Of a DNA stretch of 64,000 nucleotides, positions 1-64,000 are shown piece by piece (positions within the stretch are counted from its first letter, which is position 1; every line of letters starts with the position of its first letter). The notes under the pieces were generated by a model, which was given only the letters and a program-made list of their open reading frames with translations, was not told the DNA's origin and did not search any database. The DNA comes from Coriobacteriia bacterium (GTDB taxonomy: Bacteria; Actinomycetota; Coriobacteriia; Anaerosomatales; Anaerosomataceae). The stretch spans positions 1-64,000 of the forward strand of contig JAUSOQ010000043.1 in assembly GCA_030655755.1 (NCBI GenBank), in the 5' to 3' direction. A program made the translations under genes and the position numbers.

Positions 1-1
1 T

Positions 2-157
2 CGCGGCACCTTCCCGAGCGTCGCCGATCTCATCGCTGCGATTCGACGGTTCATCAACGCCTGGAACGAGCGCTGTGAGCCTTTCAACTGGACGAAGGAT
101 GCGGATACGATCCTACGTAAGGCCAACCGTCAAGACGCGTTGGTTACGCGACACTAG
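2..157 (+). CDS. IS630-type transposase, C-terminal end (partial at window edge)
   Basis: The frame is open from the first bases and ends at TAG 155-157, giving the last 51 residues of a protein. The segment AIRRFINAWNERCEPFNWTK followed by DADTILRKA matches the usual end of IS630-family DDE transposases, which cut and rejoin DNA at TA targets. The catalytic residues lie to the left of the window. The stop is only 3 bases from the stop of the convergent flavoprotein gene, so the right end of the element must lie in or next to that gene's 3' end. I cannot identify the terminal inverted repeat without the left end. Confidence 0.8.
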   Translation, partial: RGTFPSVADLIAAIRRFINAWNERCEPFNWTKDADTILRKANRQDALVTRH

Positions 158-160
158 GGA

Positions 161-1258
161 CTACAGTTCGTGGGTGATCCTGCTGACGATCGGCTGGGGC
201 ACGAAGCCCGCGACGTACTTGCCGGCGCGCGACTCCATCATAGGTAGCCAGCGGAACTTGCGGGCGATATTCGTGCGGATCCCGCTGCTTGCTTTGCGGT
301 ATGCTGCCACGGCATCGATGGGGTCGTTGTCCGCGACAGCGCTCCCCGCGAGGCGTCCCGTGTTCACTGCATAGGAGATGCCTTCACCTGATGTGGGGGA
401 CAGGAAGCCGCCCGCCTCGCCGGCAAGCAGTATCCTTCCCTCGCCGGCGACCACATCGTCGACGGAGCGCACATACAACGCGGTACATGCCTGCCGGGTC
501 ACGGTCTCGCCGAGCGCCGGCATCGCGGCTCGAAGGATGCGGACGATCTCGTTCTGCATCAGCCATGGTTGTTTGCTTTGCGGATAGTACACGCAACCGA
601 TATCGGCGACATCACCCTTCGGAACGACGTAGGTGTAAGCGTAGTCTTCACCGATCCCACGGATGTAGATGCAGTCGAAGTATGGCTCTATCGGGCCCTC
701 CAGGTGTACGAAGTCTTGCAAGGTGACGTACTGAGCGGTATTGGGAACGCCCAGATCACGGCGGACTTTTGAGCGCCCTCCGTCCGCACCGATAAGGTTG
801 TCGCACGTCAGGATCATGTCGCCTTTGCCAGAGCGGAGGGTCAAGGACACCTTCTCGGCGTCCTGTGTGAGCGAGCGGACCTCGCAAGGAGCGACGATCT
901 CCACTGATGGCGGCAAGATGCCCAACAGCCATTCGTCGAACAGCGCGCGGTCTACATTGAGCAGCTCCAGAGAAGTGACCTTCTTGATCTTCCGATCCCA
1001 ATCGTGAAAGCGGAAAAGCACCGTGCGGGGATCGAGGATGATGTCGTCTGGAATCGGGGCGTACTCTGCGAGTGTGCGCCTAGTGTGGGCATGCAACATT
1101 CCGCCGCAGCTCTTGTAGCGGGGCAGGAGTCCGGCTTCTACTAGAAGTGTCGATCCTGCGGGTGCAGCGTGGTATGCCGTAAGGATTCCGGCGGGACCTG
1201 CACCGACGATGATAGTACGGTAGTGTTCGGACTTAGGGGTAGGCGAGACGTCACGCAC
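161..1258 (-). CDS. FAD-dependent oxidoreductase, geranylgeranyl reductase family
   Basis: A 365-residue flavoprotein. The N-terminal Rossmann motif GAGPAG (residues 19-24) binds the ADP part of FAD. KSCGG at 49-53 resembles the KPCGG motif of geranylgeranyl-reductase-like enzymes, GADGGRSKVRR follows in mid-protein, and LLAGEAGGFLSPTSGEG near residue 280 is the second FAD-contacting (GD-type) motif. The family reduces isoprenoid double bonds in lipids, quinones or chlorophyll side chains; the substrate here is unknown. The start is GTG at 1258, with GGAAGGA about 8 bases upstream. The 3' end abuts a transposase, so the extreme C-terminus might have been altered by insertion, although the length is normal for the family. 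Confidence 0.8.
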   Translation of the reverse strand: MRDVSPTPKSEHYRTIIVGAGPAGILTAYHAAPAGSTLLVEAGLLPRYKSCGGMLHAHTRRTLAEYAPIPDDIILDPRTVLFRFHDWDRKIKKVTSLELLNVDRALFDEWLLGILPPSVEIVAPCEVRSLTQDAEKVSLTLRSGKGDMILTCDNLIGADGGRSKVRRDLGVPNTAQYVTLQDFVHLEGPIEPYFDCIYIRGIGEDYAYTYVVPKGDVADIGCVYYPQSKQPWLMQNEIVRILRAAMPALGETVTRQACTALYVRSVDDVVAGEGRILLAGEAGGFLSPTSGEGISYAVNTGRLAGSAVADNDPIDAVAAYRKASSGIRTNIARKFRWLPMMESRAGKYVAGFVPQPIVSRITHEL

Positions 1259-1384
1259 GAGTTCGTCCTTCCGTTGTTTGACGGGCGCTTTGCGCCGTGT
1301 GGATCCGTCTCTACTAGTTTCGCCTATCCAACCTCATGTCCTTTAGGCTGACTTGTGTCTCGTGCGTTGCAATTGCGCGGACGC

Positions 1385-1390
1385 TACAAT
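1385..1390 (+). promoter_or_regulatory. Probable -10 element (TACAAT)
   Basis: TACAAT lies 38 bases before the GTG of the cysteine-rich protein at 1429, in the divergent spacer after the flavoprotein start. No convincing -35 hexamer is found at 16-18 bases spacing, so the call rests on the -10 alone. Confidence 0.4.
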
Positions 1391-1428
1391 GAGAGCCTGT
1401 GATCGTGACAAGGGTCGAGGAGGACGAC

Positions 1429-1671
1429 GTGGCGGCGTGCTGGACGCTTCGAGGATGTGACGACGAGATGATGGCGGACTGTCCGCACGCCATCGATCCA
1501 AAGGAACAGTGTCCTGCTTCATGCATGGTGGGCAAGTGCTACCGTGAGACGCACGTAGTCACCAGTGACCCCGCTCTCATCTTCGAACCCTTCATCGACC
1601 GAAGTGCTGCGGCAAAAGAGCAGTGCACATTCTGCGAGTTCTTCCTCACGCACGGTCCACGTCTACCCTGA
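1429..1671 (+). CDS. Small cysteine-rich two-CW-type protein
   Basis: An 80-residue protein starting at GTG 1429, five bases after GAGGAGG (1417-1423). It begins MAACWTLRGC and continues with cysteines in the contexts DDEMMADCPH, KEQCPASCMVGKC and, near the end, EQCTFCEFF. The CW-x4-C beginning and evenly spaced later cysteines are typical of the 'two-CW' small proteins of anaerobes, presumed to bind a metal or iron-sulfur cluster. No function is established. It is transcribed divergently from the flavoprotein, which may point to a redox role, but this is inference. Confidence 0.65.
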   Translation: MAACWTLRGCDDEMMADCPHAIDPKEQCPASCMVGKCYRETHVVTSDPALIFEPFIDRSAAAKEQCTFCEFFLTHGPRLP

Positions 1672-1895
1672 GGCTGACGATGCGCTTGGGAACGGCAGGT
1701 GATCTGTGACCGAACGCCTACTGGCGTTCAAGGGCCGCGGTCAGAAGAAGGTCGCCATGGCTGTGGGGCTGATCAACCTGCTTACGTGGCTCATCGGCAG
1801 AGATACATGCAGACCACAACGACCCGCAAATGACAGGTGTCGACTCGGCGACGTACGTCTTAGGCTGGTCGAGCGTGATGCGCCGGGGACCGGAG
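1672..1895. other. Short spacer without a supported gene
   Basis: This 224-base stretch between the two-CW gene and the end of the DUF1015 gene holds a perfect 7-bp hairpin (GAACGCC at 1712-1718 with GGCGTTC at 1723-1729, loop TACT) but no T-run. A frame opening with GTG at 1706 runs into the DUF1015 gene; its first 35 codons are mildly hydrophobic, but there is no ribosome-binding site and nothing recognisable. Confidence 0.4.
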
Positions 1896-3191
1896 TCAGG
1901 CGAGGGACTTCATAAGGAGTCCCGACAGCAACTTCGGGTAGAAGTACGTCGACTTCTGCGGCATCGTGTCGCCGTCAAGGGCCACTGCGCGGAGCTGCTC
2001 CATTCGGGTGGGATTGACCACGAACGCGACGTCGCCGCCCGGGACCTTCAGGGCATCGTGGGCATCCTTCACGAATGTGAGACGCTCAAGCGTCGATGGA
2101 TCATCGGGATGGATGCCGAGCAGCGGCTTCAGTATGAGTTCTTGCAGGATCGCGACATCGAGGCGTTTCCAGTTGTTCCTGTGTTCAGTGGCGATGACTG
2201 TCGCCGGATCGATATCGGATTTGAGGGACACCAGGCGGGTCGTGCCGTCGGCGCTCTTCACGATGAACGTCGTTCGTGTCGAGCTTGCCAGCAATGCGGA
2301 GGGGTGACCAGAGGGGAGATCTGTCACATCGAAGTACTCGCCGAGCGCCGTCCAGAATGCAGCAGTATCGAACGCACCTTCTGCGCGCGCCACGCGATGC
2401 GTGGGGAGTACAAGGAGATCAGGGTCATCCATGTTGACGAGCGCCATCATGACGAAGTCGTAGGCCGGAGCCTCCGCGTGCGTGATGTCTCTGGCGGCGT
2501 CCTCGGCACGGCGCTCATCACGATAGGCGAGGGCGGTCGTGTAGCGATGATGTCCGTCAGCGATGAAGATCTGCTTCGGCGCCATGAAGACGTGTATCTG
2601 TTCGATGACGTGAGTGTCATGGATCGCCCACAGGCGGCTGAGCACGCCATCTGTGTCCGTTGCCTGGCTGATCGGCTCGGAGCGCATCGCATTCTCGAAC
2701 ACGGGATCGGTCTCGCCTGCGGGATCTGTGAACAGTCCGAACACCTGGCTGAGATTGGCGGCGCACGCGCGAGTCATGCGAAGACGGTCGTCGAGCGCCT
2801 TGGGTAGCGTGCGTTCGTGCGGAAGAACGACACCGTCCGAGAAGGGACGGAGTTCGATGGCTCCGACCAGAGCACGACGGCGGACGTGCCTGCCGTCGTG
2901 CTCCCAGGACTGCTCCAGCACATAGATCGCCGGGGCGAGATCCTTCACGAGTATGTTCTGCTCGCTCCACTCGATCCAACGAGCCGCACCGGTCTCGTAG
3001 CGGTTGCCGGGGGCGTTGGGGTCCAGCGGTCCTTCGGGCAGCTCAAGTGCGACGATATTGTGGGGGTCTTTGGCAAGGAGCGCCTCCCGCTGTTCGACGC
3101 TGATGACGTCGTATGGCGGTGCGATGAGTCGGCTGATGTCGGTCTCGTCGTGCCGGAACACGACGGCATTGAAGGGTTTGACGAGGGCCAT
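1896..3191 (-). CDS. DUF1015 family protein
   Basis: A 431-residue protein beginning MALVKPFNAVVFRHDETDIS at ATG 3191, with AAAGGA just upstream; the longer open frame further upstream has no ribosome-binding site and is dropped. Family hallmarks include LIAPPYDVIS near the N-terminus and FIADGHHRYTTALAYRDERR in the middle. DUF1015 proteins (often annotated SpoOJ/ParA/ParB/RepB-family or HTH proteins without good basis) are cytosolic and widespread in anaerobes. Their biochemical role is unknown, although the conserved DGHHR motif suggests an enzyme. It is transcribed in the same direction as azlCD but has its own start signal. Confidence 0.85.
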   Translation of the reverse strand: MALVKPFNAVVFRHDETDISRLIAPPYDVISVEQREALLAKDPHNIVALELPEGPLDPNAPGNRYETGAARWIEWSEQNILVKDLAPAIYVLEQSWEHDGRHVRRRALVGAIELRPFSDGVVLPHERTLPKALDDRLRMTRACAANLSQVFGLFTDPAGETDPVFENAMRSEPISQATDTDGVLSRLWAIHDTHVIEQIHVFMAPKQIFIADGHHRYTTALAYRDERRAEDAARDITHAEAPAYDFVMMALVNMDDPDLLVLPTHRVARAEGAFDTAAFWTALGEYFDVTDLPSGHPSALLASSTRTTFIVKSADGTTRLVSLKSDIDPATVIATEHRNNWKRLDVAILQELILKPLLGIHPDDPSTLERLTFVKDAHDALKVPGGDVAFVVNPTRMEQLRAVALDGDTMPQKSTYFYPKLLSGLLMKSLA

Positions 3192-3259
3192 CGGAATCCT
3201 TTCGGCTGGCTGTTGTACGGGGGAGGGTACCATCGGACGCGCGCCCAAGGGGTCACAGT

Positions 3260-3586
3260 TTAGCCGAGGAGGGCTTTGAAGGCCAGGTAGAACAGGATGC
3301 CGACAACGGTGGTGCCCAGGAAGTTGCGCCACTTGTAGTAGACGAACGCAGTCGGTAGCGCCGCGAAGAGATAGGGATTCTCCAGCGGGGGCAGCCACTT
3401 GCCATCGGGGCGTAGTACTTCACCTACCACGAGCGCGGCCATCACGGAGACCGGGATGAACGACAGCCAGCGCTGGACGGTCTTTGGGAACTCAAGACGG
3501 GCCATGAGTGCCATGGGGATGAAGCGAACCGTATAGTTGGCGAGTCCCATTCCCGCGACGATGGCCCATACGTATGTACTTTTCAC
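3260..3586 (-). CDS. azlD: AzlD family branched-chain amino acid exporter subunit
   Basis: A 108-residue, strongly hydrophobic protein with about four membrane segments (STYVWAIVAGMGLANYTVRF; FIPVSVMAALVVGEV; YLFAALPTAFVYY; FLGTTVVGILFYLAFKAL), the normal size for AzlD. AzlD works with AzlC to export branched-chain amino acids or analogues. The start is GTG 3586, which overlaps the TGA stop of the AzlC gene in the sequence GTGA, so the pair is translationally coupled. The open frame extends further upstream but only inside azlC. Confidence 0.85.
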   Translation of the reverse strand: MKSTYVWAIVAGMGLANYTVRFIPMALMARLEFPKTVQRWLSFIPVSVMAALVVGEVLRPDGKWLPPLENPYLFAALPTAFVYYKWRNFLGTTVVGILFYLAFKALLG

Positions 3587-4290
3587 CGGTATACCACCGT
3601 CCCGAAGGTCGCTGCTCCGATGGCTGCCGCCACGATGTACCACTTACCGGGCAGCACAAGTGCAAAGACGACCGCCAGGATCGCAGCGACCACGGCGATC
3701 ACTACGTGGCGCTTATCCTCGGCCTGCGCCACCAACAGCACGGTGAACATGGCCGGCATCGCGAACTCGACGCCGAAGCGGTAGGGATCACCGATCAAGC
3801 CGGAGCCAAGCGCGCCGAGTGCGGTGCCGAGCACCCATCCGGTCCACGCGACAGCGCCAACGCCGGCCATCGACCAGACATCACCGGTTCCCCGCCGGAG
3901 GGCGTTCATGTTCACAGCGAAGGTCTCATCGGTGACGCTGAAAGCAAGGGCAGCCTGGCCGGGAAGGGAGGCGGTCTTCACATACGGCGAGAGTGTCGCA
4001 GCGAACAGCACGTAGCGCAGGTTCACCACAGTGGTCGCCACAAGGACGCTCGCCACGTCTGCGCCGGCCTTCATGAGGGACAAGCCGATGAACTGACCGG
4101 CGCCGGCGAGCGCGGTCGCCGAGCATGCGATCGCCTGCACCGGGGAAAGGTCCCAACTTCGCGCAAGGATACCGAACGCGGTACCCACGGGCACGTAACC
4201 GAGGAAGATCGGAAAGCCCTGGCGGATACCGCGAACAAGACGATCACGCGCGCTCGGGCACGAAGGTTGCTGCAAAGGGGTTGTCGGCAT
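3583..4290 (-). CDS. azlC: AzlC family amino acid exporter, large subunit
   Basis: A 235-residue membrane protein. The recognisable family core is GFPIFLGYVPVGTAFGILAR, then AGAGQFIGLSLMKAGA, VVNLRYVLFAATLSPY and FSVTDETFAVN. AzlC forms the main part of the AzlCD branched-chain amino acid efflux system in the cytoplasmic membrane. The start chosen is ATG 4290 (MPTTPLQQPS); an upstream in-frame codon at 4332 would extend into the divergent promoter region. It is followed by azlD with a GTGA overlap. The specificity here is not shown by the sequence. Confidence 0.85.
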   Translation of the reverse strand: MPTTPLQQPSCPSARDRLVRGIRQGFPIFLGYVPVGTAFGILARSWDLSPVQAIACSATALAGAGQFIGLSLMKAGADVASVLVATTVVNLRYVLFAATLSPYVKTASLPGQAALAFSVTDETFAVNMNALRRGTGDVWSMAGVGAVAWTGWVLGTALGALGSGLIGDPYRFGVEFAMPAMFTVLLVAQAEDKRHVVIAVVAAILAVVFALVLPGKWYIVAAAIGAATFGTVVYR

Positions 4291-4327
4291 GTTGCGAATC
4301 GTAACACAGGCGCGATCAGCCACGCGG

Positions 4328-4333
4328 TACAAT
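4328..4333 (+). promoter_or_regulatory. Probable -10 element (TACAAT)
   Basis: GGTACAAT lies 25 bases before the ATG at 4358 in the 67-base divergent spacer after azlC. The -35 region is weak. Confidence 0.4.
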
Positions 4334-4357
4334 CAGGGAACAGGTCAAGAGGAGGCG

Positions 4358-4744
4358 ATGATCGTGGAGTTCTCACTCATATGCCCCAAAGACGGTACGG
4401 TTGATCTAGGCCTCGAGGACATCTCGGCCGTTGTTCTACGTGGTCCGGAGTCGATCGACATTGTCTTCACCTGTCCACGTTGCGGTAGCCAGATCAACGC
4501 ATCGCTACGGGTCCCGAATCTTTTGATGGCTGCGATGGAGCTCGCCCAGTACGCTGAGCGCGTTTCTGACGAGGACTCTGATCTGCGCTTCACGGAAGGT
4601 CCGTTGACCGGGCGCGATGATGGTTTCGGGGATCCCGTCGGAAATCCCGGTCGCCTTGCTGATTCGTATTGCGAGTACTTCCGCCGTCAACTCGCTGAAG
4701 TCGAGTGCGTGGAGGACCTTCTTGCTGAGATCGACTCTCGGTAA
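4358..4744 (+). CDS. Hypothetical zinc-ribbon-like protein
   Basis: A 128-residue acidic protein starting MIVEFSLICPKDGTVDLGLE at ATG 4358, preceded by GGAGG. Cysteines occur as one residue in LICPKD and a CxxC pair in TCPRCGSQINASL, which together look like half or all of a small zinc-binding ribbon. The remainder is acidic and probably helical (LAEVECVEDLLAEIDSR at the end). I do not recognise a family. It stands alone, divergent from azlC and convergent with the rhomboid gene 7 bases away. A regulatory or adaptor role is possible but unsupported. Confidence 0.7.
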   Translation: MIVEFSLICPKDGTVDLGLEDISAVVLRGPESIDIVFTCPRCGSQINASLRVPNLLMAAMELAQYAERVSDEDSDLRFTEGPLTGRDDGFGDPVGNPGRLADSYCEYFRRQLAEVECVEDLLAEIDSR

Positions 4745-4751
4745 GGCGGGA

Positions 4752-5447
4752 TCAGTAGCGACCGCCACGTGTCCGTCGGGCGAATCTGCTACTAAGCCAG
4801 AGCGGTAACACCAGGGCCAGGCCGACGGCGAAGCCCCCGATGTGGGAGAAGTAGGCTATGCCACCGGCCTGGGCGAGGGTCGGGTCTATGGATGCGACGC
4901 CACTCGCCAGCTGCAGTACGAACCAGAAGCCGATGACGATGAATGCTGGAACCCGAGCGATCTCGAAGAAGAAGAAGATCGGGATGAGCGTCAGTACAGA
5001 CGCGCGGGGGAATAGCAGGGCGTAGGCGCCCAGTACGCCAGCGATGGCGCCGCTGGCGCCGAGAGTGGGGATCGAAGAGCCAGGCGATACGAAGGCCTGC
5101 GCAGCTACGCCGGCTGTACCACAGGCGAGGTAGAAGGCGAGGAAGGGGAGACGTCCGAGGCGGTCCTCGACGTTGTTGCCGAAGATCCACAGGTACAGCA
5201 TGTTGCCCCCGATATGTACCCAGCCGGCATGCATGAACATCGCGGCGAAGACGGTTGCAAGCTGGTGTATGGAGGTGGGTTCTGTCGTGAAGCTGGATGC
5301 GACGAATGCCCACTTAGAGAAGAAGGCCTGAAGTGCTTCGGGACTCAGGGAGTGTTCATAGGCGAACACGGCTACGTTCAGCAGGATGAGCACGATCGTG
5401 ACGATGGGGAACCGACGGGTCGGATTATCGTCACGTAACGGTATCAT
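4752..5447 (-). CDS. Rhomboid family intramembrane serine protease
   Basis: A 231-residue polytopic membrane protein with the rhomboid fold. HAGWVHIGGNMLYLWIFG supplies the loop-1/TM2 His-Asn motif, GASGA holds the catalytic Ser132, and YFSHIGGFAVG holds the catalytic His202. Rhomboids cleave membrane-spanning helices of other proteins. The start is ATG 5447 (MIPLRDDNPTRRFPIV), which is typical of actinobacterial and clostridial homologues. The substrate is unknown, and no partner lies next to it except the divergent LemA/HtpX pair, which also concerns membrane protein quality. Confidence 0.9.
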   Translation of the reverse strand: MIPLRDDNPTRRFPIVTIVLILLNVAVFAYEHSLSPEALQAFFSKWAFVASSFTTEPTSIHQLATVFAAMFMHAGWVHIGGNMLYLWIFGNNVEDRLGRLPFLAFYLACGTAGVAAQAFVSPGSSIPTLGASGAIAGVLGAYALLFPRASVLTLIPIFFFFEIARVPAFIVIGFWFVLQLASGVASIDPTLAQAGGIAYFSHIGGFAVGLALVLPLWLSSRFARRTRGGRY

Positions 5448-5592
5448 CGGTCGCCCCTTCGTCTGGTACCATCGTCGTGTGATGCCGAACGCAGTGTACC
5501 GCTCACGCAGATGGCGTGGGGAACCTTAGGGTATGTTCAAGTCACAACGAAAGGTCGGTGGAAGCCGGCCGGATGAATCGGAGGATGATCGG

Positions 5593-6150
5593 ATGCTGTG
5601 GGCCTGTCTTGGTGCCGTCGGTCTGGGACTGTTTGTGATCGCCGCCGCCGTCATCGGTATCTACAACCGCCTTGTCACACTGCGCAACCGCGTTGACAAC
5701 GCCTGGTCACAGATCGATGTGCAGTTGCGCCGCCGCTATGACCTGATACCCAACCTCGTGGAGACGGTCAAAGGCTATGCAAAGCACGAGAGTGAGACGC
5801 TTGAGAAGGTCATAAAGGCCCGTCAGATGGCCATCGATGCAGGCTCGGTCAAGGACCAGAGTGCGGCCGAGAACATGCTCACCAGCACGTTGCGCAGTCT
5901 TTTTGCGGTTGCGGAGGCCTACCCGGATCTCAAGGCCAACGAGAACTTCATGATGTTGCAGGAAGAGCTCTCCGGCACCGAGTCGAAGATCGCCTATTCG
6001 CGGCAGTTCTACAATGATTCGGTCATGACGTACAACACGTCGGCCCAGACCTTCCCTAACAATATCCTGGCCGGCATGTTCGGTTTTTCGCAGCGCGACT
6101 ACTTCGAGATCGAAGAGGCCGCGAAAGAGCCAGTGAAGGTCCAGTTCTAG
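5593..6150 (+). CDS. LemA family membrane protein
   Basis: A 185-residue protein with an N-terminal membrane segment ([20 protein letters not shown]) followed by the very conserved LemA core: [40 protein letters not shown], and [15 protein letters not shown] near the end. The start ATG 5593 has GGAGG (5580-5584) at 8 bases and gives the normal family length; ATG 5533 lacks a good ribosome-binding site and adds 20 atypical residues. LemA proteins are helical membrane-attached proteins of unclear function. They are often next to M48 proteases, as here: htpX starts 3 bases after the stop. Confidence 0.88.
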
Positions 6151-6153
6151 ACC

Positions 6154-7041
6154 GTGTATGACCAGATAACGTCGAACAAGCGGCGAAGCGCTGCTCTCAT
6201 CGTCGTCTTTGTGCTTCTTGTGATGGCCATCGGCTGGGTGTTCGGTCAGGCCACGGATTGGGGCTACGCCGGACTCGTGCTCGCGTTCGGCGTAGCGTTC
6301 GCCATGGCCTGGAGCTCGTACTGGTACTCGGACCGCATCGTGCTTGCGATGAGCCGTGCGCGACCGGTTGATCGCAACATCGAGCCCTACATCGTGAATA
6401 CCGTTGAGGGTCTTTCGATCGCGGCGGGCCTCCCGGTGCCGAAGGCGTACGTCATCGATGATCCTGCACCGAATGCGTTCGCGACGGGGCGCAACCCCGA
6501 GCATGCTGCGATCGTGGTCACCACCGGGCTCGTGCAGAAGTTGAACAGGCAGGAGCTCGAGGGCGTCATCGCGCATGAACTCTCGCACATCAAGAACTAC
6601 GACACGCTCGTGCAGACGCTCACTGCCGTTCTTGCCGGTACCATAGTGCTTGCATCGGATTGGATGCTGCGCTCGATGTGGTGGGGCGGCGGTCGTCGCC
6701 GCAACAGCGAGGGTGGTCAGATGCAGGTGATATTCATGATCGCGGGTCTTGTGCTTGCGATTCTGGCGCCGGTGTTCGCAGTGCTCATACAGATGGCGAT
6801 CTCGCGCAAGCGCGAGTATCTGGCTGACGCGAACGGAGCGTTACTCACGCGGTATCCTCTGGGACTTGCCGGTGCGTTGCGTAAGATCGCCGGTGATTCG
6901 AACAAGCTGCGGGTTGCCAATAAGGCGACGGAGTCGCTCTACATCTACAATCCTTTGAAGGACTATGGTCGAGGTATGAACTCGCTGTTCAACACTCACC
7001 CGCCGATCGATGAGCGGATTCGACGACTCGAGGCTATGTGA
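6154..7041 (+). CDS. htpX: HtpX-like M48 family zinc metalloprotease
   Basis: A 295-residue membrane protease. The zinc-binding motif HELSH is at residues 141-145, followed by IKNYDTLVQTL; the third ligand lies in SRKREYLADANGALLTRYP. Two N-terminal membrane segments and a mid-protein hydrophobic hairpin (VIFMIAGLVLAILAPVFAVL) match HtpX. HtpX degrades damaged membrane proteins. The gene begins at GTG 6154, three bases after the lemA stop, forming a lemA-htpX pair, and its TGA overlaps the lgt start region. The ribosome-binding site is weak, suggesting coupling to lemA. Confidence 0.92.
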   Translation: MYDQITSNKRRSAALIVVFVLLVMAIGWVFGQATDWGYAGLVLAFGVAFAMAWSSYWYSDRIVLAMSRARPVDRNIEPYIVNTVEGLSIAAGLPVPKAYVIDDPAPNAFATGRNPEHAAIVVTTGLVQKLNRQELEGVIAHELSHIKNYDTLVQTLTAVLAGTIVLASDWMLRSMWWGGGRRRNSEGGQMQVIFMIAGLVLAILAPVFAVLIQMAISRKREYLADANGALLTRYPLGLAGALRKIAGDSNKLRVANKATESLYIYNPLKDYGRGMNSLFNTHPPIDERIRRLEAM

Positions 7042-7907
7042 TGACGACGCTTGCACTCTTGACCTACCCGCACATCGATCCCGTCCTGCTGCGTATCGGC
7101 CCGCTTGCTCTCAGGTGGTATGGACTGGCGTACGTACTCGGTTTCGTGGGCGCCGGACTACTCATGAGGCGTCTGAACCGTACCTGGAAGATGGGCCTAT
7201 CGGGCGATGATCAGCTCGACATCGTCCTCGTGGCAGTCGTAGGACTGATCGTGGGCGCGCGCGTAGGATACATGCTGTTCTACGATCTCTCCGGACTTCT
7301 CAAGGCCCCGCTGTCGATATTCGCGCTGTGGGACGGTGGGATGTCGTTCCATGGCGGGCTGATCGGCATCCTTCTGGCCGGGTGGTTGATTCGCAAGCGA
7401 GTGGATGTGCCCTTCCTGCGTCTTGCTGACATGGGCGCAGTCGGAGCTCCCATAGGGCTCTTCTTGGGCAGACTTGGCAATTTCATAAACGGAGAACTGT
7501 GGGGTCGTACCACCAACGTGCCCTGGGCGATGGTTCCTCCGTACGGGGGCGCGCCAAGGCATCCATCGCAGCTTTATGAGGCGATTCTCGAGGGCCTTGT
7601 GCTCTTCTTGGTGATGCTCGTGTTGGCGCGCAAGCGACGTTCTGACGGGTTCCAGGTCGGCGTGATGTTGGCGCTGTATGGTGTGTTTCGCATCGCAGTG
7701 GAGTTCGTGCGTGAGCCTGACGCGCAGCTCGGCTTCATCCTCGGACCATTCACCATGGGCCAGCTGTTGAGCCTACCGGTGCTCCTCGCGGGCATCTGGC
7801 TGGGATGGCGTGCGTTGCGCAAGCCAATGCGCGCGTTTGACGACAACGGAGTATCTACGGCATTGGTTGACGGTGACAGCGCAGGCCCGACTTTTCAGGA
7901 AGACTGA
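7041..7907 (+). CDS. lgt: Prolipoprotein diacylglyceryl transferase
   Basis: Lgt moves a diacylglyceryl group from phosphatidylglycerol to the lipobox cysteine of prelipoproteins in the cytoplasmic membrane. The 288-residue protein shows the N-terminal LRWYGLAYVLGF segment, VGARVGYMLFY, GGMSFHGGLIG and the family signature GRLGNFINGELWGR. ATG 7041 shares one base with the htpX stop (TGATG); an overlapping GTG at 7038 is also in frame. The window encodes several likely lipoproteins (8271, 14006, 35348) that would need this enzyme. Confidence 0.95.
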   Translation: MTTLALLTYPHIDPVLLRIGPLALRWYGLAYVLGFVGAGLLMRRLNRTWKMGLSGDDQLDIVLVAVVGLIVGARVGYMLFYDLSGLLKAPLSIFALWDGGMSFHGGLIGILLAGWLIRKRVDVPFLRLADMGAVGAPIGLFLGRLGNFINGELWGRTTNVPWAMVPPYGGAPRHPSQLYEAILEGLVLFLVMLVLARKRRSDGFQVGVMLALYGVFRIAVEFVREPDAQLGFILGPFTMGQLLSLPVLLAGIWLGWRALRKPMRAFDDNGVSTALVDGDSAGPTFQED

Positions 7908-7916
7908 GTACGGGGC

Positions 7917-8123
7917 TTAGCGAGAACAGATCGAATCCAGCGGCTTCCAGCAGGGCGCATCTCGCTTGAGACACTTCAGGGCATCGCTCGGTGTCAGACG
8001 CTTTATCGGGTTGCAGTACGCACAGTAGAACTCGGGCAGCGCCCCGACGATGTCCTTGACCTCCGGATCCGCGTACGGGTCGGCGTCAGGCTGCTGGAGT
8101 ATGTGAAGTAAGATGCAGGGCAA
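7917..8123 (-). CDS. Small cysteine-containing hypothetical protein
   Basis: A 68-residue frame starting at TTG 8123 with GGGAGG five bases upstream. It contains the motif EFYCAYCNPIKRL (a CxxC), then KCLKRDAPCW and a last cysteine in LDSICSR. Five or six cysteines in 68 residues suggest metal or disulfide binding. It is convergent with lgt and divergent from the DUF3048 gene. I do not recognise a family, and reality as a gene rests on the good ribosome-binding site and cysteine pattern. Confidence 0.5.
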   Translation of the reverse strand: MPCILLHILQQPDADPYADPEVKDIVGALPEFYCAYCNPIKRLTPSDALKCLKRDAPCWKPLDSICSR

Positions 8124-8214
8124 CGGGTCCTCCCGATCGTGTCTTCAATCATTGTAGCCGCACGCAGCTGTCTCGTCCTATGATGACGACGCGATGACGC
8201 TCCGGCAGGTCGAA

Positions 8215-8243
8215 TTGACCCCTCCAGCCGAGGCCCGTAGACT
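8215..8243 (+). promoter_or_regulatory. Sigma-70-type promoter of the DUF3048 lipoprotein gene
   Basis: TTGACC (8215-8220) and TAGACT (8238-8243) are separated by 17 bases, ending 27 bases before the ATG; AGGAGG precedes the start. This is one of the best two-element promoters in the window. Confidence 0.65.
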
Positions 8244-8270
8244 TGTCGGGAATCTTAGGAGGTCACACGC

Positions 8271-9323
8271 ATGAAGCCCCATCCCGTCATTCGAGTACTC
8301 GGCGTGCTCGCCCTGGCCATCACGCTGCTGTTGCCGGTCGGCTGCAAGAGCGATACCGTCCCCGGCGTTGTCTCGTACTGGCCGAAAGCCGAGAAAGAGC
8401 GCACTGTCCCCAAGCCCCCTAAGCCGTCGCGCTGGCCGCTCACCGGCCTGGACGCCCCGAGTGAGGAGGTCCTCTCGCAGCGGGTCGTCTCAGTGAAGGT
8501 AGAGAACTCCCCGACGGCCCGACCGCAGACGAACCTGCAGCTCGCCGACGTCGTCTACGAGTCGATCACGGAGGGCGGCATCACGCGTTTCAACGCGATC
8601 TTCCACTCGCAGAGTCCCGATACTGTTGGCCCGGTGCGCAGTGCGCGCCTCTCTGACCTCTGCATCGTGCCGCAGTATCATGCGCTGTTCGTGTTCAGTG
8701 GGGCGAGCGACTCCGTCAACAGCCGTATCGCTGCGTCCTCGATCGAGGATCTGAGCGAAGACGCCGGCATCAGCTACCCGTTCTTCCGTGCAAAGGATCG
8801 TCCGATGCCGCACAACCTCTATGTCGTGTTGGCCAAGGTCCGTGAAGAGGCCGCGAAACGCAAAATGGTTACGACGCAGGAAGTGAAAGGGCTCGCATTC
8901 GATCAGCGCGCTATGGAGTCGAGCACTGCCGTCACGGAGATATCGATCCCGTTCTCCACTGCCAACAAGGTGGTTTGGACCTACGCCGCATCGACGGGCA
9001 GGTATCTGCGTGTGAACAGCGGAGCCAAGCACATGGACAAGGCCACTGGGACGCAGCTTTCGGCCCGCAATGTGGTCGTGCTGTGGGCGAAGCACAACGT
9101 TGCGAGTAAAGACGTCGTGGGTTCGGTGACCTACGAGATCATCCTTTCCGGATCAGGGCGTGCCTCGGTGTTCCACGATGGCCAGCGCTTCGATGGTACC
9201 TGGGAAGCCGGGACCGATGCTCCTCCGGTCTTCAAGGCGAGCGATGGGACGCAGATCAAGTTGGCGCCGGGTAACACGTGGTTCCAGGTCGTGCAACCGA
9301 GTGTGAACATCGTTCTCGACTAG
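8271..9323 (+). CDS. DUF3048 domain lipoprotein (YerB-like)
   Basis: A 350-residue secreted protein. A signal peptide ends in the lipobox LPVGC (Cys25), so it is anchored to the outer face of the membrane. A Lys/Pro-rich linker follows, then the DUF3048 core: VVSVKVENSPTARPQTNLQL, ADVVYESITEGGITRFNAIF and VGPVRSARLSD. The family includes B. subtilis YerB and is common in coriobacteria and clostridia; the function is unknown, with a cell-wall role often supposed. It has its own promoter and good ribosome-binding site. Confidence 0.88.
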   Translation: MKPHPVIRVLGVLALAITLLLPVGCKSDTVPGVVSYWPKAEKERTVPKPPKPSRWPLTGLDAPSEEVLSQRVVSVKVENSPTARPQTNLQLADVVYESITEGGITRFNAIFHSQSPDTVGPVRSARLSDLCIVPQYHALFVFSGASDSVNSRIAASSIEDLSEDAGISYPFFRAKDRPMPHNLYVVLAKVREEAAKRKMVTTQEVKGLAFDQRAMESSTAVTEISIPFSTANKVVWTYAASTGRYLRVNSGAKHMDKATGTQLSARNVVVLWAKHNVASKDVVGSVTYEIILSGSGRASVFHDGQRFDGTWEAGTDAPPVFKASDGTQIKLAPGNTWFQVVQPSVNIVLD

Positions 9324-9337
9324 CGGGTGTGACCCTG

Positions 9338-9363
9338 CGCGGGCGCCCTATGGGGCGCTCGCG
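9338..9363 (+). terminator. GC-rich hairpin after the DUF3048 gene (terminator-like)
   Basis: An 11-bp stem with one G-T pair (arms 9338-9348 and 9353-9363, loop TATG) starts 15 bases after the stop. It lacks a T-run, so it may be an atypical terminator or simply stabilise the mRNA end. Confidence 0.4.
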
Positions 9364-9368
9364 TGCGG

Positions 9369-9397
9369 TTGTCCACCCTTCGGCACACGAGTACAAT
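9369..9397 (+). promoter_or_regulatory. Sigma-70-type promoter of pdxS
   Basis: TTGTCC (9369-9374), 17-base spacer, TACAAT (9392-9397). The expected transcript start lies about 64 bases before the GTG of pdxS. Confidence 0.6.
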
Positions 9398-9467
9398 CTT
9401 GTGACCACGCGCCATCCCGTCGCGGCCGTTGCGGCCGACGAGACCCTATCGTGAGGAGCACGACATC

Positions 9468-10367
9468 GTGAGCGAGAACGCGAACGTTTCTACGGGTACC
9501 CTCCGCGTCAAGACCGGCCTGGCCGAGATGCTCAAAGGCGGCGTCATCATGGATGTCGTCACGCCCGAGCAGGCAAAGCTGGCCGAAGACGCAGGTGCAG
9601 TCGCCGTCATGGCGCTTGAGCGTGTGCCTGCCGATATTCGTGCGGCTGGTGGTGTCGCCCGTATGGCCGACCCCACCATCGTCGAGGCTATCGTTGGTTC
9701 GGTGTCTATCCCGGTCATGGCTAAGTGCCGCATCGGCCACTTCGTCGAGGCCCAGGTCTTGCAGTCTCTCGGCGTCGACTATCTCGATGAGTCCGAGGTG
9801 TTGACGCCTGCGGATGAGCAGTACCATGTGAACAAGTGGGACTTCCAGATCCCGTTCGTGTGCGGTTGCCGCAATCTCGGCGAGGCACTGCGCCGTATCA
9901 GCGAGGGCGCAGCCATGGTGCGCACCAAGGGAGAACCCGGCACAGGCAACGTGGTCGAGGCGGTTCGGCATATGCGCACAGTGACCGATGAGATCGCATG
10001 GGTCGCTGGGGTTCGCAAGGAGCAGCTCTTCGATGCGGCCAAGCAACTCGGTGCCCCTTATGAGCTGGTCAGGTGGGTCCACGACAACGGCAAGCTTCCG
10101 GTCGTGAACTTCTCGGCAGGTGGTATCGCGACACCTGCGGATGCGGCGCTGATGATGCAGTTGGGATGCGACGGCGTGTTCGTCGGCAGCGGCATCTTCA
10201 AGAGTGGCGATCCTGCCAAGCGTGCGAAGGCGATCGTTGAGGCGACCACGCATTTCGAGGACGCTGACATCATCGCGCGGGTCTCACGCGACCTGGGTGA
10301 GGCGATGGTCGGCATCAACATCTCGGACATCCCGGACTCGGAGCGCATGCAGGAGCGGGGCTGGTAG
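9468..10367 (+). CDS. pdxS: Pyridoxal 5'-phosphate synthase, lyase subunit PdxS
   Basis: PdxS condenses ribose 5-phosphate, glyceraldehyde 3-phosphate and ammonia from PdxT into pyridoxal phosphate (the DXP-independent route). The 299-residue protein is near full identity to the family pattern: [55 protein letters not shown], then [20 protein letters not shown] and GVFVGSGIF. The start is GTG 9468, with GAGGAG upstream; a longer open frame has no ribosome-binding site. It is followed after one base by pdxT. Confidence 0.97.
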
Positions 10368-10368
10368 G

Positions 10369-10947
10369 GTGCGGATAGGGGTTCTCGCACTGCAGGGTGC
10401 GTTTCGCGAGCACATGATGACGCTTGAAGCGCTCGGCGTCACGGGCGTGGCGGTGCGCCAGCCCGAGCAGCTCGGCGATTTGAACGGCCTCATCATTCCG
10501 GGCGGCGAGTCGACGGCCATATCAAAACTCATGAAGACGTATAGGTTCTATGATCCCATTCGCCAACATCACGGTGCGGGTATGGCGATCTGGGGTACCT
10601 GTGCCGGCGCCATTCTCATTGCAAAGCAGGTGCTGGATGCGCTGCCGGACCAGGAGTCGCTCGGCGTGATGGATATCACCGTGCGTCGCAACGCATACGG
10701 TAGGCAGGTCGACTCCTTTGAGGCGGATCTGGACTTCAGACACATACCTGATGGTGAGTTCAGGGGCGTGTTCATCCGCGCTCCTTGGATCGAGACGCTC
10801 GGCGAGGGTGTGGAGGAGCTGGCCAGTCACGGAGGGCACATCGTTGCCGCTCGCCAAGGCGATCTGCTCGCTACGGCGTTCCATCCGGAACTGACGGGTG
10901 ATCCTCGCATCCATCGGTTCTTCCTCGACGAGGTCGTCGCCTCCTGA
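10369..10947 (+). CDS. pdxT: Pyridoxal 5'-phosphate synthase, glutaminase subunit PdxT
   Basis: PdxT hydrolyses glutamine and channels ammonia to PdxS. The 192-residue class I amidotransferase shows IGVLALQGAFREH, IIPGGESTAISKL, the nucleophile Cys78 in IWGTCAGAI, and the His-Glu pair in AFHPELTGDPRIH. It begins at GTG 10369, one base after the pdxS stop, so the two are co-expressed and probably coupled. Length and motifs are complete. Confidence 0.96.
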   Translation: MRIGVLALQGAFREHMMTLEALGVTGVAVRQPEQLGDLNGLIIPGGESTAISKLMKTYRFYDPIRQHHGAGMAIWGTCAGAILIAKQVLDALPDQESLGVMDITVRRNAYGRQVDSFEADLDFRHIPDGEFRGVFIRAPWIETLGEGVEELASHGGHIVAARQGDLLATAFHPELTGDPRIHRFFLDEVVAS

Positions 10948-10963
10948 TCGAAAGGACGCAGGC

Positions 10964-11719
10964 ATGTCCGGACACTCGAAATGGGCAACCACAAAGCACC
11001 GCAAAGCCGCCCAGGACAAGAAGCGGAGTGTGCTCTTCTGCAAGCTCGCGCGCATAATCACTGTCGCGGCCAAGACCGGTGGTGACCCGAGTCCCGAGAA
11101 CAACGCATCGCTCGCGGCGGCTATCGACAAAGCGAAGTCGTACTCACTGCCGAAGGACAAGATCGAGAGCGCCATCGCCAAAGCGTTCGGCAGTGGGGAC
11201 GGCGCCAACTACGAAGAAGTGATCTACGAGGGCTATGGCCCTGCCGGTGTCGCGCTCTATCTCGAGGCGCTGACCGATAACCGCAACCGGACCGCAGCCG
11301 ATGTCCGTGCCGCATTCACGCGCGCAGGAGGCAATCTCGGCACGAGTGGTTCGGTCGCATTCCAATTCGAACGCAAGGGCGAGATCACCGTGGAGCGCGA
11401 GGGCGCACCCGATGAGGATGAGCTCATGTTGCTGGTGGCCGACGCCGGTGGCGAGGACATGGATGATATGGGAGAGGGCTGGCTCGTCTATACCGCACCT
11501 GCGGACGTGATGTCGGTCAAGGCGGCACTGGAGGCGGCAGGCGTTCCGGTCAAGGGCGCCGAGCTCGTGATGGAGGCCGTCAATGCAGCGGTCGTCACGG
11601 TAGCGGACGCCAAAAAGGTGCTTCGGTTGGTCGATGCGCTCGAGGAGAGCGACGATATCCAGAACGTGTACCACACGATGGAGCTGACCGATGAGATCGC
11701 GGCGGCTCTCGAGGACTGA
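10964..11719 (+). CDS. yebC: YebC/PmpR family DNA-binding protein
   Basis: A 251-residue protein beginning MSGHSKWATTKHRKAAQDKK at ATG 10964 with AAAGGA upstream. The three-domain YebC signature is complete (GGDPSPENNASLAAAIDKAK; GYGPAGVALYLEALTDNRNR; GNLGTSGSVAFQFERKG). The family was described as transcriptional regulators, and recent work links some members to translation of proline stretches. That is notable here because two proteins in this window carry Pro-Glu tracts, although the link is inference. It lies next to ruvC, a conserved neighbourhood. Confidence 0.93.
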   Translation: MSGHSKWATTKHRKAAQDKKRSVLFCKLARIITVAAKTGGDPSPENNASLAAAIDKAKSYSLPKDKIESAIAKAFGSGDGANYEEVIYEGYGPAGVALYLEALTDNRNRTAADVRAAFTRAGGNLGTSGSVAFQFERKGEITVEREGAPDEDELMLLVADAGGEDMDDMGEGWLVYTAPADVMSVKAALEAAGVPVKGAELVMEAVNAAVVTVADAKKVLRLVDALEESDDIQNVYHTMELTDEIAAALED

Positions 11720-11745
11720 GGGCTCGCCGCTCTTCTGAGGCGGCC

Positions 11746-11774
11746 TTCACCTGCTTCCTGCCTGATGCTATCCT
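11746..11774 (+). promoter_or_regulatory. Possible promoter of ruvCAB
   Basis: TTCACC (11746-11751), 17 bases, TATCCT (11769-11774), 42 bases before the ruvC GTG. Both hexamers are imperfect. I see no LexA-type box. Confidence 0.35.
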
Positions 11775-11816
11775 GAACATATGTTCGATAGTTCGCTGTC
11801 GGCTGGAGGGGTGCGC

Positions 11817-12314
11817 GTGATCGTGCTCGGCATAGACCCGGGTCTCGCCAACACCGGTTGGGGGATCGTGGAGGTCAACGGCAGCTATCTTCGCTGTCTG
11901 GCGTACGGCTGCATAACCACGCCTGCGTCCGACCAGCTTTCAGGGCGTCTTTCGGCCATTCATCGTGAGCTTGTCTCCATCATCGCCCGCTATGCCCCCG
12001 TAGAGTGCGGTATAGAGAGTGTGTATTTCGGCACGAATGCGAAGACCGCATTCGCCACCGGACAGGCGAGGGGAGTCGCGGTCCTTGCGACCGCCGATGC
12101 AGGTCTGGTACTCGGCGAGTATGGCCCCGGCGAGATCAAGATGGCTGTTGTCGGCGCCGGATCGGCGGACAAGTCTCAGGTCCAGTACATGGTGCGGGTG
12201 TTGCTCGGCTTGGCCGAAGAACCGCAGCCCCATCATGCTGCAGACGCTTTGGCTGCCGCGATCTGCCACGCGCATATGCGCGTGGGGCGCTCGCTGGCGG
12301 AGGCGACTCGATGA
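11817..12314 (+). CDS. ruvC: Crossover junction endodeoxyribonuclease RuvC
   Basis: RuvC cuts Holliday junctions symmetrically after RuvAB branch migration. The 165-residue protein starts at GTG 11817, six bases after GGAGGG, placing the first catalytic Asp at residue 7 (IVLGIDPGLANTGWG). ECGIESVYFGTNAKTAF carries the next acidic residue, and HHAADALAAAICHAH the last two. An upstream ATG at 11781 would add 12 residues without a ribosome-binding site. Its TGA overlaps the ruvA ATG (ATGA). Confidence 0.95.
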   Translation: MIVLGIDPGLANTGWGIVEVNGSYLRCLAYGCITTPASDQLSGRLSAIHRELVSIIARYAPVECGIESVYFGTNAKTAFATGQARGVAVLATADAGLVLGEYGPGEIKMAVVGAGSADKSQVQYMVRVLLGLAEEPQPHHAADALAAAICHAHMRVGRSLAEATR

Positions 12315-12898
12315 TCGCCTTCCTCACCGGTAGAATCGCCGAGAAGGGACTTTCGTACTGCATCCTTGACGTTCACGGCGTCGGCTATCGCATGACGATG
12401 TCTACGTCGTCGCTCTCTGCTCTACCGGCCGAGGGTGATGGAGTGACGGTGCTCACCTGCATGCATGTCCGGGGGGACGAGGTGTCGCTGTTCGGTTTCG
12501 AGAACGCCGAGGAGAAGGCTCTCTTCGAGCAGCTGATCACGGTGAGTGGTGTCGGACCGAAGGTGGCGCTGGCTGCGCTGAGTTCATATGCGCCGGCGTC
12601 GCTTGTCGAGGCGATAGCACGCGAGGATGTCGCGGTCGTGAGCTCGGTTTCAGGTATCGGCAAGAAGACGGCGCAGCGGATCATCCTCGAACTGAAGGAC
12701 AAGCTGGGTGTTCCTGATCTTGCGGCCACTCCTGCGGGAGTCGCTGCCGATTCTGCGGTGGAGGTTCGCGATGTGCTTGTGGCCATGGGCTTCTCGGCAG
12801 TGGAGGCCACGACTGCATTGAGGAGTTACGACGGTGCTCCGGACGACACGAACGGACTGCTCAAGCATGCGCTGCGTCGGTTGGGAGGTGGCTCGTGA
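12311..12898 (+). CDS. ruvA: Holliday junction branch migration protein RuvA
   Basis: RuvA tetramers clamp Holliday junctions and load RuvB. The 195-residue protein shows the N-terminal OB fold ([22 protein letters not shown]), the helix-hairpin-helix pair ([36 protein letters not shown]) and the C-terminal RuvB-binding domain ([17 protein letters not shown]). It overlaps ruvC by ATGA and ruvB by GTGA, so the three are translationally coupled. Confidence 0.95.
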
Positions 12899-13944
12899 GC
12901 ACCGCTTGGGAGCCCGAAGACTCAGAGCGGCTCGTGTCTGCGGAGTACACCGACGACGACCTTGAGATAGATCGCTCGCTTAGACCGAGATGTCTCGACG
13001 AGTATCTCGGCCAGACGCGCGTCAAAGACAACCTGGCGGTATTGATCGAAGCGACGAAAGCCCGGGACGAGGCGCTCGACCACATGCTGCTCTCCGGGCC
13101 GCCCGGGCTTGGCAAGACGACACTTGCGGGCGTGATCGCCAACGAGCTTGGTGTGCAGATGCGCACCACTTCAGGTCCCGCGATCGAGCGTGCAGGTGAT
13201 CTCGCCGCGATCCTTACGAACCTGGACGAACGCGACGTGCTCTTCATCGATGAGATCCATCGCCTGAACAGGGCGGTCGAAGAGGTGCTCTACCCTGCGA
13301 TGGAGGACTTCAAGATCGATATCGTCATCGGTAAGGGGCCGGCGGCACGGTCTTTGCGACTCGATCTGCCGAAGTTCACACTGATCGGGGCTACGACGCG
13401 TACGGGTCTGCTCACCGGCCCATTGCGGGATCGGTTCGGGATGGCGTTCCGCTTGGAGTACTACGATGCGGAGGAACTGGGAGCCATCGTGACCCGCTCG
13501 GCAGGCATTCTCGGCGTGAGCATCACTCCTGATGGGGCTGTCGAGATCGCACGGCGCGGGCGCGGTACTCCTCGGCTGGCCAACCGTCTGCTCAAACGCG
13601 TGCGGGACTACGCACAGGTGCGCCGTGACGGCGTCATCAACGAGGACGTGGCGGCCGAGGCGCTTGCTTTCTTCGAGGTGGATCACATGGGTCTCGACCG
13701 GATGGATATCTCCATTCTCGAGACACTCATCGACAAGTTCAGCGGTAGACCGGTCGGTCTCAACACGCTGGCTGCGGCGGTCTCAGAGGAACCGGATACG
13801 CTCGAAGACGTGTACGAGCCGTATCTATTGCAGCTTGGTTTTCTCATGAGGACGCCGAAGGGGAGACAGGCGACGCCGCGTGCATATGAGCATCTGGGCA
13901 TGAAGCCGCCCAAGGACGCAGCAGCGCAGGACGGTCTTTTCTGA
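12895..13944 (+). CDS. ruvB: Holliday junction branch migration ATPase RuvB
   Basis: RuvB is the hexameric AAA+ motor that drives branch migration. The 349-residue protein has [18 protein letters not shown], Walker [10 protein letters not shown], Walker [15 protein letters not shown], sensor [11 protein letters not shown] and the winged-helix end ([33 protein letters not shown]). It starts at GTG 12895, overlapping the ruvA stop. It ends the coupled ruvCAB operon. Confidence 0.96.
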
Positions 13945-14005
13945 GCTTCGGCTGACTGGATATATACTATTGGTGCGGGAGCGTTCGAGTCGAGGAGGGG
14001 ATCGC

Positions 14006-14524
14006 ATGATCAAGAAGGTATATGTCATCAGGTTCGTGCTCGTCACCGTCGCCATTCTTGCGTTGGGAGTCGCCGGCTGCAAGTCGGTCGCGGAGAAAGC
14101 TGTTGAGGGCGTGGTCGAGAAGACGACCGGTGTCGATATCGATACCGGGGACAACAGCGTCACGTACGAGACCGAGGATGGCACCACCATCGAGATCGGC
14201 GAGCAGGTCGACCTCCCGGATGATTTCCCTGGAGACTTTCCCGTCTACGATGCTGACGTTGAGAGTTCGAGCAAGATCGCGGGTGGCGAAGGGACCGGTT
14301 TCTATGTCGGTCTCGTCACAGAGGACTCTTACGACGATGTCTTCACGTGGTACAAGTCCGAGTTCGCTGACGAAGGTTGGGAGATACTGGCCGAGATGAC
14401 TGCCGGGGAGAGTGGGGCGAAGTCGGGTGTCATCACCGTTTCGAAAGGCACGAGTGAGGGCAGCATCACACTCGTTGAGGATGGTGACGTGACCCAGGTC
14501 ACGATCAGCGTCAACGTGAAGTAG
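14006..14524 (+). CDS. Hypothetical acidic lipoprotein
   Basis: A 172-residue secreted protein starting at ATG 14006 with GAGGAGGGG upstream. The signal peptide ends in GVAGC, so Cys25 should be lipidated. The mature part is acidic, begins with a short amphipathic stretch (KSVAEKAVEGVVEKTTG) and has a repeatable beta-rich pattern: DFPGDFPVYDADVESSSKI, then FTWYKSEFADEGWEILAEM. That tail resembles domains often called 'hypothetical lipoprotein' in actinobacteria. No function can be given. It is separated from ruvB by 61 bases containing TATACT at 13963, and followed by a strong terminator. Confidence 0.8.
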   Translation: MIKKVYVIRFVLVTVAILALGVAGCKSVAEKAVEGVVEKTTGVDIDTGDNSVTYETEDGTTIEIGEQVDLPDDFPGDFPVYDADVESSSKIAGGEGTGFYVGLVTEDSYDDVFTWYKSEFADEGWEILAEMTAGESGAKSGVITVSKGTSEGSITLVEDGDVTQVTISVNVK

Positions 14525-14526
14525 TA

Positions 14527-14564
14527 TAAAAGGGGCCCGACGCCACGGCGTCCGGGCCCCTTTT
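14527..14564 (+). terminator. Rho-independent terminator
   Basis: A long stem with one bulged base closes AAAAGGGGCCCG-ACGCC against GGCGT-C-CGGGCCCCTTTT, ending in a T-run, two bases after the lipoprotein stop. This is the clearest intrinsic terminator in the window. Confidence 0.9.
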
Positions 14565-14612
14565 GTTGCTCGTATCGTGACCTCTCAAGGCGATGTGCGG
14601 ATTGGAGTCAGC

Positions 14613-14729
14613 ATGCTTTCATCCGGAGTACTTATCGGTGTCATCATCGGTGTGCTCATCGTCGCCAGCGGCGCTTTTCTGGGCGTCCGAAGTCATCTGC
14701 GCAAAGAGTGCGAAGACGACATCATCTAA
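14613..14729 (+). CDS. 38-residue single-span membrane peptide
   Basis: A short frame starting at ATG 14613, with GGAG at 14604-14607. The peptide is a single hydrophobic helix (LSSGVLIGVIIGVLIVASGA) followed by a basic then acidic tail (VRSHLRKECEDDII). The helix begins at residue 2, so the tail is probably cytosolic. It lies alone between a strong terminator and the convergent superoxide reductase gene. I do not recognise it; codon use and the ribosome-binding site look real. It could be a small membrane regulator or assembly factor. Confidence 0.5.
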   Translation: MLSSGVLIGVIIGVLIVASGAFLGVRSHLRKECEDDII

Positions 14730-14737
14730 GAGAATAT

Positions 14738-15085
14738 CTACAAGACGACCTCTGCGGCCCATAGGCCATGGAGGTTGCAGTGTGCGATCGCGCGCAGCAT
14801 GCTTCCCGCATCGGCCGAGATGATGACCGAGACCGTCGGATCGGTAGCGACCGGCGAGAGGTCGAATCGGGCGATTCCTGCACCATCGACGTAGAGTTCG
14901 ATCCAAGCGATGTAGTGGTCGGGTTGGTTGGGGTGCACGACCTCGAAGCCGACCGTCACAGTGGCGATCGTCTTGTCTCCCTTTCGGTCCACCTCGATGT
15001 GGGGAGTGTGCTTCTTTTCGAAATCACTCGCGGTCGACAGATCCACTACGTGATTCACTGGGCCGAGGATCGGAGCGTCGGACAT
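14738..15085 (-). CDS. Superoxide reductase (neelaredoxin/SORL domain)
   Basis: A 115-residue one-domain superoxide reductase, which reduces superoxide to hydrogen peroxide without making oxygen, as anaerobes do. The iron ligands can be placed: Glu23-Lys-Lys-His26 (FEKKHTPHIEV), His51 and His57 six residues apart (HPNQPDHYIAWIE), and Cys103/His106 (CNLHGLW). There is no N-terminal desulforedoxin iron centre, so it is the neelaredoxin class. The start is ATG 15085 after GGAGG; upstream in-frame codons are ignored. It is convergent with the 38-residue peptide and divergent from the isochorismatase gene. Confidence 0.88.
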   Translation of the reverse strand: MSDAPILGPVNHVVDLSTASDFEKKHTPHIEVDRKGDKTIATVTVGFEVVHPNQPDHYIAWIELYVDGAGIARFDLSPVATDPTVSVIISADAGSMLRAIAHCNLHGLWAAEVVL

Positions 15086-15164
15086 GTCAGCCTCCAGGTG
15101 GTCGCGATGTCGGATACGCAGTGATACATACCCGTCCTTGCCTTCTCGCACGATCGTCGGTACC

Positions 15165-15173
15165 TGATAGAAT
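15165..15173 (+). promoter_or_regulatory. Extended -10 promoter element (TGATAGAAT)
   Basis: TG-A-TAGAAT lies 30 bases before the GTG at 15203. The same TAGAAT box precedes tgt and the recJ fusion; a -35 box is not evident. Confidence 0.5.
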
Positions 15174-15202
15174 CGGCGTCAACCGGCGTTGGGAGGCCAA
15201 GG

Positions 15203-15775
15203 GTGAGCAAGCATACCGTCGATGTCGCGGATGTCGTGATCGTCGTGATCGATGCCCAGGAGCGTCTCGCGGCCGCTATGTCTCGCCGCGACGCAGTCGT
15301 TTCAGTGATATCTCGACTGGTGCGCGTAGCCGGTGAACTGAGCGTGCCGGTCGTATACACGGAGCAGTATCCCGAGGGTCTCGGCCACACAGTGTCCGAA
15401 CTGCGGGACCTGCTTCTTGCTGCTGTGGGACCGATCGAGAAGCTTGATTTTGACTGCTGCGTTGAGCCGGCGTTCATTACGGCACTCGAACGCACCGGTC
15501 GACGCCAGGTCGTGCTACTCGGCATGGAGGCTCATATCTGCGTGACGCAGACGGCGCTACACCTGCTTGAGGACGGGTACCGTGTCCAGGTCGTCGCGGA
15601 CGGAGTGTGTTCGGTCCGCGAGTACGACCACGCGATCGCCATAGAGCGACTACGCATAGCCGGGGCAGAGGTGACGACGTCGGAGTCGGTCGTCTATGAA
15701 GCGCTCGGTACCGCCGGCACCGACACGTTCCGGCGCATTCTCGCGATCGTGAAGGAAAGAGAGATCGTCGAGTGA
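15203..15775 (+). CDS. Isochorismatase-like cysteine hydrolase
   Basis: A 190-residue protein of the isochorismatase/nicotinamidase fold. Asp17 in [12 protein letters not shown] and Cys113 in [14 protein letters not shown] are the usual catalytic Asp and nucleophile, and a basic residue is expected in the loop before [23 protein letters not shown] matches the subgroup of YcaC-like and uncharacterised hydrolases, rather than nicotinamidase, whose metal-binding DxHxxxH is not visible. It starts at GTG 15203 with GGAGG upstream. The substrate is unknown. Confidence 0.85.
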
Positions 15776-15839
15776 CCGGCGCGCTCGTACTCGGGTACAC
15801 TGGGCGACGCGCGGAAGACACGACAGGAAGGCAGAGGTA

Positions 15840-16691
15840 GTGGCAACGATCATCGACGGCAAGAAGGTATCAGCCGACATCGAGCAACAGACTGTTGCGG
15901 GAGTCGCGCGACTGACCGAGCGGGGCGTCACGCCCGGACTCGCGGTCGTGCTCGTGGGTGAGGATCCGGCGTCGCAATCGTACGTCGGCATGAAGGAGCG
16001 CGATTGTGAGCGGATAGGTATTCGCAGTTTCGATCACCGTCTTCCGGCCGAGACGCCACAAGAGGAGCTGAACGAGCTCATCGACCGGCTGAACGCGGAC
16101 CCTGACGTGCACGGCATCCTCGTGCAGCTGCCACTACCTGTCGGCTTCGATACGGAGGCAGTGATCGCGCGCATCTCGCCAGAAAAGGATGTCGATGGGT
16201 TCCATCCCTTCAACCTCGGTCAGCTCGTTCGGGGTCTTCCGGCTCACCGCGCATGTACCCCCTACGGCGTGATGAAGATGCTGGAGTCCTACAGCATCGA
16301 TCCCGCAGGGAAGCATGCTGTCGTTGTCGGACGCTCGACGATCGTCGGCAAACCGATGGCGTTGCTGCTGCTGAACGCGAACGCGACCGTCACGGTCTGT
16401 CACTCGCGGACACGGGACCTTCCTGCAGTATGTCGCCAGGCCGACATACTTGTCGCCGCCGTCGGCCGCGCAAAGATGATCACGTCTGAATACGTGAAGC
16501 CCGGCGCCGTCGTGATCGATGTCGGCATCAACCGCACCGACGCGGGTCTGGTGGGCGACGTGGACTACGATGACGTACTTCCGCTTGCATCGGCCATCAC
16601 CCCGGTTCCCGGGGGAGTGGGTCCGATGACCCGAGCGATCCTGATGGCGAACACCGTTGCGGCCGCCGAGGCCATCACGAAGACCGAGTGA
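15840..16691 (+). CDS. folD: Bifunctional methylenetetrahydrofolate dehydrogenase/cyclohydrolase
   Basis: FolD interconverts methylene-, methenyl- and formyl-tetrahydrofolate in one-carbon metabolism. The 283-residue protein shows the catalytic Tyr/Lys segment ([17 protein letters not shown]), the signature [45 protein letters not shown] for NADP binding, and [18 protein letters not shown] near the end. It starts at GTG 15840 ([10 protein letters not shown]) with AGGCAGAGG upstream and is complete. Confidence 0.96.
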
Positions 16692-16710
16692 CGACCCGAG
16701 TGGAGGATCG

Positions 16711-17490
16711 ATGACCGGCATATCGAGACATCCGATGCGCGTTGCGATGATGGTGCTGTTGACGCTCATGATGCTTTCCGTTCCTGTGGTGGCGCAGGCG
16801 CGTGTCCTTGAGTACCAGCTGCAGTTCATACCTGTCGGAACGGGCGGCGTCTCGCAGATGATCATCAACGTCATCCTTACTCCCGATACCGAGCTTCCCG
16901 CGACCGTGCGGGTCCCGCTGCCTGTGGGTGCGACCGTCATTTGGGCTGGAGAGATCATAGGAGATGACCCGGCCCTCGATCCCGCTCGTGAGACGACTGT
17001 CACGGCTGTCGACGGCGGACTGGTGGCGGAGTTCGTGATATCCGAGGTCCGAATCGCACAACTGGAAGCGGATTTCGTTGCGCCGACACGCTCCGGCAAC
17101 GATGTGTCGGTGACGTTGCCGTGGGTCAACACAGGCGATGAGGCGACCCTACTCGCGTCTGTACGTCTGGAGCCCGGAGCCTCAGACGTCAGCATCTCTC
17201 CCAAGCCGACAGGTGACCCCCTATCCAACGAAGCAGGCGAGACGCTCTATGCGCTCGATTCGCTCACGTTGGCCACCGGGGAGGCCGTCGACATCAAGGT
17301 CTCCTACGATCCGGGTGGGTCAGCGGGAACCAGCTCGACCACTATCGCTCTGGTGATCGCGGGTGTTCTGCTCGTCGTTGTGCTCGTGGCGTTGGTGTTC
17401 GTTATCGACAGGGATCGGCGTCGCCGCGGTACGACCGACGTCGACCGCACGTCGGCATTCGCAGAAGAAGACGATGAACTCACATTCTGA
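16711..17490 (+). CDS. Membrane-anchored extracytoplasmic protein of unknown function
   Basis: A 259-residue protein starting at ATG 16711 after GGAGGA. It has an N-terminal signal peptide (VAMMVLLTLMMLSVPVVAQA), an extracytoplasmic beta-rich domain of about 190 residues, a Gly/Ser linker, a C-terminal membrane helix (TTIALVIAGVLLVVVLVALVFVI) and a short cytosolic tail that is first basic (DRDRRRRG), then acidic. This is the layout of a type I surface protein. The outer domain (PATVRVPLPVGATVIWAGEI) resembles carbohydrate- or cohesin-like beta sandwiches only in general character. No family is assigned. It follows folD by 19 bases and is followed by a terminator. Confidence 0.75.
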   Translation: MTGISRHPMRVAMMVLLTLMMLSVPVVAQARVLEYQLQFIPVGTGGVSQMIINVILTPDTELPATVRVPLPVGATVIWAGEIIGDDPALDPARETTVTAVDGGLVAEFVISEVRIAQLEADFVAPTRSGNDVSVTLPWVNTGDEATLLASVRLEPGASDVSISPKPTGDPLSNEAGETLYALDSLTLATGEAVDIKVSYDPGGSAGTSSTTIALVIAGVLLVVVLVALVFVIDRDRRRRGTTDVDRTSAFAEEDDELTF

Positions 17491-17537
17491 GCAGCGGCGA
17501 TAGGTTCTAAGTCCGCATTCTCACGATAGCGCTTGAC

Positions 17538-17569
17538 GCGGCCCCGCATACGGGGCCGCCGTTCTTTCT
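17538..17569 (+). terminator. Rho-independent terminator
   Basis: A perfect 9-bp stem GCGGCCCCG / CGGGGCCGC with loop CATA, followed by the T-rich CGTTCTTTCT, 47 bases after the surface protein stop. It separates the folD group from queH. Confidence 0.8.
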
Positions 17570-17628
17570 GTGGCGCACAGGCGTACACTTGACGGCATTG
17601 TGATCGGGGATGAGTAGAGGAGACGGGA

Positions 17629-18186
17629 ATGCGGGTGATGTTGCACGCGTGCTGCGGTCCCTGCCTCATCGAGCCGTTCGATGCCCTCGTGACGGAACAC
17701 GAAGTCACGGTGTGCTATGCGAACCCGAACATCCACCCACTGAGCGAGTATCGCCGCCGACTGGAGACGCTGCTCGACTATGCCGACAGCCGGGGTATCG
17801 AGGTGCTTGAGGAACCCTATGAGATCGCGACATGGATGCGTGCAGTGGCCGGGCTCGAGGACGACTATCCCGGTCGATGCACGGCGTGCTTCCGTCTGCG
17901 GCTGGGCATGGTTGCCGAGCGCGCCGCAGCCCTCGGCTACGACGCCGTCGCGACGACGCTCACGGTGAGCCCGTACCAGGACCCGGATAGCATCCGTGAA
18001 GCGGGAGTCGAAGCATGCGCGGCGGCGGGTGTGCGCTACCTCGACACTGATTTCCGTGATCGGTACCGCACCGCGACTGACCGCTCGCGGACCCTCGGCA
18101 TGTACCGCCAGAACTACTGCGGGTGCCTTCTCAGCGATGTGGAAGCCCAACAGCAGCGTGAAGCGAGACGTGCCCGGCGCGGCTGA
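17629..18186 (+). CDS. queH: Epoxyqueuosine reductase QueH
   Basis: QueH carries out the last step of queuosine synthesis on tRNA, reducing epoxyqueuosine, and replaces the cobalamin-dependent QueG in many bacteria. The 185-residue protein has the adjacent cysteines in HACCGPC (residues 8, 9 and 12), CYANPNIHPLSEYRRRLETL, GRCTACFRLRLG, VSPYQDPDSIREAG and NYCGCLLSD, providing the iron-sulfur and metal ligands typical of the family (formerly DUF208). The start is ATG 17629. The neighbouring queA and nearby tgt supply the earlier steps. Confidence 0.93.
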   Translation: MRVMLHACCGPCLIEPFDALVTEHEVTVCYANPNIHPLSEYRRRLETLLDYADSRGIEVLEEPYEIATWMRAVAGLEDDYPGRCTACFRLRLGMVAERAAALGYDAVATTLTVSPYQDPDSIREAGVEACAAAGVRYLDTDFRDRYRTATDRSRTLGMYRQNYCGCLLSDVEAQQQREARRARRG

Positions 18187-18243
18187 CAGAGCGTTGCGTT
18201 ACACTTCGAGTGATGACTGAGCAGCACCGAAGGAGGCGCTTTC

Positions 18244-19278
18244 GTGCGCACGGATGATTTCGACTACGATCTGCCGAGCGGGCTCATCGCCCAGGAACCT
18301 ATGGAGCCGCGAGACGCGTGCCGGCTCATGATCGTCGAACGTTCCAGTGGCCAGATCGATCGCGGTACCTTTCGGGACGTGCTCCAGTACATGCGATCCG
18401 GGGACGTGATGGTCGTCAACGAGACCCGTGTGCTCCCTGCGCGACTTCTCGGTGCCAAGGACGAGACCGGTGGTGCTGCCGAGGTGCTGCTTCTTCGTCG
18501 ACGCTACTCGGACACATGGGAGTGTCTCGTGAAGCCCGGTCGTCGGTTGAAGCCCGGTGCACGCATCGTCTTTGGCGATGGCGAACTCACGGCGTTCGTT
18601 GTCGATGTCTTAGAGGAATCGGGCGGCAGGCTCGTGCAGTTCCATCCCCGTTCCGGTTCGCTGATCGATGCGGTACACCGACTCGGGCAGGTGCCCCTGC
18701 CGCCCTATATCACGCGTCAGCTCGACGATCCTGAACTCTATCAGACGGTCTACGCTGTCGATGAGCATAGCGTCGCAGCACCGACGGCGGGGCTGCATTT
18801 CACGCCTGAGCTGCTGGATGAGGTGCAGCGGATGGGGGTACATCTGGCGAAAGTCGAACTCGACGTGGGGCTCGATACGTTCAGGCCCGTTTCAGAGGAT
18901 GATCCCGAGGACCATCGTATCCATACGGAGCACTTTCGCGTGTCGCCGTGGGCGGCCGAGAGCGTGAATGCCGCGAAGGCGCGCGGGAATCGGGTCATCG
19001 CGGTGGGCACGACGACCGTCAGGGCGTTGGAGAGCGCCTACAACGAGCAGACGAGACTTGTGGAAGCGACGGAGGGTCAGACCGACCTGTTCATCCTGCC
19101 CGGATTCAGTTTCGGCGTCGTCGACGCACTCATCACCAACTACCATATGCCGCGTTCGACGCTGCTCATGATGGTCAGCGCATTCGCCGGACGCGAGCTG
19201 ATCATGCAGGCCTATCAAGCTGCGCTTGCTGAGCGCTTCCGATTCTTGTCCTTCGGTGACGCGATGCTCATCCTCTGA
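18244..19278 (+). CDS. queA: S-adenosylmethionine:tRNA ribosyltransferase-isomerase QueA
   Basis: QueA transfers the ribosyl part of S-adenosylmethionine to preQ1 in tRNA, forming epoxyqueuosine for QueH. The 344-residue protein shows DFDYDLPSGLIAQEP, MVVNETRVLPARL, CLVKPGRRLKPGARI, SVAAPTAGLHFTPELLD, VIAVGTTTVRALESA and ALITNYHMPRSTLLMMVSAF, all diagnostic. It starts at GTG 18244 after GGAGGCG and ends 4 bases from the stop of the convergent anti-sigma gene. Confidence 0.96.
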   Translation: MRTDDFDYDLPSGLIAQEPMEPRDACRLMIVERSSGQIDRGTFRDVLQYMRSGDVMVVNETRVLPARLLGAKDETGGAAEVLLLRRRYSDTWECLVKPGRRLKPGARIVFGDGELTAFVVDVLEESGGRLVQFHPRSGSLIDAVHRLGQVPLPPYITRQLDDPELYQTVYAVDEHSVAAPTAGLHFTPELLDEVQRMGVHLAKVELDVGLDTFRPVSEDDPEDHRIHTEHFRVSPWAAESVNAAKARGNRVIAVGTTTVRALESAYNEQTRLVEATEGQTDLFILPGFSFGVVDALITNYHMPRSTLLMMVSAFAGRELIMQAYQAALAERFRFLSFGDAMLIL

Positions 19279-19282
19279 CGGT

Positions 19283-20302
19283 TCAGGGAAGAGGCGCCCA
19301 CCAGGTCCAGTTCGGGTTGCCTGCTGCAGGATCGTCGGTCGGGCTCCCGGGAGCCACGGAGAATCCGTCGCGCTCGTCACCGGCGACCGGAACGAACACC
19401 CTTACACCCAGCTCGTCGTAGCCGAAGAAGCGGAACGTGGGTGAGCCATCGATGCTCGCAGGCGTGGGATACGCCGCGGGAAGATCCGGCCACTGGCCAG
19501 GGACGGTGAGAGGCGTGCGCGTGCGCAGTTGATAGCGATAGCTCGCAAAACGCCGTACGACGGGCTCGTACGCCACCCAACCGATGTCGGGCTCTTCTAC
19601 GACCACGCTGCCGTCTTTCGCACCGGCGTCGTATGCATATACCGGAGCGGTCGTGTCTGCCTGCGACCGTCCCGCGACGGGGCCGACGATCACCAGCAGG
19701 CCCTCGTCGACCGATAGCGCGCCTACCCGGCGGAAGACCCGATCATCGACACTCGCATACGCGGGTGTCTCGACGTCGGGGGTGTTCATCGTCGCGGTGT
19801 CGGCCTCAGAAGTCCCACCGAGCACCCGGTCGTCTGCCGACTCTTGGATCGCAGTGGATGCCGTCTCTCCGGACTTATCAGCCGCCAGCTGTCGGAAACC
19901 CCCGAAGTAGCCGATGGCTGAGAGTGTCAGGGCTGCCAGCATGAACACTGCGGCGGTAGCGAAGACGGTGAGTCGCGGCGCCCACCACGATACGCGCAGA
20001 TCCCGCCCGCCCGGTTCATGCGGTCGACGGGTCGGTGTTTCCTCGGCCGGTCCAGCTTCAGCCGTCGTGGTCTCGGTGCGAAGTGCGTTGCGCTCGGCGG
20101 CGATGCTCGCGAGGGCGGAGTCGACCAGGCGGGTGGAAGCTGCAGGCGCCGTGACGGTTTGGAGTAGTCCGAGTCCTCGTGCGAAGGTAGCGCACCGTTC
20201 GCATGTCGCGGCGTGTGTCGTCGCCTCGGCCAGCAGGTCTGTGGGAATCGGTCCGCCATCAGCTGCTTCTGAGAGGATCTCTTGGATGCGCAGACAGTCC
20301 AT
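19283..20302 (-). CDS. Anti-sigma factor with zinc-binding N-terminus and large extracytoplasmic domain
   Basis: A 339-residue protein. The N-terminal cytosolic part has the zinc anti-sigma motif HAATCERC (His30, Cys34, Cys37), the element that holds ECF sigma factors inactive. A single membrane helix follows at about residues 112-136 (FATAAVFMLAALTLSAIGYF), and then some 200 residues lie outside the cell, with beta-rich segments and no family I recognise. The start ATG overlaps the stop of the sigma gene (ATGA), a normal sigma/anti-sigma pair. The outer domain probably senses an envelope signal. Confidence 0.85.
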   Translation of the reverse strand: MDCLRIQEILSEAADGGPIPTDLLAEATTHAATCERCATFARGLGLLQTVTAPAASTRLVDSALASIAAERNALRTETTTAEAGPAEETPTRRPHEPGGRDLRVSWWAPRLTVFATAAVFMLAALTLSAIGYFGGFRQLAADKSGETASTAIQESADDRVLGGTSEADTATMNTPDVETPAYASVDDRVFRRVGALSVDEGLLVIVGPVAGRSQADTTAPVYAYDAGAKDGSVVVEEPDIGWVAYEPVVRRFASYRYQLRTRTPLTVPGQWPDLPAAYPTPASIDGSPTFRFFGYDELGVRVFVPVAGDERDGFSVAPGSPTDDPAAGNPNWTWWAPLP

Positions 20303-20844
20303 CAGGCACCCCTTTCCGTCAGTTCGACGGGAACGAGCATGGAGACGAGGACGCGTCGTGCGCGGAACACACGCGACTTCACGGTACCCTGCGGTATGCC
20401 GAGCGCCTCGGCGGCCTGCTCGTAACTCAGATCGAAGAGTGTGACCGCATCGAGTGCCGCGCGATCCTCCGGGGAAAGCGCGCGCATCGCCTGCTCGACG
20501 GCGGTTCGGTTGGCCACTGAATCTGCGAAGTCAGAAACAGGGGCGGGAACGAGATCGACGGGATCGACGGGTAGCGGCTGCCGGGCGCCACGCCTCAGCA
20601 TGTCCAGACACACATTGCGGGTCACCCGATAGAGCCATGTCGAGAAGCTCGATCGGTGGTCGAACGTGGCGAGTGAGCGGAACACTTTCAAGAGCACCTC
20701 CTGCGTCGCGTCCTCGGCGGTGCTCTGGTCGCCGAAGAAGCGCAGCGCATGGCCGTACACGGCGTCGGCATGCTGGCGCACGAGGGAGGTAAACGCACGT
20801 TCGTCGCCGCCAACGGCGGCCTCGACGAGCTCGTTGTCACTCAT
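20302..20844 (-). CDS. ECF-type RNA polymerase sigma factor
   Basis: A 180-residue sigma-70 family protein. Region 2 is seen in LVRQHADAVYGHALRFFGD, AEDATQEVLLKVFRSLATFD and SFSTWLYRVTRNVCLDMLRR; region 4 in LSPEDRAALDAVTLFDLSYE and AAEALGIPQGTVKSRVFRAR. The start is ATG 20844 (MSDNELVEAA). It lies divergent from tgt and is coupled to its anti-sigma factor. ECF factors usually activate their own operon, but I cannot define the promoter motif in the 115-base upstream spacer. Confidence 0.9.
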   Translation of the reverse strand: MSDNELVEAAVGGDERAFTSLVRQHADAVYGHALRFFGDQSTAEDATQEVLLKVFRSLATFDHRSSFSTWLYRVTRNVCLDMLRRGARQPLPVDPVDLVPAPVSDFADSVANRTAVEQAMRALSPEDRAALDAVTLFDLSYEQAAEALGIPQGTVKSRVFRARRVLVSMLVPVELTERGA

Positions 20845-20944
20845 GGCCTTACCGACCACTCCATACACTCCTTATGACGACAGCCGACGTGTTCCGGTTC
20901 ACGGTCAAGCATACCCGCTCCATCGCCCGGCTACCCGGTGTACC

Positions 20945-22081
<1,137 letters not shown>

Positions 22082-22162
22082 GCTCACGGTGAGTGGTATG
22101 ATGCAGTATCGTGCGCTCAGTCCGCTGGTGCACGCTCGTATCGGCCTTACTCGGAGGTTCTC

Positions 22163-22429
22163 ATGGACAGTGCGGCACTCGGCCAGGTGCTTTGGATCGC
22201 CGTGGTTCTCGGCGGCATGTACCTACTCTTCATCCGTCCTCAGATGAAGCGCCAGAAAGAGCAGCAGGCGCTCATGGCGGCGCTTCAGGTTGACGATCGT
22301 GTCGTCACGATAGGCGGGATATTCGGTACCATCGTCAGACTTGAAGACGACCGGGTCATCCTCGAAGTGGCTTCTGATGTGATGATCGAGGTCTTGCGCA
22401 GCGCCGTGTCACGGAAGCTTGAGGACTAG
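22163..22429 (+). CDS. yajC: Preprotein translocase accessory subunit YajC
   Basis: YajC is a small single-span partner of SecDF in the Sec translocase. The 88-residue protein has the N-terminal helix VLWIAVVLGGMYLLFIRPQM, KRQKEQQALMAALQVDDRVV and TIGGIFGTIVRLEDD. The start is ATG 22163 after CGGAGG. A -10-like TATGAT at about 22097 follows tgt, so it may have its own promoter. The HD-domain gene begins two bases after its stop region, before secD. Confidence 0.94.
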   Translation: MDSAALGQVLWIAVVLGGMYLLFIRPQMKRQKEQQALMAALQVDDRVVTIGGIFGTIVRLEDDRVILEVASDVMIEVLRSAVSRKLED

Positions 22430-22430
22430 T

Positions 22431-23108
22431 ATGACCAAGCCCGGGAAGCTCGTGACGCTGGACGACGTCCAGTCGGATCCGGGCGTGCTCGCATACATCC
22501 AGATGGGCGATGACTACCTCGACGCGCTCGGCTACACGGAGCATGGCTTGAGACACGCCAATCTCGTTGCGCACATCGCCGGCAATATCCTGCGGCGTCT
22601 CGGTTACGAAGAGCGTAGCGCGGAGATCGCTTCCATTGCAGGGTTCATGCACGATATAGGCAACTGTATCTCCCGTGAGTTCCATGGAGTGTCGGCGGCA
22701 TTACTCGCGAGATCGACGCTCACTGATCTCGGCATGGACTTCTGTGAGATCGCGGTCGTCATGAATGCGCTCGGCAATCATGAGGAGGAGATCGGAGTAC
22801 CTGCGACCGCTGTTGGCGCTGCGGTGATCATGGCCGACAAGGCTGACGTGCACCACACGCGAGTGCGGAACACAGACCCTGCGGCCTTCGACATACATGA
22901 CCGCGTCAACTATGCTGCGAAGCGTTCGTTTTTGCGCGTGGATGAGGCGACCAGGACGCTGACTCTCGAGATCGACATCGATACCGAGGAGAGCCAGGTC
23001 ATGGAGTACTTCGAGATATTCCTCTCACGTATGCAGATCTGCCGAAAGGCTGCAGACGTGCTTGATGCGCACTTCAGTCTGGTGATCAACGAGACGAAGC
23101 TGCTGTAG
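22431..23108 (+). CDS. HD-domain phosphohydrolase-like protein
   Basis: A 225-residue protein with the metal-binding HD pattern: TEHGLRHANLVAHIAGNILR, GFMHDIGN (the HD pair at 74-75), and NALGNHEEE, followed by MADKADVHHTRV. These His and Asp residues would bind one or two metals for phosphohydrolase activity, perhaps on nucleotides. The subgroup is common in anaerobes between yajC and secD, with no known substrate. ATG 22431 follows the yajC stop by one base. Confidence 0.82.
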   Translation: MTKPGKLVTLDDVQSDPGVLAYIQMGDDYLDALGYTEHGLRHANLVAHIAGNILRRLGYEERSAEIASIAGFMHDIGNCISREFHGVSAALLARSTLTDLGMDFCEIAVVMNALGNHEEEIGVPATAVGAAVIMADKADVHHTRVRNTDPAAFDIHDRVNYAAKRSFLRVDEATRTLTLEIDIDTEESQVMEYFEIFLSRMQICRKAADVLDAHFSLVINETKLL

Positions 23109-23147
23109 GCAGCCGTCGCGTAACGGAAGGACGGAAGAGACTCGACC

Positions 23148-24455
23148 ATGGATCCCAAGCAACGCAATATCCTCGCACTCGCCCTTGTGGTGGTGCTTGT
23201 GGGACTGTCCTGGTGGCAGTTCTGGCCGCTTAACACCAAGATCACGCAAGGTCTTGACATCAAAGGTGGTCTGTCGGTCATCCTGACAGCCGCGCCGACC
23301 GCGAACGAGACGATCACAGAAGACGCGATGACGCGCGTGTCGACGATCCTCACGAACCGTGTGAACGGCCTTGGTGTCTCCGAGGCGACCGTCCAGCGCC
23401 AAGGTGCCGACTCGTTTCTTGTGCAGCTTCCGGGAGTCAAAGACTCCGACGAAGCGCTCAAGGCTCTTCGCAGCACCGGGCGATTGGACTTCGTTCCGGC
23501 GGCCAGCATCAACACCTCTGTGACTCTCACCTATGGTGTGCAGCTCCCCGAGGGCAGCTACGAGGCGTCTGCGACGGTCATCACCGGCGCCAACGTGACG
23601 CGAGCCGCCACCAGCATCGACAGTCGCACGAACCAGCCGTCAGTCACGCTCAGCATGGATTCTGCGGGTGCGAAGACGTGGGCCGATTTCACTTCGGCGA
23701 ACGTCGGCAGGCAGGTCGTCATCGTGCTCGATGGTATCGTGCAGTCGGCGCCCGTGGTCAACTCGCCCATCTTGAGTGGTGACACCGAGATCTCAGGGAG
23801 CTTCACGGCGGAGGAAGCGAAGCGTCTCGCTGCAGTCCTGCAGGCAGGCGCGCTGCCGGTGAACCTTACGTTCTCGGAGTCCAGGGTCGTAGGACCGACG
23901 TTGGGGCAGGACTCGCTGCGCCAGGGTCTGCTTGCGGGCTTGGTCGGCCTTGCGCTCGTCATGGTGTTCATGGCGATCTATTACCGTGGTCTTGGTGTGA
24001 TCTCGTGGTTCAGTCTCGGGTTCTTCGCCATGATCTTCCTGGGTGTTCTGGCCGTGCTCTCACGCGTGGGGGCTTTCGCACTCTCGTTGCCGGGTATCGC
24101 GGGTATGGTACTTACCGTCGGTCTTGCCGCTGACTCATCCATCCTCATGTTCGAGCGATTCAAAGAAGAAGTGCGGATGGGCAAGACGTTCCGTAGCGCC
24201 GCGAGATCCAGCACGAAGCACGCACTCCTCACGAGTGTTGACGCAGACGTCGTCACGCTCGTTTCGGCACTGATGCTCTATCTGATCGCGATAGGCCCGG
24301 TCAAGGGCTTTGCGCTCACGCTCATGATCGGTATCGTCATCGACCTTACCGTCGCATTCTTGTTCACGCGTCCGGCGATCATCATGTTGGCCGAGTCAGT
24401 GGTTGCCAAAAAGCCCTTCATCTTCGGCATGAAAGGGGCTGATCCCGATGCGTAG
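23148..24455 (+). CDS. secD: Protein translocase subunit SecD
   Basis: SecD, with SecF, uses the proton gradient to pull exported proteins through the Sec channel. The 435-residue protein has an N-terminal membrane helix, LDIKGGLSVILTA (the conserved D1 motif), the large periplasmic-type loop with ADFTSANVGRQVVIVLDG and SGSFTAEEAKRLAAVLQAGA, then TLGQDSLRQGLLAG and five more membrane helices with LTVGLAADSSILMFERFKEE. It is compact because monoderm SecD has a shorter loop. It overlaps secF by 8 bases. Confidence 0.96.
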   Translation: MDPKQRNILALALVVVLVGLSWWQFWPLNTKITQGLDIKGGLSVILTAAPTANETITEDAMTRVSTILTNRVNGLGVSEATVQRQGADSFLVQLPGVKDSDEALKALRSTGRLDFVPAASINTSVTLTYGVQLPEGSYEASATVITGANVTRAATSIDSRTNQPSVTLSMDSAGAKTWADFTSANVGRQVVIVLDGIVQSAPVVNSPILSGDTEISGSFTAEEAKRLAAVLQAGALPVNLTFSESRVVGPTLGQDSLRQGLLAGLVGLALVMVFMAIYYRGLGVISWFSLGFFAMIFLGVLAVLSRVGAFALSLPGIAGMVLTVGLAADSSILMFERFKEEVRMGKTFRSAARSSTKHALLTSVDADVVTLVSALMLYLIAIGPVKGFALTLMIGIVIDLTVAFLFTRPAIIMLAESVVAKKPFIFGMKGADPDA

Positions 24456-25362
24456 GTCAAACATCGATTTCCTCGGCAACAAGAAGTGGCTGTTCGCGAT
24501 CTCGGCCGTTCTGATCGTGGTGAGCATCGGCTCGCTCGCGATCCGTGGTCTGGTCTTCGGCATCGAGTTCCAGGGCGGAACGGTCATGACCTTCGCCGCC
24601 GCAAGCGATGTCACGACCGATGAGATGCGTGGCGCTTTGGAGGCGGCCGACGTGCCCAACGCAGCCAACGCGACCATCCAGCCGACCGATGACGGTGGTT
24701 TCATCGTCCGTACGGCCGAAGGCGATGCTGACGTAGCGAATGCGGCGTTCGGCGCTGTGGTGACCGAGCTCGGTCTGTCCGAGCAAGACATCAACGTTAC
24801 GACCATCGGTCCCGGTTGGGGCAAGAACATCACCGAGAAGGCGCTTTATGCGTTCGCGGCTTCGATTCTCGCGATCCTCGCCTACATCTCGCTGCGCTTC
24901 GAGTACAAGATGTCGGTGACCGCGGTCATCGCGCTCGTGCACGACGTCATCATCACGCTCGGTATCTATTCGCTGTTCGGCCGCGAGTTCACGCCGAACA
25001 CGATGGCCGCGTTGCTCACGATATTGGGATACTCGCTGTATGACACCATCGTCGTGTTCCACCGCATCCGTGAGAACAGCCAGCGCCTTGTGAAGCAGAC
25101 GTTCCAGCAGATGGCGAACGACTCGATCAACCAGGTGCTCGTGCGCTCGATCAACACCAGCCTGACCTCGCTCATCCCCGTCATCTGCCTGGTGGCGTTC
25201 GGTGGTTCGACGCTGAAGGACTTCGCGTTCGCGCTTCTCATCGGCATGATCTCAGGCGCGTACTCATCCATCGGCGTCGCCAGTCCGATCTACGCCTTAT
25301 GGAAGGAACGTGAGCCCAAGTTCCAGGCGCTCAAGAAGAAGTATGAGAGACACGCGGCCTAG
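24448..25362 (+). CDS. secF: Protein translocase subunit SecF
   Basis: The 304-residue partner of SecD. It shows RSNIDFLGNKKWLFAISAVL, GLVFGIEFQGGTVMTF, GPGWGKNITEKALYAF, ILGYSLYDTIVVFHRIREN and IGMISGAYSSIGVASPIYAL, with six membrane segments. The ATG is inside the last codons of secD, so translation is coupled. The end is 67 bases before the recJ fusion gene. Confidence 0.96.
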   Translation: MRRSNIDFLGNKKWLFAISAVLIVVSIGSLAIRGLVFGIEFQGGTVMTFAAASDVTTDEMRGALEAADVPNAANATIQPTDDGGFIVRTAEGDADVANAAFGAVVTELGLSEQDINVTTIGPGWGKNITEKALYAFAASILAILAYISLRFEYKMSVTAVIALVHDVIITLGIYSLFGREFTPNTMAALLTILGYSLYDTIVVFHRIRENSQRLVKQTFQQMANDSINQVLVRSINTSLTSLIPVICLVAFGGSTLKDFAFALLIGMISGAYSSIGVASPIYALWKEREPKFQALKKKYERHAA

Positions 25363-25386
25363 CGCCGCCGGGACTCCGATCAGAGG

Positions 25387-25423
25387 TCGACACGCTGGGC
25401 GTGTCGGCCTCGACGGGTAGAAT
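25387..25423 (+). promoter_or_regulatory. Inverted repeat and -10 box upstream of the recJ fusion
   Basis: CGACACGC-TGG-GCGTGTCG (25387 to about 25406) is a perfect 8-bp inverted repeat and is followed by TAGAAT at 25418-25423, only 6 bases before the ATG at 25430. The repeat sits where a -35 box would lie, so it may be an operator; without a T-run it is not a normal terminator for secF. Confidence 0.45.
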
Positions 25424-25429
25424 GGGGAC

Positions 25430-28400
25430 ATGACGCGCGCTTCATCCAGCCGCACCGTTTGGTCAGTGGTACCGGCCGACGACGCGACCGTCCGGGCACT
25501 GGCTGCCGGTCTGGGCATCTCGCCCGTGACCGCGCGGGTCTTGACGTCCCGCGGCCTGACGGACATCGAGTCGGCCGATCGTTTTATGTCTCCGTCGCTT
25601 GATCGCGACTGGAGCGCGCCCGATCTCATCCCCGGTATGTCCGAGGTGGCAGACCGCGTAGCGCAAGCGGTTCGCGCCAACGAGCGCATGCTCGTGTTCG
25701 GCGACTTCGATCTTGATGGCATCTCGTCGGCGGCCGTGACCTCGATCGGCCTTCGTGCGATGGGTGCGAACGTGTCCGCGACGGTGCCCCATCGCTTCAA
25801 GGAAGGGTACGGCCTCACCGGGGCATCGATAGAGCGCATCGTGGGGCTGTCGCCGGATCTCGTCATCACGGTCGACTGTGGCATCTCCTCGGCGGCCGAG
25901 ATCGCACTCTTGGCCGAACGAGGGATCGAGACCGTCGTGACCGACCACCATGAGCCGGGGGAGGGTGTTCCCGTCGGTCCGGTCGCGAATCCGAAGCTGC
26001 AGTCTGATGCGCCGTTCTCTGAATTCGCAGGTGCGGGCGTTGCTCTCAAGCTGGTACAGGCCGTTGGTGATCGCCTTGGTCATCCGGAGGTCTGGCGTTC
26101 GCTCACAGACCTCGCGATGCTCGGCACGATCGCCGATGTCGTGCCACTCGTCTCGGAGAACCGCGCATTGGTGGCCGACGGTCTTGAGCGCACGCGCCGG
26201 TCTCCGCGTCCGGGAGTCGCTGCGCTTGCGGCTGTCGCCGGCGTCGATATCGAGACACTGGCCGCTGATCGCGTCGCGTTCGCGCTCGCACCGCGTTTGA
26301 ATGCTGCGGGCCGCATGGCGGATCCAGCGCAGGCGCTCGAGCTCCTTGTCACCGAGGATGCCGCGCGGGCCGAGGAGCTTGCGAACGCGCTTGACGAACA
26401 CAATCGCCTCCGCCAGGCCGCTGAAGGCGATCTGATGGACGTCGCGTTGATCGAAGCGGAGCGTTCGTTCAAAGAAGGCGATCGCGTCCTCGTTCTCGCC
26501 GGCGAGGGTTGGCACGAAGGCGTGCGCGGCATCGTCGCATCCCGGCTCGTGGCGCGGTTCGGGGTTCCGGCTCTGCTGTTCTGCATCGAGAACAGTGAGG
26601 CGCAGGGCTCGGGAAGAAGTGTCGAGGGTGTCGACCTGTTCGAGGCGGTCTCAACGCTGTCGGGAATGTTGACGCGATTCGGTGGACACGCGGCGGCAGT
26701 TGGTGTGACGCTTCCGGCCGCTTCGCTCGATGCCTTCAAGGAGGGGCTCACGCGCTTCGTGGTGCAGGCGCCGTCCGAGGCGTTCGTCCCGCGGCTCTCG
26801 ATCGACGCGGAGGTGTCTCTCGATGCCCTCGGTGTCGAGCTTGCAGCCGAGTTTGAACGGCTTGAGCCGTTCGGTCACGGTAACCGATCACCGGTACTCG
26901 CGAGCGCAGGCGTGTTCATGAGCGGGAAGCGGCGCGTGGGCAAGAACGCCGAACATCTGCGCTTCACTGCCTACGATGGTGTTGCGGCGCTGCCGGGCAT
27001 CTTCTTCCGCTGTCCGGATATCGAGCGTCTGATGGACGCTGAAACTGCCGTCGACATCGCTTTTGAACTACTGCGCGACGCCTGGCGGGGTGTCGAACGC
27101 GTGCAGCTTCGTGCCGTTGGTATCACCGAACACCCACAGCCCGCAGACGGTCCCGCTGCCGAGCTTATCGATGATCTCTTCAAGCGGGCCGATGAGATCC
27201 TGGCGCGCGGCGAGTACGCGGGCATAGGTGAGGCAGAAGCTTTTCATACCAAGCTTGCAGGTGTGACCTTCGAAGGGCGCCAGGGCGCCATCTCGCGGCT
27301 GGTGTCCGGGACACCGCTCCGACTCCAGCATCAACCGGATAACGAGTACGACCCCAATGCGTGTGCGCTGTTCGATGCGTTCGGCGACCAGATCGGCTTT
27401 TTCAACAGACGGCTTGCGGCGGCGTTCGTGCCGTTTGTGGAGGCGGGTGTCGAATACGATGTGACCGTCACTGAGGTGACGGGAGGCGGCGATGGCGAGA
27501 GCTTCGGTGTGAACGTGCTCGTCTCTCGACGTGGGATGGCCGAGGACGACGCGGAGCAAGTAGAATTCGGCCGTCAGCGCCGTAAGGCGCTCCGCGTTCT
27601 CGGCCCAGAGGAACTCGACGCCGAGCTCAAGCGAGCGTTCATCGGGGATCGAACGCTCCATCGCGCGCAGTCAGAGGCGCTCGATCATCTCGCACACGGT
27701 CGCAACACGCTCGTCGTGATGGCTACTGGACGCGGAAAGTCACTTATCTTTCACATACATGCCGCGCGAGAGGCGATCTTGAGGGATCGCGCGTCGATCT
27801 TCGTTTACCCGCTGCGGGCGCTCGTTGCCGACCAGGCGTTCCATCTGACCGACACGTTCGCCGAACTCGGTGTGAGCGTGCGTGTGATCAATGGCGAGAC
27901 CACCCCCGGCGCCCGTGATGAGGTGTTCTCGACGCTTGGTGACGGCTCACTAGACGTCGTGTTGACCACGCCTGAGTTCCTCGATCACCATGCACGGCGT
28001 TTTGCGGAAGCCGGTAGGATCGGCTTCCTTGTCGTGGACGAGGCGCACCACGTCGGGCTTTCCAGGGCCGGGCATCGCCCCGTGTACGCGAGGTTGGACC
28101 GTGCGATCGAGATACTTGAAGGGCCGACCGTTCTCGCGGTGACGGCGACAGCGGGAGACGAGGTTGCCGATACGATCGTGAGCACGCTGGGCATAGAGCG
28201 CATCGTCGCCGATCCTACCGTTCGCGAGAACCTTGATGTCGAGGACAGGCGACGCTGTGAGGACAAGGTCGCGTACGTCGCCTCGCTTGCCGCAACTGGC
28301 GAGAAGGTGATCGTCTATGTGAACAGCAGGGAGACGACCGTCTCGCTCGCGCGTCGATTGCGCGCGAAGGTGCCGGGGCTGCTCCATCGTGTCGCGTTCT

Positions 28401-29074
28401 ACAATGGCGGGCTGACGCGCTCGGTCAGGTATGCCGTGGAGCACGCGTTCCGGGACGGCGAGATCTCAGTGGTGGTGTCGACGAGCGCGTTCGGCGAGGG
28501 GGTTAACATCCCTGACGTGCGCCACGTGGTGCTCTACCACATGCCCTTCAACGATGTCGAGTTCAACCAGATGTCCGGTCGCGCCGGTCGCGACGGGAAA
28601 GCGTCATACGTGCACGTGGTGTACTCGGCAAAAGATGCCCGCATAAACCGGATGATCCTGGAGTCGGTCACTCCGGAACGTGACGACCTTGCGGCGCTTT
28701 ACCTCACGCTGAAAGACATCGCAGCCGACGGTGCGAGCATCGAGGTCACGAACGCCGAGATCGCCGAGCGGGTGAAGAAACGTCGCCCGAAGACGAAGCT
28801 CGGCGACAAGGGCGTCTCAGCGGGAGTCGGCGTGTTCCGCGAACTGGGACTGGTCGAGACCGAGGGGACGGGCGCGTACCGACGGCTGGCGCTGCTTCCG
28901 GTTCCGGAGATGAGGCTGGAACTCGGCTCATCCACCCGCTATGCCGAGGGCAGGGAAGAGCTGGTCGAGTTCGATGGCTTCCGCGATTGGGCTCTGGAAG
29001 CCGATGCCGGCATGTTGCTCCAGGCGTTCAATCGGCCTATCCTGCCTAAACAGCATCTCGGCGACCTGGAGTAG
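25430..29074 (+). CDS. recJ: RecJ exonuclease - HIRAN - SF2 helicase fusion
   Basis: A 1214-residue protein. Residues 1 to about 580 are RecJ: VFGDFDLDGISSAAV, DCGISS, VVTDHHEPG (the DHH), MLGTIADVVPL, LNAAGRMADP and the DHHA1 motif TRFGGHAAAVG. RecJ is a 5'-3' single-strand DNA exonuclease. Residues about 605-700 look like a HIRAN domain (GVTFEGRQGAISRLVSGTPL; NEYDPNACALFDAFGDQIGF), known to bind DNA ends or damage. Residues about 745-1140 are a RecQ-like helicase: ATGRGKS (near 765), DEAHHVG (near 870) and QMSGRAGRDG (near 1046), then a winged-helix-like tail. Ordinary RecJ is about half this size. The TAGAAT -10 box suggests a leaderless start. Confidence 0.92.
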   Translation: MTRASSSRTVWSVVPADDATVRALAAGLGISPVTARVLTSRGLTDIESADRFMSPSLDRDWSAPDLIPGMSEVADRVAQAVRANERMLVFGDFDLDGISSAAVTSIGLRAMGANVSATVPHRFKEGYGLTGASIERIVGLSPDLVITVDCGISSAAEIALLAERGIETVVTDHHEPGEGVPVGPVANPKLQSDAPFSEFAGAGVALKLVQAVGDRLGHPEVWRSLTDLAMLGTIADVVPLVSENRALVADGLERTRRSPRPGVAALAAVAGVDIETLAADRVAFALAPRLNAAGRMADPAQALELLVTEDAARAEELANALDEHNRLRQAAEGDLMDVALIEAERSFKEGDRVLVLAGEGWHEGVRGIVASRLVARFGVPALLFCIENSEAQGSGRSVEGVDLFEAVSTLSGMLTRFGGHAAAVGVTLPAASLDAFKEGLTRFVVQAPSEAFVPRLSIDAEVSLDALGVELAAEFERLEPFGHGNRSPVLASAGVFMSGKRRVGKNAEHLRFTAYDGVAALPGIFFRCPDIERLMDAETAVDIAFELLRDAWRGVERVQLRAVGITEHPQPADGPAAELIDDLFKRADEILARGEYAGIGEAEAFHTKLAGVTFEGRQGAISRLVSGTPLRLQHQPDNEYDPNACALFDAFGDQIGFFNRRLAAAFVPFVEAGVEYDVTVTEVTGGGDGESFGVNVLVSRRGMAEDDAEQVEFGRQRRKALRVLGPEELDAELKRAFIGDRTLHRAQSEALDHLAHGRNTLVVMATGRGKSLIFHIHAAREAILRDRASIFVYPLRALVADQAFHLTDTFAELGVSVRVINGETTPGARDEVFSTLGDGSLDVVLTTPEFLDHHARRFAEAGRIGFLVVDEAHHVGLSRAGHRPVYARLDRAIEILEGPTVLAVTATAGDEVADTIVSTLGIERIVADPTVRENLDVEDRRRCEDKVAYVASLAATGEKVIVYVNSRETTVSLARRLRAKVPGLLHRVAFYNGGLTRSVRYAVEHAFRDGEISVVVSTSAFGEGVNIPDVRHVVLYHMPFNDVEFNQMSGRAGRDGKASYVHVVYSAKDARINRMILESVTPERDDLAALYLTLKDIAADGASIEVTNAEIAERVKKRRPKTKLGDKGVSAGVGVFRELGLVETEGTGAYRRLALLPVPEMRLELGSSTRYAEGREELVEFDGFRDWALEADAGMLLQAFNRPILPKQHLGDLE

Positions 29075-29103
29075 GGCGCCATCGACCGGCCAGGAGGCAC
29101 GTG

Positions 29104-31311
29104 GTGTCAGCCACGCTCGAGGGCATAGAGGCTCAACTCAAGAGATACAACCCGATGGCCGATGTCTCCGGTCTTGAGGATGCGTATCGCTTCGCGCTGG
29201 AGAAGCACGCAGGTCAGGTGCGCAAGTCCGGTGAGCCGTTCATCAATCACCCGCTCGAGGTCTGCATGATCCTCGCGAGCCTGAACCTGGACACGGCGAC
29301 GCTCCAGGCGGCTTTGCTGCATGACGTCGTCGAGGACAGCGCCGTGACGCTCAAGGAGATGAGGGAGCGCTTCGGCCTGGAAGTCGCAGCGCTTGTAGAC
29401 GGTGTCACCAAACTCGGTCGGATCAAGTTCAGCTCGCTTGCGGAGGCCCAGTCGCAGAATCTGCGGAAGATGCTCATAGCGATGGCCAAAGACATCCGGG
29501 TCATTCTCATCAAGCTGGCAGATCGCTTGCACAACATGCGGACACTCGCGGCCCTTGACCCCGAGAAGCGCCGTCAGAAGGCGATCGAGACGATGGAGAT
29601 CTATGCGCCGCTCGCGCATCGACTGGGGATCTCAAGCATCAAGTGGGAACTCGAGGACCTCGCCTTCTACTACCTTGAGCCACGTAAATTCCAGCAGATA
29701 CAGAAGATGGTCGCCGAGAGCAGAGCTGCGCGTGAGGAATATCTCGAGCGGGTCATCCGACAGTTGTCCGGGGAACTCGAAGCGATCGGCGTGCAGTCGG
29801 AGATCGCGGGTCGTCCGAAGCACCTGTACAGCATCTACCAGAAGATGTCGCAGCGCGGTAAGGACTTCAGTGAGATATACGACCTCATCGCCCTGCGCGT
29901 GATAGTCGACTCGGTCAAAGACGTCTACGGCGCTCTGGGTACCGTGCACTCCATCTGGAAGCCTGTTCCGGGACGCTTCAAAGATTACGTGGCGATGCCG
30001 AAGTTCAACATGTACCAATCGCTGCACACCACCGTCATCGGTCCTGCGGGTCGTCCGTTGGAGATACAGATCCGCACCGAGGAGATGCATCGCACTGCGG
30101 AGTATGGCATTGCTGCGCACTGGCGCTACAAAGAGGGCGGCAAGACCGACGAGTCCTTCGATGAGCGTCTTGCATGGTTGCGGCAGATGCTCGAGTGGCA
30201 GACCGAGCTCAAAGACCCGCGCGAGTTCATGGAGGCTCTCAAGATCGACTTGTTCGAAGACGAGGTGTTCGTCTTCACGCCGAAGGGCGATGTCGTATCG
30301 TTGCGACGCGGTTCGACGCCCATCGACTTCGCTTACGCGATCCACACTGAGGTCGGTCACCATTGCGTAGGTGCGAAGGTCAACGGGTCGATCGTTCCTC
30401 TCGGCTACGAACTGCAGATGGGTGACCGCATCGACATCCTGACGAACAAGAGCTCGGGCCCGAGTAGGGACTGGCTCAACATCGTCAAGACCTCCTCGGC
30501 GCGCAGCAAGATCCGCAACTACTTCAGCAAAATGAACCGGGTCGACGACCTGCAGAACGGAAGGGACGAGCTCACCAAGATCCTGCGCAAGCAAGGCATA
30601 GGACTCGGTAGCCAGGGCATGAACAAAGCGCTCGATGCAGTTGCCGAGGAGATGAACTACCAGGCCTCTGATGACCTGCTGGCGTCCATCGGCGGCGGGA
30701 AGACCAGCTCGAAGCAGGTCGCGACCAAGCTCATAAAGCACATCTCGAAGAGTACTGGCGCCATCAAGGAGGCCAAGGAGTCCGCTCCGACGCTTCTGCC
30801 GACGACCCCGATGACGCCTCCGCGGGCGAAGCGCCGGCGCACGCAGTCGGGTGTGCGCGTGAAGGGTATCGACGATCTTCTCGTGCGCCTTGCGCGGTGT
30901 TGCAACCCTGTGCCGGGGGACGAGATCGTTGGCTTCGTGACGCGGGGCCGGGGCGTCTCGGTACACCGCAAGGACTGCCCCAACGCAGGGGAGCTGCTGT
31001 CGCAACCGGAGCGGATCATCGACGTCGAGTGGGACACCGAACAGGCATCGACCTACCAGGTCGAGATCGTCATCGAAGCGCTCGATCGTACGCGGTTGCT
31101 GCAAGACGTTTCCATCGCGATGGCCGATGCGGGAGTGAACGTGCTCTCCGCCGCTGTCTCGACCGACCGGCAGGGTATCGCCACGATGCGCTTCCTGTTC
31201 GAACTCGGCGACATGGACCAGCTCAACAAGGTGCTCAGTACCTTGCGTAGTGTCGACGGCGTCTTCGAGGCCCGCCGCATGATTCCCGAGGGCGGTGGGA
31301 AGGGCGCATGA
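29104..31311 (+). CDS. rel: Bifunctional (p)ppGpp synthetase/hydrolase Rel
   Basis: The long RSH enzyme makes and degrades (p)ppGpp in the stringent response. The 735-residue protein has the HD hydrolase domain (FINHPLEVCMILASLNLD, ALLHDVVEDS), the synthetase domain (YDLIALRVIVDSVKDVYGAL; YQSLHTTVIGP; EYGIAAHWRYKEG), TGS (VFVFTPKGDVVSLRRGSTPI) and a C-terminal zinc-finger/ACT region (LARCCNPVPGDEIVGFVTRG). GTG 29104 has AGGAGG at six bases; the GTG one codon earlier is too close. It overlaps the next gene by ATGA. Confidence 0.95.
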   Translation: MSATLEGIEAQLKRYNPMADVSGLEDAYRFALEKHAGQVRKSGEPFINHPLEVCMILASLNLDTATLQAALLHDVVEDSAVTLKEMRERFGLEVAALVDGVTKLGRIKFSSLAEAQSQNLRKMLIAMAKDIRVILIKLADRLHNMRTLAALDPEKRRQKAIETMEIYAPLAHRLGISSIKWELEDLAFYYLEPRKFQQIQKMVAESRAAREEYLERVIRQLSGELEAIGVQSEIAGRPKHLYSIYQKMSQRGKDFSEIYDLIALRVIVDSVKDVYGALGTVHSIWKPVPGRFKDYVAMPKFNMYQSLHTTVIGPAGRPLEIQIRTEEMHRTAEYGIAAHWRYKEGGKTDESFDERLAWLRQMLEWQTELKDPREFMEALKIDLFEDEVFVFTPKGDVVSLRRGSTPIDFAYAIHTEVGHHCVGAKVNGSIVPLGYELQMGDRIDILTNKSSGPSRDWLNIVKTSSARSKIRNYFSKMNRVDDLQNGRDELTKILRKQGIGLGSQGMNKALDAVAEEMNYQASDDLLASIGGGKTSSKQVATKLIKHISKSTGAIKEAKESAPTLLPTTPMTPPRAKRRRTQSGVRVKGIDDLLVRLARCCNPVPGDEIVGFVTRGRGVSVHRKDCPNAGELLSQPERIIDVEWDTEQASTYQVEIVIEALDRTRLLQDVSIAMADAGVNVLSAAVSTDRQGIATMRFLFELGDMDQLNKVLSTLRSVDGVFEARRMIPEGGGKGA

Positions 31312-31925
31312 GGATCCAACGGCTCGTCTTGGGCGCACTCGATACCAACTGTTTCGTCGTCGGCGACGATGAGGGCGGTCCCGCCGTGGTCATCGACCCC
31401 GCGGATCGCTCCGAGGTCGTGCTTGACGCGATCGGTGAGCGTGAGCTGGCGGCTATCGTACTGACCCACGGGCACTTCGACCACCTTGGTGGCGTCGCCG
31501 GTCTCGTGTCGGCGACCGGTGCGCCGCTCATGGTGCACGAGGCGGACGCAGACGCCGTGACCTCCACCGAGAAGAACGGCGCCGCCTACTTCGGCTCCGA
31601 CGTCGTTGCGCCGACGGTTGACCGCCGGCTGGCGGAAGGCGACACCATCAAGGCGGGCTCGCTGGTGTTGGAAGTGCTGCATACACCCGGGCACACGCCG
31701 GGGGGCATTGGTTTGCTCGGCGACGGGCACCTGTTTTCGGGTGACACGTTGTTCGCGGGAAGTGTTGGACGCAGTGATTTTCCCGGTGGCGATGCGCGCG
31801 CCCTCCGGGCGTCGGTCGCACGGCTTGCGGCGTTGTCTGCCGGGACGGTGGTGCATCCCGGGCACGGCCCGGACACGACCATCGCGCGTGAATGTAAGGT
31901 GAACCCCTTCTTCCCGAGAGCGTGA
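31308..31925 (+). CDS. MBL-fold metallo-hydrolase (glyoxalase II-like)
   Basis: A 205-residue metallo-beta-lactamase-fold enzyme with all metal ligands: THGHFDHLGG, HTPGHTPGG, FSGDTLFAGSVGRSDFPGGD and HPGHGPDTT. The subgroup between rel and hisS in Gram-positive bacteria resembles hydroxyacylglutathione hydrolase but its natural thioester is not known. It starts with an ATGA overlap to rel. The fold and activity type are secure; the substrate is not. Confidence 0.9.
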   Translation: MRIQRLVLGALDTNCFVVGDDEGGPAVVIDPADRSEVVLDAIGERELAAIVLTHGHFDHLGGVAGLVSATGAPLMVHEADADAVTSTEKNGAAYFGSDVVAPTVDRRLAEGDTIKAGSLVLEVLHTPGHTPGGIGLLGDGHLFSGDTLFAGSVGRSDFPGGDARALRASVARLAALSAGTVVHPGHGPDTTIARECKVNPFFPRA

Positions 31926-32033
31926 GCTCATGGAGGAGAGCGGTGACCCGGATTGCGGGCTCTTCACGCGTGGTCTTTCTCGGCCTGTTACCCTAGACTG
32001 ATAGGTCGCATGGACACCACCGGGAAGGTCTCG

Positions 32034-33305
32034 ATGAACGCACGCGCACCCAAAGGCACCGCAGACATGCTCCCTGATGTGGCTCGCGCCTGGGAACATC
32101 TCCAGCGCACGGCTCAGACCCTGTTCGCACGCTACGGCTACGAACCGATCTACACGCCTATCTTCGAGCATACCGAGGTGTTCACCCGTGGTATCGGAGA
32201 GGCGACCGATATCGTGTCGAAGGAGATGTACACCTTCGAGGACAAGGGTGGCCGTTCGATCACCTTACGTCCCGAGGGAACGGCAAGCGTGGTCCGCGCG
32301 GCGTTGGAGCGTAATCTGGTTGCGAACGGTCAGTCCAGGAAGCTCTATTACGCAGGCCCGATGTTCCGCTACGAACGGCCACAGAAAGGCCGCACGCGTC
32401 AGTTCTGGCAGATCGGCGTCGAGGCGCTCGGCATGGCCGAGCCCAGTGCGGATGCCGAAGTCATCATGCTGCTCATGTGTTTTTTCGAGGAACTCGGGAT
32501 ACCGCGCGCCAACATGCGGCTTCTCATCAACTCCATGGGCGACGAGGCGTGTCGCCCCGCGTACCGCGAGAAGATCGCCGGTTTCATCCGCGAGCACGAT
32601 GCGGAACTGTGCGAGGAGTGCGGTCGACGTGCCGAGACCAACCCGTTGCGCGCGTTCGACTGCAAGAACCCGGGATGTTGCAAGGTGATGGCCGAGGCGC
32701 CGCTTCTGCGCGACGAGCTATGTGACAAGTGCGCTGCACACTACGCTGCCGTCAAGGAACTGCTCGATGGTCTCGGTGTGGGTTATGAAGAGGACCCCTC
32801 GCTCGTGCGTGGGCTTGACTACTACACCCGGACCGTCTTCGAGGTACAGGTTGACGCCGGTCTGGGCTCACAGAACGCCATCGGCGGCGGAGGCCGCTAC
32901 GACCGCCTCATGGAGGAATACGGCGGTCCGGCAACCCCGGGTCTTGGTTTCGCGCTCGGTTTCGAGCGGACGCTGCTGGCTATGGAGGCTGCGGGCGTCA
33001 CGGTGCTCGGTCCTGCGTTGGCCGAGGTGTACGTTGCGCGGGTCGATGACTCGCTTGCGGGCGCAGCGTTCGCGATAGCGCAGGAGCTGCGCGACGGGGG
33101 CATCGCTGCGGAGTTGGATCACCAGGGACGCAGCCTGAAGTCGCAGTTCAAGCAGGCCGATCGTCTCGGTGCCCGTGCCGTCGTGGTCGTAGGACCTGAT
33201 GAGCTTGCGACAGGTGCGGTCACGTTGCGTGACATGTCCACTAAAGATGAGACTCGCGTGTCGCTGGACACGATCGCCGAGCGGATCAAGACACTGCTCG
33301 GCTGA
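32034..33305 (+). CDS. hisS: Histidyl-tRNA synthetase
   Basis: Charges tRNA-His. The 423-residue class II synthetase shows APKGTADMLPD at the start, motif 2 (YAGPMFRYERPQKGRTRQFW), the histidine-specific LVRGLDYYTRTVFEV and GGGGRYDRLMEEYGG, and motif 3 (GLGFALGFERTLLAM), then the anticodon-binding domain. ATG 32034 has GAAGG five bases upstream; ATG 32010 is in frame but lacks one. Two CxxC pairs around residue 200 (CEECGRR; CDKCAAHY) suggest a zinc-binding insert as in many clostridial and actinobacterial HisRS. Confidence 0.96.
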   Translation: MNARAPKGTADMLPDVARAWEHLQRTAQTLFARYGYEPIYTPIFEHTEVFTRGIGEATDIVSKEMYTFEDKGGRSITLRPEGTASVVRAALERNLVANGQSRKLYYAGPMFRYERPQKGRTRQFWQIGVEALGMAEPSADAEVIMLLMCFFEELGIPRANMRLLINSMGDEACRPAYREKIAGFIREHDAELCEECGRRAETNPLRAFDCKNPGCCKVMAEAPLLRDELCDKCAAHYAAVKELLDGLGVGYEEDPSLVRGLDYYTRTVFEVQVDAGLGSQNAIGGGGRYDRLMEEYGGPATPGLGFALGFERTLLAMEAAGVTVLGPALAEVYVARVDDSLAGAAFAIAQELRDGGIAAELDHQGRSLKSQFKQADRLGARAVVVVGPDELATGAVTLRDMSTKDETRVSLDTIAERIKTLLG

Positions 33306-33330
33306 CGCAGTGCGAGAAGGAAGGAACCGG

Positions 33331-35100
33331 ATGTTCGACGCACGTTATTCGATCCGTTCACATGTAGCCGGCTCGCTTCGGGCTGAGAACGTGGGGGAGA
33401 CTGTCACCGTCGCCGGGTGGGTACACCGTCGCCGCGACCATGGCGGGCTGATATTCATCGACCTGCGCGACCGCAGCGGTCTTGTGCAGTGTGTCTTCGA
33501 TCCCGAAGCGTCCGGTGAGGCTTTCGTGTTGGCCGAGCGAGTGCGCCCGGAGTGGGTCGTTCAACTCACGGGTACGATTCGGCCTCGTCCTGAAGGCAGC
33601 GTGAATCCCAACCTCGAGACCGGGGCGATCGAGATCGTCATCACCTCTGCCGAGGTGCTGAACACTTCTGAGACGCCGCCGTTCGAGGTGGATGCGGCCA
33701 GTGAGACGGATGAGACTCTGCGCTTGAAGTACCGCTACATCGATCTTCGTCGCCCTGAGGCTCTCGACGCGCTGATCCTGCGCGATCGTGTCACGCAGCG
33801 TTTCCGCAAGTCACTGGAGCACCGCGGCTTCCTCGAAGTGGAGACGCCGATACTCGGCAGGTCGACGCCGGAGGGTGCGCGGGACTTCATCGTGCCGAGT
33901 CGGCTCAACCCTGGCGAGTTCTACGCGCTGCCACAGTCTCCGCAGCTCTTCAAGCAGTTGCTCATGGTGGGTGGCGTCGAGCGTTACTACCAGATCGCGC
34001 GGTGCTTCCGCGACGAGGACTTGCGCGCCGATCGCCAGCCCGAGTTCACCCAGGTCGATATCGAGATGTCGTTCGTGACGCAGGACGACGTGATCACCAT
34101 GATGGAAGACGTCATGCACGAGGTGATGCGTGAGGCGGATGTCGACCTCGTGACGCCGCTTCGACGTATGACGTACGCCGAGGCTATGGATCGGTTCGGA
34201 TCGGACAGGCCTGACCTTCGCTTCGGTATGGAACTAGCATGCCTGAGTTCGGTGTTCGCCGAGTCGGAGTTCAAGGTCTTCGCGAGCGTGCTTGCCGCAG
34301 ACGGCCGCATCAAGGGCATCAACGCCAAGGGTGCGGGCGACTGGAGCCGGGGCCGTATCGACGCGCTCAATCAGGTTGCACTCGATGCCGGCGCCAAGGG
34401 ACTCGCGTGGGTCGCGTTCCCGACCGAGGGCGACGTGCGTTCGCCCATCGCGAAGTTCTTCACCGATGAGGAGATGGCGGGGCTCAAGAAGGCGCTCGAT
34501 GTCGAGCCGGGTGATCTCGTGCTGATGATCGCTGATGGGCACGGTGTCGCCAACGAGGTGCTGGGCGTGTTGCGGCTGCACATGGCCGAGGAACTGGCTG
34601 TGCCACGCGTCGGCTTCGAGACCCTCTGGGTCGTCGATTTCCCGCTCTTCAAGTGGGACGCTGAAGAGCAGCGCTATGCTGCGAACCACCACCCGTTCAC
34701 TCGTCCGTTCGACGAGCACGTCGACTGGCTCGAGGAGCGGCCACTTGAAGTGTTGTCGTACTCCTATGACCTCGTGATGAACGGTCTGGAGATCGGTGGA
34801 GGCACTCTTCGTATCCATGACGTCGCCTTACAGCGTAAGGTCCTGGGTATCCTCGGGCATGGCGAAGTGCAGGCGGAAGAGCAGTTCGGCTTCCTGCTTG
34901 AGGCACTATCGCTGGGAGCTCCGCCGCACGGCGGTATCGCGCTCGGTCTGGATCGTCTCATCATGGTCCTTGCGGGCAAGCACTCCATTCGCGACGTGAT
35001 CGCATTTCCGAAGACATCGTCCGGCTCTTGTCCTCTGACGGGCGCGCCGGGAGAGGTATCGGCTCGACAGTTGCGTGAGGTCCACCTCAAGAGGGACTGA
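33331..35100 (+). CDS. aspS: Aspartyl-tRNA synthetase
   Basis: Charges tRNA-Asp, perhaps also tRNA-Asn. The 589-residue bacterial-type enzyme has an N-terminal OB fold (VAGWVHRRRDHGGLIFIDLR), motif 2 (RYYQIARCFRDEDLRADRQP, EFTQVDIEMSF), the bacterial GAD insertion, and motif 3 (GGIALGLDRLIMVLAGKHSI, RDVIAFPKTSSGSCPLTGAP). The start is ATG 33331 with AAGGAA. It is followed by the 6S RNA locus. Confidence 0.96.
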   Translation: MFDARYSIRSHVAGSLRAENVGETVTVAGWVHRRRDHGGLIFIDLRDRSGLVQCVFDPEASGEAFVLAERVRPEWVVQLTGTIRPRPEGSVNPNLETGAIEIVITSAEVLNTSETPPFEVDAASETDETLRLKYRYIDLRRPEALDALILRDRVTQRFRKSLEHRGFLEVETPILGRSTPEGARDFIVPSRLNPGEFYALPQSPQLFKQLLMVGGVERYYQIARCFRDEDLRADRQPEFTQVDIEMSFVTQDDVITMMEDVMHEVMREADVDLVTPLRRMTYAEAMDRFGSDRPDLRFGMELACLSSVFAESEFKVFASVLAADGRIKGINAKGAGDWSRGRIDALNQVALDAGAKGLAWVAFPTEGDVRSPIAKFFTDEEMAGLKKALDVEPGDLVLMIADGHGVANEVLGVLRLHMAEELAVPRVGFETLWVVDFPLFKWDAEEQRYAANHHPFTRPFDEHVDWLEERPLEVLSYSYDLVMNGLEIGGGTLRIHDVALQRKVLGILGHGEVQAEEQFGFLLEALSLGAPPHGGIALGLDRLIMVLAGKHSIRDVIAFPKTSSGSCPLTGAPGEVSARQLREVHLKRD

Positions 35101-35114
35101 CGGGAACGCGGCCG

Positions 35115-35141
35115 GTAGCACCTCCGTGGGTGAGGTGCTAC
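35115..35141 (+). promoter_or_regulatory. Perfect 10-bp inverted repeat overlapping the 6S RNA promoter
   Basis: GTAGCACCTC (35115-35124) and GAGGTGCTAC (35132-35141) form a 10-bp stem with a 7-base loop, 14 bases after the aspS stop. The right arm overlaps the likely -10 box TACGAT (35139-35144) of the RNA gene. No T-run follows, so operator and terminator readings are both open. Confidence 0.5.
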
Positions 35142-35149
35142 GATACTTG

Positions 35150-35320
35150 TGGCTCTGCCTTGCGTGGAATCGGCTACAACGGTCGAACCAACATTTGTAC
35201 CGAGGGAGCCCTACATCTCTCGGCGGAGTGGTATCCCGATAAGGGAAGCGTGACGCCGAGGTGCGGGCACCCACCTGCTGAGGCAGGTTCACCATGCCGA
35301 CCACGCGAGGCGGGGTTCAA
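35150..35320 (+). ncRNA. ssrS: Probable 6S RNA
   Basis: 6S RNA mimics an open promoter and binds the housekeeping RNA polymerase in stationary phase. A 15-bp closing stem pairs 35153-35167 with 35301-35315 (12 Watson-Crick and 3 G-U pairs, no mismatch). A terminal stem pairs CTCGGCG (35219-35225) with CGCCGAG (35254-35260), capped by CCC/GGG. Between them is a large internal bubble whose 3' strand has a small hairpin, CCTGC-TGAG-GCAGG (35274-35287), preceded by GGGCACCCACCTGC, as I recall from other Gram-positive 6S RNAs. In B. subtilis a 6S RNA gene also lies near aspS and rarA. The 5' end follows TACGAT; the 3' end is not precisely defined and no T-run is seen. Confidence 0.72.
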
Positions 35321-35347
35321 AGGCCGCCACACCGGTGGAGGGGAAGT

Positions 35348-35902
35348 ATGCGCAGAATCATCGCAGTACTCGTCGCTTTAAGCATGGCGTTCGTCATCGT
35401 TGGTTGTGGCGGTGGTGGGGAAGCGGCCGTTGATGCCACAGAAGCCGAGGGTGCGGCTGCAGCCGCACCTGCGGTCGTAGTCGCTGGGCCCGCGGAAGAC
35501 GTTCTTTCTCCGGTCGAGTCGGGCTACCCGGCGCCGTTCCCTGAGACCATCAACACTGAGATACCCGAGGCCATCCAGCAGAAGCTCGATGACGGTCGTC
35601 CAATGGTGATCTTCTTCTATGACGGCATGCAAGTCGTTACCACAGACCAGCGCACGGAACTCGACGCCGCTCTTGCGGAGTATCGTGGATTGATCGATCT
35701 GGTGACCTTCAACCTGGCGAGTCCGGTGGATTCGCCGCCTGGTGAAGACGTCAAGGTCGCGACGGTCCTTGCCGCAGACCTGGGTATCACGGCCACGCCG
35801 TACATCATGATCGTGGACCGCAACGGCTTCGTGACCTGGCGCTACAAGGGCTACATCGACCGTGAGGTCATCGGCCGAGAGGTTCTTCGCGCCACGGAGT
35901 AA
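35348..35902 (+). CDS. Thioredoxin-fold lipoprotein without a CxxC site
   Basis: A 184-residue protein beginning at ATG 35348 after GGAGGGGAAG. The signal peptide ends in IVGC, so Cys20 should be lipidated; an Ala/Glu-rich linker follows. The remainder resembles thioredoxin: PMVIFFYDGMQVVTTDQRTE in the place of the WCxxC strand and helix, and TATPYIMIVDRNGFVTWRYK with the cis-proline loop. The two redox cysteines are missing (FYDGMQVV), so ordinary disulfide exchange is not possible. It may bind a partner rather than catalyse. It stands between the 6S RNA and rarA. Confidence 0.72.
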   Translation: MRRIIAVLVALSMAFVIVGCGGGGEAAVDATEAEGAAAAAPAVVVAGPAEDVLSPVESGYPAPFPETINTEIPEAIQQKLDDGRPMVIFFYDGMQVVTTDQRTELDAALAEYRGLIDLVTFNLASPVDSPPGEDVKVATVLAADLGITATPYIMIVDRNGFVTWRYKGYIDREVIGREVLRATE

Positions 35903-35906
35903 CGGC

Positions 35907-37184
35907 ATGGAGGACCTGTTCTCTGAGCTGACCGAGCAGTCACTACGCGAGGGCGCGCCACTCGCCGCACGCATGCGGCCGCGTACCCTCGACGAATTCG
36001 TGGGCCAACAAGATGCGGTTGGTCCGGGCACGGTGCTTCGCGCCGCCATCGAAGGCGACACTCTTTCGTCGCTCATCCTGTACGGTCCTGCAGGCTGCGG
36101 AAAGACCAGCCTTGCGCGCATCATAGCGGGGGCCACCCGGTCGCACTTCGTTGAATTGTCGGCCGTGAGCTCGGGCGTGAAGGACGTGCGCCTTGCAATC
36201 GATGCAGCGCGCGAGAGACTTGGTCTTACCGGACAGCGCAGCATCGTGTTCATCGATGAGATACACAGGTTCAACCGAGCACAGCAAGACGCTCTGCTCC
36301 ACGCGGTCGAAGAACGGCTCATCGTATTGATCGGTGCGACGACTGAGAACCCCTTCTTCGAGGTCAACGCGCCACTCATCAGCCGTTCCCGTGTGGTCGA
36401 GTTTGATCCTCTCGGCGATGCCGATATCCGCTTGATCGTCGAGACGACGCTGAAGGATGTCGAGAGGGGGCTTGGCGGTACGTACGAGCTGCTCCCGGAG
36501 GCGCTCGACCGGATAGTCCTTACTGCTGGCGGCGATGCACGCAGCGCGCTGACGACTCTTGAACTTGCGGCGTCGATCTCACTGCGGTCAGGGGAGGGTC
36601 TGTCGCGCATCACCGAGGAGTCGGTGTCCGAGGCGACACACACTCGCGCACTTACCTACGACAAGGCGGGAGACGCACACTACGATGTCGTCTCGGCGTT
36701 CATCAAGTCCATGCGCGGCTCTGACCCTGATGCGGCGGTGTACTGGCTTGCCCGTATGGTACACGGGGGCGAAGACCCCAAGTTCATCGCACGCCGGATG
36801 TTGATCTTCGCCTCGGAGGATGTCGGGCTTGCGGACAACAATGCGTTGCTCGTGGCGCACGCTGCAGTGAAGGCTGCAGAGTTCATCGGTTGGCCGGAGT
36901 GCCGGATCAATCTCGCGCATGCGGCGATCTACCTCGCTCTCGCGCCGAAGTCCAACGCCGCGTACCGTGCGATAGACAGTGCTCTGGCCGAGGTTCGTGA
37001 GGGGGCTGCCCGCAGCGTGCCTGACCATCTCCGCGATCGACACCGTCCGGGCGCCGAAGCCTACCCGCAGTACCGGTATCCACATGAGTACCCTGGTGCT
37101 TGCGTCGATCAACAGTACTTGCCGGATGGTCTTGAATGTTGTTGCTTCTTCCCCCGGACTTCGGAGCTCGCCGACAAAGAGTAG
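35907..37184 (+). CDS. rarA: Replication-associated recombination protein A (RarA/MgsA)
   Basis: A AAA+ ATPase that acts at stalled replication forks. The 425-residue protein has ARMRPRTLDEFVGQQDAVGP, Walker A GPAGCGKTS, Walker B FIDEIHRFNRAQQDALLHAV, sensor IGATTENPFFEVN, and the C-terminal tetramerisation region (SMRGSDPDAAVYWLARMVHG; RRMLIFASEDVGLADNNAL). The start ATG 35907 is 4 bases after the lipoprotein stop. The last about 20 residues (CFFPRTSELADKE) are less conserved but do not indicate truncation. Confidence 0.95.
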   Translation: MEDLFSELTEQSLREGAPLAARMRPRTLDEFVGQQDAVGPGTVLRAAIEGDTLSSLILYGPAGCGKTSLARIIAGATRSHFVELSAVSSGVKDVRLAIDAARERLGLTGQRSIVFIDEIHRFNRAQQDALLHAVEERLIVLIGATTENPFFEVNAPLISRSRVVEFDPLGDADIRLIVETTLKDVERGLGGTYELLPEALDRIVLTAGGDARSALTTLELAASISLRSGEGLSRITEESVSEATHTRALTYDKAGDAHYDVVSAFIKSMRGSDPDAAVYWLARMVHGGEDPKFIARRMLIFASEDVGLADNNALLVAHAAVKAAEFIGWPECRINLAHAAIYLALAPKSNAAYRAIDSALAEVREGAARSVPDHLRDRHRPGAEAYPQYRYPHEYPGACVDQQYLPDGLECCCFFPRTSELADKE

Positions 37185-37276
37185 GGTCGATTACGTCGTC
37201 CGCCGGTACGCTGCCTTCAGGGTACGGGCTTTGCTACACTTGAGCGGTACTGTCGGCAGGCCTCGACGGGAGCGGC

Positions 37277-37627
37277 ATGAACGCTATGGAAGTACTTGAC
37301 ATCGTGCTCGCAGCCATGCTCGTCGTGCTTATCGGAGTAGGCATCTATGCGACGTTCTTGTTGGTGCGTACTCTCGGTGAAGCCCGCACATTCATGACTG
37401 AGATGCGCGAGCGACTGACACCCCTTCTTAAGAAGGCGGATGTGACCATCGATGCGGTCAACGCTGAGCTCCTCCGTCTGGATGGTATCGTCACGCAAGT
37501 GGAAGAGGTATCCGGCACGGTAAGCTCCACCACGCGTGTCGCAACCGAGATCATCCGCTCCCCCATGAACAAGGTCGCCGAGGTCGGCTCGAAGCTGATC
37601 GGCGCTTTGAGGACCCGACGCCGCTGA
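37277..37627 (+). CDS. DUF948-like membrane protein
   Basis: A 116-residue protein with one N-terminal membrane segment (VLDIVLAAMLVVLIGVGIYA) and a helical, probably coiled-coil cytosolic part ending in a basic tail (LIGALRTRRR). Size, layout and position near sigma and alaS genes match the DUF948 group, once thought general stress proteins. The function is not known. TACACT at about 37232 is a possible -10 element. The start ATG follows GGGAGCGGC. Confidence 0.72.
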   Translation: MNAMEVLDIVLAAMLVVLIGVGIYATFLLVRTLGEARTFMTEMRERLTPLLKKADVTIDAVNAELLRLDGIVTQVEEVSGTVSSTTRVATEIIRSPMNKVAEVGSKLIGALRTRRR

Positions 37628-37664
37628 TCGCGGCGGTGAAGAGACACCCGGAACCGGAGGAACC

Positions 37665-38054
37665 ATGCGATCTGACCGAGTCACACTCACGGTGCCGGCT
37701 AGAAGCGAGTTCGCCAAGACCGTACGAATGACTGTCGCTGAGCTAGCGAGTCGTATCGGCATGTCTTATGACGAAGTCGATGACGTGCGCATGGCTGCCG
37801 AGGAAGCCTTCATCTATGCATGTAATCGCTCGGATGGCGATGATGTGACGTTCTCGCTCGATCTGCTCGAGGATGGCATCGCTGTCACGGTCGGTCCGGT
37901 TCCGGTGACCGATGGGGCTGCGTCGGAAGATGAGACGCAGGACCGCTATGCGGTATTCATCCTCGAGTCGGTCTGTGACGAGTTCGAGATCAGTCATACC
38001 GCCGAGGGAAGCACACTGCGATTGGTCAGGCGCATGGGTGGCAGCTGTGCCTAG
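37665..38054 (+). CDS. RsbW-like anti-sigma factor with reduced ATP-binding site
   Basis: A 129-residue protein of the histidine-kinase-like ATPase fold. VDDVRMAAEEAFIYACNRS is the N box of RsbW/SpoIIAB, which holds SigB/SigF-type sigma factors and phosphorylates anti-anti-sigma proteins. The second half reads IAVTVGPVPVTDG, where active members have a DxGxG-type ATP-contact loop, and RYAVFILESVCDEFEI in place of the GlGL loop; both are degenerate. It overlaps the sigma gene by 8 bases, so the pair is coupled. No RsbV-like gene is next to it. It may bind sigma without kinase activity. Confidence 0.75.
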   Translation: MRSDRVTLTVPARSEFAKTVRMTVAELASRIGMSYDEVDDVRMAAEEAFIYACNRSDGDDVTFSLDLLEDGIAVTVGPVPVTDGAASEDETQDRYAVFILESVCDEFEISHTAEGSTLRLVRRMGGSCA

Positions 38055-38835
38055 AAGTGTCCGTCATTCTCAGAACCGACGACTCGTTTGGGACAAACAG
38101 CGAACGCGCGAGTTGTTCGCGCATTACCGCGAATTCGAGGACGAGGAATCACGTGACGAACTCATCACGATGTACCTCAACCTCGTGAAGTACCTCGCGA
38201 GTAGGTTCCGGAACCGGGGTGAGCCGATCGACGACCTCATCCAGGTGGGCACCATCGGACTCATCAAGGCGATCGATCGCTTCGACACATCGCGGGATGT
38301 CGAGTTCACGACCTACGCGACTCCTACCATCATCGGAGAACTCAAGCGGTACTTCAGGGATAAAGGTTGGGCGATCAAGGTCCCGCGGCGCCTCCAGGAG
38401 CTTTCGTTCCGCGTGAATCAGGCTATTGATCAGCTCACACAGCGGCTTCAGCGGTCGCCCGCGATCCTGGAGATCGCCGAGTACCTCGGTGTTACTTCCG
38501 AGGAGGTCCTGGAGGCGATGGAGACGTCAGAGGCGTACAACTTCGTGTCACTTGAGAGCGACCGCAACTCTGACGGGAGTGACTCGTTCAGCATCCTTGA
38601 GTACATCGGCAAAGATGACCATCTTATGGCGGTCGTCGACGATCGCACTACGCTGGCGTCCGCCCTCAAGCACCTGACACCTCAGGAGCAACGTGTGCTC
38701 TATCTGCGTTTTTTCCAGGGACTCACGCAGACAGAGATAGCCAGTCAGCTCGACATCTCGCAGATGCAGGTCTCGCGTCTGTTGCGCAGAACGCTGAGAG
38801 TCATGCGCGAGCATCTTGTCGCCGAGGAGGTCTAA
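38047..38835 (+). CDS. SigB/SigF/SigG-type RNA polymerase sigma factor
   Basis: A 262-residue sigma factor with regions 2, 3 and 4: LVKYLASRFRNRGEPIDDLI, QVGTIGLIKAIDRFD, FTTYATPTIIGELKRYFRD, GWAIKVPRRLQELSFRVNQA, then LTPQEQRVLYLRFFQGLTQT and EIASQLDISQMQVSRLLRRT. This is the general-stress/sporulation class. The start chosen is GTG 38047, inside the end of the RsbW-like gene. In actinobacteria this type usually governs stress. The partner upstream is probably its antagonist. Confidence 0.9.
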   Translation: MPRSVRHSQNRRLVWDKQRTRELFAHYREFEDEESRDELITMYLNLVKYLASRFRNRGEPIDDLIQVGTIGLIKAIDRFDTSRDVEFTTYATPTIIGELKRYFRDKGWAIKVPRRLQELSFRVNQAIDQLTQRLQRSPAILEIAEYLGVTSEEVLEAMETSEAYNFVSLESDRNSDGSDSFSILEYIGKDDHLMAVVDDRTTLASALKHLTPQEQRVLYLRFFQGLTQTEIASQLDISQMQVSRLLRRTLRVMREHLVAEEV

Positions 38836-38836
38836 G

Positions 38837-40027
38837 GTGCAGGTAAAGCTGATCGAACGGGATCGTTGGAGCAGGCTGTTGGTCATCACGTGGAGTCTGG
38901 TAGGACTCGGGATCCTGCTGGCGGCCTGTTTCTGGCTGCTCGGCAGGGTATCGGTCGCTCTCGTGCCCTTTGCCTTCGCCCTGGTGCTCGTGTACGTGTT
39001 CAGAGGGCCTGTCAGGGTACTCGAAGCTCGCGGATGGAATCGTGGGCTCGCGGTGGGTCTCTGCTACCTTGTCGGCCTGGCGGCGATGGTCATTGCGGGC
39101 TGGTTCATCATCCCACCCGTTGTCGCTCAGCTCAGCGACTTCTTCGGCGCTTTTCCGGGCTACTATGACAGCGCGTATCATGCACTGCTCGATCTGCAGA
39201 GCCAGTATCAGGCCCTGACGCTGCCCATCTGGGCGGAGCAGGCCCTTGCCAATATCCGCGATGGGGTCACCTCTCAGTTCATGTCATGGTCGAGCATTCT
39301 TGCACGAGAGGCGTTCGCAGTCGGCGGTCAGGCGGTCGGGTTCCTGCTGAACATCTTCCTTGGCTTCGTTGTGGGATTCTGGATTCTCAAAGACATGCCT
39401 GTCATCAAAAAGGAGTCCATGCTGCTCGTCGGTTCGAAGCGACGTGAAGATGCGTCTGCGGTAGCGGAGCGTGTGTCACGCGTTTTGTCGGGCTATCTGC
39501 GTGGTCAACTCATCATCTCGGCGGCCACTGCGGCGGTCGTAGCGATCGGTCTGTCCATCATTGGCGTGCCGTATGCACTCGTGCTCGGACTCATTGCGGG
39601 CATCCTCAACATCGTGCCCTACATAGGTCCCCTCCTCTCCTACATCATCTCTGCCATCGTCGCGGTCTTTGTGAGTCCGATGACCGCCGTGCTGGCGGTT
39701 GCGATCGGTATCGGCGCTCAGCAGGTCACAGACATGTTCATAACGCCGCGCGTCATGTCCGAGCAAGTCGACCTTCATCCTTTGCTCGTGATATTCTCGT
39801 TGCTCGTCGGCTCCGCTCTGTTCGGGGTCGTGGGTCTGCTCGTGGCCATTCCCATCGCAGCGGTCGCCAATGGATTGTTTGTGTACTACTTCGAGAAGTA
39901 CACAGACTCCCAGCTGATCAGCGAAGGTGGCGCGCTCTTCCGCAGGCAGCCGGGCCGTCCTGCTGCCGAACGGTCACCCGAGACGAGCGCACCTGTCGTG
40001 AGTGATGAGATCGAGGAGATTGAGTGA
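38837..40027 (+). CDS. AI-2E family transporter (PF01594-type membrane protein)
   Basis: A 396-residue membrane protein with about eight helices. Family features include VALVPFAFALVLVYVFRGPV, LGFVVGFWILKDMP, RVSRVLSGYLRGQLIISAAT, LIAGILNIVPYIGPLLSYII and TDMFITPRVMSEQVDLHPLL. Some members move autoinducer-2 or exchange sodium and protons; the substrate here is unknown. The start GTG 38837 follows GGAGG by 7 bases. The acidic C-terminus overlaps the alaS start (GTGA), a common neighbourhood. Confidence 0.87.
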   Translation: MQVKLIERDRWSRLLVITWSLVGLGILLAACFWLLGRVSVALVPFAFALVLVYVFRGPVRVLEARGWNRGLAVGLCYLVGLAAMVIAGWFIIPPVVAQLSDFFGAFPGYYDSAYHALLDLQSQYQALTLPIWAEQALANIRDGVTSQFMSWSSILAREAFAVGGQAVGFLLNIFLGFVVGFWILKDMPVIKKESMLLVGSKRREDASAVAERVSRVLSGYLRGQLIISAATAAVVAIGLSIIGVPYALVLGLIAGILNIVPYIGPLLSYIISAIVAVFVSPMTAVLAVAIGIGAQQVTDMFITPRVMSEQVDLHPLLVIFSLLVGSALFGVVGLLVAIPIAAVANGLFVYYFEKYTDSQLISEGGALFRRQPGRPAAERSPETSAPVVSDEIEEIE

Positions 40028-42645
40028 AGTCTGCCGAGATAAGAGAGAGCTTCCTGTCGTTCTTCGAATCAAAGGGTTGCAGGCGTATGCCGTCAAGCTC
40101 ACTCGTTCCGGATGACCCGTCCCTGCTGCTTACCAGCGCAGGCATGGTGCAGTTCAAACCGGTTTTCCTCGGTCTGCGCGACATAGGCACGACGCGCGCG
40201 ACGACGGTGCAGAAATGCGTGCGCACGACCGACATCGACATCATCGGCACCACGAACAGGCACCACAGCTTCTTCGAGATGCTGGGGAACTTCAGCTTCG
40301 GCGACTACTTTAAGTCCGAGGCGTGCGCCTGGGCGTATGAGTACTCCACTGAAGTGCTCGGTTTCGATCTGGACCGCCTGTGGTTCTCGATCTACGAGGA
40401 CGACGACGAGGCGGAGACCATCTGGCGTGACGAAGTGGGAGTACCGGCCGACCACATCGTGCGTATGGGGGCTAAGGACAACTTCTGGTCGGCAGGCCCG
40501 ACCGGCCCATGCGGTCCGTGCTCCGAGCTCTACTACGACCAGGGTCCGGATGTTGGCTGCGGCTCGGCCGACTGCGCGCCCGGCTGTGATTGCGACCGCT
40601 TCCTCGAGTACTGGAACCTCGTCTTCATGCAGTACGATCGCGCTGAGGACGGCACGCTCACGCCGCTCCCCAAGCAGAACATCGATACGGGTATGGGGCT
40701 CGAGCGAGTGGCGACGATCATGCAAGGCGTTGGCGGCAACTTCGAGACGGACATCCTGCGCTCGATCATGTCCGTGGCTGAACAGATCACGGGCGCTTCC
40801 TACGGCCGCTCGGAGAAGGTCGACATCTCGTTGCGTATCCTCGCCGATCATGCCCGTTCGGTGACGTTTCTGATCGCCGACGGTGTCTTACCGAGTAACG
40901 AGGGTCGCGGGTACGTCCTGCGTCGACTACTTCGCCGGGCCGTGCGTCACGGTCGCCTACTTGGTGTCGAAGACGTGTTTCTCGGTCGCATCATTGACCG
41001 GGTCGTAGAGCTCATGGGCGAGGCATATCCTGAGATCGTCGAGCATCATGACCTCGTCGGCCGCATCGTCGAGAGCGAGGAGCAGCGTTTCGGCCAGACG
41101 CTCAAACAAGGACTCGTCTTCTTGGAGGATGCGATCGAGAAGACGAAGTCGACGGCGTCCGCCGTGCTTGACGGGCACTTCGCGTTCACCCTCCACGACA
41201 CATTCGGTTTTCCGCTCGAGCTCACCTCTGAGATCGCGGCGGAAGCGGGTCTTCTGGTCGACGCGGACGCGTTCGACGTTGAGATGAAGGCCCAAAGGGA
41301 GCGTGGTCGCGCGGCCGTCAAAGACGAGTCGTGGAACACGTTCGGTAACGCATTCGCAGCTATCATGGCCGAGGCAGGGGAGATCGATTTCGTCGGCTAT
41401 GAACGGGATGCCGCGGACGCGCGCATAGCGGGGATCTTCGTCGATGGTGAAGTCGTGCAGCAGCTCGAAGCTGGTCAGACGGGTGAAGTCATCCTGACCG
41501 CTACACCGTTCTACGGCGAGCAGGGTGGGCAGGTGGGCGACACGGGTGAGATCTCCGCGTCGGACGGTCGTTTCGTTGTGGCCGATACGCGCATACCCGC
41601 GCCCGGAGTGATCGCTCACCATGGCACGCTACAGGAGGGTGCACTCGCGGTCGGGGATGCGGTGCATGCGGCTATCGATGTGGGTCGCCGTGAGCGCATA
41701 CGGCGCAACCATACTGCGACCCATATCCTGCACTGGGCGCTAAGGCTCGTTCTCGGCGAGCACGTACGGCAGGGCGGCTCGTTCGTCGCGCCTGACCGTT
41801 TGCGCTTCGATTTCACGCACTTTGAAGCGGTGGACGCGCAGCAACTCGAGAAGATACAGCGGCTGGTCAACGCGAAGATCATGGAGAACCATCCGGTGCG
41901 CAACTACGAGACTTCACTGGTTGCCGCCAAAGAGATGGGTGTTACCGCTCTTTTCGGCGAGAAATATGGCAAGATCGTGCGCGTGCTCGAGGTCGGCAAC
42001 TTCAGCAAGGAGCTCTGTGGTGGTACGCACGTCGGCCGCAGCAGTGAGATCGGGTTGCTCAGGATCGTGTCTGAGGGCAGTGTCGGTGCGAACGTGCGCC
42101 GCATCGAGGCCGTGACGTCGTTTGACGCAGTAGAGTCGGTCTATGCCGAAGAGGCGGTGCTGGTCGAGGCCGCATCCACACTCAAGTGTCGCCCGCAAGA
42201 AGTGGCCGACAAAGCGGCGCTTCTCGTCAGGCGTCTCAAGGATGCGGAGAATGCACTTGCGGACGCGAAGAAGCGCGGTGTCGGCGACAGCATGGCGGAC
42301 GTGATCGCCTCGGCGGCTGACGTCGGGTACCCGCTCATCGTCGCCAGGGTGGAGGCTGCCGATGGAGGCGAGCTCAGAGGGGTCGCTGACGCTTTGCGTG
42401 AGAAGCTCACGGGTGGTGCCGTCGTCTTGGCTGCTGAGGTCGGCGGATCGGTGCTGTTACTCGCCGCGGGCAGTGATGCCGCTGTGGGCGAGGGTTTCGA
42501 TGCCGGGCGAATCATCAAGGAGATCGCGCCGAAGGTGAAGGGCGGCGGCGGCGGTACGCCATCTATGGCCCAGGCTGGCGGCAAGGACCCCATAGGTATC
42601 GATGACGCGCTGGAGTCAGCACGTGTCCTTCTCGGCATGAAGTGA
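40024..42645 (+). CDS. alaS: Alanyl-tRNA synthetase
   Basis: Charges tRNA-Ala and edits mischarged serine and glycine. The 873-residue protein has the class II core (RESFLSFFESKGCRRMPSSS; TSAGMVQFKPVFLG; HHSFFEMLGNFSFGDYFKSE), a mid-protein beta-barrel, the editing domain with zinc ligands HTATH and CGGTHVGR, and the C-Ala domain ending GGGGTPSMAQAGGKDP. All catalytic features are intact. It overlaps the transporter gene and leads into ruvX-mltG. Confidence 0.97.
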   Translation: MKSAEIRESFLSFFESKGCRRMPSSSLVPDDPSLLLTSAGMVQFKPVFLGLRDIGTTRATTVQKCVRTTDIDIIGTTNRHHSFFEMLGNFSFGDYFKSEACAWAYEYSTEVLGFDLDRLWFSIYEDDDEAETIWRDEVGVPADHIVRMGAKDNFWSAGPTGPCGPCSELYYDQGPDVGCGSADCAPGCDCDRFLEYWNLVFMQYDRAEDGTLTPLPKQNIDTGMGLERVATIMQGVGGNFETDILRSIMSVAEQITGASYGRSEKVDISLRILADHARSVTFLIADGVLPSNEGRGYVLRRLLRRAVRHGRLLGVEDVFLGRIIDRVVELMGEAYPEIVEHHDLVGRIVESEEQRFGQTLKQGLVFLEDAIEKTKSTASAVLDGHFAFTLHDTFGFPLELTSEIAAEAGLLVDADAFDVEMKAQRERGRAAVKDESWNTFGNAFAAIMAEAGEIDFVGYERDAADARIAGIFVDGEVVQQLEAGQTGEVILTATPFYGEQGGQVGDTGEISASDGRFVVADTRIPAPGVIAHHGTLQEGALAVGDAVHAAIDVGRRERIRRNHTATHILHWALRLVLGEHVRQGGSFVAPDRLRFDFTHFEAVDAQQLEKIQRLVNAKIMENHPVRNYETSLVAAKEMGVTALFGEKYGKIVRVLEVGNFSKELCGGTHVGRSSEIGLLRIVSEGSVGANVRRIEAVTSFDAVESVYAEEAVLVEAASTLKCRPQEVADKAALLVRRLKDAENALADAKKRGVGDSMADVIASAADVGYPLIVARVEAADGGELRGVADALREKLTGGAVVLAAEVGGSVLLLAAGSDAAVGEGFDAGRIIKEIAPKVKGGGGGTPSMAQAGGKDPIGIDDALESARVLLGMK

Positions 42646-42651
42646 TTTTCC

Positions 42652-43092
42652 GTGCGCCATCTTGGACTCGATATCGGCGATGCGCGTGTAGGAGTAGCAG
42701 TATCGGACCCCACCGGTCGTGTCGCTACGCCACTTGACGTGCTCGACGCGCGTGGGCTTCTTGGTGATGTGGGTCCGTTGCGCCGGTTGGTCGAGGAGTA
42801 TGGACCCGGCGTGATGGTCGTTGGTCTACCCCTGAGCCTTTCGGGGGAGGAAGGGCCACAAGCGCGTGCAGTGCGCGAGACCGTAGAGCGCTATGCTAAG
42901 ACGTTGGATATCCCGGTCCGGTATTGGGACGAACGTCTGTCTTCGGCCGAAGCGAGACGCATCATGACCAGCTCTGGAGTGTCCGATCGCAAGAAGCGCG
43001 GTACGCTCGACAAACTTGCCGCAGCATTGATTCTCCAGTCGTATCTGGACGCGCACGTGGTGCGCGTCATGGAGGGAGATTCGGATGAGTGA
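42652..43092 (+). CDS. ruvX: YqgF/RuvX-family RNase H-like protein
   Basis: A 146-residue RNase H-fold protein: MRHLGLDIGDARVGVAVSDP at the start, VVGLPLSLSGEEGPQA, VRYWDERLSSAEARRIM and DKLAAALILQSYLD at the end. The acidic residues needed for nuclease action are present. E. coli YqgF processes 16S rRNA 5' ends, and other members cut Holliday junctions. The start is GTG 42652, and the end overlaps mltG by 8 bases. Confidence 0.93.
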   Translation: MRHLGLDIGDARVGVAVSDPTGRVATPLDVLDARGLLGDVGPLRRLVEEYGPGVMVVGLPLSLSGEEGPQARAVRETVERYAKTLDIPVRYWDERLSSAEARRIMTSSGVSDRKKRGTLDKLAAALILQSYLDAHVVRVMEGDSDE

Positions 43093-44203
43093 CGCCCCCC
43101 GCTCTCGCCCCCGCCGTAGCAAGCGGCGCTCGTCCTCTCGCCGCGTGCGCAGTGTCGACGAACGGTCGCGTCGTAAGACGCTCATCGCCGTTGTCATCCT
43201 GGTGGGTGTTCTGCTCGCGATCGCCATTCCCGCATACGGGGCGTGGCAGTTGCTCATGAAGCCGCAGGTCGAGGTAGCGCAGGGGTTGCCCGTGCAGGTC
43301 GTGATCCCTGAAGGTGCGGATACACGAGAGATCGCCGAGATACTCGCCGAGAATGGTGTCATCGACAACGCCGCGATGTTCCGGCTCCGTGCTCGTATGG
43401 GTGAGATCGATGGCAGATTGCGTTCGGGTGTCTACGATCTTGCCACGGGGATGCCGTATGAGGCGATCGTGGACAGGCTGCTTGCCGGGCCGCCCATTCC
43501 GTACGTGACGGTGACGATCCCGGAGGGCTTTCGTCTTGAGCAGATAGCGACACGATACGAGGAGGTCGCCGGTATACCGGCGAGTGAGTTCCTCGAGCTC
43601 ACCAAAGGGCAGGCACAGGCCTTCTCGGCGAATCATCCGTATCTTGCAGACGTCGGGACCGGCTCTCTAGAGGGCTACCTGTTCCCGAAGACATATCGCA
43701 TCGTGGAGGGCAGCAGCACTGCCGACGTCATTGAGATCATGCTCGACCAGTTCGATCTGGAGATGAGGGAAGTCGATCTCTCGCAAGCGAGCGAGTCGGG
43801 TCTCACGCTCCATGAAATCGTGACCATCGCGTCGATGGTCGAGCGTGAGGCGCGGGTGGCAGAAGAGCGTCCACTCGTTTCCTCGGTCATCTACAATCGC
43901 ACCGCGAAAGGCATGAAGCTTGAGATCTGTGCGACCATTGAGTATGTCTTGCAAGCGAACCGTCCGCGGCTGCTCAACAAGGATCTGGAGATAGACAGTC
44001 CCTACAATACGTATAAGTACGATGGCCTTCCGCCCGGTCCCATCGCGAGCCCCGGGTTTGCATCACTTCAGGCTGCGGCGCACCCTGCCGAAACGGATTA
44101 CATCTACTATGTTCTGACCGGCGAAGACGGTTCGCATACGTTTGCCACGAACTACCAGGACTTCCTGATCGCCAAGGAGAAGTCGAGAGAGGTGACACCG
44201 TAA
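43085..44203 (+). CDS. mltG: Endolytic murein transglycosylase MltG
   Basis: MltG cuts nascent glycan strands and limits their length. The 372-residue protein has a basic cytosolic N-terminus (RPRRSKRRSSSRRVRS), a membrane helix (TLIAVVILVGVLLAIAIPAY), a LysM-like part (VVIPEGADTREIAEILAENG), and the catalytic YceG domain with LHEIVTIASMVEREARV (catalytic Glu), SSVIYNRTAKGMKLE and SPYNTYKYDGLPPGPIASPG. It is complete. Confidence 0.95.
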   Translation: MSDAPRSRPRRSKRRSSSRRVRSVDERSRRKTLIAVVILVGVLLAIAIPAYGAWQLLMKPQVEVAQGLPVQVVIPEGADTREIAEILAENGVIDNAAMFRLRARMGEIDGRLRSGVYDLATGMPYEAIVDRLLAGPPIPYVTVTIPEGFRLEQIATRYEEVAGIPASEFLELTKGQAQAFSANHPYLADVGTGSLEGYLFPKTYRIVEGSSTADVIEIMLDQFDLEMREVDLSQASESGLTLHEIVTIASMVEREARVAEERPLVSSVIYNRTAKGMKLEICATIEYVLQANRPRLLNKDLEIDSPYNTYKYDGLPPGPIASPGFASLQAAAHPAETDYIYYVLTGEDGSHTFATNYQDFLIAKEKSREVTP

Positions 44204-44207
44204 CACC

Positions 44208-45152
44208 ATGAGCACCAATGATGTCGCGATTCGAGTAGAGGGTGCGTGCAAGACGTACAAACGCATCGGCAGATCGCATGCGCATATGGCTGTCGACGGC
44301 GTTTCGCTTAAGGTGGAGCGTGGGACCATACATGGGCTCCTGGGACCGAACGGCGCCGGAAAGACCACCACACTGAAGATGCTTATCGGACTCGTGAGAC
44401 CTACCGCGGGAACCTTCGAGATGCTGGGGGAAGACTCCACGAGTCCTAAGGGGAGACGCTCGCTGGGCTTTCTGCCCGAGCAGCCCTACTTCCCGCAGCA
44501 CCTCACCGCGCTGCAGGCGCTTCGCTTCTATGGACGGCTGGGCGGCGTTTTGAAGGATGAGATCGACGGCCGCAGCAATGAGGTGCTTGCCAAGGTAGGG
44601 CTGAGGGGCGAGGAGTGTACGGAACTCTCCAAGTTCTCGCGCGGCATGCTGCAGCGTCTCGGTATCGCACAGGCGATTATCGGCAGACCCGAGATCGTGG
44701 TGCTTGACGAACCGGCGTCGGGTCTCGACCCGGTGGGCCAGCGCGACGTACGGAGCCTCATGCTCGAGTTGCGGGAGAGAGGCACGACCGTGCTGCTCTC
44801 CTCGCATCAGCTCTCGGAAGTCGAGGCTGTCTGCGACCGTGTCACTATACTGAACTTCGGGAAAGTCGCTGCCGAGGGACACATCGATGAGCTGCTGAAC
44901 GTCAGCGGCCAGACGTCGTTCAAGGTCCGCGGACTTCCGGAGTTTCCGCGCGCGGTCAGTGAGCTTGCGAGTGATGTTGCCGTCTCAGGTAGCGTGTGGG
45001 TCTTCTCGGTCGAGGATTCAGCCGTTCGTGCGGTCGTCGACGCGATCGATGATGCGGGTGGGACCGTCATGTCCGTCACTCCGAAGCGCGAGTCTTTGGA
45101 GGACTATTTTGCACGTCTCATCACGCTTGCCGGACTCGAGGTGGCGTCATGA
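44208..45152 (+). CDS. ABC transporter ATP-binding protein
   Basis: A 314-residue ABC ATPase with Walker A GPNGAGKTTTL, a Q loop in LGFLPEQPYF, the signature LSKFSRGMLQRLGIAQ (a variant of LSGGQ), Walker B IVVLDEPASGLDPVG, and the His switch in SSHQLSEVEA. The C-terminal about 80 residues resemble the DrrA/CcmA class extension. It lies between mltG and aroE, which are normally close, so the four-gene insert 44208-47127 (with yqeG) is partly foreign to the usual order. It overlaps the permease gene by ATGA. Confidence 0.92.
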   Translation: MSTNDVAIRVEGACKTYKRIGRSHAHMAVDGVSLKVERGTIHGLLGPNGAGKTTTLKMLIGLVRPTAGTFEMLGEDSTSPKGRRSLGFLPEQPYFPQHLTALQALRFYGRLGGVLKDEIDGRSNEVLAKVGLRGEECTELSKFSRGMLQRLGIAQAIIGRPEIVVLDEPASGLDPVGQRDVRSLMLELRERGTTVLLSSHQLSEVEAVCDRVTILNFGKVAAEGHIDELLNVSGQTSFKVRGLPEFPRAVSELASDVAVSGSVWVFSVEDSAVRAVVDAIDDAGGTVMSVTPKRESLEDYFARLITLAGLEVAS

Positions 45153-45883
45153 ACCGCATGGTCCTGATCGCCCGTGCGGTTATAACCGATAGCATCCGAC
45201 GTCGCGTTCCGTACGTTATCGTGCTTTTCGCAGGTGCGCTGGCTGCGGCGATACCGTCGCTTCCAAACTACGGCATGGGTGTGGAACCCGCAGTCTTCCG
45301 TGAGGTGTCGCTGGCGCTCATGTACGTAGCGGTCATTGTGCTTGCGCTTGCGCTTGCGGCCAATCGTCTGCCTGCCGAGTTCGAGCGTCGTACGGTATAT
45401 GCGGTGCTTGCCAAACAGGTCTCTCGTTGGGAGTACCTTGTCGGTACGTGGGCCGGTCTGACCGTCGTCATGACTGCCGTCATCGCCGCGTTCACCGTGG
45501 TGATCCAGGTGGTCGCCGTGCTGTTCTATGGTGATCCGATGTGGGTCCTGTGGGTGGGAGCGCTGTCGATGCTTCTTGAGGCTGGAGTCGTCATCGCGGT
45601 CGCGGTCGCGATATCGACGCTCATGGGCCCTGTCGTGGTCGTGGTCGCGACGCTCACGATCCTCTTCATCGGCCACTCTCGGTCAACATTGCTGGGTGGA
45701 CTCGGCGCGGCCGAACTCAGCTACTTCTACCCGTCACTGGACTCGTTCAACATCATGCTGCCCGTAGCTCACGGCAACGGTGTCTCGGCACTGGCGGTCG
45801 TGAGCATGCTGACGGTGTTCGTCGGGTTCACCGGTCTGGCGCTGTTGCTCGGCGTCGTCATGATCGGGCGGAAGGACCTGTGA
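45149..45883 (+). CDS. ABC-2-type transporter permease
   Basis: A 244-residue membrane protein with about six helices: FAGALAAAIPSLP, VSLALMYVAVIVLALALAAN, WAGLTVVMTAVIAAFTVVIQ, LSMLLEAGVVIAVAVAIST and VVSMLTVFVGFTGLALLLGV. RLPAEFERRTVYAVLAKQVS is the cytosolic motif of NosY/ABC-2 type permeases. It forms an exporter or membrane-remodelling pair with the upstream ATPase. The substrate is unknown. Confidence 0.85.
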   Translation: MNRMVLIARAVITDSIRRRVPYVIVLFAGALAAAIPSLPNYGMGVEPAVFREVSLALMYVAVIVLALALAANRLPAEFERRTVYAVLAKQVSRWEYLVGTWAGLTVVMTAVIAAFTVVIQVVAVLFYGDPMWVLWVGALSMLLEAGVVIAVAVAISTLMGPVVVVVATLTILFIGHSRSTLLGGLGAAELSYFYPSLDSFNIMLPVAHGNGVSALAVVSMLTVFVGFTGLALLLGVVMIGRKDL

Positions 45884-46581
45884 TGGGCGTACATGCCCAG
45901 AAAGGGATGCGCGCCTGGATGGTGATAACACTCGCCGTTCTGCTGCTGGCGCTCCTTCTTGGCGGTCAGGCGTTGTCCGATCACGTCGTACCGGAAGCGA
46001 GCGGGGGCGCGACCGTCGATGCCGTGGGCCGTGCCGGCTTCGCCTACTTGAGTGGTTTTCGCACGTACATCGCAGCGGTGCTGTGGAACCGTCTCCATCC
46101 GGTGATGCACCTCTACTACTCCGGCGTGGGTTTTCGGGACATGCGGTACATGGTGTCGACGATCGGCGCCGTGGTCATGCTCGATCCCCAGCTCATTGAG
46201 CCGTACTACGTGGGTGCATGGATCGTCGCGGCCAACGATCAGGTGGCCGAGGGCATAGCGCTGGCTCGCAAGGGAACCGAGGCGAACCCGAGATCCGGTC
46301 TGCTTCGCGTGAACTACGCGGAGATCCTCGAGGTGTGGGGAAACGACCTTGCGGCGGCTCACGAGCAGGCTGCGATCGCCATGGATCCTGACATGGAGTG
46401 GCGGGACGGTTTCGAGAAGCACGACTCCTATGCTGTGATCGGTTCGATCATGAGGTTGTTCGGAGACGAGGAGCGGGTAGCGCTGGTAGATGCGGAGATC
46501 GAGCGTATCAACGTGGAACTCGGTGATTCGCTGCCGCCTGATCCGCATGACCACGACGGTGACGGTGTACCCGACCATTAG
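45883..46581 (+). CDS. TPR-like membrane protein with C-terminal calcium-loop motif
   Basis: A 232-residue protein coupled to the ABC permease (TGATG overlap). It has an N-terminal membrane helix (MVITLAVLLLALLLGGQALS), then helices that read like tetratricopeptide repeats (GFAYLSGFRTYIAAVLWNRL; PYYVGAWIVAANDQVAEGIA; EILEVWGNDLAAAHEQAAIA), and a tail PDPHDHDGDGVPDH that matches the DxDxDGxxD calcium-binding loop of thrombospondin type 3 or dockerin-like repeats. The bulk probably lies outside the membrane. I infer it is an accessory subunit of the ABC transporter; no family name can be given. Confidence 0.72.
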   Translation: MGVHAQKGMRAWMVITLAVLLLALLLGGQALSDHVVPEASGGATVDAVGRAGFAYLSGFRTYIAAVLWNRLHPVMHLYYSGVGFRDMRYMVSTIGAVVMLDPQLIEPYYVGAWIVAANDQVAEGIALARKGTEANPRSGLLRVNYAEILEVWGNDLAAAHEQAAIAMDPDMEWRDGFEKHDSYAVIGSIMRLFGDEERVALVDAEIERINVELGDSLPPDPHDHDGDGVPDH

Positions 46582-46605
46582 ACCTACGCAGCGCGAAAGG
46601 GCCCG

Positions 46606-47127
46606 ATGACGTTCCTGAGACCGTCACAGCGGATAGCCGATGTGCGAGGAATCGACCTAGACGCGCTCGAGGCAACCGGCGTACGCGGTCTTCTCATTGA
46701 CCTGGACAACACCATTCTGCCGCGTGACACGAGTGTCGTCCCCGACGACATCGCAGCCTGGATCGCTGTTGTCGGAAACCGGTTCCGGATATGTCTTGTC
46801 TCCAACAACTGGCATGAGCGCGTCCGTGAAGTCGCAGCAGAGCTGAGGCTTCCCCTCGTGGCAAGAGCTGTGAAGCCTCTGCCGTTCGCTTTCATCAAGG
46901 CGTTGCGGACCATCGATGTGCGAGCACGACAGAGCGCTGTGATCGGTGATCAGATCTTCACTGATGTGGCGGGCGGCAATCTGATCGGCGCGATGACCAT
47001 CATGGTCGATCCGCTCTCATCGGCCGATCTGTGGCACACGCTTTTGCTGCGAAGGCTTGAGGCGAGGATAATGAGGCACGAGCTGCCGAAGGTAGTGGCA
47101 TCGGTGAAGGATGAGACGTGCAAATAG
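46606..47127 (+). CDS. YqeG family HAD IIIA-type phosphatase
   Basis: A 173-residue HAD-superfamily protein: LLIDLDNTILPRD (the DxDxT nucleophile motif), CLVSNNWHERV (motif II), KPLPFAFIKAL (motif III Lys) and IGDQIFTDVAGGNLIGAMTI (motif IV). The YqeG/GEP4 group dephosphorylates phosphatidylglycerol phosphate or similar in some organisms; the substrate here is not established. It commonly sits beside aroE in Gram-positive bacteria, as here, overlapping its GTG. Confidence 0.9.
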   Translation: MTFLRPSQRIADVRGIDLDALEATGVRGLLIDLDNTILPRDTSVVPDDIAAWIAVVGNRFRICLVSNNWHERVREVAAELRLPLVARAVKPLPFAFIKALRTIDVRARQSAVIGDQIFTDVAGGNLIGAMTIMVDPLSSADLWHTLLLRRLEARIMRHELPKVVASVKDETCK

Positions 47128-48014
47128 ACGGACGGACCAAGACCGCCGGAGTGATAGGGTGGCCCATCGAGCACTCGCTGTCTCCCGCGATGCACAATGC
47201 GGCATACGAGAGTCTCGAACTCAACTGGGTCTACGTGCCGCTTCCGGTGCAAGACCAGGGGGGACTCATCCGTGTGGTCAGTGCCATGCGAGCGTTGCCC
47301 TTCGTCGGCTTCAATGTGACCATGCCCTACAAGCAGGCCATGCTCGAACTCTGTGATGAAGTCGCCATGTTCGCTCAGATGGCCGGTGCGGTGAACACGG
47401 TGCACTGTGTCGACGGTCGTCTCATCGGCTATAACACTGACGGTCGCGGCCTGCTCGAATCGCTGGCCGAGGAGACCGGCTTTACGCCTGAGGGCCGCCG
47501 CGTTGTCATCGTGGGTACTGGTGGAGCGGCGGGGGCTGCAATGGTGGGATTCATCCTCGGCAAGGCCTCGCACCTCACGATCACCGGTCGCGACGTCGAC
47601 AAGGCGGACCAGATGCTCGCCCGTGTCCAGGACTACCTGCGCGGCGTGCAAGTCCATGCGGTCGCTCTTGGTCCCGATGCCGAGGAGTCTGTCCGTAGCG
47701 CTGATTTGATCGTGAACGCGACCTCGCTTGGTATGAAGTCTGATGACCTGAGTCCCATTCCCGTGGAATGGCTCTCGGCGAACCAGGTCGTCTGCGACAT
47801 GACGTACGTATGCGCGGATACCGCTTTGCTCTGCGGTGCCCGAGCGGCCGGTGCGAAGACGATGAGTGGGCTCGGTATGCTCGTCGCTCAAGGTGCGCTG
47901 GCGATCGACATCTGGATGGAGTCCGCGCAGGTAAGAGCGCCGCGGGATGTCATGCGAAGTGCAGCGGAGAAGACCCTTGAGGGCATCCGTATCGGAGAGG
48001 GTGGCCGCGGGTGA
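47118..48014 (+). CDS. aroE: Shikimate dehydrogenase
   Basis: AroE reduces 3-dehydroshikimate to shikimate in aromatic amino acid synthesis. The 298-residue protein has VIGWPIEHSLSPAMHNAAYE, GFNVTMPYKQAML (catalytic Lys), GAVNTVHCVDGRLIGYNTDG, a glycine-rich NADP loop (VIVGTGGAAGAAMVGF), VNATSLGMKSDD and KTMSGLGMLVAQGALAID. It begins at GTG 47118, within the yqeG end, and its TGA overlaps the first pilus gene (GTGA). Confidence 0.95.
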   Translation: MQIDGRTKTAGVIGWPIEHSLSPAMHNAAYESLELNWVYVPLPVQDQGGLIRVVSAMRALPFVGFNVTMPYKQAMLELCDEVAMFAQMAGAVNTVHCVDGRLIGYNTDGRGLLESLAEETGFTPEGRRVVIVGTGGAAGAAMVGFILGKASHLTITGRDVDKADQMLARVQDYLRGVQVHAVALGPDAEESVRSADLIVNATSLGMKSDDLSPIPVEWLSANQVVCDMTYVCADTALLCGARAAGAKTMSGLGMLVAQGALAIDIWMESAQVRAPRDVMRSAAEKTLEGIRIGEGGRG

Positions 48015-49684
48015 CCGCCGCATCGGGCAAGCGCCTCGGCAAGGTGCTTGTCAAGGCCGGGGTGATCACCGAGGAGCAGATGACGTCGGCTCTGGCTGAT
48101 GCTAACGGTCGTTCACTCACGGCCGTACTCGTCGAACAAGGAGTCTCGACGGAGGTGAAGATCGCACAGGCGGTCGCCGAGAACATGGGCCTCGCGTTCG
48201 TCGATCTTGCAGCGTACGAGATAGACCCCGCGGCCGCTACTCTGCTTGCCATCGACCTGGCGAGGCGTCACCAGGTTCTGCCGATCAAGATCCAAGACGA
48301 CGAACTCGTCGTCGCGATGGCGGACCCCGCGAATATCTTCGCGATCGACGATCTGCGCATCGTGACCGGCTACGAGATCAGGCCGGTCGTTTCGACTGAG
48401 AGTGACCTCATGTCCGCCCTCGACAAGTTCGCCACGATGAATGCGAACGTTGACGACATGGTCGGTGACCTCGGCGAAGGCATGGTTTCAGAGGAGATCG
48501 ACGACGCTAAGGCTGCGAAAGACGAAGAAGCGCCTGTCGCCAAGCTCATGAACCTCATCATCAGCGAGGCGATCAGACAGGGCGCTGGCGACATATACGT
48601 AGAGCCTCTTGAGAACGATTTGCGGGTCCGGTACCGGATCGACGGCGTGTGCCAGGAGGTCGTGCGCAGCCCGAAGAAACTGCATCGGCAGCTTCTCAAT
48701 CGCATCAAGATCGCCTCCGGCATGGATATCGCCGAGAAGCGTGTTCCGCAGGATGGTCGGTTTGGTGTCGTTCTTGACGGCAAAGCGGTCGACTTCCGGG
48801 TTGCGGTGCTGCCGACGGTGCAAGGTGAGATGTCCGTGCTGCGATTGCTGCGGCGCGACTCGATCATGATGTCGCTCGAGGACCTGGGTTTTCTCGAGAA
48901 CCCGCTGAGTAGGCTTCTTGATGCGCTGTCAAGACCCTACGGAGCGATCCTTGTCACCGGGCCCACCGGCTCAGGTAAGTCGACGACGCTGTATGCGGCG
49001 ATCAACCGTACGACCAAGCCTACGGTGAACCTGATCACCGTCGAGGATCCGGTCGAGTATCGGCTCGAAGGTCTCTCGCAGGTGCAGGTGCACGAGAAGG
49101 CGGGTCTCACGTTCGCCTCAGCGCTGCGGTCGATCCTTCGACAGGACCCCGACGTGGTCATGATCGGTGAGATCCGCGACAAGGAGACCGGTACGATCGC
49201 CATCGAGGCCGCGCTCACTGGACACCTTGTGCTCTCGACGCTCCATACCAACGATGCTCCTTCGGCGATCACGCGTCTCACTGAGATGGGGATCGAACCT
49301 TTCTTGTCCGCCTCGGCGATCAACTGTGTGTTGGCGCAACGTCTTGCGCGTCGCCTGTGTCCCGAGTGCAAGGAGCCGTACACACCGGATGAGGCGGTGC
49401 TGACGCGTTTAGGGTTCCCGTTCGAGCCTGGTAAGCCGCCCACTCTGTACCGGGCGGTCGGATGCAAGCGGTGCTCCGGCATCGGTTACAAAGGTCGCAT
49501 GGGCATTCACGAGGTCATGACGGTTTCCGAGGAGATAGAGCGCGCCGCCGTGAACCATGCATCGGGTGACGTGCTGATGCGTCTCGCTATCAGCGAAGGT
49601 ATGGTGACCCTGAAGCAAGACGGCCTTGCCAAGGTCGCCATGGGAACGACGTCGATCGAGGAGATCATGCGCGTCGTCGTGTGA
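48011..49684 (+). CDS. pilB: Type IV pilus extension ATPase, PilB/GspE family (first copy)
   Basis: The hexameric ATPase that powers pilus assembly. The 557-residue protein has an N-terminal MshEN-like domain (residues about 6-120, starting RLGKVLVKAGVITEEQM), an N2 domain, then Walker A GPTGSGKSTTLYAA, the Asp box, Walker B VVMIGEIRDKETG, the His box LVLSTLHTNDAP and a zinc motif formed by CPECKE and GCKRCSGIGYKGRMG. It starts at GTG 48011, coupled to aroE. A second PilB follows 4 kb later at 53564; which is the main motor is not clear from sequence. Confidence 0.93.
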   Translation: MTAASGKRLGKVLVKAGVITEEQMTSALADANGRSLTAVLVEQGVSTEVKIAQAVAENMGLAFVDLAAYEIDPAAATLLAIDLARRHQVLPIKIQDDELVVAMADPANIFAIDDLRIVTGYEIRPVVSTESDLMSALDKFATMNANVDDMVGDLGEGMVSEEIDDAKAAKDEEAPVAKLMNLIISEAIRQGAGDIYVEPLENDLRVRYRIDGVCQEVVRSPKKLHRQLLNRIKIASGMDIAEKRVPQDGRFGVVLDGKAVDFRVAVLPTVQGEMSVLRLLRRDSIMMSLEDLGFLENPLSRLLDALSRPYGAILVTGPTGSGKSTTLYAAINRTTKPTVNLITVEDPVEYRLEGLSQVQVHEKAGLTFASALRSILRQDPDVVMIGEIRDKETGTIAIEAALTGHLVLSTLHTNDAPSAITRLTEMGIEPFLSASAINCVLAQRLARRLCPECKEPYTPDEAVLTRLGFPFEPGKPPTLYRAVGCKRCSGIGYKGRMGIHEVMTVSEEIERAAVNHASGDVLMRLAISEGMVTLKQDGLAKVAMGTTSIEEIMRVVV

Positions 49685-49816
49685 TCTGGCCTTCTACCTC
49701 GTGTTGTGTGACGTTGGTCTACATGAGAAACTGGGAGCGCCCGCCCGGCAGGGTCTTGTTGTCGTGCCTGCCGTCAGGTTTGTGTACAGTCAGTGCCATG
49801 GACGAGGTGACGGTTG

Positions 49817-50464
49817 ATGGTTGACAAGGGAATCGGTGACTACTTCATCAGCGACTCCGAAGACGAGGCGCTTGAGGATGACGAGTTGTTGACGGCTCCG
49901 GTCGTCGTGCAGGTCGCGGCTCCGGTGCCCCAGCGTGCCCCACAGCCGGTAGTGGTCGCGCCCCAAGTGGTCGCACCTCAAGTGGTCGCACCTCAAACGT
50001 TCGCACCCCAAACGGTTGTGCCCCAGGTGGCGAGTGTGACTCCGGCAGTGCCCGAGCCGACTCCTGTTCCGCAGCCGGCTACTGCTGTCACACAGGCATC
50101 ACGTGAGGAACGGCTCACGCAGGCACTCGATGAGCTTATGCACGATGACCCTGACATACAGGCCGCTGCACTCGTGAGTCTTGACGGCTTCACGATGGCC
50201 TCCGCGCTGCCTCAGGGCATGCAGGCGGATCGAGTCGGCGCCATGTCGGCTGCGATCCTCGGTCTCGGTGAGCGAGCCGCCACCGAACTCGGCAGGGGGC
50301 ATCTCTCGCAGGTCTTCATCGAGGGGGAGAACGGTTACGTGCTGCTCATCGCGGCGGGTAGTCGGGCTGTGTTGACGGCACTGGCGGACCCTGAGTCCAA
50401 GCTTGGACTTGTGCTCTATGACATGAAGACGGCTGCCGAGCGGATCGGCGCCATTCTCGGCTGA
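49817..50464 (+). CDS. Roadblock/LC7 domain protein (MglB/CvnB-like)
   Basis: A 215-residue protein. The first about 90 residues are acidic then Pro-rich, with near repeats of VVAPQ/VAPQT (residues about 42-75, DNA 49955-50028). The C-terminal about 125 residues are the roadblock fold: RLTQALDELMHDDPDIQAAA, LVSLDGFTMASALPQGMQAD, RVGAMSAAILGLGERAATEL, and YVLLIAAGSRAVLTALADPE. Roadblock proteins act as partners or activating proteins for small GTPases (MglB for MglA; CvnB for CvnD). The GTPase at 52422 is the obvious partner. The start is ATG 49817. Confidence 0.85.
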   Translation: MVDKGIGDYFISDSEDEALEDDELLTAPVVVQVAAPVPQRAPQPVVVAPQVVAPQVVAPQTFAPQTVVPQVASVTPAVPEPTPVPQPATAVTQASREERLTQALDELMHDDPDIQAAALVSLDGFTMASALPQGMQADRVGAMSAAILGLGERAATELGRGHLSQVFIEGENGYVLLIAAGSRAVLTALADPESKLGLVLYDMKTAAERIGAILG

Positions 50465-50506
50465 TACGATCACGCTTTGTTCGCGAAAGGGTAACGGCGA
50501 GAATCG

Positions 50507-52405
<1,899 letters not shown>

Positions 52406-52421
52406 GAAACGGAGCTCGCGA

Positions 52422-52949
52422 GTGCAGTCTGTGAAAGTTGTCGTGACAGGTCCGTTCAACGCCGGAAAGACGACATTCATCAAGTCGGTTAGTGAGATAA
52501 CCGTACTTTCGACGGAACGTCAGGTAAGTGACGTTTCCGGCGAGGGTGGCGGAGAGACGACCGTTGCCATGGACTTCGGTCGGATCACGATCTCCGATGA
52601 CGTCGTGCTCTACCTGTTCGGAACACCCGGGCAGGAGCGCTTCTCGTTCATGTGGGAGACTCTGTCCGAGGGGATGTTGGGCTTCGTACTGCTCGTTGAT
52701 GCCGACAGTCAGGAGTCGATCAGCGATGCCGCGTCGATGATCGAGTTCTTCACGAACATGTCTGACGTTCCGTTCGTTGTCGCAGCAAACAAGGTCCGGG
52801 AAGGGGATACAGCGTCTCTGAACGGCATTCGCACCCGACTTTCACTCGCTGATAGTGTGCCGTTACTACCGTGTGACGCGAGGGACAAGGACGGCGTGAA
52901 GGCTGTCCTTCTGGGACTTCTGTACGAGATCCTCGACAGCATGAGCTGA
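52422..52949 (+). CDS. Small GTPase of the CvnD/MglA-like group
   Basis: A 175-residue P-loop GTPase: GPFNAGKT (10-17) is G1, TTVAMDFGRI carries the Thr and Asp typical of COG2229-type GTPases, and FGTPGQERF (66-74) is G3. The expected G4 NKxD reads NKVR (123-126), so the guanine-binding Asp is lacking. The group includes CvnD of Streptomyces conservons and resembles MglA, which sets the active pole of type IV pili in Myxococcus. The start is GTG 52422. Its partner is likely the roadblock protein at 49817. Confidence 0.87.
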   Translation: MQSVKVVVTGPFNAGKTTFIKSVSEITVLSTERQVSDVSGEGGGETTVAMDFGRITISDDVVLYLFGTPGQERFSFMWETLSEGMLGFVLLVDADSQESISDAASMIEFFTNMSDVPFVVAANKVREGDTASLNGIRTRLSLADSVPLLPCDARDKDGVKAVLLGLLYEILDSMS

Positions 52950-52951
52950 TC

Positions 52952-53452
52952 GTGGACCCGCGCTACTACATCTTCGGCGGGCTTATCCTTTTCGCCGCTA
53001 CAATGTTTGCGGTGGCCATTCTGGCTTCTCTCAGGCACCGGCGGGCGGCCAGTAACGCACGACGCGTCGCGGAACGCATTCAGGTACTTGCGACGTATGC
53101 CGTGGCTGCTCCTGATGCGCAGCTCTCAACCGGCCTTCCGGCTGAGCCTGGACATCATTCGGAACCCGAACTCGAACCCGAACTCGAACTCGAACTCGAA
53201 CTCGAACCCATCTTCACTCCCGCTCCCGCATATGAGCCAGAGGCGGTTCCGGAATCCCAAGAAGCCCCGGCGTCTCTGGGTAGTCCGCTTCGAGAGGACG
53301 TTGTCGGGTACGCGCTCGTTGCACCAGTGGAGCTACACTTCACGGAGGGGAAGGGTCGCGTGGGTGTCCGTCCGGGCACTCGGACCTATGCGGAGTTCCA
53401 GCGCATGGCGGGTGTGATTCTGGGCGATCTCGAGCGATTGCGCCGTTCGTAG
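52952..53452 (+). CDS. Single-span membrane protein with Glu-rich repeat
   Basis: A 166-residue protein starting at GTG 52952, two bases after the GTPase stop. It has an N-terminal membrane helix (FGGLILFAATMFAVAILASL), a basic segment (RHRRAASNARRVAERI), a Glu-Leu/Glu-Pro repeat of about 20 residues (DNA 53160-53207), and a conserved-looking C-terminal part (RVGVRPGTRTYAEFQRMAGV). The body is probably cytosolic. No family is recognised. It may tether the GTPase module to the membrane near the pilus base; this is inference from position and layout. Confidence 0.7.
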   Translation: MDPRYYIFGGLILFAATMFAVAILASLRHRRAASNARRVAERIQVLATYAVAAPDAQLSTGLPAEPGHHSEPELEPELELELELEPIFTPAPAYEPEAVPESQEAPASLGSPLREDVVGYALVAPVELHFTEGKGRVGVRPGTRTYAEFQRMAGVILGDLERLRRS

Positions 53453-53563
53453 ACGATGACGGTCGTAAAGGTGCGCTTCGCTAGTGTCGATTCATGCACT
53501 TGTCGTACCATTGGGGGGCGTGCTACGTGCGCTCAAGCTGTCACACTCTGAGGAGCTGTATTC

Positions 53564-55234
53564 GTGGCTGAAGCGGGCCAGAGACTCGGCCAGTTGTTGA
53601 TGCGGGCCGGCGTCATCACTGAGCGCCAACTCAATGATGCGCTTGAGGTCCATAAAGCGACGGGCAGTCCCCTGGGTCGGGTGTTGGTCGACCTTGGCTC
53701 TGCGACTCAGGGTGCGATCCTCTCTGTCATGGCGCGTCAGATCGGCATTCCCTACATCGACTTCTCTGAGAAGAATCCGGACGCGAATGCCGTTGCGATC
53801 GTCCCGCGCGAATTAGCGAATCGCTATACGCTGATGCCGGTGGAGATCGACGAGGACAATCACCTGATCGTTGCGATGGCTGATCCCCAGAACGTTCTCG
53901 CTCTGGACGACTTGAGGATCCTCACGGGTTATGAGATCCGTCCGGCCATCTCGACCAAGGACGCGATACTTGCTGCGATCGAGGACTACTACAAAGTCGT
54001 CGAGCATGTTGATACGGACTTCTTGGGTGGGGATGAGTCCGAGGTTGCCGACCTTTCCGCACTCACTGAGGTCTCCGCTGAGGCGCCGATCGTCAAGCTT
54101 GTCAACTACATCATCAACAAGGCGGTCTCAGAACGAGCGAGTGATATCCACATCGAGCCGCAGGAGAAGAATCTCCGCGTTCGGTATCGCGTGGACGGCG
54201 TGTTGCACGAGGCGATGCGTAGCCCGAAGTCCACCCAGCAGGCGATCATCAGCCGGTTCAAGATCATGTCGGACATGGACATCGCCGAGACGCGCAAACC
54301 GCAGGACGGGCACACGGCACTCACCATCGGTGGGCACAAGATGGACTTCCGTGTCTCCACGCTACCCACGGTGTATGGGGAGCGGGTAGTCCTTCGCATC
54401 CTACGCAAAGACAACATCATGCTGCGTCTCGAAGATCTCGGGTTCATACCGGCCGCGCTGGAGCGTTTCGAATCGTCATTCCGTAAGCCGTATGGCGCCA
54501 TCCTTGTCACGGGACCGACGGGTTCGGGCAAGTCCACAACGCTTTATGGTGCCGTCAACGTGTTGAACGATCCCTCCAAACACATCATCACCGCCGAGGA
54601 CCCTGTCGAGTATCGGCTTCCCGGAGTGAACCAGATACAGACCAATGTGAAAGCCGGGCTCACGTTCGCGCGGGCGTTGCGGTCGTTCCTTCGCTGCTCG
54701 CCGGACGTGATCTTGGTGGGCGAGATCCGTGACCAGGAGACGGCGAAGATCGCGATAGAGTCAGCGCTTACCGGGCATCTGGTGCTGTCAACGTTGCACA
54801 CCAACGATGCCGCCGGCGCCGTGACCCGTCTTACGGAGATGGGGGTCGAGCCGTTCTTGGTGGCATCTGCCGTTGACTGCGTACTCGCCCAACGTCTGGC
54901 TCGGAAGCTATGTTCCGACTGCAAGGTCGAGTACACACCACAGCGGCAGGCACTGCTCGATGCCGGATACCCCGAGGACAATCTACCGGAGAAGCTCTAC
55001 CGGGGGGGCGGCTGCAAGAAATGCGGCGGCACCGGATATCGCGGGCGAACAGGCGTCCACGAGGTCATGTTGCTCAGCGAAGAGATCGGTGATCTCACCG
55101 TGAAGGAGGCCACCGCCGAAGAGATCAAGGCGGTCGCCGTCGAGCAGGGGATGCTCACACTCAAGGAGGACGGCCTTGAGAAAGTCCGCATGGGTGTAAC
55201 ATCGATAGAGGAGATCTTGCGGGTCATTGTGTGA
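53564..55234 (+). CDS. Type IV pilus extension ATPase, PilB/GspE family (second copy)
   Basis: A 556-residue paralogue of the ATPase at 48011, similar over its whole length. The MshEN-like start reads RLGQLLMRAGVITERQLNDA, a second half-motif PLGRVLVDLGSAT follows, then Walker A GPTGSGKSTTLYGA, Walker B VILVGEIRDQETA, the His box LVLSTLHTNDAA, and zinc-binding CSDCK with GCKKCGGTGYRGRTG. It is next to pilT and pilC, the usual place of the principal PilB. The start is GTG 53564 after GAGGAG. The same-length duplicate suggests divided roles or regulation. Confidence 0.93.
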   Translation: MAEAGQRLGQLLMRAGVITERQLNDALEVHKATGSPLGRVLVDLGSATQGAILSVMARQIGIPYIDFSEKNPDANAVAIVPRELANRYTLMPVEIDEDNHLIVAMADPQNVLALDDLRILTGYEIRPAISTKDAILAAIEDYYKVVEHVDTDFLGGDESEVADLSALTEVSAEAPIVKLVNYIINKAVSERASDIHIEPQEKNLRVRYRVDGVLHEAMRSPKSTQQAIISRFKIMSDMDIAETRKPQDGHTALTIGGHKMDFRVSTLPTVYGERVVLRILRKDNIMLRLEDLGFIPAALERFESSFRKPYGAILVTGPTGSGKSTTLYGAVNVLNDPSKHIITAEDPVEYRLPGVNQIQTNVKAGLTFARALRSFLRCSPDVILVGEIRDQETAKIAIESALTGHLVLSTLHTNDAAGAVTRLTEMGVEPFLVASAVDCVLAQRLARKLCSDCKVEYTPQRQALLDAGYPEDNLPEKLYRGGGCKKCGGTGYRGRTGVHEVMLLSEEIGDLTVKEATAEEIKAVAVEQGMLTLKEDGLEKVRMGVTSIEEILRVIV

Positions 55235-55286
55235 GGCGCTCGCCGCCTAAGGATGGCGTTGGGCTCACAAAAGGGGACGTGGTCAC

Positions 55287-56351
55287 GTGGCCGATCTGAA
55301 CGAACTGCTACTGAAACTGGTAGAGCGCGGGGGATCTGATCTTCATATCACCGTGGGCATGCCGCCGGTCATGCGTATCAACGGGCGTCTGATCCCGTCG
55401 GAGGATCCCCGGCTGACATCACGGGAGACGAAGGAGTTGCTCTACAGCATACTCACCGAGGAACAGCGGGAGGTCTTGGAACGTAACTGGGAGCTCGATT
55501 TCGCCTATGGGCTGCCGGGCGTCGCCCGATTCCGGGTCAACGTGTATTTCCAGCGAAACAGTGTCGGTGCGGCGTTCCGGCACATTCCGGTGGAGATAAT
55601 GACTTTCGAAGAACTGCGGCTCCCCAGTGTCGTCGAGTCGTTTTGCAAAAAACCGCGCGGATTCGTTCTTATCACCGGCCCGACCGGTTCCGGTAAGTCG
55701 ACGACTCTCGCCACGATGGTGGACTACATCAACGCGAACGAAGAGGTTCATATCATGACGGTGGAAGATCCCATCGAATACCTCCACCACCACAAGAAGG
55801 CGATGATCAATCAGCGAGAGGTCGGCTCGGACACGAAGAGCTTCTCCCAGGCGCTGAAGTACATACTGAGGCAGGATCCGGATGTCATTCTCATCGGTGA
55901 GATGCGTGATCTGGAGACCGTGGGGGCGGCGCTCACGGCGGCAGAGACTGGGCACCTTGTTCTAGCGACGCTACATACCCAGGATGCGGCCCAGACGATC
56001 GATCGCGTCGTGGACGTGTTTCCGCCCTATCAGCAGCAGCAGATCCGGGTACAGCTTGCCGGCACGTTGCAGGGCATCCTGAGCCAGCAGCTTCTTCCAA
56101 CGGTGGATGGAAGAAGCCGGGTGGTCGCATGCGAGGTTCTCGTGCCGACTTCAGGTATCAGGAACATGATACGAGAAGGCAAGACACACCAGCTGCCAAG
56201 TGCGATGCAGGCTGGACATCAGTATGGTATGTTCACGATGGATCAGAGCCTTGCCGAGTTGTATCGACAGGGACTTGTGAGTTTGGACTGTGCTCTGCAG
56301 CAAGCGGTGGATCCGCACATACTCAAGACCTTGTTGGGCCGTAGCCAGTAG
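55287..56351 (+). CDS. pilT: Type IV pilus retraction ATPase PilT
   Basis: PilT drives pilus depolymerisation and so twitching movement and DNA uptake. The 354-residue protein has GSDLHITVGMPPVMRINGRL, Walker A GPTGSGKSTTLATMV, VEDPIEYLHHHKKAMINQRE, Walker B VILIGEMRDLETV, the His box LVLATLHTQDAA and the PilT-specific GIRNMIREGKTHQLPSAMQ, a slight variant of AIRNLIRE. The start is GTG 55287. Presence of a retraction motor marks a dynamic type IVa pilus rather than a secretion pseudopilus. Confidence 0.95.
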   Translation: MADLNELLLKLVERGGSDLHITVGMPPVMRINGRLIPSEDPRLTSRETKELLYSILTEEQREVLERNWELDFAYGLPGVARFRVNVYFQRNSVGAAFRHIPVEIMTFEELRLPSVVESFCKKPRGFVLITGPTGSGKSTTLATMVDYINANEEVHIMTVEDPIEYLHHHKKAMINQREVGSDTKSFSQALKYILRQDPDVILIGEMRDLETVGAALTAAETGHLVLATLHTQDAAQTIDRVVDVFPPYQQQQIRVQLAGTLQGILSQQLLPTVDGRSRVVACEVLVPTSGIRNMIREGKTHQLPSAMQAGHQYGMFTMDQSLAELYRQGLVSLDCALQQAVDPHILKTLLGRSQ

Positions 56352-56378
56352 TTGGAACCAGGAAGAGGCGTAGCAGCG

Positions 56379-57593
56379 ATGGCCACACTCACCTTCAAGT
56401 ACAGCGTTCGCGACAAGACGGGCAAGGTGGTCTCAGGCAAGCTCGAGGGAGAGAGTCGCGAGGCGGTCTCCAGCAAGCTTCGCTCGATGGGGTACATCAT
56501 CCTCAATATCAACGAGGACAGGCTGGCAATACTGAGCAAGATCCAGTTCGGTACCACCGTCAAGGCCAAGGACATAACGATCTTCTCGCGTCAGTTCGCC
56601 ACGATGATCAACGCGGGTCTTTCTCTGACGAAGTGCTTGAACATCCTTGCGGGTCAGTCTGAGTCCAAAGAGCTTCGTGAGATCATCGGGCAGGTCGGTC
56701 GCGACGTCGAGGCAGGACAGTCGCTATCTGAGGCGCTGGCCAAGCACATGAAGATCTTCCCGCCGATCTTCATCAACATGGTCAAGGCTGGCGAGACCGG
56801 TGGAGTTCTTGACGAGGTGCTCAACCGTCTAGCTGACCACTTCGAGAGTGAGAACGCGCTCAAGGGCAAGATCAAGTCTGCGATGACGTATCCGGTAGCC
56901 ATGCTCGGTCTCGTGCTCGTGATTCTAGTGGCCATGATGGTCTTCGTCGTTCCCACATTCCAGAAGATGTTCTCTGATATGGGCGGTACGCTGCCGCTTC
57001 CAACACAGATCCTCGTGAACATTTCCGAAGGTGTGCGAGGGCTGCCGGGAATCATCTTCGTCGTCTCGGTCGTTGTGGCGGTTGTCGCTTTCAAGCGGTG
57101 GGTGGCGACAGAGTCCGGGCGATTCATCTGGGACGGCATCAAACTGCGCATACCCGCAGTGGGGGGGCTGGTGCGCAAGATCGCACTTGCGCGCTTCACC
57201 CGTACGTTCGGTACGCTTGTCTCTGCCGGTGTACCCATTCTCTCTGCGTTGGATATCGTCGGTGACACGGCAGGAAACGAGGTGGTTGCGCGTGCCGTGA
57301 AGAAAGTGCGCTCCGCTATCAAGGAAGGCGAGACGATCGCTAAGCCGCTCGGGGAGTCCAATGTCTTCCCCTCGATGCTGGTACAGATGATCGCCGTTGG
57401 CGAAGAGACGGGTGCGCTGGACACCATGCTCAACAAGGTCGCGGACTTCTACGATGAAGAGGTCGCAGCCGGCGTTGATGGGTTGACCTCATTGATCGAG
57501 CCGATGATGATGGCTACTCTGGGCGTCGTTGTCGGTGGCATGGTCATTGCGCTCTATATGCCGATGTTCCAGATGGTCACGCTGGTGAAGTAG
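56379..57593 (+). CDS. pilC: Type IV pilus platform protein PilC
   Basis: The inner membrane platform on which the ATPases act. The 404-residue protein has an N-terminal cytosolic domain (FKYSVRDKTGKVVSGKLEGE; ITIFSRQFATMINAGLSLTK), two T2SSF domains with paired signatures (FINMVKAGETGGVLDEVLNR; LVQMIAVGEETGALDTMLNK) and three membrane helices. ATG 56379 has GGAAGAGG about 10 bases upstream; the TTG at 56352 has none. Confidence 0.95.
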   Translation: MATLTFKYSVRDKTGKVVSGKLEGESREAVSSKLRSMGYIILNINEDRLAILSKIQFGTTVKAKDITIFSRQFATMINAGLSLTKCLNILAGQSESKELREIIGQVGRDVEAGQSLSEALAKHMKIFPPIFINMVKAGETGGVLDEVLNRLADHFESENALKGKIKSAMTYPVAMLGLVLVILVAMMVFVVPTFQKMFSDMGGTLPLPTQILVNISEGVRGLPGIIFVVSVVVAVVAFKRWVATESGRFIWDGIKLRIPAVGGLVRKIALARFTRTFGTLVSAGVPILSALDIVGDTAGNEVVARAVKKVRSAIKEGETIAKPLGESNVFPSMLVQMIAVGEETGALDTMLNKVADFYDEEVAAGVDGLTSLIEPMMMATLGVVVGGMVIALYMPMFQMVTLVK

Positions 57594-57638
57594 GCCAGAG
57601 CTTTAAGATTGCACTCAAGCTTGGTTTGCACGAGCCGA

Positions 57639-57644
57639 TATACT
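57639..57644 (+). promoter_or_regulatory. Probable -10 element of the pilin gene
   Basis: TATACT in the 114-base gap between pilC and the pilin gene, giving a leader of about 57 bases. No clear -35 box at 17 bases; the palindrome CAAGCTTG (57616-57623) lies there instead and could be a binding site. Confidence 0.45.
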
Positions 57645-57707
57645 GATTGTAGAAGTAGGGGTTCTGCGGGGCCCTATGAACATCAAGGAAAGGAAGGTGA
57701 ACATCTG

Positions 57708-58097
57708 ATGAAGATGTTCAGGAAGGACGAGGGTTTCACCCTCGTCGAACTCATGGTCGTCGTTCTTATTATCGGTATCTTGGTTGCCATCGCAATCCCC
57801 GTGTTCAACGCAGCCAGCGAAAGTGCTCGCCTGCGTACCTGCCAGGCGAACCAGCGTACGATCGAGGGTGCGATACAGCAGTATCTGGCAGCTGAGCCGA
57901 CCAACGTGTGGGTGGCTGCCGACGCTACGGTCAACACCGGTAACAAGCTGATTGTCAACAACTACATCAAGACAGCGCCGACATGCCCGGGGAATGACCA
58001 GGTCTACACGGCGGATACCAGCGGCACGGTAATCAGTGACCTGGCGGCCGGAACTGGCTGGTATCTCGATGGCGGGACCCAGCACGAGCACTTCTAG
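57708..58097 (+). CDS. pilA: Major type IV pilin
   Basis: A 129-residue prepilin. The leader MKMFRKDEG is cut after Gly9, leaving Phe10 and Glu14 (FTLVELMVVVLIIGILVAIA), the class IVa pattern. The helix continues into ASESARLRTCQANQRTIEGA, and two cysteines (RTCQAN; APTCPGND) likely form a disulfide in the small globular head. The start has a strong AAGGAAAGGAAGG signal. Its own -10 box and the terminator that follows fit high expression relative to its neighbours. Confidence 0.95.
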   Translation: MKMFRKDEGFTLVELMVVVLIIGILVAIAIPVFNAASESARLRTCQANQRTIEGAIQQYLAAEPTNVWVAADATVNTGNKLIVNNYIKTAPTCPGNDQVYTADTSGTVISDLAAGTGWYLDGGTQHEHF

Positions 58098-58124
58098 GCA
58101 TTACGGTTCGAGTTTCGGTTCTTT

Positions 58125-58159
58125 AGAGCCGGTGGCGAAAGCCATCGGCTCTTCGTTTT
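58125..58159 (+). terminator. Rho-independent terminator after the pilin gene
   Basis: AGAGCCGGTGGC-GAAA-GCCATCGGCTCT forms a 12-bp stem with one G-U pair and a GNRA loop, then TCGTTTTGCC. The T-run is short, so read-through to the prepilin peptidase gene is probable. Confidence 0.75.
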
Positions 58160-58228
58160 GCCTCTTTCTCGATGCTGCTGTAGTCGGTACCCTTGGATTG
58201 ATCGTCGCCCACCAACGGGAGTCAGCCT

Positions 58229-59068
58229 GTGCTTAACGTGCCGCATTGGTTCTTCTTGCTTGCGCTCGGGGGTTTTGGTCTACTCTTTGGCAGCTTCGCC
58301 AATGTCGTTATCTGGCGGTTTCCGCGGGGTGAGTCGCTTGCGTCCCCACCTTCGCATTGTCCCTGCTGTCAGGCGCCGATCGCGTGGTACGACAACGTGC
58401 CGGTCCTCTCGTGGGTGTTGCTGAAGGGCCATTGTCGTTCTTGCGGAGAGTCCATCTCCGTGCGCTACCCTGCAGTCGAGATGCTATCGGGCGTACTCTG
58501 GCTGCTGGCGGGTGTGGTCTTCGGCATGACCATCCAGACTGCGTTCGCGGTCGCACTCTTCTACCTCCTCCTGATCCTCACCTTCATCGATATCGATCAT
58601 CAACGGTTGCCGAACGCGATCATCGGACTGCTGGGGGCCGTGGGCGTCATCGGTGTAGCGCTGTCACAAGCCACGGAGCTGAACGTCCTTCCACTGGCGG
58701 CATCTGGAGGCGAAGGACTGCTAACGTCACCCTTTGGAACGGCGATTCTCGGTATCATATTGGGGGGCGGTGTGAGTCTCGCGATCTCCGCGGCCTATGG
58801 AGCGGTACGAGGGAAGACTGGCCTGGGGATGGGGGACGTCAAGCTACTTGCCGTGCTCGGGCTGTTCTTGGGGCCATACGTGCTTATGACGCTCATGATA
58901 GGAAGCATCGTCGGTGCGATCTATGGAGTCATCGCGGGCAAACATGCGGAGAGTCTGGCTTCGGTGCGGATTCCATTCGGGCCATTTCTCGCCGCAGGCG
59001 CGGTCGTCGCGGCCACTGTCGGTCCGGCCATCTGGAACTCATATGCACGTTTGGTGGGACTCTCATGA
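58229..59068 (+). CDS. pilD: Prepilin peptidase (A24 family)
   Basis: Removes the leader of prepilins and N-methylates the new end. The 279-residue membrane protein has the zinc cysteine tetrad (CPCCQAPIAWYDNVPVLSW; HCRSCGESISVRYPAVE), the catalytic Asp in LTFIDIDHQRLPN and the second in GLGMGDVKLLAVLGLFLGPY, with about eight membrane helices. The start is GTG 58229 after GGGAG. Its substrates are the pilin at 57708 and the prepilin-like proteins at 59197 and 60750, and perhaps 61349. Confidence 0.95.
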   Translation: MLNVPHWFFLLALGGFGLLFGSFANVVIWRFPRGESLASPPSHCPCCQAPIAWYDNVPVLSWVLLKGHCRSCGESISVRYPAVEMLSGVLWLLAGVVFGMTIQTAFAVALFYLLLILTFIDIDHQRLPNAIIGLLGAVGVIGVALSQATELNVLPLAASGGEGLLTSPFGTAILGIILGGGVSLAISAAYGAVRGKTGLGMGDVKLLAVLGLFLGPYVLMTLMIGSIVGAIYGVIAGKHAESLASVRIPFGPFLAAGAVVAATVGPAIWNSYARLVGLS

Positions 59069-59196
59069 TGTCCTGTGGTGTTACGATGTCGTGAAGAGCG
59101 GGGAACCGCTCAAGCTTGCCGTCGACGTCGCCGATAGTGTTGACGTGGGAATAATCTCTCGCGGAGCGTGCTCTGGTGTCATAGGGAGTTGAGAGT

Positions 59197-60753
59197 GTGA
59201 TAGCTATGAGACGTGGTGGATCGGTTCTCAGAGATCGCGTTGCATCGATTCGTAGAGACGACACAGGGATGACCATCGTCGAGGTCATGATCTCGGCCGT
59301 CATTTTCTTCATCGTTCTCACGGCGATTCTGGGTCTTACCACGCTGTCGACGAATATGGGTATCCAGGCCAAACGAAACTCGGTGCTGACGAACGTCGTC
59401 AACTCCTACATCGAGCGGGTTCAGGCGATGCCGTTCGAGGACGTCGAGGTCGGCACCGCGGAAGGCCAACTCGCGTCGATGGAAACGACGACCGTTGAAG
59501 AGTACACGGTCGTCATCGAGCCAACGGTCAGCGCGGGTACGACCGGACTCAAGGAGCTGCACATCGAGGTCACGCTGACCGTGGCCAACGGACAGACGCA
59601 GAGCACATCGACGACGGTCGTCATACGCGACAAGACTCGCTTCCTCACCCAGTCGGTTGAGGGTGGGTCGCAGATCACGTGGAACGAGCTGATCATGCCC
59701 CCCCTGAACGAGGTGGTATATGGGGCGTCCTGGGCGAGCGGAAACGTGCTTCAGATCGCTGCGAGCGCGACGGCGTTGGAAGGTCGCACCATCGAGTCCG
59801 TTGTCGTGAAGGCCGGCGGATACCCGCTCAGGGATACAGCCGGCAACCAGGCCATCTGGTCGGTCACTGCCAGCACCATTGCTTCAGGCACCCAAGAGTG
59901 GGTCATGCCCTACTTCGTGTGGGATACGTTGCAGAAAGACCCGGTAGACGCTCTCGATCCGCCGACGATGGAGCCAACGTTCCTTGATGGGAGGCAAACT
60001 CTCACGATCGTGGTGACAGATTCTGAAGGCGTGGAGGCACGCTCGAACTGGACGCTACTTTTGGACAACTACGCTCCTGACAATCCGGCGCCCCCGACCG
60101 CATCGAATACCGCGTTGGGGCAGTCCACCGTGTCCTGGTCCACGGTCATGGACGGCGTTTTGATAGCGGATGGGTACAAGCTGACGGTGTTGCAGCAGCA
60201 GTTGGGAGGCACGTGGAGTGAGGCGCCCGCGCAGACTGTGCCAGGGGCGACGACGACCTGGGTGATGGATACCGGGTCGTTCAGCCGGTACTACGCACGG
60301 CTACGGGCCATCAGCCCACGGGGCCTCAGTTCCGAGACCACAGGAATGGCGAATTCGTGGATCACGAGGCCCGGTACGAGTGGTTCTGCGGCCACAAGCG
60401 CAGTAGGGCAGCCCATTAAGTATGTGACAACAGTTGATCTGCACGTGGACTCGCCGACATTCGCTGTGACCGGCGGAGTGACGTACCAGTGGGAGCAGGC
60501 TGAGTCGTTGGCAGGGCCATGGACGAGCATTCCGAATTACAGCACGGTTCAGAACCCGACTGTGTCCTACGAATTCAACAACTTGAATCAAATCCAAGCC
60601 TACTACTATCGTTGTCTTGTGAGCTTCACGCCGGGCATCGACTGTAACGGCGTTGAGTACAGTACTCCCTCGACTCTCGGCAGCACTGTCGTCGGGCCCA
60701 CGTCCAAGGTCGTGCAGGGCAGCACCCTCCTCACTGAGCGGTGGCCGCAATGA
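59197..60753 (+). CDS. Very large prepilin-like protein with fibronectin-III-like region
   Basis: A 518-residue protein with a class IV prepilin N-terminus: basic leader, cut after Gly24, then MTIVEVMISAVIFFIVLTAI with Glu29 at +5. Ordinary minor pilins are about 150-200 residues. The outside part has a beta-rich first half, then about residues 292-395 (NYAPDNPAPPTASNTALGQS; YYARLRAISPRGLSSETTG) that read like a fibronectin type III domain, then a further beta domain with SFTPGIDCNGVEYSTPS. I infer a tip or fibre adhesin (PilV/PilW position). It starts at GTG 59197. Confidence 0.83.
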   Translation: MIAMRRGGSVLRDRVASIRRDDTGMTIVEVMISAVIFFIVLTAILGLTTLSTNMGIQAKRNSVLTNVVNSYIERVQAMPFEDVEVGTAEGQLASMETTTVEEYTVVIEPTVSAGTTGLKELHIEVTLTVANGQTQSTSTTVVIRDKTRFLTQSVEGGSQITWNELIMPPLNEVVYGASWASGNVLQIAASATALEGRTIESVVVKAGGYPLRDTAGNQAIWSVTASTIASGTQEWVMPYFVWDTLQKDPVDALDPPTMEPTFLDGRQTLTIVVTDSEGVEARSNWTLLLDNYAPDNPAPPTASNTALGQSTVSWSTVMDGVLIADGYKLTVLQQQLGGTWSEAPAQTVPGATTTWVMDTGSFSRYYARLRAISPRGLSSETTGMANSWITRPGTSGSAATSAVGQPIKYVTTVDLHVDSPTFAVTGGVTYQWEQAESLAGPWTSIPNYSTVQNPTVSYEFNNLNQIQAYYYRCLVSFTPGIDCNGVEYSTPSTLGSTVVGPTSKVVQGSTLLTERWPQ

Positions 60754-61325
60754 GACGACTTACTTCCGACGATGGGTTCACCCTCTCTGAGCTGATCGTC
60801 GTCGTCGGTCTGCTCGGTGTGATCCTTGGAATCGCGTGGCTGGGATATTCGGTAACGGCTCAGGGCGCTCGCCTGAGCGACCGGGAGTCGTTCACGTCCC
60901 AGGAGATCGGGGTTCCGTTGCTGGAGGCCGAACGCCTGATAATGCAGCAGTACGACATCAGGATCGGCACGTATGAAGGTCACGATGTGAACCCGACCGA
61001 CTACCTGTTCGCTTTTGACACGGATTGGGACAACGACGGAAACGTCGAGACCCATATCATCGAAGCGACGAGCGATCACCGTCTGATCTTCTACAGGGCT
61101 GAGAAGGTGGATTCGCCCGTGTTGAGTTCTTTTGACTGGTCCACTCACAACTACAACGTAGAAGCGGGTGTTCCGTTGTTCACGTACTACAAGGCTGACG
61201 GAACGCAGCTCACAGACCCCAGTGTGTATGAGGATCAGACCCGGAGCGTCAAGATCACGATCGTGACCGAGCATGAAGGAAAGCGATTCTCAGACTCCCG
61301 TATGGTTTCCTTCCGGAAACTATGA
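60750..61325 (+). CDS. Minor prepilin (PilW-like) with calcium-loop-like motif
   Basis: A 191-residue protein with leader MRRLTSDDG, cleavage before Phe10 and Glu14 (FTLSELIVVVGLLGVILGIA). In the head, AFDTDWDNDGNVETH has the DxDxDG spacing of calcium-binding loops. The remainder is beta-rich, with the cut GVPLLEAERLIMQQYDIRIG helix-strand typical of PilW/GspJ type proteins. It overlaps its upstream neighbour by ATGA. A minor pilin priming filament assembly is the likely role. Confidence 0.83.
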   Translation: MRRLTSDDGFTLSELIVVVGLLGVILGIAWLGYSVTAQGARLSDRESFTSQEIGVPLLEAERLIMQQYDIRIGTYEGHDVNPTDYLFAFDTDWDNDGNVETHIIEATSDHRLIFYRAEKVDSPVLSSFDWSTHNYNVEAGVPLFTYYKADGTQLTDPSVYEDQTRSVKITIVTEHEGKRFSDSRMVSFRKL

Positions 61326-61348
61326 TCGGCCAGGGTGAAGGAGTCATG

Positions 61349-62956
61349 ATGGAGAAGAAGACCAACGGCAGCTTGTGGGACGACACAGGTGTGGCGATGA
61401 TCACGGTGCTGGGTGTTATCGCTGTGATCACGGTACTTGCGGTCGCCTCGTTCAGTTTTGCTCAACAGGCATTGCTGGATTCCAAGCGAGTCGAGCATGA
61501 GACGAAGGCATTCCGCGCGGCTGCATCAGGTCTGGACACCGAGATGGCGACGTTCACCGAGGCCAACCTCGACGTGTACCCTAAGACGGGCTCGACAGAG
61601 GACGGCACATACGAGATCACTCTCGTCACGTCGCTGGAGGATCCGCGCCTCGGGGCCGATGAGTATCGACTCGTGTCGACAGGTACCAGCAGCGACGGCG
61701 TTGTCGAAAGGGTCGCTCAGCAGTTCTACTACATGAACCTATGGAAGATGAACTTTGCAGGTGGAGGGCTGTCCGATTCGCTGGTAAGTGGTGCGAACTC
61801 GTTCACGGGCAGTTCGAACGTTATAGGCCCGTTCTACATGCGTAACGACTTTTCCATCTCGGCCTCCATGTACGTGGCGGAAGGTCCGCTCTTCGTGAAG
61901 GATGGAGACATCGATTACGGGCAGGGTATGGTCGGCCTCGAGGACGAGCCGGTCGATCTGTTCTGCGACGGCAACACGACGGCGCTTGAAGCTGCAGCGG
62001 CGAAGACCTCACCGCGGGTCTTTTTGGGGGCAATCTCTCGGTCGGTGCCCCAGATCGAGATCCCGGAGATCACGCAGGCCAACCTCGAAGAGTGGGCCAA
62101 CCTGGCGATCAATGAGTCTGTGGACAACAACATGGGCTCTATCTCGCGTGGCTTTGTCACCAACAAGGAGACGGACACCGGGTCTCCTGCGGTATACACC
62201 ACGATGTTCGAGTCATCAGGGTACCCACGCACGCAAGCTGATCCCACGAACCTCAACTACAAGTTCATTGGCGCCGTCGACAACTCGATAGCGAATTCGG
62301 GAGAAGGGACTCACGGTCTCACGATCGATGCGACCACGTCGTTCGGCTTCCGGGGATCGACGAACACGACCAACGGGGTGACGTCCAATGACGCGGGTTC
62401 CTCGCTCGTGGCTTATCCTGTCGGTCTGTATGCCGACAACGTGCACGATGACTTCGCGTGGGACAGCATTCAGAAGATACTCTTCGTGGAAGGGACCGTG
62501 TTCATCGACGGGCCGCTAGTACTTGATTTGGATGTCGAGTACATCGGGAATGGGACACTAGTCGCGAACGGTCCAATCACCGTGAACGGACTCCTCAGGC
62601 CTGCCGGCACGGCCGTGCAAGCGAGAGCGCGTGAGTGGGCTCTTGGTCTTGTCACGCCGACTACGATCACCTTCACCAAGGACACTCCCCTGGGCGGCGG
62701 TGTGTCCCCGAACGAAACTGATGTGAATGTCATTCGAGACACCAAACCCGACGTTGGTGGGGCTTTCTATGCTGGTGAGTCGGTCACAATTCCTGAGAAA
62801 CTTTTTATGAGCGGTTCGGTGATCACCGACAGGATCGCTGGCGGCCAGAACAACCTCTGGCTCGTGACGAATCCTTATCTGCCCGGGTATCTGCCGGAGT
62901 CCCTGCCCGGAGCTGGCGGCGGTCTGATGATGCCGGGTCTGTGGACGCGATTCTGA
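61349..62956 (+). CDS. Large PilX-like minor pilin
   Basis: A 535-residue protein with a short basic leader and a prepilin-like N-terminus: after Gly14 comes VAMITVLGVIAVITVLAVAS with no Glu at +5, as in PilX/GspK, which begin complexes at the pilus tip. ALLDSKRVEHETKAFRAAAS continues the helix. The rest is an extended beta-rich region with repeated Gly/Ser/Asn-Thr segments (DATTSFGFRGSTNTTNGVTS; LDVEYIGNGTLVANGPITVN) like a beta-helix or polymer-adhesin. ATG 61349 has AAGGAG at 5 bases; ATG 61346 and ATG 61322 (overlapping the previous stop) are alternatives. Confidence 0.8.
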   Translation: MEKKTNGSLWDDTGVAMITVLGVIAVITVLAVASFSFAQQALLDSKRVEHETKAFRAAASGLDTEMATFTEANLDVYPKTGSTEDGTYEITLVTSLEDPRLGADEYRLVSTGTSSDGVVERVAQQFYYMNLWKMNFAGGGLSDSLVSGANSFTGSSNVIGPFYMRNDFSISASMYVAEGPLFVKDGDIDYGQGMVGLEDEPVDLFCDGNTTALEAAAAKTSPRVFLGAISRSVPQIEIPEITQANLEEWANLAINESVDNNMGSISRGFVTNKETDTGSPAVYTTMFESSGYPRTQADPTNLNYKFIGAVDNSIANSGEGTHGLTIDATTSFGFRGSTNTTNGVTSNDAGSSLVAYPVGLYADNVHDDFAWDSIQKILFVEGTVFIDGPLVLDLDVEYIGNGTLVANGPITVNGLLRPAGTAVQARAREWALGLVTPTTITFTKDTPLGGGVSPNETDVNVIRDTKPDVGGAFYAGESVTIPEKLFMSGSVITDRIAGGQNNLWLVTNPYLPGYLPESLPGAGGGLMMPGLWTRF

Positions 62957-63202
62957 GCATCATGCGGTGAAGTGGCATGAGCCTCAAGGCGAGAGCAAAT
63001 GCCCACTTGTTGACAACATGGGTACAAGTGCGCTTGGATGTTAGCAGTATATGCGTGTAGTTCGTTCACATGAAGCAGAGCGACATGTGCCATGTGGTAG
63101 GATTCATCTTGGGGGAACGTCGCAGTTCGCAGTTCGTAGCAGTAGCAGTAGCAGTAGCAGTAGTCGTAGTCTTGTCGTGGCAACGGTAGAGGGAGGCGTC
63201 TC
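62957..63202. other. Regulatory spacer before pilM
   Basis: This 246-base gap holds a hairpin (AAGTGGCAT 62970-62978 with ATGCCCACTT 62999-63008), then a 7-bp inverted repeat CACTTGT/ACAAGTG (63004-63010 and 63024-63030) enclosing TTGACA at 63010-63015, and a six-base repeat tract at 63136-63159. I see no gene. A -35 box TTGACA with no good -10 at 17 bases leaves the promoter itself uncertain. Confidence 0.55.
63136..63159 (+). repeat. Hexanucleotide tandem repeat (GTAGCA)4
   Basis: Four perfect GTAGCA units are preceded by two CGCAGTT units (63121-63134) and followed by degenerate GTAGTC units to about 63171. The tract lies 44 bases upstream of the pilM start, between possible promoter and ribosome-binding site. 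Confidence 0.9.
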
Positions 63203-64000
63203 TTGAGCTCGATCTCCTTCGGTAGCAGCTCAGCGGCGATCGGTTTGGATATCGGTACCGATCATGTCCGCGTTGCGCAGGTAAAACCTGTCGGCGCGGG
63301 TTTTGAGCTGTCCGGGTATGGTTCAGTCGAGATTCCCATGGGTGCCGTCGTCGAGGGTGAGATCGTCGACGTCGACGCTGTTTCCTCGGCCATCAAAGAA
63401 CTCTGGCGCCGGAGCAATGTCCATGGCAAGAACGTGGCTATCGGTGTCGCCAATCAAAAAGTCATCGTCCGTCTGATCGACCTCCCGTTCATGGAACGCG
63501 CGGAGCTTGAGGGCGCGATCCAGTACCAGGCGCAGGACTACATCCCAATGGCGGTCGAGGAGTCGATACTGGACTTCCAGATCATCGGTGACTACATGAC
63601 TCCCGGTGATGAGCACATGATGGAAGTCCTGCTTGTGGCCGCTCACCGCGAGATGATCGGTAACGCTGTTGCGGCAGTCGAGGGCGCTGGTCTCAAGCTC
63701 ACACAGATCGACGTTTCGTCGTTCGCGATCGTCCGTGCGCTGATGGGCATGGGACAGCCGGTACTCGCTTCTAGCGATGACAGTGCAGCGATCGGTGTGA
63801 TCCACGTCTCTTCTGGCATCACGAACATCACCGTGGTCGATCGAGGTGTCCCGCGCTTCAACCGGATATCCTCGCTTGCGGGCAACCAGTTCACTCAGGC
63901 GATCGCGAACGTACTCAACTTGACGTTTGACGAGGCCGAGGCGCTGAAAGTCCAGGTTGGACTACCTGACGTCGAATCAGGCGTGAGCGATGTGCCGGAA
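63203..64000 (+). CDS. pilM: Type IV pilus assembly protein PilM (partial at window end)
   Basis: The first 266 residues of an actin-like protein of the pilus alignment complex. The start is TTG 63203, six bases after GGGAGG (63191-63196). Family features are AIGLDIGTDHVRVAQVKPVG (phosphate loop), VAIGVANQKVIVRLIDLPFM, EGAIQYQAQDYIPMAVEESI, DVSSFAIVRALMGMG and SGITNITVVDRGVPRFNRIS. PilM binds the tail of PilN on the inside of the membrane and contacts PilB/PilC. The frame continues past the window, where pilN and pilO are expected. Confidence 0.93.
   Translation, partial: MSSISFGSSSAAIGLDIGTDHVRVAQVKPVGAGFELSGYGSVEIPMGAVVEGEIVDVDAVSSAIKELWRRSNVHGKNVAIGVANQKVIVRLIDLPFMERAELEGAIQYQAQDYIPMAVEESILDFQIIGDYMTPGDEHMMEVLLVAAHREMIGNAVAAVEGAGLKLTQIDVSSFAIVRALMGMGQPVLASSDDSAAIGVIHVSSGITNITVVDRGVPRFNRISSLAGNQFTQAIANVLNLTFDEAEALKVQVGLPDVESGVSDVPE

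Follow-up and report, generated by a model that had tools for sequence, protein, structure and literature searches.

6S RNA is a small RNA that holds back the main transcription machinery of the cell. In Escherichia coli, no terminator precedes ygfA, the gene downstream of ssrS, and 6S RNA is processed from a longer ssrS-ygfA transcript. In Bacillus subtilis, published work places 6S-1 RNA (bsrA, RF00013) between aspS and yrvM, and rarA lies beside 6S RNA in lactic acid bacteria (PMC8414754). The pRNA of B. subtilis 6S-1 is GUUCGGUC, also given as GUUCGGUCAAAACUA (PMC12005410), and pRNAs are reported to carry GG commonly at positions 4/5 or 5/6 (PMC8414754). 6S RNAs have been described as widespread except in Actinobacteria (PMC9130861), where none is said to have been identified save one disputed Streptomyces candidate (PMC11077062), and a literature search, its scope not including the survey of Wehner et al. 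(2014), found nothing relevant on 6S RNA in Coriobacteria or their genera. In the same phylum, Ms1 of Mycobacterium and Streptomyces is likewise a central-bubble RNA and binds RNA polymerase.

We describe here a 6S RNA gene in a deep-branching actinomycete of Coriobacteriia type, found in a window of 64,000 nt (the whole stretch of DNA analysed). It shares with B. subtilis 6S-1 the rod, the central bubble with a hairpin on its 3' side, the immediate upstream neighbour aspS and a rarA gene close by, together with a predicted G-initiated pRNA, in which GG occupies positions 4/5 here and 5/6 in B. subtilis. Unlike 6S-1, which is followed by yrvM, the RNA probably lies in the leader of a lipoprotein gene, without an intervening terminator, and a second copy was not found in the genome, whereas B. 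subtilis has both 6S-1 and 6S-2. E. coli 6S RNA matches the same Rfam model but has a different downstream neighbour and a diverged sequence. As judged from the sequence, both the structure and the locus are those of an ordinary 6S RNA; what is noteworthy is the phylum of its host, the leader arrangement and the relatives that score below the Rfam cut-off.

Identity, fold and covariation of the RNA

The sequence-only reading had proposed a probable 6S RNA gene at 35115-35330, and both a covariance search and the covariation of the stems support it. A cmscan search of the whole window against Rfam 15 returned an end-to-end match to RF00013 (model positions 1-187 of 187, E 5.3e-8), which at 54.2 bits lies only 8 bits over the gathering cut-off of 46.4 and is the sole match over any gathering score in the window. 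Matches to 6S RNA were found in 54 of 61 genomes (the host genome and 60 relatives). From the -10 box and the stem geometry, the mature RNA is predicted to be ~165-170 nt long. The features of the locus are collected in Table 1.

Table 1. Coordinates of the 6S RNA gene, its structural elements and its neighbours in the window
Feature	Position	Strand	Remarks
aspS, aspartyl-tRNA synthetase	33331..35100	+	Pfam tRNA-synt_2, anticodon and GAD domains
Perfect 10-bp inverted repeat GTAGCACCTC/GAGGTGCTAC	35115..35141	.	Overlaps the -10 box; read from sequence
Extended -10 box TGC-TACGAT	35136..35144	+	Predicted transcription start near 35151
6S RNA gene	35149..35320	+	RF00013 match, covariation; mature RNA predicted at ~35151-35318
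Closing stem, 5' strand	35153..35167	+	15 pairs with 35301-35315
TCGGC, inward extension of closing stem	35170..35174	+	Pairs with GCCGA 35296-35300 in the minimum-energy fold
Predicted pRNA template	35172..35192	+	Predicted start opposite C35192, product GUUGGUUCGACCG..., +/- 1 nt
Apical (terminal) arm, closing helix GGGAGCC...GGGCACCC	35204..35272	+	Helices 2-5 of the model
Hairpin in 3' side of bubble, CCTGC-TGAG-GCAGG	35274..35287	+	98.9% of cells paired, 54 relatives
Closing stem, 3' strand	35301..35315	+	15 pairs with 35153-35167
GGAGG ribosome-binding site of lipoprotein gene	35337..35341	+	Directly 3' of 6S RNA, no terminator between
Lipoprotein, thioredoxin-like (fold guessed from sequence), 184 aa	35348..35902	+	6S RNA is its probable 5' leader
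rarA / mgsA	about 35907..37184	+	Pfam MgsA_C, AAA

The structural elements noted earlier were all recovered. The closing stem pairs without a mismatch (CTCTGCCTTGCGTGG with CCACGCGAGGCGGGG), three of its 15 pairs being G-U as read from the sequence. The terminal hairpin is present as an apical arm in which GGG at 35204-35206 pairs with CCC at 35270-35272 and pairing continues inward, and the small hairpin on the 3' strand of the bubble consists of CCTGC (35274-35278), the loop TGAG and GCAGG (35283-35287). The matched stretch folds to -89.8 kcal/mol, compared with -64.4 +/- 4.7 kcal/mol for dinucleotide shuffles (z = -5.4), and none of 200 shuffles folded as low (single-strand fold).

Covariation in related genomes was counted on a model-fitted alignment of 54 distinct sequences, in which standard pairs make up 95.6% of the pair cells. 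Two-sided changes occur at 26 of 45 pairs and in 159 cells, counts that the fitting to the structure makes somewhat too high. The shuffles average 13.4 pairs and 41.8 cells, and the slid controls give 8-14 pairs and 16-31 cells. On a plain MAFFT alignment, the structure proposed by RNAalifold itself shows two-sided changes at 19 of 42 pairs. The closing-stem arm contributes such changes at 15 of 21 pairs and the apical arm at 11 of 19, with 93-100% of the apical cells paired. The inward extension of the closing stem is kept less well, some of its pairs being broken in 14-19 of the 54 sequences. The small 3'-side hairpin is nearly invariant and therefore too uniform to show covariation. In addition, RNAalifold pairs columns 33-36 of alignment A1 with columns 46-49, which gives the 5' strand of the bubble a small hairpin of its own. 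This hairpin shows 0 two-sided changes, and the closing-stem extension is modelled in its place; the two may be alternative states.

These substitution patterns also bear on whether the stretch codes for a small protein. The frame at 35130-35381, predicted earlier to be a false call, is open for 83 codons, and 40 of the 54 GC-rich relatives have at least one frame without a stop across the RNA. However, substitutions in the 6S stretch follow base pairing, and the protein is not conserved among the 54 genomes: an in-frame stop interrupts 27 of the 54 best matches, and residues 10-75 are covered solely by the window's own sequence. We therefore rejected the small protein and give a coding function practically no credence.

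Neighbouring genes, predicted promoter and probable leader arrangement

The expected placement between aspS and rarA, likened earlier to the neighbourhood of B. subtilis 6S RNA, was borne out, with aspS upstream, rarA downstream and, between the RNA and rarA, a lipoprotein gene that had gone unmentioned. The lipoprotein has no Pfam match; relatives of the neighbouring rarA come from Coriobacteriia and Anaerosomatales-type genomes. The arrangement aspS-6S-lipoprotein-rarA is kept in the order, with aspS at 50, the lipoprotein gene at 54 and rarA at 49 of 54 loci; some of these loci are cut off by the edge of the contig or of the locus. In most of 30 other actinobacterial loci aspS lies directly 5' of the RNA, the gap between them commonly being 60-70 nt, and aspS, 6S RNA and rarA follow one another in the same order in Brevibacillus. 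The link to aspS was not seen in several gut Coriobacteriia, in which 6S RNA either adjoins rarA, in one orientation or the other, or is found at another place. Because aspS and 6S RNA are also linked in Brevibacillus and in further Actinomycetota, the RNA is most likely an orthologue of B. subtilis 6S-1.

Two further observations concern the neighbourhood. Distant homologues of the lipoprotein (21-27% identity) follow 6S RNA in other actinobacterial loci (for example, L135, L161 and L162). About 2.4 kb downstream of 6S RNA lie two genes, one for an anti-sigma kinase of the RsbW type (37665-38054) and one for an alternative sigma factor of the SigB/SigF type (~38026-38835), and both stay near rarA in relatives from the order (L031-L041). 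The proximity of a polymerase-blocking RNA to a stress sigma factor raises the question of joint regulation.

Upstream of the stem, a TAnnnT box is found at a narrow distance in 51 of 54 genomes, compared with 0-4 of 54 when the position is shifted by as much as 100 nt upstream, and this conservation indicates that transcription should start at the position given in Table 1. A consensus promoter scan of 35000-35500 found nothing, and the promoter call therefore rests on conservation across genomes. The inverted repeat that overlaps the box has shorter GTAGC...GCTAC versions in several family members, and it could be a regulator site or operator, the 3' end of aspS, or a chance result of a symmetric promoter. 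The -10 region is also partially complementary to the start of the lipoprotein gene, which probably reflects codon choice.

A terminator scan of 35000-35500 detected no terminator-like site. A T-run of at least 4 follows the stem in 3 of the 54 order members but in 9 of 15 loci outside the order, most of them from named Coriobacteriia (Fisher p 1.5e-5, uncorrected for kinship). The lipoprotein start codon lies 28 nt downstream of the 6S match in the window, and usually 22-37 nt downstream across the order. Given the lack of a terminator and the nearly fixed distance of the lipoprotein gene, trimming of a longer transcript that also spans the lipoprotein gene is the probable source of the RNA, in the manner of E. 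coli ssrS-ygfA. The same absence of a terminator and the constancy of the spacing could suggest that the RNA is merely a structured leader of the lipoprotein mRNA, such as a riboswitch-like element, and not a free small RNA. However, the RNA matches 6S, and outside the order it occurs without the lipoprotein gene, often with a T-run terminator after it (the 9 of 15 loci above), indicating that what is conserved is the RNA itself and not its place in a leader; we consider the leader explanation highly unlikely.

Predicted function

The 5' side of the bubble carries a near-invariant GGUCGAACCAACA block, and this conserved block is the basis on which the 5' side is predicted to be the pRNA template. 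The start within it is predicted from the Rfam consensus alignment and from comparison with the B. subtilis 6S-1 pRNA. The explanation that we regard as very probable is a canonical 6S RNA with its own -10 promoter, predicted polymerase binding and pRNA release, and trimming from the lipoprotein transcript; the structure, the covariation, the conserved -10 box, the synteny and the absent terminator motif are the observations behind it. After transcription from its own promoter, the rod with its central bubble would, as in the family, mimic an open promoter and bind RNA polymerase carrying the primary sigma factor. Binding would occur mostly in stationary phase, and promoters of the primary sigma factor would be transcribed less. 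Once nucleotides are plentiful again, the polymerase would copy the 5' side of the bubble into a short pRNA beginning GUUGGUUCG, and this synthesis would refold the 6S RNA and free the enzyme.

Str11 of Streptomyces coelicolor, which has the same kind of locus and is predicted to fold like 6S RNA, does not bind RNA polymerase, whether as core or as holoenzyme. Locus and shape alone therefore do not prove function, which we infer here. Str11, however, belongs to a lineage of the phylum in whose RbpA-bearing genomes RF00013 found nothing. The only studied actinobacterial RNAs of 6S shape are Str11 and the core-binding Ms1, which might suggest that the present RNA has drifted to an Ms1-like binding of core polymerase without a sigma factor, or to some other role, as RNAs of Mycobacterium and Streptomyces have done. 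However, Ms1 is longer (~230-300 nt), carries additional hairpins in the case of M. smegmatis and is flanked by HAD hydrolase/oxidoreductase genes (PMC9130861). Such flanks are absent here, where aspS and the lipoprotein gene border an RNA that has a predicted 6S length, the Rfam consensus in its bubble and the neighbours of 6S-1. We therefore consider an Ms1-like or other role unlikely, and a canonical 6S RNA remains our preferred reading.

6S RNA and RbpA in the phylum

At E <= 0.001, RF00013 matches 278 of 298 genomes of the class, but just 44 lie above the cut-off, and the Rfam gathering score thus misses ~85% of the 6S genes of the class. With most copies below the cut-off, automatic annotation will under-report them, and the low scores may be the reason that 6S RNA has been overlooked in the class. 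An order-specific model, R1, found 6S RNA in 145 of 149 sampled class genomes, including ones that RF00013 missed. The results show that almost all Coriobacteriia have 6S RNA and that many further lineages of the phylum have it as well, contrary to its published absence from Actinobacteria.

In a phylum sample of 396 genomes, RF00013 matches occur in 141, and RbpA (PF13397), a protein that binds the polymerase, occurs in 61 genomes of a same-size phylum sample drawn in the same way. No genome of the 396 has both, compared with ~22 expected by chance without correction for kinship, and 194 of the 396 have neither at the sensitivity used. Both are clade-bound, and the independent events may therefore number only one or two. 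We tentatively suggest, as a possibility that we think somewhat doubtful, that the aspS-linked 6S RNA dates back to an ancestor of both Bacillota and Actinomycetota. Coriobacteriia and other lineages of the phylum would then have retained it, while the lineage that gained RbpA would have lost it, Ms1 taking over. Cultured Coriobacteriia that carry a 6S gene exist (Slackia piriformis and a Gordonibacter), so that the phylum itself allows tests of 6S function, of the loss of 6S RNA and of how Ms1 arose. If the history suggested above is true, control of the primary holoenzyme would be exerted either by 6S RNA or by RbpA, each excluding the other.
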